A stretch of DNA of 21,920 bases from a virus, in the IMG/VR virus record IMGVR_UViG_3300046006_004907, positions 1-21,920 of that record. One strand, 5' to 3'. Shown here piece by piece: positions 1-21,920 of this stretch. Under the pieces are notes generated by a model. It was given only the letters and a program-made list of their open reading frames with translations. It ran no database searches and was not told the DNA's origin. Position 1 is the first letter of the stretch, and every line of letters starts with the position of its first letter. The translations under genes were made by a program, and so were the position numbers.

Positions 1-147
1 GAAGAAAACAACAAAGACAAGAGCAGCGACCCAGATTATCGCATAGGCAGCGACACCGAGAATAACAATAGAGGCAAGAAGAGAAAGAGCATTATTATTA
101 GATTGGATTAGTAGAATAATAACAATCAGGAGTAGAATTAGTTCCAT
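1..147 (-). CDS. Small membrane protein, C-terminus cut by window edge
   Basis: The minus frame opening at ATG 147-145 stays open to base 1, giving 49 residues with no stop, so the gene continues outside the window. It is strongly hydrophobic: one stretch at about residues 2-14 (ELILLLIVIILLI) and a second from about residue 20 to the edge (ASIVILGVAAYAIIW), which suggests two membrane helices. There is no good Shine-Dalgarno sequence, but an excellent TTGACG-N17-TATAAT promoter at 179-207 points into it. I do not recognise the family. Small early membrane proteins are common in T4-like phages, where they often alter the host envelope; that role is inference here. A plus-strand frame over the same bases (1-111) was judged a shadow. 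Confidence 0.55.
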   Translation of the reverse strand, partial: MELILLLIVIILLIQSNNNALSLLASIVILGVAAYAIIWVAALVFVVFF

Positions 148-178
148 ACAGAGTTTCGATAGAGTTTAGATTTACTTT

Positions 179-207
179 ATTATACTATATGGAATTAGAT
201 TCGTCAA
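179..207 (-). promoter_or_regulatory. Early sigma70-type promoter
   Basis: On the minus strand, -35 TTGACG (207-202), a 17-base spacer and -10 TATAAT (184-179). It points to the membrane-protein gene starting at 147. It shares the extended upstream GC (GCTTGAC) with the other early promoters in this window. It lies inside the 3' end of the GIY-YIG gene 185-607. Confidence 0.8.
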
Positions 208-607
208 GCATTATTTTATATTTTGTTAGGTGACGACGTGTTACTTTCACTGATATCCAATTATTATAATAGGTTGAGTCTATTAGTACGTTGTTGATGA
301 ACTGATAATAGGCTTCCAAGTAAGAGAGTTGAGACTTGGAATGACAAATTTCCAATATCTCTTTCTTTAATTCTGGGTTATTTGTTTTTATATCAGTATT
401 TAAATCGTCGTTGGATCCGGTGTATGTTCTCCAATCGGATTCAACCTTTACTTTTTTCTTTTTTAAATTCTTCTGGATAGTTTTACTAAAATGGAAAACT
501 TTTTTACCAATATATTTTTTGTTATTTTGGGTGTTGGTAATTAGATAAACAAACCCAATTGCTTTTTCTGGGGGAGCAGTTAATGGTTCGTTGTAGTAAA
601 GCCACAT
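185..607 (-). CDS. GIY-YIG homing endonuclease (Seg-like)
   Basis: 140 residues. The N-terminus carries the GIY-YIG signature: FVYLITN at about residues 19-25, then KKYIGKK at about 30-36. A WRTYTGSN motif follows near residue 59, as in phage Seg-type free-standing endonucleases, which cut DNA of related phages and spread their own gene. Start ATG at 607 has an AGGT ribosome site about 10 bases upstream. No zinc finger or NUMOD module is visible, so this is a minimal form. Its end overlaps an early promoter serving the next gene. The nuclease family is well supported; target and activity are unknown. Confidence 0.8.
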   Translation of the reverse strand: MWLYYNEPLTAPPEKAIGFVYLITNTQNNKKYIGKKVFHFSKTIQKNLKKKKVKVESDWRTYTGSNDDLNTDIKTNNPELKKEILEICHSKSQLSYLEAYYQFINNVLIDSTYYNNWISVKVTRRHLTKYKIMLDESNSI

Positions 608-647
608 TGATTTTTACCTATTCAAGTTAAGATAACTTTACTTAGGG

Positions 648-803
648 TTATTCTTCATCTTCAATTTCTTCTTCGTCATCAATTTCCGTTTCAATTTCAC
701 TACCACATACGATACAATACCTAATATCATCGGTAAGGCATCCCTGTTGAGAGTGAATTTGATATTCTGAGTCGCATTCAAAACAAGTTATTTTCGTTAT
801 CAT
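648..803 (-). CDS. Small zinc-ribbon protein
   Basis: 51 residues from ATG 803-801 to TAA 650-648. AAGGAAG sits just upstream of the start. The first half has CFEC at residues 7-10 and CIVC at residues 30-33, two CxxC knuckles spaced like a zinc ribbon. The last dozen residues are almost all Asp/Glu (IDDEEEIEDEE). A metal-binding knuckle plus acidic tail suggests a protein-binding or DNA-mimic role, but that is speculation. It is shorter than most ORF cut-offs and easily missed. I do not recognise a named family. Confidence 0.75.
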   Translation of the reverse strand: MITKITCFECDSEYQIHSQQGCLTDDIRYCIVCGSEIETEIDDEEEIEDEE

Positions 804-826
804 AGACTTCCTTGTCCTCTTTTTAT

Positions 827-940
827 TTAATTAGGTGGAGTTGTAGCTGCTGAAATTGGATCCCATTTTTCTCCATCAAATATGTATCCAGCATAGGTAT
901 TCCCTGTTTCTGGATTAATAGGGAAATTTAATGCTGTCAT
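827..940 (-). CDS. Small conserved phage protein of the structural cassette
   Basis: 37 residues from ATG 940-938 to TAA 829-827. Its start overlaps the stop of the preceding gene (TAATG), so it is probably translated by coupling. The sequence has PETGNTY near residue 10 and GEKWDPIS near residue 23, a 'value plus what it is made of' pattern I associate with short phage fibre-associated proteins. Function is unknown. Its place as third gene of the overlapped run 2309 to 827 suggests a virion-structure role. Confidence 0.65.
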   Translation of the reverse strand: MTALNFPINPETGNTYAGYIFDGEKWDPISAATTPPN

Positions 941-1521
941 TATAATAACTCTTTAATTGTAATAGCAAACCATAAATCTAACTCTGTAGCATTATCTAAA
1001 CGTTTTAAACATAATGTAAGCATTTTTCCATCAATTCCACCAGTTAACGGTTTATCAATTTCGTCTCCTTGTACATTTTTACCGATAATAAGTCCACTAT
1101 GGCGCATAATTGTTCCATTTGGTATGGTAAATGTATTACCTACATTAGTAGAATATTGATCTTGATAAATGCGATACTGTGCATATGAACTTGAATTAAT
1201 ATTAGTCCAACCTGGAATAGTTGCTCCACTAATAGTTAAGTCTCCCTCATACCATTCATACATAATAGTGCTTTGAGCAGCATTATTATTCCCAAGTTCA
1301 TATTCAATAATTTTCATTAAATTATTAGAACTAGTTCCAGTCGGATTAATTCGAATACTAATCATAGGTCTCATCGTGTCATCCATAACCCAACCACGAT
1401 GAGATGCTAACGCATGATTATTTATTGAATGTAATTCACCTACATCACCGCTTATAGTAACTGGTATAGGATTACCTATATCATTTTTTATTTCTTGATT
1501 GTTTATAAACAAGTACGACAT
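940..1521 (-). CDS. Putative virion structural protein
   Basis: 193 residues if translation starts at ATG 1521-1519. That start overlaps the upstream stop codon (TAATG) and has GGAG nine bases before it. An in-frame ATG 15 bases further up (1536) lacks a better ribosome site and would lie inside the upstream gene. The protein is rich in Asn, Ile, Gly, Thr and Ser, with beta-type repeats and no membrane segment, like phage fibre or baseplate parts. No family is recognised. It lies between a fibre-like protein and a 37-residue protein, all translationally coupled, so I infer a shared structural module. Confidence 0.7.
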   Translation of the reverse strand: MSYLFINNQEIKNDIGNPIPVTISGDVGELHSINNHALASHRGWVMDDTMRPMISIRINPTGTSSNNLMKIIEYELGNNNAAQSTIMYEWYEGDLTISGATIPGWTNINSSSYAQYRIYQDQYSTNVGNTFTIPNGTIMRHSGLIIGKNVQGDEIDKPLTGGIDGKMLTLCLKRLDNATELDLWFAITIKELL

Positions 1522-2309
1522 TAGATAATTCTCCATCCATCTCTATAGATTAACGATATTGACCCATTATTAATTTGTAGTGTAAAGCCTGCGGGATCAT
1601 TATCTACAGTTCCTACTACAGTAATTGGATTATTTGCACAGTTTCCAGATTCATCTTTTAGCACAAGAGATCTACCGGAATTAGGTGTTACGGGAAGAGT
1701 AATTGTAACTGGACCCGCATAATTAATGCCAACGTAATATTCATCTCCATCGATTACATAGCTTGAAGATGTTATGTAATTAGTTGTATACACAACATCA
1801 TGTGGATTTACTTCAGCAAATTCAAATAACTTTGTTGTACTATTATATCTAAGATATCTTCCAGCATAGATACTAGATCTATCAACATCATCTAACCAAC
1901 GAAAATTTACTTCACCGCCACCTGCGCCAGCCATGGAAATTTTAGTTAACCAATTTTCCATATACTGAATTTTATCAGTTAAAGCCTTTATTTCTGGAGC
2001 AACTGCAGGAAGTTTGGGTTGATTAAACAAGTCTACATTAGTTTTAAATAATCTATTATAATGTGAAGCATCAGTTAAATCTTTCTTAGTGACTTTTTCT
2101 TCTATAAATTCTTCTTGGATTATTTCGGGAGGAGTTGGTTCTACAATTGGTTGTAATTCCGGATACAGTTCCGGAGTTGTATTTTCCAACAAGTTAAAAA
2201 AAGAATTATGTTTTATTTTTTCAGATAAACCTAAGATTTCTTTTTTTGGCGTGATAGATTCTCGTTTTGCTTCAGAAATCAGGTTTAAAAAATCGTTTAG
2301 TTCGTTCAT
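1521..2309 (-). CDS. Tail-fibre-like virion protein
   Basis: 262 residues. The N-terminal third (about 1-90) is charged and Pro/Glu-rich. About 95-130 is a short helical stretch ending in Gly-rich AGAGGGEV. The C-terminal third looks like a beta-structured fibre domain: VTITLPVTPNSGRSLVLKD near residues 199-217, NPITVVG near 225, and a final GSISLIYRDGWRII. This 'ITLP...KD.SG...NPI.V...SI.LIY....W' pattern is typical of phage fibre tips. ATG at 2309 has AGGT upstream. It heads a three-gene overlapping run. A fibre or baseplate decoration role is inferred; the fold assignment is from pattern recall. Confidence 0.75.
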   Translation of the reverse strand: MNELNDFLNLISEAKRESITPKKEILGLSEKIKHNSFFNLLENTTPELYPELQPIVEPTPPEIIQEEFIEEKVTKKDLTDASHYNRLFKTNVDLFNQPKLPAVAPEIKALTDKIQYMENWLTKISMAGAGGGEVNFRWLDDVDRSSIYAGRYLRYNSTTKLFEFAEVNPHDVVYTTNYITSSSYVIDGDEYYVGINYAGPVTITLPVTPNSGRSLVLKDESGNCANNPITVVGTVDNDPAGFTLQINNGSISLIYRDGWRII

Positions 2310-2317
2310 CTAAAGTA

Positions 2318-2344
2318 CCTAAATGTATATTTAGAATATTTAGG
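2318..2344. repeat. Inverted repeat upstream of the fibre-like gene
   Basis: CCTAAAT (2318-2324) is repeated inverted as ATTTAGG (2338-2344) around an AT-rich centre. The centre includes TCTAAATA on the minus strand, one base from the late promoter consensus TATAAATA, placed about 20 bases upstream of the 2309 start. It may be a degenerate late promoter or a 5' leader hairpin. Confidence 0.4.
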
Positions 2345-2347
2345 TAA

Positions 2348-2371
2348 TAAAAAGGGGAGCCATGGCTCCCC
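2348..2371 (-). terminator. Rho-independent terminator after gene 2379-2588
   Basis: GGGGAGCC (2354-2361) and GGCTCCCC (2364-2371) form a perfect 8-bp stem. On the minus strand it is followed by a U-run read from 2353 down to 2348. It ends the run of minus genes starting at 3950 and separates them from the fibre cassette. Confidence 0.85.
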
Positions 2372-2378
2372 AAGTTAT

Positions 2379-2588
2379 TTACCAATGATCAACACCAGTA
2401 ATTGAAATCTTCAAATCACCTGTAGCTCCATTAATTTCTACATTAGGAATAACAATATCAGTTATTTTACCAATCCCGCTGCTGTTATCAACGGTAATGT
2501 CTAGACTTTCAGCTTCTGGAAATTTTTTTAACACTTTAGCGATATCTTCTAATTCGCTGCGATATAAAGATACTGTACTTTCACTCAT
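2379..2588 (-). CDS. Conserved small T4-like phage protein
   Basis: 69 residues. ATG 2588 overlaps the stop of the previous gene as ATGA, so translation is coupled. Visible features are an amphipathic helix at about 9-25 (IAKVLKKFP), then beta-type sequence with SSGIGKITDIVIP (about 36-48), and a C-terminal ISITGVDHW. The 'helix, FP, ssGIG...., G.F.I.I.....W' layout is one I recall from small hypotheticals in T4-like phages. Function unknown. A strong terminator follows directly. Confidence 0.7.
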   Translation of the reverse strand: MSESTVSLYRSELEDIAKVLKKFPEAESLDITVDNSSGIGKITDIVIPNVEINGATGDLKISITGVDHW

Positions 2589-3427
2589 TTGAATAACGCC
2601 TTTCTTAAAATGTTAGTAGAATATTGTGCAACTAAAAATAACACATATGCTCTATATTGACTAGACAAATATGCATCATGGTACAATAAATCAGCAAGTA
2701 TTTTTAATATAATCTCATTACGATTAAATCCTTTACTTAATATTAATTCTTTTGTTTCTTTAGTTAACACAGCCTGACGAGCCAATTCTTTGTTAAACTT
2801 ATCTTTTGGATGCTTAAATGCAACCGACCAGTCGACCTTAGCAGTCCCGTCAGGGTATTTAGTTATAGTTGTAAGGATAGTTAAACATAAATCGCTTAAA
2901 GGACCACCTGAACCTAATTTAGCACCATTTAAATACTGAAAGTTTGTACTTGTTGCAATTTTTGATTCAACAGATTCAACTAATTCTAACGAACTTGGAG
3001 GATATCCTAAACTATATCCACGAATTTCAATATTATCGCTCCAATTTTGTTTAAAATAAATGCCTTCTTTAGAAATGTCGGCAATAGTAAAAACATAACT
3101 AGTATTAATTGCCATATTCATCTCAGGCAACCAGCCATTTTCCCAGCCATTTTCTCGTTCAACTTTCCGAACAACCCGAACTCGATCACCAACTTTAAAT
3201 TCACGCATATTTTCTTCCTCAACTAAGTTTAAATATTTCTCACGAAACCACTGATTAACTTTTAATCTATTATCATAAACAGCGTATAAAAATTCATTAA
3301 ACACTGCATCCCAACACATACCAACAACATTAACTTGTTTACCTGCTAATGATAATTTCTCAAAAGAAAAATCAATTGAATTTTTCGGTACTTGTAAAAC
3401 TTTAACATTATCTTTTAATTTAAGCAT
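2585..3427 (-). CDS. Hypothetical phage protein with an SH3-like segment
   Basis: 280 residues from ATG 3427-3425, eight bases inside the end of the upstream metallophosphatase frame. A TTG 15 bases further up could extend it by five residues. Residues about 75-150 contain FKVGDRVRVVRKV and later GYPPSSLELV, resembling an SH3/KOW-type barrel as in phage proteins that bind nucleic acid or protein. The C-terminal third is helical. No catalytic motif or membrane segment is seen and no family is recognised. It overlaps both neighbours, so it belongs to a single transcript with them. Confidence 0.7.
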   Translation of the reverse strand: MLKLKDNVKVLQVPKNSIDFSFEKLSLAGKQVNVVGMCWDAVFNEFLYAVYDNRLKVNQWFREKYLNLVEEENMREFKVGDRVRVVRKVERENGWENGWLPEMNMAINTSYVFTIADISKEGIYFKQNWSDNIEIRGYSLGYPPSSLELVESVESKIATSTNFQYLNGAKLGSGGPLSDLCLTILTTITKYPDGTAKVDWSVAFKHPKDKFNKELARQAVLTKETKELILSKGFNRNEIILKILADLLYHDAYLSSQYRAYVLFLVAQYSTNILRKALFK

Positions 3428-3950
3428 CTCTAGTCTCAACAAATTGTTTAATTATATCTAAATTTACAGGAGTAAAATTAATTGCCTCCATAGAAACATT
3501 ATAATATCTGGTATCAGGGACTCCATCTAACATAATCATATCAGCATGTAAGTGTCCATGAATATTCAATTTCCATCTGTCTAATTGCGATGGATGAACA
3601 GGAACATGTGTTAATACAAAATCGTGTTTCTTAATTACACCATATAAATCTTTAAAGTATTTTAGATATACTGATGGATAGCAAGAATCGTGATTACCTT
3701 TTACAAGATATTTCTCACCATTCATTTCATCTAATAATTCAAGATATTTTTTGTTAAATGTAACATCTCCTAAGAAGTAAACGATATCATTTTTACCAAC
3801 AACTGAGTTATGTTTATAAATGATAGTTTCGTACATTTCTTCTAGTGTATCGAATGGACGATATCTATTGCCATTTTCATCCGTAAATTTAATAATATTT
3901 TTGTGACCAAAATGTTGTCACTGATCTGACGCGAAAAAAATTTCAGCCAT
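3420..3950 (-). pseudogene. Metallophosphatase interrupted by in-frame TGA at codon 11
   Basis: Calcineurin-like phosphoesterase family: two-metal hydrolases acting on phosphoesters. The best start is ATG 3950-3948, eight bases after a strong GGAGGT. The first ten codons read MAEIFFASDQ, then TGA (3920-3918), then QHFGHKN in the same frame. Family members normally read SD-x-HFGHxN here, so a six-base insertion (CAGTGA on the minus strand) both adds a stop and breaks the D-x-H metal motif. Downstream the frame is intact, with FLGD, GNHD, LTHVPVHP and HGHLH all present. The remaining ORF from ATG 3836 gives 138 residues but lacks the first metal site. An HNH endonuclease gene lies directly upstream. 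TGA is an ordinary stop elsewhere in this window, so recoding is unlikely. Sequencing error is possible. Confidence 0.8.
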
Positions 3951-3954
3951 CAGA

Positions 3955-4782
3955 TTAACCTCCTTCATTTATAAAATGTAAACAAAATTTGTGTTCTACC
4001 CAAGTTTTATCAAAAGATAGTATTTTTTTATACAATACATCTATTAAATCTATTTTATCTTCAAATAATAATTTCCTGTCAGAAAAACCTTTAGATATAT
4101 TCATATTATGCGGAATAAATTGTAAATTAGCGGGATGCCGTAATAACTGATATGGTATTTTAAATTCATACCCAATATTTCTAGGTAAAATATGATCCCT
4201 AACCCAACCATTTGTATTATTTCTATTAAATATACCAAATAAAGTTAATTGTTCTTGTTCATATTCAGAAAAATATTCTATCATTGAACAAATCCAATTT
4301 GCATCTTCGTAATATATTTTATATGGATCTTTGTCGATTAATGGAATCCAATAACCAAGTTTTTCCATTGTTTGTCTATGATTTTGTTTATATTCTTCGG
4401 TAAACTTTTCTTTAGATCTTATTCCTATTATAATTTTACTGTCGGAAGTATGTTTTCTAGAATAACTTTCTGAAGTTCTATGATCGTGCATCTTAGATAC
4501 TTTTTCTTTAGAAAATTTTTTGCCTCTATTCGCTGAGCCAGCTTTATACCTCATTTCTTCAGATTCAAATCTTTTCTTAGATATTTCTGACCCCATTCTT
4601 CGCTGTTCTTCGTTCCATTTATTATTAAAATTTGGATTATTTTCTCCAGAAAATAATACTTTTTGATGTAAATCTTTACATCGCCTACAACAATAATTAT
4701 TAGGTTTAACTTGTTTTTTATATTTTAAATATTCTATATTACAATAAGAACAATTTATAATAATTTTTGAATTCCCTCTCAT
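3955..4782 (-). CDS. HNH homing endonuclease with zinc finger and NUMOD3-like segment
   Basis: 275 residues. The N-terminus has a Cys-rich finger: CSYC at about 11-14 and CCRRC at about 31-35. SGENNPNFNNKW near residue 45 and the following basic 'SEISKKR' and 'SANRGKKFS' segments match NUMOD3-type DNA-binding modules. The HNH core is WVRDHILPRNIGYEF near residue 194, then HPANLQFIPHNMNISKG. Such proteins cut related phage genomes to spread the gene. ATG 4782 follows AAGGAAAA. The gene's last codons contain the GGAGGT ribosome site for the damaged metallophosphatase. An early promoter (4816-4844) drives it. Confidence 0.9.
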   Translation of the reverse strand: MRGNSKIIINCSYCNIEYLKYKKQVKPNNYCCRRCKDLHQKVLFSGENNPNFNNKWNEEQRRMGSEISKKRFESEEMRYKAGSANRGKKFSKEKVSKMHDHRTSESYSRKHTSDSKIIIGIRSKEKFTEEYKQNHRQTMEKLGYWIPLIDKDPYKIYYEDANWICSMIEYFSEYEQEQLTLFGIFNRNNTNGWVRDHILPRNIGYEFKIPYQLLRHPANLQFIPHNMNISKGFSDRKLLFEDKIDLIDVLYKKILSFDKTWVEHKFCLHFINEGG

Positions 4783-4815
4783 TATTTTTCCTTTTTTAAT
4801 CGTTTATACATTATA

Positions 4816-4844
4816 ATTATAACGTATAAAGATTAATAAGTCAA
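4816..4844 (-). promoter_or_regulatory. Early sigma70-type promoter for the HNH gene
   Basis: Minus-strand TTGACT (4844-4839), 17 bases, TATAAT (4821-4816), with the shared AATGC upstream of the -35. Transcription would begin about 25 bases before the HNH start codon. On the other strand a degenerate late-type sequence (AATAAATA, near 4855) may serve the gene at 4896. Confidence 0.8.
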
Positions 4845-4895
4845 GCATTTGTTTAAATAAATATATAGATATAACATTCAACAAAGGAAATCAAT

Positions 4896-6707
4896 ATGTT
4901 AAGATTTAAATCTTTCCTAACTGAAGCAAAAGAAAACAGTAAAGCTGGCGCAGCCGCAAATACTAATGGAGTCAGACATGAATTAATGTCTCTAGGTGTT
5001 ATGAATCATATGGCAAGACATCATGGAGCAATAAAACGTAAATCTGGTAAAGAATATCCAAATTTACTTAAAATGAATCATGACGAGTTACGACATTTTT
5101 ACGATAACCATATTGCTACTGCAAATTTTAATGAGGAAATGCCAGAACATTTTAGAGATAAAGACGGACAAAGACCTCATCAAGTATTTCATCAACATAA
5201 TCATAAAATAGAGCATGATGAATTATTTAATCATTTTAAAAATTCAGTAGAACATGTAAATAAATTACATCATCATTTAAGAGAACAAGGCTTAAATCCA
5301 GAAACTTTACATAATATTTCATGGACATCTAAAGATGGTGATGCTAACGAATTTATGAAAAAACATGGTGATAATAAAAATCGTCAACAAAACAAAGATG
5401 GTGACGATTTTGATGGAATGGCATCAATTAAAGATAAAGATGGAAATACAAAACACGTTGGTATTTCAATGAAATGGGGTTCCAAAAAAGGAGCAAAACC
5501 AACATTAAAAAATAATACGCATAATACTGTATTCGGTAAACAAAATAGAGGAGAATTATCTCCTGAATATCAAGATATTGCAGATAAATTTCATAATGAT
5601 TCGTCAAAACATATTGATAATTTTGTAGATAAAGTAAGAAATCATTATAGCCACGAATCTGATAATGCTAGAGGAAGAGAATATAGAGAACACGAAGATG
5701 CTGAAAAAGCAAAACCAGGATCTTCTCATCCAAATGTTCATAAAAAATTGCAAGCTGTTGAACAAGCTAATTTACAAAGAAATTCTAATGTAGCAAACGA
5801 ATTACACGGCGCATTATCGGAAATTAATAATAGAGAAACACAAAAAGGTTCAACAAAAGAAATTTCAAATTATATTAGAAGAAAAGCTTCGGTATCTTCT
5901 CCTGACGTGGTTCCTGTTAGAGCTGCAATGACGATTAATCCAAAAACTAATCAAGCAGATAGCCATCATTTCGAAGATCATTCTACACACTTAAATAATA
6001 TATTAGATAATACGCATCATTTTAATATATCAAAAGGTGGCGGAACGGTTCATATTGATGCACACGATAAAGATGGAAAGCATTTATATAGATTTAGTCA
6101 ATGGTCTAAAGCTGGTTCAAGAAAAATAGATAAAACGACAAAAGTATTGGTAAAACAAGAAGGACCAAAATCAGCTTTACATGAAAAACCTACAGACAAA
6201 GTTACAGCTACCGCTCCAAAAAAAGCGTCAACTAAAAAAACAACTACACCGAAAAAGGAAAAAAAAGTGAATCCAGCAAAAGATAACCCGCATTGGGATG
6301 AAAAAGCTATTGGCGAAATGTTAGATAATGTCTTGGGTAACAATTTAGTCGAATCAACTGATTCATTTAAAGCTGTTTTATCAAGTAAAATCGCATCTAG
6401 ATTACTTGAAGCTAAAAAAGCAGTTTATTCTGAAAGATATGACAAAGATTTAGATAAAAACAAAAATGGTAAATTAGACTCTGACGATTTTAAAAAACTA
6501 AGAGCTAAAAAATATACCAATAAATGCGATACTGCATGTAATGAAGAAGCGATTGAAGATGCATTAAATGAAGTTTTAAATCCTTCTATGGGCGTAAAAG
6601 CATATATAGATGATTTCATAAAATCAGATGACTCTAGATTCGAAGGCGACTCTAAAGAAAAACGCCGTCAAAGAGCTATTGCAGCATTTTATAACGACAA
6701 AAACTAA
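4896..6707 (+). CDS. Capsid-targeted internal protein with nuclease-like and EF-hand segments
   Basis: 603 residues. The N-terminus MLRFKSFLTE|A resembles the capsid-targeting peptide of T4 internal proteins, ending in the L-x-E site cut by the gp21-type prohead protease. Residues about 25-215 have many His-rich helices and then DGDDFDGMASI (168-178) and GISMKWGSKKGA (189-200). That D...I-S-x-K spacing could be a PD-(D/E)XK-type nuclease centre; this is inference. A low-complexity Lys/Thr linker covers about 435-465. Residues 472-508 match a module in the next gene. Residues 520-531 (DKNKNGKLDSDD) form a good EF-hand or dockerin-type calcium loop. The C-terminus has a DFIKSDDSRFEG...KRRQRAIAAFY tail seen in other phage structural proteins. 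AAAGGA precedes ATG 4896. It is likely packaged and injected with the DNA. Confidence 0.75.
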   Translation: MLRFKSFLTEAKENSKAGAAANTNGVRHELMSLGVMNHMARHHGAIKRKSGKEYPNLLKMNHDELRHFYDNHIATANFNEEMPEHFRDKDGQRPHQVFHQHNHKIEHDELFNHFKNSVEHVNKLHHHLREQGLNPETLHNISWTSKDGDANEFMKKHGDNKNRQQNKDGDDFDGMASIKDKDGNTKHVGISMKWGSKKGAKPTLKNNTHNTVFGKQNRGELSPEYQDIADKFHNDSSKHIDNFVDKVRNHYSHESDNARGREYREHEDAEKAKPGSSHPNVHKKLQAVEQANLQRNSNVANELHGALSEINNRETQKGSTKEISNYIRRKASVSSPDVVPVRAAMTINPKTNQADSHHFEDHSTHLNNILDNTHHFNISKGGGTVHIDAHDKDGKHLYRFSQWSKAGSRKIDKTTKVLVKQEGPKSALHEKPTDKVTATAPKKASTKKTTTPKKEKKVNPAKDNPHWDEKAIGEMLDNVLGNNLVESTDSFKAVLSSKIASRLLEAKKAVYSERYDKDLDKNKNGKLDSDDFKKLRAKKYTNKCDTACNEEAIEDALNEVLNPSMGVKAYIDDFIKSDDSRFEGDSKEKRRQRAIAAFYNDKN

Positions 6708-6714
6708 ATAAATA

Positions 6715-6722
6715 TATAAATA
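6715..6722 (+). promoter_or_regulatory. T4-type late promoter TATAAATA
   Basis: Exact TATAAATA 33 bases before ATG 6755. T4 late promoters consist essentially of this -10 box, read by RNA polymerase carrying the phage sigma gp55. Confidence 0.75.
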
Positions 6723-6754
6723 ATAATTAATTAACCGTACAAGGAAATACAAAA

Positions 6755-7816
6755 ATGAGTAATTTATACAACGACCCAGATGATTTTGACCTAGATGAAG
6801 ATGATTTCGAGGAAGAAGAAGAATTAGAAGAAGGTTCTGGTCCATACGAACTACATAATCCAAAACACCCTAAATTCAAAGCAAACTATGATAAGTTTAT
6901 GAAAAAGAATCCTGATTCTTCATTAAAAGACTTTATTAACGCACAAAAAGCTAAAGAATATAAAGGTGGAGTCGAAGAAGCATATACAGGTAGTTATGGT
7001 CGCCCTAAAAAACAGAAAAAAGATGAATTAGGTGATTTATTGCGTTTAAGAGCGCAGGAACGCAAAGATGCCGGCGAACCACCAGAAAAACATGATGCTC
7101 GTTATCTTGCTAGAAACAAACCTGCAACTCGTCGTTCTGGTCAAGAACATGATGATATGCAAGTAACAAGAGAATCTATTCAAGGTATGATTGAAACTAT
7201 CTTATCAGGTAATTTAGTTGAATCTACACAATCATTTACTGATATTATCTCGTCTAAAATTGCAGCCAGATTAGAAGAATCTAAAATTGGTGTTGCTCAA
7301 CGAGTATTTGGTATTCAAGAATCACACGACGATGATGATGACAATGATCATGATGATTACAGCAAAACAATTAGTAAAATGAAAAAACCAAAAGAAGATG
7401 ATGATTATAAAGATGAAAAACATGCTGAAGTAGATGATGATTCATTTAGTAAATCTCTTCATGGAAAATTAAAAACAGCTGAAGATATTGATGATAATCC
7501 ATTATCTGATGATGAAAAAGAAAATCCTGATGACAAAAGAGTTCAAGCTGGATTAGCAGCTCGTGCAGCTAAAGGTGAAATGTCAAAACCAAATGCTCAC
7601 AGAGATATTGATTTAAGACAAGGATCTGTTACTCTTCAACATGGCGATGCAAAAAGAATTAATAGCTTTATGGCTGGATTAAAACCACAAAAAAGACAAG
7701 AAGTTATGGCTCACATGCAAAAATCACCTAAACATTTTGACGCGGTTCATGATGTAGTTAAAAAGTTCCCCGCACCAAAACAAAATACATCAATCTATAA
7801 AGATCCAAGATCTTAA
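6755..7816 (+). CDS. Acidic head-core-like protein sharing a module with its upstream neighbour
   Basis: 353 residues. Residues 1-27 are extremely acidic and end in ELEEG, a possible prohead-protease site. Residues 142-178 (IQGMIETILSG, NLVESTQSF, SSKIAARLEE) match residues 472-508 of the 603-residue protein just upstream. The module looks like the helical segments of T4-like head-core or scaffold proteins. Two Asp-rich patches (191-201 and 215-230) flank further helices. The C-terminal part (about 265-353) is basic and helical. ATG 6755 follows AAGGAAA, and a late promoter and a terminator bracket the gene. A head-associated role is inferred; no enzyme motif is visible. Confidence 0.7.
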   Translation: MSNLYNDPDDFDLDEDDFEEEEELEEGSGPYELHNPKHPKFKANYDKFMKKNPDSSLKDFINAQKAKEYKGGVEEAYTGSYGRPKKQKKDELGDLLRLRAQERKDAGEPPEKHDARYLARNKPATRRSGQEHDDMQVTRESIQGMIETILSGNLVESTQSFTDIISSKIAARLEESKIGVAQRVFGIQESHDDDDDNDHDDYSKTISKMKKPKEDDDYKDEKHAEVDDDSFSKSLHGKLKTAEDIDDNPLSDDEKENPDDKRVQAGLAARAAKGEMSKPNAHRDIDLRQGSVTLQHGDAKRINSFMAGLKPQKRQEVMAHMQKSPKHFDAVHDVVKKFPAPKQNTSIYKDPRS

Positions 7817-7823
7817 TTGATAT

Positions 7824-7844
7824 GGGGGAGAAATCCCCCTTTTT
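7824..7844 (+). terminator. Rho-independent terminator
   Basis: GGGGGA (7824-7829), loop GAAA, TCCCCC (7834-7839), then five T. It ends the transcript of the gene at 6755, just before the small gene at 7856. Confidence 0.9.
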
Positions 7845-7855
7845 AGGAAAAATAA

Positions 7856-8095
7856 ATGAAAAGTTTTAGAGAATTTCGACAATTATATGAAGGTTCAGTA
7901 AAAGACGTTCAGCAAACAATTAAATACCATATTGGTCCAATTTTTGCTTCTGGTGCTGCGCCTGTCGAACAAAAACATATTAAAAAAGCAGTTGATGCTG
8001 TAGTAAAAGATCATAAAATGACACCAGATGCAGCTAGAAAAATGGTTGATTCTTATTGTAAGACGCCTACTATCCCAAAAGCAAAAGGAGCGTAA
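7856..8095 (+). CDS. Small putative internal head protein
   Basis: 79 residues. The first 13, MKSFREFRQLYEG, closely mimic the capsid-targeting sequence of T4 IPIII (Met-Lys-Thr-Tyr-Gln-Glu-Phe then L/I-x-E) with a predicted prohead-protease cut after LYE. The mature part would be a basic, helical protein of about 67 residues. Small basic internal proteins are packaged at high copy and injected with the DNA in T4, where one blocks a host restriction enzyme. Only the targeting motif is visible; the function of the mature part is unknown. AGGAAAA precedes the start. A terminator overlaps the stop codon. Confidence 0.7.
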   Translation: MKSFREFRQLYEGSVKDVQQTIKYHIGPIFASGAAPVEQKHIKKAVDAVVKDHKMTPDAARKMVDSYCKTPTIPKAKGA

Positions 8096-8108
8096 AGCTC
8101 CTTTTTTT
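8084..8108 (+). terminator. Rho-independent terminator overlapping a stop codon
   Basis: AAAGGAGC (8084-8091) pairs with GCTCCTTT (8097-8104), with the TAA stop in the loop, followed by a seven-T run. It may work weakly on the minus strand for the 26-residue gene that ends at 8107. Confidence 0.85.
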
Positions 8109-8187
8109 ATTCATTATCTTTATACAAAGTTTCAATTAAAAAATATGTGAGTATAACAGAAAACGCAGCAATCCAAAGCGAAATCAT
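8107..8187 (-). CDS. 26-residue membrane peptide
   Basis: ATG 8187-8185 to TAA 8109-8107. A near-consensus AAGGAGATATT ribosome site precedes it, the main reason to trust so short a gene. Residues 2-19 (ISLWIAAFSVILTYFLIE) form one membrane helix, followed by a short charged tail. It lies directly downstream of another small membrane gene on the same strand. Function unknown; it might regulate lysis or the host envelope. Confidence 0.65.
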   Translation of the reverse strand: MISLWIAAFSVILTYFLIETLYKDNE

Positions 8188-8196
8188 AATATCTCC

Positions 8197-8412
8197 TTAT
8201 GTAAACCAATTGTAGATCCCATAAGAATCTATTACACAGAAAAAAGAATATCGCAATTTTAATGATGCAATATTTTTACAATATGCATTTATTAAACATA
8301 ATCCATGCCCTATCAAAAAGAAAATAAATGCATATTTTGTATACGGTTCAATATTTGTTGCAATTAAAGATCCAGCGATAAGAAAGTTTACAGTACCAAG
8401 CCAATTTAACAT
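8197..8412 (-). CDS. Small two- or three-helix membrane protein
   Basis: 71 residues with hydrophobic stretches at about 3-19 (NWLGTVNFLIAGSLIAT), 27-44 (YAFIFFLIGHGLCLINAY) and possibly 53-70. Aromatic residues sit at the helix ends. ATG 8412 has AGGA seven bases upstream. It forms a pair with the 26-residue peptide. The GxxNFLIA / GHGLCLINAY pattern recalls small phage membrane proteins related to PQ-loop or NMN-transporter fragments, but I cannot name the family. Function unknown. Confidence 0.65.
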   Translation of the reverse strand: MLNWLGTVNFLIAGSLIATNIEPYTKYAFIFFLIGHGLCLINAYCKNIASLKLRYSFFCVIDSYGIYNWFT

Positions 8413-8453
8413 AAAATCCTATTTTAATAATTAATCCCAATTTATTTAGTTTA

Positions 8454-8461
8454 TATAAATA
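8454..8461 (+). promoter_or_regulatory. T4-type late promoter TATAAATA
   Basis: Exact TATAAATA 23 bases upstream of the holin-like gene start at 8485. It supports late expression of 8485-9025. Confidence 0.75.
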
Positions 8462-8484
8462 GAAGTAAAAAACTGGAGAAAGTG

Positions 8485-8721
8485 ATGAATAAAATACTAG
8501 CATATATAAAAGAACCAAGAACTCTACAAGGCGAATATAATAAACTATTTTATGTTTATAGTCGACTAAGAGAACCAAGTAGTCATGCCGCATTAGCTGC
8601 GATATTTGCCGTATTTGGAACTAATATTTCGGATCAAATGTGGAATAATGTAATGAATGGATTATCTGCAGTATTTGCTATAGCAGGGATATTCCTAAAA
8701 GAAGATACAAAGGAGAAATAA
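8485..8721 (+). CDS. Putative holin-like small membrane protein
   Basis: 78 residues from ATG 8485, with GGAG six bases upstream; a GTG one codon earlier is less likely. The N-terminal 30 residues are polar and basic. Residues about 32-47 (SHAALAAIFAVFGTNI) and 57-70 (GLSAVFAIAGIFLKE) are weakly hydrophobic helices ending in a charged EDTKEK tail. The 'AALAAIFAVFG...NGLSAVFAIAGIFL' pattern is like holins of many tailed phages, which form lesions in the inner membrane at lysis. No endolysin lies in the window to support this, so the call is tentative. It precedes an Ala-rich gene by one base and is likely co-transcribed with it from a late promoter. Confidence 0.5.
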   Translation: MNKILAYIKEPRTLQGEYNKLFYVYSRLREPSSHAALAAIFAVFGTNISDQMWNNVMNGLSAVFAIAGIFLKEDTKEK

Positions 8722-8722
8722 A

Positions 8723-9025
8723 ATGAGTTTTTTTAGTAAAATAAAAGAGGCATTTGTTGGATTAGGTAAAGCAGCTCCAACATTAACAGCAATAGCAACA
8801 ACAGTGGAAGTAGCAACTGGTCATGCAGATTTAGTGGCTTTAACTCAAAAAGCAGGCGATGCAGCTGCAAAAGTTGGCGAGGAAGTAAATACTTCAGGAG
8901 ATTTAGTTGGCGCAGTATCAGAACAAATATCTACTGTGGCGGCATCTGAAGGTGAAGCTAAAATTGCAGATGTAGCAGGTAAAGTTTCAACAGTAGCAAA
9001 AGCAGCCAAAAAAAGTAAAAAGTAA
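8723..9025 (+). CDS. Alanine-rich small late protein
   Basis: 100 residues. The N-terminus MSFFSKIKEAFVGLGKA is an amphipathic helix. The rest is Ala/Val/Gly-rich with predicted helices and ends in a Lys-rich tail (AKAAKKSKK). No cysteine and no clear membrane span. ATG 8723 comes one base after the holin-like stop, with AAAGGAGAA before it. It resembles small helical virion or lysis-associated proteins, but I do not recognise it. Confidence 0.65.
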   Translation: MSFFSKIKEAFVGLGKAAPTLTAIATTVEVATGHADLVALTQKAGDAAAKVGEEVNTSGDLVGAVSEQISTVAASEGEAKIADVAGKVSTVAKAAKKSKK

Positions 9026-9036
9026 TAATATAAAAA

Positions 9037-9063
9037 AAGCCAGAAGTATTGCGCTTCTGGCTT
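9037..9063. terminator. Bidirectional terminator
   Basis: AAGCCAGAAG (9037-9046) and CTTCTGGCTT (9054-9063) make a perfect 10-bp stem. The flanking A-run gives a strong U-tract on the minus strand, and the plus side has only a weak one. It separates convergent transcripts. Confidence 0.85.
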
Positions 9064-9098
9064 AAATATACATAACTTATATTATTATTGTAGAATGA

Positions 9099-9251
9099 TT
9101 ACTTATGTTTCGCGCCGCAGACAGTACAAGTATATCCTTTCTTTTGGTCTTCGTTCATAACTCGCATATTTTTACCATAAGTTGCATCTTGATATTCAGC
9201 AGCTTTTCCGCCAGTACAGTTACAACGTTTAATTTCAACAGTTGACGCCAT
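9099..9251 (-). CDS. Small zinc-ribbon protein conserved in T4-like phages
   Basis: 50 residues, ATG 9251 to TAA 9101-9099, preceded by GAGGT. CNC at residues 10-12 and CTVC at 42-45 could hold one zinc ion. The intervening AEYQDATYGKNMRV segment with a late YTCTVCG matches a small protein I have seen in many T4-like phages ('C.C....YQD..YG...RV.N......CTVCG'). Function is unknown; a nucleic-acid or protein-binding role is inferred from the ribbon. It is driven by an early promoter at 9285-9313, so it is probably an early gene. Confidence 0.75.
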   Translation of the reverse strand: MASTVEIKRCNCTGGKAAEYQDATYGKNMRVMNEDQKKGYTCTVCGAKHK

Positions 9252-9284
9252 TTTAATACCTCACTTTAGTTAAACAACAAATTA

Positions 9285-9313
9285 ATTATACTATAAAACT
9301 ATCTATTCGTCAA
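9285..9313 (-). promoter_or_regulatory. Early sigma70-type promoter
   Basis: Minus-strand TTGACG (9313-9308), 17 bases, TATAAT (9290-9285), for the zinc-ribbon gene. The -35 box overlaps the last codons of the gene 9303-9545. Confidence 0.8.
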
Positions 9314-9545
9314 GCATATCTTGTATTAAACTAATACAAATATCAGCTCCATCGCTAACTCCTAATACATACGAACTTCCTTTAATCTCATTATTTGTAC
9401 TAGATGTAAATTTTTTATATTCTTCAGTTGAAAATCTTTGTATCTCGGAATTGATTCCATGAGAAATAGCTCGAACAAATGCTAGGGCTTTTTCTTTGTC
9501 ATTAGGAAAATATTCCTCAATTAATTTATGCACTTGCGTATTCAT
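9303..9545 (-). CDS. Hypothetical phage protein
   Basis: 80 residues, mostly helical and acidic, with no motif or membrane segment. ATG 9545 lies inside the 3' end of the upstream gene (20-base overlap), so it is likely translated by coupling; its own ribosome site is weak. I do not recognise it. Part of an early minus-strand pair with 9526-9897. Confidence 0.6.
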   Translation of the reverse strand: MNTQVHKLIEEYFPNDKEKALAFVRAISHGINSEIQRFSTEEYKKFTSSTNNEIKGSSYVLGVSDGADICISLIQDMLDE

Positions 9546-9897
9546 CGTCTTCTGTTACCATGTTTATTAAATCTTCATACATTGTATTGGCAAGTTCACT
9601 TGATGTTTTTGTTTTCTTACAAATCGTTCCAAAGAATCCGCTTTTAAGTAAATTTGCAATATAATGATGCGGATTACCTAAAATTGCTTCAAACATATCA
9701 GGTTCTACTACATCCCCGTCAATTGTTTCTTTATATGTTATAATATGATACTTAAATCCTAATTCATGTTTTTCAATTGGTTGAGCATTATCTTTATATG
9801 TAAATGCTGAAATATCTAATTGTTCATTCTCATCTAAGATAAACATAAAACCATCATGTATTTCTTCATCATAAATTTCTTTTAAGTAGTGTTTCAT
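9526..9897 (-). CDS. Hypothetical phage protein
   Basis: 123 residues, acidic, with a mixed alpha/beta pattern: MFILDENEQLDIS near 18 and YHIITYKETIDGDV near 50, then a helical second half (LLKSGFFGTICKK). AGGA precedes ATG 9897. No family is recognised. Its start region faces the plus-strand HNH gene at 9949. Confidence 0.6.
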   Translation of the reverse strand: MKHYLKEIYDEEIHDGFMFILDENEQLDISAFTYKDNAQPIEKHELGFKYHIITYKETIDGDVVEPDMFEAILGNPHHYIANLLKSGFFGTICKKTKTSSELANTMYEDLINMVTEDDEYASA

Positions 9898-9948
9898 AAG
9901 AATCCTATTTTATGTTGTTATAGATATATTTATTTTAAATGCAAAACT

Positions 9949-10272
9949 ATGGAATATAAAATAAAACCACCGGAAATTAAACAGATCTATAATAACTTAA
10001 AATCATCAGCTAAAAAAAGAAATATAAATTTTACATTAACTTTATCTGAGTTAAATAATATAAGTTTTCCAATTTCTTGCCCTGTGTTGAATATACCGTT
10101 AAAATGGCATAGAAACAAACCTCAAGATGATAGTTATAGTTTCGATAGAATTGATAGTTCGAAAGGATACGAAATAGATAATCTACTAATTATATCAGTA
10201 AAAGCTAATCGAGCTAAAAATAATTTATCCGAAGAAGAAATAACTAAATTTTGTAACTATTATAAAAATTAA
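9949..10272 (+). CDS. Small HNH/endonuclease VII-like protein
   Basis: 107 residues from ATG 9949. The frame is open further upstream, but those residues overlap the divergent gene's start. The middle has SCPVLNIPLKW (about 43-53) and then SYSFDRIDSSKGYEIDNLLIIS and KANRAKNNLS. This 'CPV.G..L....S.DRID..KGY..dN..viS..AN..K' signature is widespread in phage HNH-type endonucleases of the endonuclease VII style. The ribosome site is poor. It is the only plus-strand gene in a minus-strand block (9099-10928), as expected for an inserted mobile nuclease. Its stop overlaps the stop of a minus-strand small gene. Confidence 0.75.
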   Translation: MEYKIKPPEIKQIYNNLKSSAKKRNINFTLTLSELNNISFPISCPVLNIPLKWHRNKPQDDSYSFDRIDSSKGYEIDNLLIISVKANRAKNNLSEEEITKFCNYYKN

Positions 10273-10376
10273 CAGTCATCGCAATCGCAATCTAAGACAT
10301 ACATTAATATAGCAATTGTTGATATAATTGCTATCATTACTACACCGAATTCGTCTGCTACAGTTACATTTTCCAT
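10269..10376 (-). CDS. 35-residue membrane peptide with Cys/Asp tail
   Basis: ATG 10376 to TAA 10271-10269, with a near-perfect GGAGGT seven bases upstream. Residues about 11-28 (GVVMIAIISTIAILMYVL) form one membrane helix. The tail is DCDCDDC, three cysteines and four aspartates, which could bind a metal or be lipid-modified or disulphide-linked. Function unknown. Its stop codon overlaps that of the convergent HNH gene. Confidence 0.65.
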   Translation of the reverse strand: MENVTVADEFGVVMIAIISTIAILMYVLDCDCDDC

Positions 10377-10390
10377 AATACCTCCAGAAT

Positions 10391-10415
10391 AAAAAAGGAG
10401 CAAAAAGCTCCTTTT
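10391..10415 (-). terminator. Rho-independent terminator after gene 10419-10928
   Basis: AAAGGAGC (10394-10401), loop AAAAA, GCTCCTTT (10407-10414). On the minus strand the stem is followed by a six-U run. It separates the gene 10419-10928 from the 35-residue gene. Confidence 0.85.
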
Positions 10416-10418
10416 AGT

Positions 10419-10928
10419 TTAACAATTCCACTTTCTTAAAGCTAATGCTTTTCGAGTAGGCTTTCCATTGTCATCTTTCATTGCTCCAGGCATACCACCC
10501 ATCCTAGCACAAAAACTTTTACGTCTTTTTGCAGCTTTGCTATCTGGATTTAATTTACTTGGTGGAGTAGTCACAGCAGTTTTAAGTTTACTTCCTGGAT
10601 TTTCTCTTCTATACGCATCAACACCTTTTTGAGTTAACCCACCAGCAGAACTTTTGTGACCTTTTGCATCAATTGCATATTCCAATAACTCATTATCACT
10701 AATAACATCATATAACTCCCAAAGGTATTCGCTAGCAAACCCATTGTCAGTTGCATATTCTTCAACGGTACTTTCAATCATATCAAACATTTCTTCAGGC
10801 GTTAATTCAACGCTTTCATTGGGAACGCAATTATTAACTCGCTTGCCGCCTTTCATCTTAGTGCCTTGTTTGTGGTAATTTTTCCAGCATTTAAGAGTAA
10901 GCGGACTTTTTCTTTCGTCTAATTCCAT
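10419..10928 (-). CDS. Conserved phage structural-type protein (KGHKS...SFCARM domain)
   Basis: 169 residues. It begins with a 'CWKNYHKQGTKMKGGKRVNNCVP' type segment (about 14-36), common in T4-like phages. The C-terminal half has AKGHKSSAGGLTQKGVDAYRR (about 88-108), then KTAVTTPPSKL, SKAAKRRKSFCARMGGM and a final ALRKWNC. These blocks define a well-conserved phage domain of unknown function (DUF6321-like by recall), rich in Lys/Arg and Cys. GAGGAAA precedes ATG 10928, and a late promoter lies 28 bases further up, so a late, virion-linked protein is likely. It is probably DNA- or protein-binding; no enzyme site is seen. Confidence 0.75.
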   Translation of the reverse strand: MELDERKSPLTLKCWKNYHKQGTKMKGGKRVNNCVPNESVELTPEEMFDMIESTVEEYATDNGFASEYLWELYDVISDNELLEYAIDAKGHKSSAGGLTQKGVDAYRRENPGSKLKTAVTTPPSKLNPDSKAAKRRKSFCARMGGMPGAMKDDNGKPTRKALALRKWNC

Positions 10929-10955
10929 AAATATTTCCTCGTGGTTACTTAATAA

Positions 10956-10963
10956 TATTTATA
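10956..10963 (-). promoter_or_regulatory. T4-type late promoter (minus)
   Basis: Minus-strand TATAAATA, 28 bases before ATG 10928. It faces away from the plus-strand late promoter at 11010. Confidence 0.75.
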
Positions 10964-11009
10964 GAATTAGTTTTCTAAGAACTAATTTAAAGTTTTTGTC
11001 GCTAAATAT

Positions 11010-11017
11010 TATAAATA
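11010..11017 (+). promoter_or_regulatory. T4-type late promoter (plus)
   Basis: Exact TATAAATA 61 bases before the GIY-YIG start at 11078. The leader it would make contains the ATCAGC/GCTGAT alternative hairpins. Confidence 0.75.
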
Positions 11018-11021
11018 ATAT

Positions 11022-11077
11022 ATCAGCCGCGATATTGCAAGTATCCGCTGATTCTAACACTTCTAAGGAGTATCAGC
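11022..11077 (+). promoter_or_regulatory. Possible RNA switch hiding the ribosome site of the GIY-YIG gene
   Basis: ATCAGC occurs twice (11022-11027 and 11072-11077, touching the ATG), and its complement GCTGAT once between them (11047-11052). Pairing with the second copy puts the AAGGAG ribosome site (11065-11070) inside a hairpin. Pairing with the first copy, helped by an inner GATA/TATC stem, frees it. The two states exclude each other. T4 intron endonuclease genes are known to hide their ribosome sites this way. Confidence 0.45.
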
Positions 11078-11731
11078 ATGAGTATTTATAAGTATTGTGT
11101 ATATCTTACAATTTATTACGGGAATAAATTACCGCCTTTCTATATTGGATCATCTTCGTTAACTAACATAGCAAAAGGTTATAATGGATCTGTATGTTCT
11201 ATAAAATATAAAGATATATGGAAATCAGAACGAAAAATAAATCCAGCATTATTTAAAACTAAAATAATTTCAACGCATTATACACGAAAAGAAGCATATT
11301 GCAAAGAAGAAAAAATTCAAAAACAATTAAATGTAGTTAAATCGCCTTTATATATTAATTGTTCGTTTGCAATAGAAAGATTCGATAATACAGGTATATC
11401 ATTATCTGTAGAACATAAATTAAAATTATCAAACGTAGCAAAAGGAATACCTAAGTCAGAACTAACGAAATTAAGGATGAAAAAACCTAAAACTGCTGAA
11501 CATAATAAAAAAGTATCGTTAGCTAAACAATCAATGACTCCAGTAATATGCCCGCATTGTTTATTGTCTGGAAATAAAGCAGTAATGACAAGGTTTCATT
11601 TTACTAACTGTAAACAAAACCCAAAATATAATAAAAATGATATACTAACATGCCCGCATTGTAATAAACAAGGTCGCGGAAATATGACAAGATACCATTT
11701 TAATAATTGTAAAAAAAGAAAAGGGGCTTAA
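11078..11731 (+). CDS. GIY-YIG homing endonuclease next to pmoC
   Basis: 217 residues. An N-terminal GIY-YIG domain is recognisable as YCVYLTIYYG then PPFYIGSSS (about 6-28). A NUMOD3-like basic module follows at about 110-140 (SVEHKLKLSNVAKG, SELTKLRMKKP). The C-terminus carries two Cys/His fingers of the type CPHC...MTRxHFxNC (about 158-178 and 192-211), which phage endonucleases use to bind DNA. It converges on pmoC: its stop is 18 bases from the pmoC stop, with a shared terminator between. It could cut intronless pmoC alleles and so carry the intron along, but this is inference. AAGGAG precedes ATG 11078. Confidence 0.9.
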   Translation: MSIYKYCVYLTIYYGNKLPPFYIGSSSLTNIAKGYNGSVCSIKYKDIWKSERKINPALFKTKIISTHYTRKEAYCKEEKIQKQLNVVKSPLYINCSFAIERFDNTGISLSVEHKLKLSNVAKGIPKSELTKLRMKKPKTAEHNKKVSLAKQSMTPVICPHCLLSGNKAVMTRFHFTNCKQNPKYNKNDILTCPHCNKQGRGNMTRYHFNNCKKRKGA

Positions 11732-11741
11732 GCCCCTTTTC
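11718..11741. terminator. Bidirectional terminator between the GIY-YIG gene and pmoC
   Basis: A perfect 24-base palindrome: GAAAAGGGGC and GCCCCTTTTC arms around a TTAA centre, with A-runs and T-runs on both sides. It overlaps the GIY-YIG stop and terminates both convergent transcripts. Confidence 0.9.
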
Positions 11742-11749
11742 TTTATCGA

Positions 11750-11888
11750 TTAAACTAAATCGTTTTTCAATAATTTAGAAATAGCTTGTACTTCGATATT
11801 TACTACACCTAATACACCAAGCGCAGCCCATCCAAAAAATACAAACCCATAATGCAAAGGAGCAACAAATAACTCCTCCATAAACCAG
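11750..11888 (-). CDS. pmoC: pmoC exon 2 (C-terminus of particulate methane monooxygenase subunit C)
   Basis: 139 bases reading, after splicing, from the last base of codon 205 through W206-F-M-E-E-L-F-V-A-P-L-H217, then a membrane helix HYGFVFFGWAALGVLGVV, a short tail ISKLLKNDLV and TAA. The WFMEELFVAPLH block is near-invariant in PmoC. H217 corresponds to H245 of Methylococcus capsulatus (Bath), the third CuD ligand. It has no start codon or ribosome site of its own, so it only makes sense joined to exon 1 (12138-12751). The tail is shorter than in bacterial PmoC. Exons 1 and 2 together total 753 bases, 250 residues. Confidence 0.92.
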
Positions 11889-12137
11889 CCTATGTTCATA
11901 TAAGTTCGTTACACTTATATCGTTCTCTTATGAACTGCTAACTGTTCCCAGTTAGAGCAGACTATCTCATCAACCACGTGGGTTGCCCTGCGCTTCCACT
12001 CACTTGAGTGTACTTCCTTTCGGAATAGTCGTTACACCTTCCTATTTCTAGGCTTGGCACGGTATTGTCCGTTCTGGATGTTCACCGTTTTCACAGAGTT
12101 CTCATCATTATATTGCTATAATGAGCTTCCTGTTTTG
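11889..12137 (-). ncRNA. Group I (IA-like) self-splicing intron in pmoC
   Basis: 249 nt on the minus strand. P1: exon end CUUU plus intron base C pairs with internal guide GGAAG (intron nt 8-12), placing the required U-G wobble exactly at the 5' splice site. P10: exon-2 CUG pairs with intron CAG (nt 6-8). The last intron base is G. The core is complete: P2 capped by GCAA, P3 (CUCUGUG/CGCAGGG), P4 (CGGU/ACCG), P5 (UCC/GGA), P6a (CCUA-GAAA-UAGG), P7 (GACUAU at 12030-12025 with AUAGUC at 11965-11960), P7.1 (UCC-GAAA-GGA), P7.2 (CACUC/GAGUG), P8 (CAACC/GGUUG) and P9 (CUAACUG-GGAA-CAGUUAG). P7.1 and P7.2 point to subgroup IA, as in T4 td. It has no internal ORF. Read through, it adds six residues and a TAG at 12118-12116. 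Confidence 0.93.
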
Positions 12138-12751
12138 AAAGTATGACCCCATTCATTCAAACCTACGTTTGGAAGAATCATAAAAGGACCAATTACAGAT
12201 ACCAAATATTGTAATGGTAATCCTTTTTGATAGGTTGGTAAACGAGTTTTAGCGTATAAGAATGAAGCTACACCAGTAATAATATAAATTGGGTAACTTA
12301 GATAAAACTCAATAACGTGACTTGGAGTAAAATCAGTGTCACGAACGATTGTTTGATGCCATGTACCATCTTGTTCAGTAAAATATGAAGCACCATAATA
12401 AATTGCAATACCATACATTACTAACCATACCCAATGAGTAAAATGACGTCTCAATTCTTCTCTAGGGGTAATTGACATTACTTTACGATCGCGAGTCTTC
12501 CAGATATAACCCCACAACACTGATGCAGTTAATACCTCAAGTACCATCTCAATATAAAGGAAATTCATCCAATATGTTTCAAACTCTGGAGCAAATGAAT
12601 CTAAACCAGCTGACCATCCATATACACCCTCATACCAACGAACCCAACCATAAAATACAATATACAAAGCTGCGCCTAACAACATATTTCTTTTGTTTAA
12701 AAGCGGTGCTTCTGCAACTTCTGCTTTTACTGTTTCAACTGTAGCTGACAT
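12138..12751 (-). CDS. pmoC: pmoC exon 1, particulate methane monooxygenase subunit C
   Basis: Encodes residues 1-205 of a 250-residue PmoC, the inner-membrane subunit of the copper enzyme that oxidises methane to methanol. EGVYGWSAGLDSF (41-53) and FAPEFETYWMNF (53-64) are PmoC hallmarks. By alignment with M. capsulatus (Bath), offset 28, D128, H132 and H145 match the CuC ligands D156, H160 and H173; N199 and H203 match the CuD ligands N227 and H231. About six membrane helices precede the junction. AGGAG precedes ATG 12751, and a late promoter lies 70 bases upstream. pmoA and pmoB are absent here, so the product must join host subunits. Phage-borne pmoC is known from freshwater phages; the intron is the novelty. 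The closest sequence by recall is gammaproteobacterial. Confidence 0.96.
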
Positions 12752-12790
12752 ATTATTCTCCTAACCAAGGGAAAATTAAAAAAAGTTTAG

Positions 12791-12813
12791 CTTGAATTAA
12801 ACATCAATCCAAG
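12791..12813 (-). promoter_or_regulatory. Hairpin in the pmoC 5' leader
   Basis: Minus-strand CTTGGATT and AATTCAAG pair over 8 bp (one G-U) around loop GATGTTT, just after the predicted late transcription start and about 40 bases before the start codon. It may stabilise the message; function unknown. Confidence 0.4.
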
Positions 12814-12820
12814 TTAAGTT

Positions 12821-12828
12821 TATTTATA
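12821..12828 (-). promoter_or_regulatory. T4-type late promoter for pmoC
   Basis: Minus-strand TATAAATA, about 70 bases before ATG 12751. It directly abuts the U-tract of the rnh terminator. This suggests pmoC is made late in infection, unlike the rnh gene upstream. Confidence 0.75.
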
Positions 12829-12854
12829 AAAACCAACCTTTATAGTTGGTTTTT
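12828..12854 (-). terminator. rnh terminator
   Basis: Minus-strand AAAAACCAAC, loop of seven, GTTGGTTTTT, a 10-bp stem whose 3' arm runs into TTTTTATAAATA. The last bases are also the late promoter of pmoC. Confidence 0.85.
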
Positions 12855-12862
12855 ATGGTACA

Positions 12863-13711
12863 TCAAAATTCGTCAATGACTTCTAATAATCGAGTTAGCT
12901 TTTTTTCGATAAAATACTTCATCAACATCTGTTTTGAACCTGTTTTTGGAGCTTCATACTGTTCAACGATGGCATCTTTGATATCCTGGGGAGTCATAGT
13001 CAAATCAATTAATAATTTATTTCTCTGAATATTACGATAATTTTCAATATCTGGATTATTAAAATCTTCAGTTAACATAACAGCTTTTTTCTTAGCTGTT
13101 AAAGGTTTCTGACGAATACCCGCAACAAATACATCATCATTAGATAATACCGATGGAATACCATCTCCAGCATCACCAGTTAATATTTTTTCCTTTAACT
13201 CTAATTGAGGGTTTTCTGATTTAACATAAATACCTAACATTGGATTATACTGTTTAACATTAGAATATTGATGTAATTGTTTAAAATCGCCATCAGAACT
13301 AATTATAATTACAGTTTCATGAGCACTAATTCTAGGAACTAATGTACCAATTACATCATCAGCTTCAGCTCGCTCAACATGCACCACTTTATACGGAAAA
13401 ATAATTTTTAAATCTTCGCGAACTTCATCAAGCACTTCAAAAATAACAGTCCAGTCTAATTTAGATGCTTCTCGTGCTTTTTTTCTTCCTGCTTTATAGA
13501 ATGGAAATACTTCTTTTCTCCAGTATTTTCTGGAGTCGCAGCAGATAATTACTTCACCATATTCTTTTTTAAATTTATGTATATGCGATCTAATCGAGTT
13601 TAAAACTAGGTGCCGACATAAATCTTTACTTAAAACATTAATTCTATTTGATGCAACTTGAGATTGCAATCCACTAATTACTACTTGGTGGAAATCAATA
13701 AGTATAGCCAT
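12863..13711 (-). CDS. rnh: RNase H, T4-type 5' nuclease (FEN-1 family)
   Basis: 282 residues from ATG 13711, preceded by AGGA. The frame is open for 24 more codons upstream, but those are AT-rich promoter sequence. In T4 this enzyme removes RNA primers and adjacent DNA from lagging-strand fragments. Visible metal-site motifs: LIDFHQ at about 4-9, CDSRKYWRKEVFPFYKAGR near 72-90, RAEADDVIG near 135-143, SSDGDFKQL near 155-163 and GDAGDGIPSV near 200-209 (helix-hairpin-helix). T4 RNase H has 305 residues, so this is a typical, slightly short member. An early promoter (13755-13783) drives it. Confidence 0.92.
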   Translation of the reverse strand: MAILIDFHQVVISGLQSQVASNRINVLSKDLCRHLVLNSIRSHIHKFKKEYGEVIICCDSRKYWRKEVFPFYKAGRKKAREASKLDWTVIFEVLDEVREDLKIIFPYKVVHVERAEADDVIGTLVPRISAHETVIIISSDGDFKQLHQYSNVKQYNPMLGIYVKSENPQLELKEKILTGDAGDGIPSVLSNDDVFVAGIRQKPLTAKKKAVMLTEDFNNPDIENYRNIQRNKLLIDLTMTPQDIKDAIVEQYEAPKTGSKQMLMKYFIEKKLTRLLEVIDEF

Positions 13712-13744
13712 GACAAAAAATCCTATATTAAAAATATTAATTAC

Positions 13745-13752
13745 TATAAATA
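13745..13752 (+). promoter_or_regulatory. T4-type late promoter (plus)
   Basis: Exact TATAAATA about 104 bases before the GIY-YIG start at 13856. It interleaves with the minus-strand early promoter of rnh. Confidence 0.65.
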
Positions 13753-13754
13753 AA

Positions 13755-13783
13755 ATTATACTATAAAAGTAGTATAAAGTCAA
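13755..13783 (-). promoter_or_regulatory. Early sigma70-type promoter for rnh
   Basis: Minus-strand TTGACT (13783-13778), 17 bases, TATAAT (13760-13755), a near-perfect host-type promoter 44 bases before the rnh start. Confidence 0.85.
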
Positions 13784-13792
13784 GGAAAAAAT

Positions 13793-13822
13793 GCTTATCG
13801 CGGTGTCTCACCACCCATAAGC
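13793..13822 (+). repeat. Hairpin in the leader of GIY-YIG gene 13856
   Basis: GCTTAT (13793-13798) pairs with ATAAGC (13817-13822), with an inner GGTG/CACC stem. It lacks a T-run, so it is not a terminator. It may affect translation or mRNA stability, or be an endonuclease-site remnant. Confidence 0.5.
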
Positions 13823-13855
13823 TCTAAACATTTCTACAACAATCAGGAGACTGTA

Positions 13856-14599
13856 ATGCCCAGCACAAATACTTATACAAAACAAAAATCTTTTTACGTT
13901 TACGCCTATCTCAGATCAAAAGATTCAATAACTGCAAAAGCAGGAACTCCATATTATATTGGAAAAGGTCAAGGAAAACGGGCATATGCAAAACATGGAA
14001 GAATAAAATTACCAAAAGATAAATCGTTAATTATTGTTATAGAATCAAATCTCACCGAAACTGGCGCTTTTGCTATTGAACGAAGATTAATTCGTTGGCA
14101 TGGCAGAAAAGATCTAGGAACTGGAATTCTTTTAAATCTAACTGACGGCGGCGAAGGAGGTTCAGGTAAAGTATTTACTGATGAATATAAATTACAAAAT
14201 TGTATTGGAGAAAATAATCCTAATTGGAATAATAGGTGGTCAGATAAAAGAAAATTAGAATTCTCATTAAAAATATCTGGAGATAAAAGTCATAATAAAA
14301 ATAAAGTCTGGATAAATAACGGAATAATTAATAATAAAATACACAAAAATGAACAAATACCTACTGGATGGATTTATGGTAAATTAAATTTAAAAAATTA
14401 TCAATATACTTGGATCACAAATAATATAATTAATATTCAAATAGGCAAAGATGATCAAATACCAGATGGGTTTAACCTTGGAACAACAAATAAAAAACAT
14501 AAAAAGAAAGATTTATTTTTGTGCAATATTAAAAATAAAAAAGAATATGATATATGTGTAGCAAGTAGAGTTTTCCCAGACTTAAAGCATTTATTCTAA
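13856..14599 (+). CDS. GIY-YIG homing endonuclease between rnh and a capsid-targeted gene
   Basis: 247 residues. The GIY-YIG domain is FYVYAYLRS (about 13-21) and [15 protein letters not shown] (about 30-44), with R at about 77 and E at about 76 ([11 protein letters not shown]) as in the active family. GGEGGSGK follows near 99. A NUMOD3-like NNPNWNNRW lies near 120. Two copies of a WINNGIIN...IPTGW / WITNNIIN...IPDGF repeat lie at about 151-169 and 186-208, of the kind used to grip DNA in Seg-type endonucleases. CAGGAG precedes ATG 13856. It lies between divergent promoter modules at 13745-13783 and 14603-14640, as if inserted there. Confidence 0.9.
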
Positions 14600-14602
14600 A
14601 TT

Positions 14603-14610
14603 TATAAATA
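14603..14610 (+). promoter_or_regulatory. T4-type late promoter (plus)
   Basis: Exact TATAAATA 53 bases before ATG 14663; same layout as the late promoter of the paralogue at 19267. Confidence 0.75.
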
Positions 14611-14611
14611 T

Positions 14612-14640
14612 ATTATACCATACATATATTAAAAAGTCAA
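14612..14640 (-). promoter_or_regulatory. Early sigma70-type promoter, antisense to the GIY-YIG gene
   Basis: Minus-strand TTGACT (14640-14635), 17 bases, TATAAT (14617-14612). No minus gene begins nearby; the next minus gene in its path is rnh, beyond the plus-strand GIY-YIG gene. Confidence 0.75.
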
Positions 14641-14662
14641 GCATTATTTCTAGGATCTCCAT

Positions 14663-15850
14663 ATGATAAGATTTAAACATTTCATTTCTTTACTTGAAGC
14701 TAAGATAGACGACTATAAAGCTCAAGAAAAAGATATTTCTACTCAACATGATTTAGAAGGAAAACATAAATCTGCTGCGGATATTATCGATCACTTCCAT
14801 AAACATACTCCTAATGGCAACGTCCAACATACTCGATGGATGGTTGACCGATATAAAAAAGGCGAAATGAAACAAGAAGATGCTCCTGATATGAAAGATA
14901 CGTTGACTAATTTTGAAAAATACAAACATAATCTTCCGAAGAAAAAAGTTGAACAATATAAATCTGTTTCGGAATTAAAAACAGCTATTCATCCGCATAA
15001 AGAACAAGATGAACAAGTAAAAGCTGTAAATCAAGATAAAATTAATAAAGGTTCAACTGTTATTCATAATAGTCCAAATGCTACGGCTTATCACGTGCAT
15101 AAAACAGAAGCAGCTCAGGAATTAGGTAAATCACCAAAAGGCGAGAAATTGGGTTGGTGTACTTCTCATCCAGATGCAAATCAAAATATGTTTAATCATT
15201 ATAATGACGAGTCTGAAGGTAATTTCCATATCCTACATATGCATAAAGAACAATTTCCATATAGAAGAATTGGTGGCGTTGGAGTAGAAGGACAATTTCA
15301 AGATGAAAATAATAAAACAATTGAAGGCGATAGATTAGAAGACTTTGTTCATAGAAATCCAGACGTAAAGAAAATTGCCCCAGTTAAAAGAGCATACGAT
15401 GATCATATCTCAAATAAAAAATTAGACTCACCAACAGCATCTAAAAAAGATATTCATGATGGATTACATTCCGAAAATTGGGAAGTAAGAAATAAAGCAA
15501 TAAAACATCCTAATGTTGATGAAGACCATTTACATACAGCATTAGATGATAAAATAGGAAATATAAAAAATAATGCAATAACGCATCCAAAAATAAATTC
15601 TGATCATATTGATAAAGTATTAAATAATACTGACAATAGAAGCGTAACTACACGGGAACTTGCATTAACTCGACCTAAAACTGTAACCACAAAACATTTA
15701 GATAAAGCTATAAAAGACCCGCACTCATTAGTAAGAAAAGTTGTTGCTGCTCACCCTTTAGCTACCAAACAACATTTACAACATTTAGCAAATGATGACG
15801 CGCAAACTGTAAGTTCGATTGCTAAAGAAAGATTAGCCAAAATGCAATAA
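14663..15850 (+). CDS. Capsid-targeted protein with WCTS/QFQDEN domain and degenerate LRV-type repeats
   Basis: 395 residues, paralogue of 19327-21045. The N-terminus MIRFKHFISLLE|A fits the T4 capsid-targeting pattern, with a predicted prohead-protease cut after LLE. Residues 14-220 align without a gap to residues 19-225 of the paralogue. This shared domain contains STVIHNSPNATAYHVH (131-146), GWCTS (164-168), NMFNHYN (175-181), GNFHILHMHKEQFP (186-199) and QFQDENN (211-217), a 'K.WCT...N.F..Y....Y......F.DE' pattern recurrent in phage proteins of unknown function. Residues about 245-395 are weak HEAT/LRV-like helical repeats (KHPNVDEDHL, THPKINSDHI, AHPLATKQHL). AGGATCT precedes the start; a late promoter precedes that. 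Probably an injected internal protein. Confidence 0.75.
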   Translation: MIRFKHFISLLEAKIDDYKAQEKDISTQHDLEGKHKSAADIIDHFHKHTPNGNVQHTRWMVDRYKKGEMKQEDAPDMKDTLTNFEKYKHNLPKKKVEQYKSVSELKTAIHPHKEQDEQVKAVNQDKINKGSTVIHNSPNATAYHVHKTEAAQELGKSPKGEKLGWCTSHPDANQNMFNHYNDESEGNFHILHMHKEQFPYRRIGGVGVEGQFQDENNKTIEGDRLEDFVHRNPDVKKIAPVKRAYDDHISNKKLDSPTASKKDIHDGLHSENWEVRNKAIKHPNVDEDHLHTALDDKIGNIKNNAITHPKINSDHIDKVLNNTDNRSVTTRELALTRPKTVTTKHLDKAIKDPHSLVRKVVAAHPLATKQHLQHLANDDAQTVSSIAKERLAKMQ

Positions 15851-15855
15851 AGGAA

Positions 15856-15880
15856 ATGGGAGCTTTCGCTCCCATTTTTT
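15856..15880. terminator. Bidirectional terminator
   Basis: ATGGGAGC (15856-15863), loop TTTC, GCTCCCAT (15868-15875) and a six-T run on the plus side. On the minus side the following TTTCCTTT is weaker. It separates the convergent 395-residue gene and the topoisomerase operon. Confidence 0.9.
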
Positions 15881-15882
15881 AT

Positions 15883-16068
15883 TTACCCGAATAATAATTC
15901 AGAAACAGATTTAATTTGAACTCCGTTCTCAGTAACTACTCCGTTTACCACCTTACCCGTAGATAAAGTACAAACAATAGTATCATTACTAATAGTTTCA
16001 TTAATCATCACGGTAGAAAATCTACCCTGTAATTCTGACATCTCTTTTGGCGTTAAATTTACACTCAT
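15883..16068 (-). CDS. Small hypothetical protein downstream of topoisomerase
   Basis: 61 residues. ATG 16068 overlaps the gp52-like stop as ATGA, with GGAG just upstream, so it is coupled to topoisomerase translation. The sequence is beta-type (VCTLSTGKVVNGVVTENGVQIKS), like a small barrel. No family recognised. It could bind or regulate the topoisomerase, but only its position suggests so. Confidence 0.65.
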   Translation of the reverse strand: MSVNLTPKEMSELQGRFSTVMINETISNDTIVCTLSTGKVVNGVVTENGVQIKSVSELLFG

Positions 16069-17372
16069 ATTTGCTCCAATTCTTTTGCGTATAATACAAT
16101 ATTTGTTGTTTCTTGCAACTCAACCTTTTGCTCAACCAAAGATTTAACCTTTTGCTCTAACTCGATAATTCTATCGCCAGTTAAATTCCAAATTTTCATA
16201 TCTAATAATTTACTGTCAAAATTATTTTCTTCTAAAATACTAAATAATTCAATCTTAGAAGCATTTTTAAATTTATTAACATTACCTAGATAAAAATAGA
16301 TAAATCTTACTCGTTCATTTAAATCAATAATATCATTATCAAGGATTTCAATTAATTTATTAATTCTATCTGTATATTTACCTAAACGCCAATCGATAAA
16401 ATAATCAATAATTTCATTAACCGATCCAAACTTTCTTAATTTACCAGTAGGCAACCAACAGGTTAAATTCTCTGTTACTGTTGTAACTAACTTTAATTTT
16501 TCAAGAATAGTATCATCCTCCAGCGAATTAAGAATTCCGCGCTGATAAAATACATCAATATCAAACCCTTCTTCCGTTGAATTATCTTCATAATCTTTAA
16601 TAGAATTATTCTCTACTAATTTATTAAGCTGTTTCTTAATATCATCAAGATACATTCCTACTGGTAATTCAGTAATCTTTACCTGTGTAGCATTAATTCT
16701 AGAGATAGAACCCTTGATTTGATACTTATTATCATCAAGTCGAGTTACGCTACCTTTAAATCCGCGAAAATGTGGTAATAATTGAAATTTCTTTGAACTT
16801 CCAGAGAGTTTAGCTTTAATATACTTTGCAAGTTCCTTTGGATCTCTTGAGAGGATCGTAGAAGCAAAACCCGTACCTATTCCTAGCGAGTTGTTTAAAA
16901 GCACTCCAGGGAGGATTGGAACGAAAAAATTAGGCTCTATTTTAAAGTCATCCTCGAATAAATGTTCTAAGATAATATCATCTTCTTTACGAAAATATAA
17001 TCTAAAATTTTTCGATAATTTAGTAAAAATATATCGAGCAGCTGCAGGAACAGGTGATAATCTTGAACCAAACTGACCAATGGGATCTAACCAGTTTAAG
17101 TTATTGGATCCAGTAAAGTCTTGAGCTAGATTACAAATAACCCCAGCTATTCCTTGTTCTCCATGATGATATTGTGTTTCATAAGCAACAGAAGATGCTA
17201 ATTGCGCAACTTTCATTTCAGAATTAACATTCTTTAATAAACATGTATAAAGAACTTTTCTTTGAGTAATCTTTAATCCATCAATTAAATTAACGATTGA
17301 CCGTTCGTTATCATAATTGGCATATGGTTTGTATTGTTCCTGAAATAATCTTTCAATTGTAATTTCTTTCAT
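16065..17372 (-). CDS. 52: DNA topoisomerase II, medium subunit (gp52-like)
   Basis: 435 residues; T4 gp52 has 442. This GyrA/ParC-type subunit makes the double-strand break. The catalytic tyrosine is Y114 in PAAARYIFTK, preceded by IGQFGSRLSPVPAAARY; other marks are DGLKITQRKVLY (31-42), YHHGEQ (68-73) and NFFVPILPGVLLNNSLGIGTGF (about 148-169). A helical C-terminal coiled-coil region follows, without the beta-propeller of gyrase. It starts two bases after the large subunit's stop, with AAGGA upstream, in a single operon. In T4 this enzyme supports DNA replication. Confidence 0.95.
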   Translation of the reverse strand: MKEITIERLFQEQYKPYANYDNERSIVNLIDGLKITQRKVLYTCLLKNVNSEMKVAQLASSVAYETQYHHGEQGIAGVICNLAQDFTGSNNLNWLDPIGQFGSRLSPVPAAARYIFTKLSKNFRLYFRKEDDIILEHLFEDDFKIEPNFFVPILPGVLLNNSLGIGTGFASTILSRDPKELAKYIKAKLSGSSKKFQLLPHFRGFKGSVTRLDDNKYQIKGSISRINATQVKITELPVGMYLDDIKKQLNKLVENNSIKDYEDNSTEEGFDIDVFYQRGILNSLEDDTILEKLKLVTTVTENLTCWLPTGKLRKFGSVNEIIDYFIDWRLGKYTDRINKLIEILDNDIIDLNERVRFIYFYLGNVNKFKNASKIELFSILEENNFDSKLLDMKIWNLTGDRIIELEQKVKSLVEQKVELQETTNIVLYAKELEQI

Positions 17373-17374
17373 AA

Positions 17375-19243
17375 TTATCCTTCAATATTCAACCATTGTT
17401 TTCTTTTATCAGCGCTACCAGTATCTTTAGAAAATTGTAATGTAAAAATATCCACATCACCAATTTCACTAACAACTTTTTCCAAATTACCAGATAAATC
17501 CGTTAGATACTCTTTCCACTCTTTACTAGAACTAGTTCCTAATCCTTTGTAATATTTTGACTCATATTTTTCGTTAACATGTTTTTCTTTCCATTTCTCA
17601 AATAATGTCAAATCATGAAAAGATAATGTATCTTTTTTATACTTAACCTTGACAATTGGTGTATTTAAAATATGGATAATACCCAAGGAAAATAATTCTG
17701 GCCAAAATTTATAAAAAGCATTTAACAATAGTCCACGAATACCAAACCCATCTAAATCTTGGTCTGTTGATAATACAATTTTACCAAATCGAATATCTTC
17801 AATAGAATTTACCTTAACCCCAAACTGAAGCCCAGTAATTGTCATAATATTTTTAAACTCTCTATTTTCAAGAATATCTTTTAATTCCATTGGCATTACA
17901 TTTATGGGTTTGCCACGTAGCGGAAATGCAGCCATTGTCTTTGGATCTCTACCTGATAATAAACCAGATAAAGCTGAATCTCCTTCAGCAAGAAAAAGCA
18001 TTGCATCACTACGTTGTTTAGTAGAAGCATCATGGAATTTATCAACTCTTCTTGGATCGGCTTTATCTAAGTTCTTATTAGCTTTACGCAATTCAGCTAA
18101 TTCAGATGCTTTTTCTTTAGCTTGAACCCAGTCTAAAATAGACTGAATAATATCAGATTTTAATAAACCTTTAATAAATTTATCGCTAACAGTCCATGAA
18201 GTTTTCCATTCAGATGCAGGACTAATCATATTTTCTTTAGTTTGACTGGAAAATCTAGGGCGGTTAACAGTTCCTGCAATAAAAATTCTAAAATGATTTT
18301 TAATATCAGATGGTTTTACATCAACTTTATGTTTCTTTTTAAAATGTTCGCGTAACTTATTTGTTACTTGATCAACAACATAATTAACATGAGTTCCACC
18401 CTGATAGGTTTCTACTGAGTTAATAAAAGAAATTTGCTCAAATCCATCAGAATCGGTAATACCAACATTCCAATCTTTACTATTATCGGTAAAGTAATTA
18501 TCTGAATATAATGCAACATAATCGTCAAAAGATCTAAATCTAATTAATTCCCCATTAAAATAAAATTTAATGTTTAAGTTATTCGCAGCTGCATCTATTA
18601 CTTTTTTCTGAATTCGTAGAATATGGTCTGCATCTAACCCACTTAGTTTAAAAAATTCATAATCTGGAGTAAACGTAATTTTAGTTCCATTTTTAGTAAA
18701 ATCTTTAATTATAGGCTCGGAACGCTCGCGCATACCATTCCAGAAATCTTGCGTTAGTTTTTTCTTACCATCACAAGATTCAATCTTAAAATTTGTTGAT
18801 AAAACATTAGTCAACGTCGAACCAACACCATTAGTTCCAATTAGCGATTGGTCTTCATTATCGTTAAAATTAGAACCAGCTCTTAAATTTGAAAATACAG
18901 TTTCAGCGATATAAGTTCCTGTTTGTTCATGAAGAACTACTGGGATACCTCTTCCATCATCTTGAACAGAAATTTCATCAAAAGTTATATCTACTTTAAT
19001 TTGAGTTAATGTATCCGGTGCTCTTTTTCCTTCATCAATTGAATTATCGAGAATTTCAGAGAAGATTTTAATAAAAGCTGGGATATAAGAAATATCTCGC
19101 TTTTCCATTTTCTTTGTGGTGTTGTTTAGCACCCATTCTTGACTTGTTTGAACAGAAGTAGAACCGCAATACATGCCAGTTCGTTTTCTAATGTGTTCAA
19201 TCTCGTCAAGAACTTGATAAGTTTGTTGAATGTGTTTTGTCAT
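17375..19243 (-). CDS. 39: DNA topoisomerase II, large subunit (gp39/gp60 fused type)
   Basis: 622 residues. The GHKL ATPase motifs are EILDNSIDEG (about 64-73), DDGRGIPV (about 95-102) and GTNGVGSTLTN (about 136-146). The TOPRIM domain has LFLAEGDSALSGLLSG (about 411-426) and STDQDLDGFGIRGLL (about 491-505). The Lys-loop YYKGLGTSSSKEW lies at about 560-572. T4 splits this protein into genes 39 (516 residues) and 60; here it is one continuous frame, as in many relatives, with no bypass element. Start ATG 19243 follows an early promoter with overlapping late-type sequences. Confidence 0.95.
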   Translation of the reverse strand: MTKHIQQTYQVLDEIEHIRKRTGMYCGSTSVQTSQEWVLNNTTKKMEKRDISYIPAFIKIFSEILDNSIDEGKRAPDTLTQIKVDITFDEISVQDDGRGIPVVLHEQTGTYIAETVFSNLRAGSNFNDNEDQSLIGTNGVGSTLTNVLSTNFKIESCDGKKKLTQDFWNGMRERSEPIIKDFTKNGTKITFTPDYEFFKLSGLDADHILRIQKKVIDAAANNLNIKFYFNGELIRFRSFDDYVALYSDNYFTDNSKDWNVGITDSDGFEQISFINSVETYQGGTHVNYVVDQVTNKLREHFKKKHKVDVKPSDIKNHFRIFIAGTVNRPRFSSQTKENMISPASEWKTSWTVSDKFIKGLLKSDIIQSILDWVQAKEKASELAELRKANKNLDKADPRRVDKFHDASTKQRSDAMLFLAEGDSALSGLLSGRDPKTMAAFPLRGKPINVMPMELKDILENREFKNIMTITGLQFGVKVNSIEDIRFGKIVLSTDQDLDGFGIRGLLLNAFYKFWPELFSLGIIHILNTPIVKVKYKKDTLSFHDLTLFEKWKEKHVNEKYESKYYKGLGTSSSKEWKEYLTDLSGNLEKVVSEIGDVDIFTLQFSKDTGSADKRKQWLNIEG

Positions 19244-19266
19244 AAAATACTGTTAAAAGTTTATGG

Positions 19267-19274
19267 TATAAATA
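19267..19274 (+). promoter_or_regulatory. T4-type late promoter (plus)
   Basis: Exact TATAAATA 53 bases before ATG 19327, the same distance as in the paralogous gene at 14663. Confidence 0.75.
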
Positions 19275-19302
19275 TTATATAATATTTTTTTAAATTAGTC
19301 AA
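19274..19302 (-). promoter_or_regulatory. Early sigma70-type promoter for the topoisomerase operon
   Basis: Minus-strand TTGACT (19302-19297), 17 bases, TATAAT (19279-19274), 31 bases before the gp39-like start. A minus TATAAATA at 19307-19314 may add late expression or be chance. Confidence 0.85.
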
Positions 19303-19326
19303 GCATTATTTATAGGATTCCCTTAT

Positions 19327-21045
19327 ATGTTAAGATTTAAACATTTTTTAATGATCGAACGTTTTTTAATAAACGAATCTAAAATCGATGATTATAAAGC
19401 ACAAGAAACAAATATCTCAACTAAACACGATCCAGATGCACAACATAAATCTGCAGCTGATATTATTGACCATTTTCATAAACATACTCCAGGCGGTAAT
19501 GTCCAACATACTCGTTGGATGATGGACCAATATAAAAAAGGCGAGATAAAGCAAGAAGATGCTCATGATATGCACGATACAGTAAAGAATTTTGAGAAAT
19601 ACAAATCAAAATTACCTAAGAAAAGAATAGAACAATATAAATCAGTTTCAGAATTAAAAACGGCTATGCATCCACATAAAGAAAAAGATGAGGAAGTAAA
19701 AGCTATTAATAATTCTAAAGTTGTAAATGGTTCTACTGTTGTGCACAATAGCCCTAATCTTACTGCATATCACGTTCATACAACAGAAGCAGCTCAGGAA
19801 TTAGGCAAAAAAGATAATGGAGAAAAATTAGGCTGGTGTACTTCCATCGCAGATCGAAGTAAAAATATGTTTCAACATTATAACGAAAAATCTAGAGGTA
19901 ATTTTCATATTTTACATATGCATAAAGAACAATTTCCCCATAGAAGAATTGGTGGTGTTGGAGTAAATGGACAATTTCAAGATGAAAATAATAAAACAAT
20001 TAAAGGCGAAGATTTCCATAATTTAATACACAGAAACCCTGAATTAGAAAAAATTCCTGCTATCAAAAATTCTAGACACTATAAAGTACAAAAAGCTTCA
20101 GACCCTACAAATAGTAAAGAACATTTAGATAAATTAATTAATGATAAAGATGAAGATATTAGAGCAGGTGTTGCAGCCAATAAATCTGCAACTAAAGAGC
20201 ATCTTGATAAACTTATCGAAGACGAAAGCGAGCATGTTAGAAACACAGTTTTCAAAAATTCCCCACATAAAGAACATATAGATAAATATGCAATTACGCA
20301 TAAAGATCCAAAAATTAGAGCAAGCGTTGCAACTAATCCAAATGCAACTAAAGAGCATCTTGATAAACTTAGTAATGACGAAAATGAAGACGTTAGAACA
20401 GCTGTAGCAGAAAATACATCGCATAAAAAATATCTAGATAAACTTGTTAATGATAAAGACCACAAAGTTAGAGCAGCTGTAGCAAATAATCCGAATACAA
20501 CTAAAGAACATTTTGATAAACTTGTTAACGATAAATCCGAACACGTTAGAAAAGCAGTTTTAGTAAATTCGCCGCATAAAGAACATATAGATAAATTAAA
20601 TTCTGATGAAAGCCCTAATATTAGAGCCAATATAGTTCATACCAATAAAAACGATAACGAAAAATTAGGTAAATTTATTAATGATCCAGATGATTTTGTA
20701 AGATTAAATGTTGCAAGAAATACTACACAGAAAGATCATTTAGACCATTTAGCTGGAGACAAAAGTAGTAATGTTAGGCTAGCTGTTGCAAAAAATAAAG
20801 CTACAGATAAAGATCATTTTGATAAATTAATTAACGATAAAGAGGCAATGGTTAAAATTGCTGCAGCAGATAACACTCCACACAAAGAACATTTAGATAA
20901 ATTAATTAAAGACAAGTCTCCATATGTTAGACAAGCTGCCGCAAAAAATCCAAATGCAACCAAAGAACATCTTAATATATTAGCAAACGATAAACATAAA
21001 GATGTTAGCATGACTGCTAAACAAGAGCTTACTAGAAGACCTTAA
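19327..21045 (+). CDS. Capsid-targeted protein with WCTS/QFQDEN domain and twelve LRV-like repeats
   Basis: 572 residues, paralogue of 14663-15850. The N-terminus has an extended capsid-targeting-like peptide: MLRFKHFLMIERFLINE|S, with I-N-E as the likely prohead-protease site. Residues 19-225 repeat the shared domain (GWCTS 169-173, HYN 184-186, QFQDENN 216-222). From residue 265 on, the helix start E/D-H-L/F/I-D-K-L recurs twelve times, at spacings alternating between 25-27 residues, each followed by 'D....VR..VA.N'. This matches HEAT/leucine-rich-variant solenoid repeats, an extended protein-binding surface. Forms alternate between NPNATKEHLDKL and NSPHKEHIDKL, so the unit is a 51-residue pair. 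AGGATTCCC precedes the start. Likely a late, packaged, injected protein; no enzyme site is known. Confidence 0.75.
   Translation: MLRFKHFLMIERFLINESKIDDYKAQETNISTKHDPDAQHKSAADIIDHFHKHTPGGNVQHTRWMMDQYKKGEIKQEDAHDMHDTVKNFEKYKSKLPKKRIEQYKSVSELKTAMHPHKEKDEEVKAINNSKVVNGSTVVHNSPNLTAYHVHTTEAAQELGKKDNGEKLGWCTSIADRSKNMFQHYNEKSRGNFHILHMHKEQFPHRRIGGVGVNGQFQDENNKTIKGEDFHNLIHRNPELEKIPAIKNSRHYKVQKASDPTNSKEHLDKLINDKDEDIRAGVAANKSATKEHLDKLIEDESEHVRNTVFKNSPHKEHIDKYAITHKDPKIRASVATNPNATKEHLDKLSNDENEDVRTAVAENTSHKKYLDKLVNDKDHKVRAAVANNPNTTKEHFDKLVNDKSEHVRKAVLVNSPHKEHIDKLNSDESPNIRANIVHTNKNDNEKLGKFINDPDDFVRLNVARNTTQKDHLDHLAGDKSSNVRLAVAKNKATDKDHFDKLINDKEAMVKIAAADNTPHKEHLDKLIKDKSPYVRQAAAKNPNATKEHLNILANDKHKDVSMTAKQELTRRP
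20107..21027 (+). repeat. Twelve tandem coding repeats (about 76 bp; 153-bp double unit)
   Basis: The DNA under residues 261-567 of the 572-residue protein is an array of diverged 25-27-codon repeats. Units are similar at protein level, so unequal crossing-over could add or remove pairs. It is not a CRISPR: the repeats are coding, diverged and without spacers. Confidence 0.85.
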
Positions 21046-21051
21046 AAATTT

Positions 21052-21070
21052 GGGGGAGCAAAACTCCCCC
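21052..21070. terminator. Terminator between convergent genes
   Basis: GGGGGAG (21052-21058), loop CAAAA, CTCCCCC (21064-21070). On the minus strand a T-rich tail (AAATTTTTAA) follows, ending the gene at 21080; the plus side lacks a T-run. Confidence 0.8.
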
Positions 21071-21079
21071 ATCAATTCT

Positions 21080-21337
21080 TTATAAAGTTACATTAGCAGA
21101 AATAATTGAATCAAGTCTAAATGAACGCCATCCTAAATTTTCTAAGTCCCACACAGATAATACTTCGGGATTTTCTACTTTAACTTTCGCTCCTTCTTTA
21201 ATCTCTACCACAGGTAATAAATCTGATTTTAAAGTGCATTTCATTGTTCTTTCTGAACCATCAGCTTTTGTAAAGACAATAGTTCCGGTTCCATTTTGTA
21301 AGTTAGCTTTTAATGTATCTTTATCGATTTGTGTCAT
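21080..21337 (-). CDS. SH3-like beta-barrel phage protein
   Basis: 85 residues. TIVFTKADGSERTMKCTL (about 19-36), LPVVEIKEG and VWDLENLGWRSFRLDSII (about 62-79) match a small SH3-barrel family widespread in T4-like phages ('VF.K.DG..R.M..TL...........VWD.....WR.FR.D.I'). Its role is unknown; the fold usually binds nucleic acid or protein. AGGAATTT precedes ATG 21337, and a terminator lies after the stop. Confidence 0.8.
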   Translation of the reverse strand: MTQIDKDTLKANLQNGTGTIVFTKADGSERTMKCTLKSDLLPVVEIKEGAKVKVENPEVLSVWDLENLGWRSFRLDSIISANVTL

Positions 21338-21353
21338 GATATAAATTCCTAGA

Positions 21354-21530
21354 TTAAATTTTGAGATCTTTTTCAGTGAAAATACCGAACATCGCTTCAG
21401 CGAAATCTTCGGGGTATAAAGTTTTAGAAGTTACTACTTGCTCTTTTGAAGCTTGTTTAGCTTTGTTACTTGATGAGTAACTCAATTCCATCAGATAGTG
21501 TTGACGGAATATCAGATTTTTTAAGTTCAT
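21354..21530 (-). CDS. Small hypothetical phage protein
   Basis: 58 residues from ATG 21530, overlapping the previous stop as ATGA. The N-terminus is basic and helical (NLKNLIFRQHYLMELSY), followed by a Ser/Lys-rich linker and an acidic YPEDFAEAMFGIFTEKD. The linker ends in 'TLYPEDFAEAMFGIF', which looks like a docking helix. No family recognised. It forms a coupled run with the genes on either side. Confidence 0.6.
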   Translation of the reverse strand: MNLKNLIFRQHYLMELSYSSSNKAKQASKEQVVTSKTLYPEDFAEAMFGIFTEKDLKI

Positions 21531-21694
21531 TTTTCTGGTTTCCTAGTAATATTTGGGGCAATTTGAGGCTGTTGGTTAAGATGGTCCAAAGTTTTGCCCA
21601 ATAATTCTGGATCCATCGGGGTTACAATTTGTTTAACAGGTTCTTGTTTAGGGATACTGTTATATACGTCTTTAATACTGTTTAAAATTGACAT
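21527..21694 (-). CDS. Small hypothetical phage protein
   Basis: 55 residues if it starts at ATG 21694 (MSILNSIKDVYNSIP); an in-frame ATG at 21727 would give 66 residues. The later start is preferred because it has a purine-rich AAAGAAGAAAAAG before it and less overlap with the previous gene. Pro/Gln-rich C-terminus, no known motif. Its stop overlaps the next start. Confidence 0.5.
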   Translation of the reverse strand: MSILNSIKDVYNSIPKQEPVKQIVTPMDPELLGKTLDHLNQQPQIAPNITRKPEK

Positions 21695-21839
21695 TCTTTT
21701 TCTTCTTTGCTGGTTGAAAATCGTCATACTCTAACTCAGAAAACGAAACTTGATTCGTTTTGAATTTCTTAATCTGTTTGGTTTTTCTAGGCTGGAAATC
21801 GGTATAATCTTCCATAAGAATATTGCTGTGCTTTTTCAT
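21672..21839 (-). CDS. Small basic hypothetical protein
   Basis: 55 residues from ATG 21839 (MKKHSNIL...), or 47 from the in-frame ATG 21815 (MEDYTDFQPRK...); neither has a good ribosome site. Two DFQP motifs (residues 14-17 and 40-43 from the first start) with Lys-rich runs after each suggest a duplicated short peptide. It overlaps the next gene by 23 bases. Function unknown. Confidence 0.45.
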   Translation of the reverse strand: MKKHSNILMEDYTDFQPRKTKQIKKFKTNQVSFSELEYDDFQPAKKKKNVNFKQY

Positions 21840-21860
21840 CTGTTGTACTATTTACTAAGT

Positions 21861-21920
21861 TTAATTTAAAAGTTCTGGATATACTTCACGAACTAAATCT
21901 GCTGTTAAGCCTTTAACCTT
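21861..21920 (-). CDS. C-terminus of a gene that enters from beyond the window
   Basis: The minus frame from the window edge reads 19 residues, KVKGLTADLVREVYPELLN, then TAA 21863-21861. The amphipathic helix and clean stop before a gap suggest a real C-terminus, but too little is visible to name it. Confidence 0.4.
   Translation of the reverse strand, partial: KVKGLTADLVREVYPELLN

Follow-up and report, generated by a model that had tools for sequence, protein, structure and literature searches.

A group I intron of 249 nt interrupts the pmoC gene of a phage contig and parts the codons for its copper ligands. Judged from its sequence, the intron very probably splices itself out of the transcript, and it spreads most likely with the help of a free-standing nuclease gene that adjoins pmoC. 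Phage pmoC is believed to influence methane oxidation in lakes. Should its transcripts depend on self-splicing, phage copies regarded as fragmented or truncated may in fact work, and the number of functional copies would have been underestimated. The pmoC introns are an independent parallel to the cyanophage psbA intron in another energy-metabolism gene, with homing elements settling in conserved active-site codons of host origin.

The interrupted pmoC gene and its intron

The window, that is the whole stretch of 21,920 nucleotides analysed here, contains a minus-strand open reading frame (12751-12116) of 211 residues that matches the AmoC/PmoC family (Pfam PF04896, 1.2e-102). The C-terminus absent from this reading frame was found 249 nt further downstream on the same strand. 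Excision of 12137-11889 in silico gave a PmoC of 250 residues; over 249 of them it has 99.6% identity with the PmoC of the phage contig L002, which is uninterrupted, and residues 1-249 aligned with a solved PmoC chain (6cxh_C, 2e-156). An initial annotation, made from the letters of this DNA, had described a truncated pmoC restored by splicing to 250 residues with the frame kept. The Pfam match and the excision product bear out both points, and the break that it had placed between the second and third bases of the F205 codon was reproduced. By alignment with 1yew_C (offset 28), D128, H132 and H145 of the spliced product correspond to the CuC ligands Asp156, His160 and His173, and N199, H203 and H217 to the CuD ligands Asn227, His231 and His245, as these are given in PMC12576850 (CuD for PDB 7s4h). 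The family match and the presence of both ligand sets (D,H,H and N,H,H) identify the protein as PmoC. Entering codon 205 after its second base, the intron separates N199 and H203 from H217, as the initial annotation had also noted.

That annotation had called the spacer a group I intron and had named a covariance-model search as one of the checks. The Rfam model RF00028 scored 63.9 bits at 12148-11938 (cut-off 50, E 6.7e-16), and 63.9 bits again in a second search. Rfam run over the whole window at gathering level had given no match, presumably because of its fast filters; the intron was recovered when the scan was narrowed and, once more, with a second tool. Two junctions restore the peptide, and just one of them, 12137-11889, has U before the intron and G at its end. 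At this junction the end of exon 1 (CUUU) pairs with the internal guide to form P1 with U·G at the splice site, the start of exon 2 pairs with the P10 strand, and helices P3 to P9.2, including P7, P7.1, P7.2 and P8, are paired in the intron (Table 1). All of these features, namely the P1 wobble pair, P10, the core helices and the final G, had been proposed initially and were recovered. Group I membership is given by the core P3-P8 with the guanosine-site helix P7, whose pairs covary over 12 introns (see below); the window intron has both the P1 U·G at its 5' site and G as its last base. P7.1 and P7.2 lie between P7 and P3, which we take to be a sign of the IA type. A large reading frame is absent from the intron. 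The same site holds an identical intron in L009 and introns of 94.8% identity in L005 and L006, so the window intron is not one odd assembly, and an assembly artefact was thereby ruled out. The interruption of the window pmoC is real, and the group I reading is sound in its essentials.

A terminator-like hairpin with a T run lies 3' of pmoC, near where the convergent nuclease gene ends; it comes from a consensus scan that found two such elements in comparison with 0.8 expected in shuffles. The sequence TATAAATA upstream of pmoC was set aside, as it occurs 10 times in the window with 6.7 expected, and 12 of 100 shuffles reach 10. A T4-type RNase H gene and genes for two topoisomerase subunits (12863-13783 and 16065-19243) indicate a T4-like phage.

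Table 1. Features of the window (positions on its numbering) and insertion sites of introns in phage pmoC (numbered by residue).
Feature	Position	Strand	Details
pmoC exon 1	12138..12751	-	614 nt; codons 1-204 plus the first two bases of 205
pmoC exon 2	11750..11888	-	139 nt including stop codon; from the third base of codon 205 through residue 250
Exon junction after predicted splicing			CATACTTT followed by CTGG
Group I intron	11889..12137	-	249 nt; starts CAAAACAGG, ends AACATAGG; RF00028
Internal guide, P1 strand GAAG	12126..12129	-	pairs with exon 1 end CUUU, U·G at junction
P10 strand CAG	12130..12132	-	pairs with exon 2 start CUG at 11888-11886
P7 5' strand GACUA	12026..12030	-	partner UAGUC at 11964-11960
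Terminator-like hairpin and T run	11719..11739	-	3' of pmoC; consensus scan only
Homing-endonuclease-like gene	11078..11731	+	217 aa, convergent with pmoC; PHROGs phrog_10820 2.5e-24, phrog_314 5.1e-22
Block differing from sisters L002, L003, L004	10986..12140		intron, exon 2, tail, nuclease gene; flanks nearly the same
SegE GIY-YIG	185-607		Pfam
Endonuclease phrog_3322	9889-10272		PHROGs
Weaker nuclease-like matches	13856-14599 and 3955-4782		PHROGs
Insertion site after G45			L041
Insertion site after G129			L043
Insertion site after G202			L039
Insertion site in F205			window, L009, L005, L006
Insertion site in F207			L038, L039
Insertion site after A214			L016, L039
Insertion site in F220			L010, L013
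Insertion site after G224			L038, L039

Group I introns across phage pmoC

A scan of viral contigs with the exon 1 protein yielded 47 pmoC records, 48 including the window. Further viral scans, each giving at most the best 80 of 112-119 relatives, added at least three records of the close kind (L063/L321, L375 and L390); L375 and L390 match PmoC uninterrupted, and L063 had no group I match. Among the 48 records, 12 had RF00028 matches above the cut-off, 18 in total, and one further match fell below it. Of the 18, 15 are inside pmoC (11 records), a gene that makes up about 1.4% of the 2.51 Mb. In seven of the other 37 records (L018, L026, L042, L044, L045, L047 and L048) pmoC is cut short or damaged. 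With identical introns merged (L009 with the window, L006 with L005, L013 with L010), there are eight alleles with 12 distinct introns, which are 249-261 nt long and occupy eight insertion sites. The comparison with other phage pmoC genes suggested by the initial annotation thus found its site occupied in four records and seven further sites elsewhere.

Two introns are present in the pmoC of L038 and four in that of L039. The four of L039 fall within 22 codons, with exons of 13, 23 and 30 nt between them; once the introns are removed, the product is a complete PmoC. At the start of the L039 contig, some 900 nt have a raised G+C of 0.53 (0.58 in exon 1, against 0.42 for pmoC otherwise) and contain bacterial-looking ORFs. 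Exon 1 of L039 may for this reason have been joined on chimerically; all four introns lie beyond the suspected join, in sequence that continues into phage genes. Residues around the insertion sites are more conserved than those at random sites (0.98 versus 0.84, p 0.0004), and six of the eight sites are inside 23 codons (p 0.0004). Introns at different pmoC sites are related to one another; the intron tree gives firm support only to two main lineages and to one same-site pair.

The shared structure was assessed on an alignment of the 12 introns, over 60 pairs of P2-P9.2 including P7. Paired cells amounted to 98.4% of 708, versus 74.8% in shuffles, a figure favoured by the drawing of the structure on one of the 12 sequences. 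Changes on both sides were seen in 46 of the 60 pairs, with a covariation of 0.660 versus 0.203 in shuffled and at most 0.111 in slid alignments. RNAalifold, run unaided, proposed 66 pairs, 52 of them with changes on both sides and the P10 pairs among them. P1 with the junction U·G is present in 12/12 introns, at 4-5 bp (mean 4.08 bp), while exons of other sites placed at the same guide average 2.04 bp. A P1 of 4 bp alone is not rare, being reached by 20 of 124 swapped exon-guide pairs at the same guide and by 36 of 124 with a free guide. P10 measures at least 3 bp in 10 of the 12 introns, 1 bp in L016 and 0 in L043. In 11 of the 12, exactly one peptide-restoring junction has U before the intron and G at its end; the exception is the first intron of L039, which ends in A, so that none of its junctions obeys this rule.

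Group I matches outside pmoC were seen in L281 (8670-8874), L285 (10181-10374) and L288 (2420-2622); on reading, a nuclease-like ORF adjoins the first, and the second has an endolysin-like ORF nearby. In L042 the damaged pmoC (around 5600-5660) ends right after A214, which is an insertion point, and a guide-like GGGCGC comes next; a decayed intron was rejected there, as no group I match was obtained at that place. Among the more distant viral pmoC/amoC-like records, 0/48 searched had a group I match (one of these, L063, is of the close kind). A second large viral set (L088-L127, L208-L255) carries pmoC/amoC-type genes about 60% identical to that of the window, and those searched gave no group I match.

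On the bacterial side, pmoC was uninterrupted in the best 80 of 317 relatives, a ranking that favours intact genes. All 80 genes examined are 33-38/40 identical to the phage empty site over the 40-nt insertion site. A group I match was found in none of 12 bacterial genomes and in 10 of 301 genomes from the order of a Methylobacter genome, under strict filters that lose weak matches. Eight of these ten have pmoC/amoC, and in none of the eight are intron and gene close together (G255 has both on one contig, at a distance of 1.26 Mb). A bacterial origin of the pmoC intron was rejected: pmoC is uninterrupted in these best 80 relatives, and in the eight genomes that have both, the group I match does not lie near the gene.

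Probable use of the interrupted gene

Over codons 206-245, exon 2 of the window differs from that of L002 by 14 synonymous and 1 non-synonymous substitutions (pS 0.54, pN 0.011) and from that of L005 by 11 and 0, respectively; exons 2-5 of L039 differ from those of L038 by 25 and 3. On these substitution counts, exon 2 of the window is under purifying selection. Selection that extends past stop codons, together with exons too short for proteins, fits splicing best. In the precursor RNA, P1 would present the 5' splice site and guanosine would attack after exon 1; with P10 and the final G the exons would be joined, giving the 250-residue PmoC with its copper ligands.

Alternatively, the gene could be split or decaying, with the truncated 211-residue PmoC being made and exon 2 left as a relic or separately translated from an in-frame ATG. 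Purifying selection on exon 2 speaks against a relic, and we reject that reading. Separate translation can point to an in-frame ATG just before exon 2, near the 3' end of the intron, with counterparts in L041 and L043, but the 13-, 23- and 30-nt exons of L039 cannot be separate proteins, and a split gene would have no need of a covarying ribozyme core and a P1 at the junction. Taken as a whole, a split or decaying gene is very improbable. Its other support comes from Chen et al. (2020), in whose available text the pmoC of four large freshwater phages is 'fragmented into two pieces'; in LR_6 the non-coding region between the pieces is transcribed at a low level and the C-terminal piece is less expressed (PMC7674155). 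As far as that text describes them, these phages resemble the window in having a stand-alone pmoC in two pieces around a non-coding spacer, and the words 'intron' and 'homing' are absent from the main text of the paper. Group I introns may account for such fragmented genes, with the spacers as putative introns. An intron would explain the low spacer signal of LR_6, not the low C-terminal signal as there reported; the latter is not predicted by plain splicing and counts against it.

If splicing takes place, it could also be conditional and serve as a switch for PmoC production in infection, responding for example to copper, methane or stage. The precedent is the psbA intron of cyanophage S-PM2d, whose splicing is reported to be light-dependent (PMC5931967). 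A sign of regulation is absent from the present sequence data, and a switch is not needed, because sister phages keep pmoC without an intron. We therefore hold a regulatory role to be quite unlikely and keep to plain self-splicing as the preferred reading.

No report of a pmoC intron was found in one open-access library (bioRxiv and most subscription papers lie outside it), which agrees with the statement of the initial annotation that none was described; in the available passages on phage pmoC in PMC10904782 and PMC9875498, the word 'intron' is absent.

The adjoining nuclease gene and possible exchange of the pmoC 3' end

Three observations go beyond the initial annotation, namely the adjacent homing-endonuclease-like gene, the block replacement relative to intronless sisters and the seven additional insertion sites. 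The 217-residue protein encoded next to the window pmoC has a GIY-YIG-like motif, recognised by eye, and Cys/His pairs at its C-terminus. It matched no Pfam family at 0.001. Its structure prediction is of low confidence (pLDDT 58), and this model had no significant fold match, with I-TevI third at E 0.49. The pmoC neighbour in L039 matches PF01541 at 4.8e-5. A homing-endonuclease-like gene adjoins pmoC in seven of the eight intron-bearing alleles, downstream in the window, L005, L010, L038, L039 and L043 and upstream in L041 (a weak match, 0.0023). The neighbouring nuclease of L005 is 68% identical to that of the window, and both phage lineages share the window insertion site. In L016 the intron is unaccompanied by a nuclease-like neighbour; in L040 and L046 such a neighbour adjoins an intronless pmoC. 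Thirty complete intronless loci were examined, 29 of them with enough flank. Nuclease-like genes made up 2 of 14 clusters of downstream neighbours (L040 and L046) and 0 of 13 clusters of upstream neighbours; clusters were judged by reading, and Pfam was run on L040 and L046 only. The association of 7/8 versus 2/14 gives a Fisher p of 0.0015 with clusters taken as independent. A 249-nt intron devoid of a nuclease gene next to a free-standing nuclease gene adjoining the same pmoC is the layout of collaborative homing.

Window exon 1 differs from that of each of L002, L003 and L004 by two substitutions (99.7% identity), one of them 3 nt before the intron. After exon 1 the window has the intron and an exon 2 with 13-17 substitutions, followed by a tail of unrelated sequence and by the nuclease gene, which is missing from the intronless sisters L002-L004; the sequences are close again from +1766. 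Window exon 2 is 90.8% identical to that of L005, 91.7% to that of L010 and 87.5% to that of the sister L002. Between L005 and L010, identity is 96-100% in the sequence upstream of pmoC, and 85-100% in exon 1 to +600 and again beyond +1700; intron and nuclease, which lie in between, differ. Repeated homing with co-conversion would leave both the L005/L010 pattern and the pattern between the window and its sisters; the events and their direction are what we infer from these comparisons. The nuclease encoded downstream would cleave an intronless pmoC close to where the intron inserts; the break, repaired with an intron-bearing phage as template, would take up the intron, exon 2 and the nuclease gene together, and the intron would shield its own pmoC from the nuclease.

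The intron could instead splice while the nuclease gene has no part in its spread, which would then be due to reverse splicing or to recombination of phages infecting the same cell. L016 carries its intron with no nuclease neighbour, introns at different pmoC sites are related, and nuclease-like genes are common in these phages, with several in the window (Table 1), of which those at 9889 and 13856 are also present in the intronless sisters. The association of 7/8 versus 2/14 runs against such independence, as do the presence of related nucleases, 68% identical, in both phage lineages that share the window site and the block difference from the sisters, which covers intron and nuclease gene alike. 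We consider an unrelated nuclease gene unlikely and favour spread assisted by it.

A wider and tentative proposal, doubtful as it stands, is that the pmoC 3' end is an exchange slot, in which competing cassettes of intron and nuclease replace each other and accumulate to as many as four introns in the course of phage-phage competition. Under it the nucleases may also cut host pmoC, whose insertion site is 33-38/40 identical to the phage empty site in the 80 bacterial genes, and conditional splicing may let a ribozyme set the PmoC output of the infected methanotroph.

The mechanism is of a known kind, and what is unusual is the density of insertion sites in one metabolic gene. The comparisons that follow hold for the parts of the cited papers that were available. 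The psbA group I intron and the free-standing F-CphI of cyanophage S-PM2 are the described case of 'collaborative homing' (PMC6083498, PMC3984707). Common to both systems is a phage gene of energy metabolism, derived from the host, that carries a group I intron and has a free-standing nuclease gene beside it; they differ in the gene itself, in the eight insertion sites of pmoC versus one described for psbA, and in the nucleases, mostly GIY-YIG-like or HNH for pmoC whereas F-CphI has an Endo VII motif, the pmoC pair being predicted from sequence. Several group I introns in one phage gene are likewise reported for Twort orf142 and for the DNA polymerase and terminase genes of Bastillevirinae, at most three per gene and with an extra small exon found in one multi-intron phage gene (PMC11878797); the pmoC of L039, on a contig with a bacterial-looking start, has four. 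In PhiPA3, gp210 is an intron endonuclease aimed, by experiment, at the intronless RNA polymerase gene of a competitor (PMC11620839). It shares with the present case a nuclease linked to a phage group I intron, but lies inside the intron, whereas the pmoC nuclease lies outside and is predicted from sequence.

One intronless locus has a second piece of pmoC. In L046 a complete intronless pmoC (5808-6464) is followed by a GIY-YIG-like gene and, at 7139-7282, by a pmoC 3' fragment that gave no group I match. This fragment begins exactly at P215, the start of exon 2 for site 214, and is perhaps a relic of cassette exchange.
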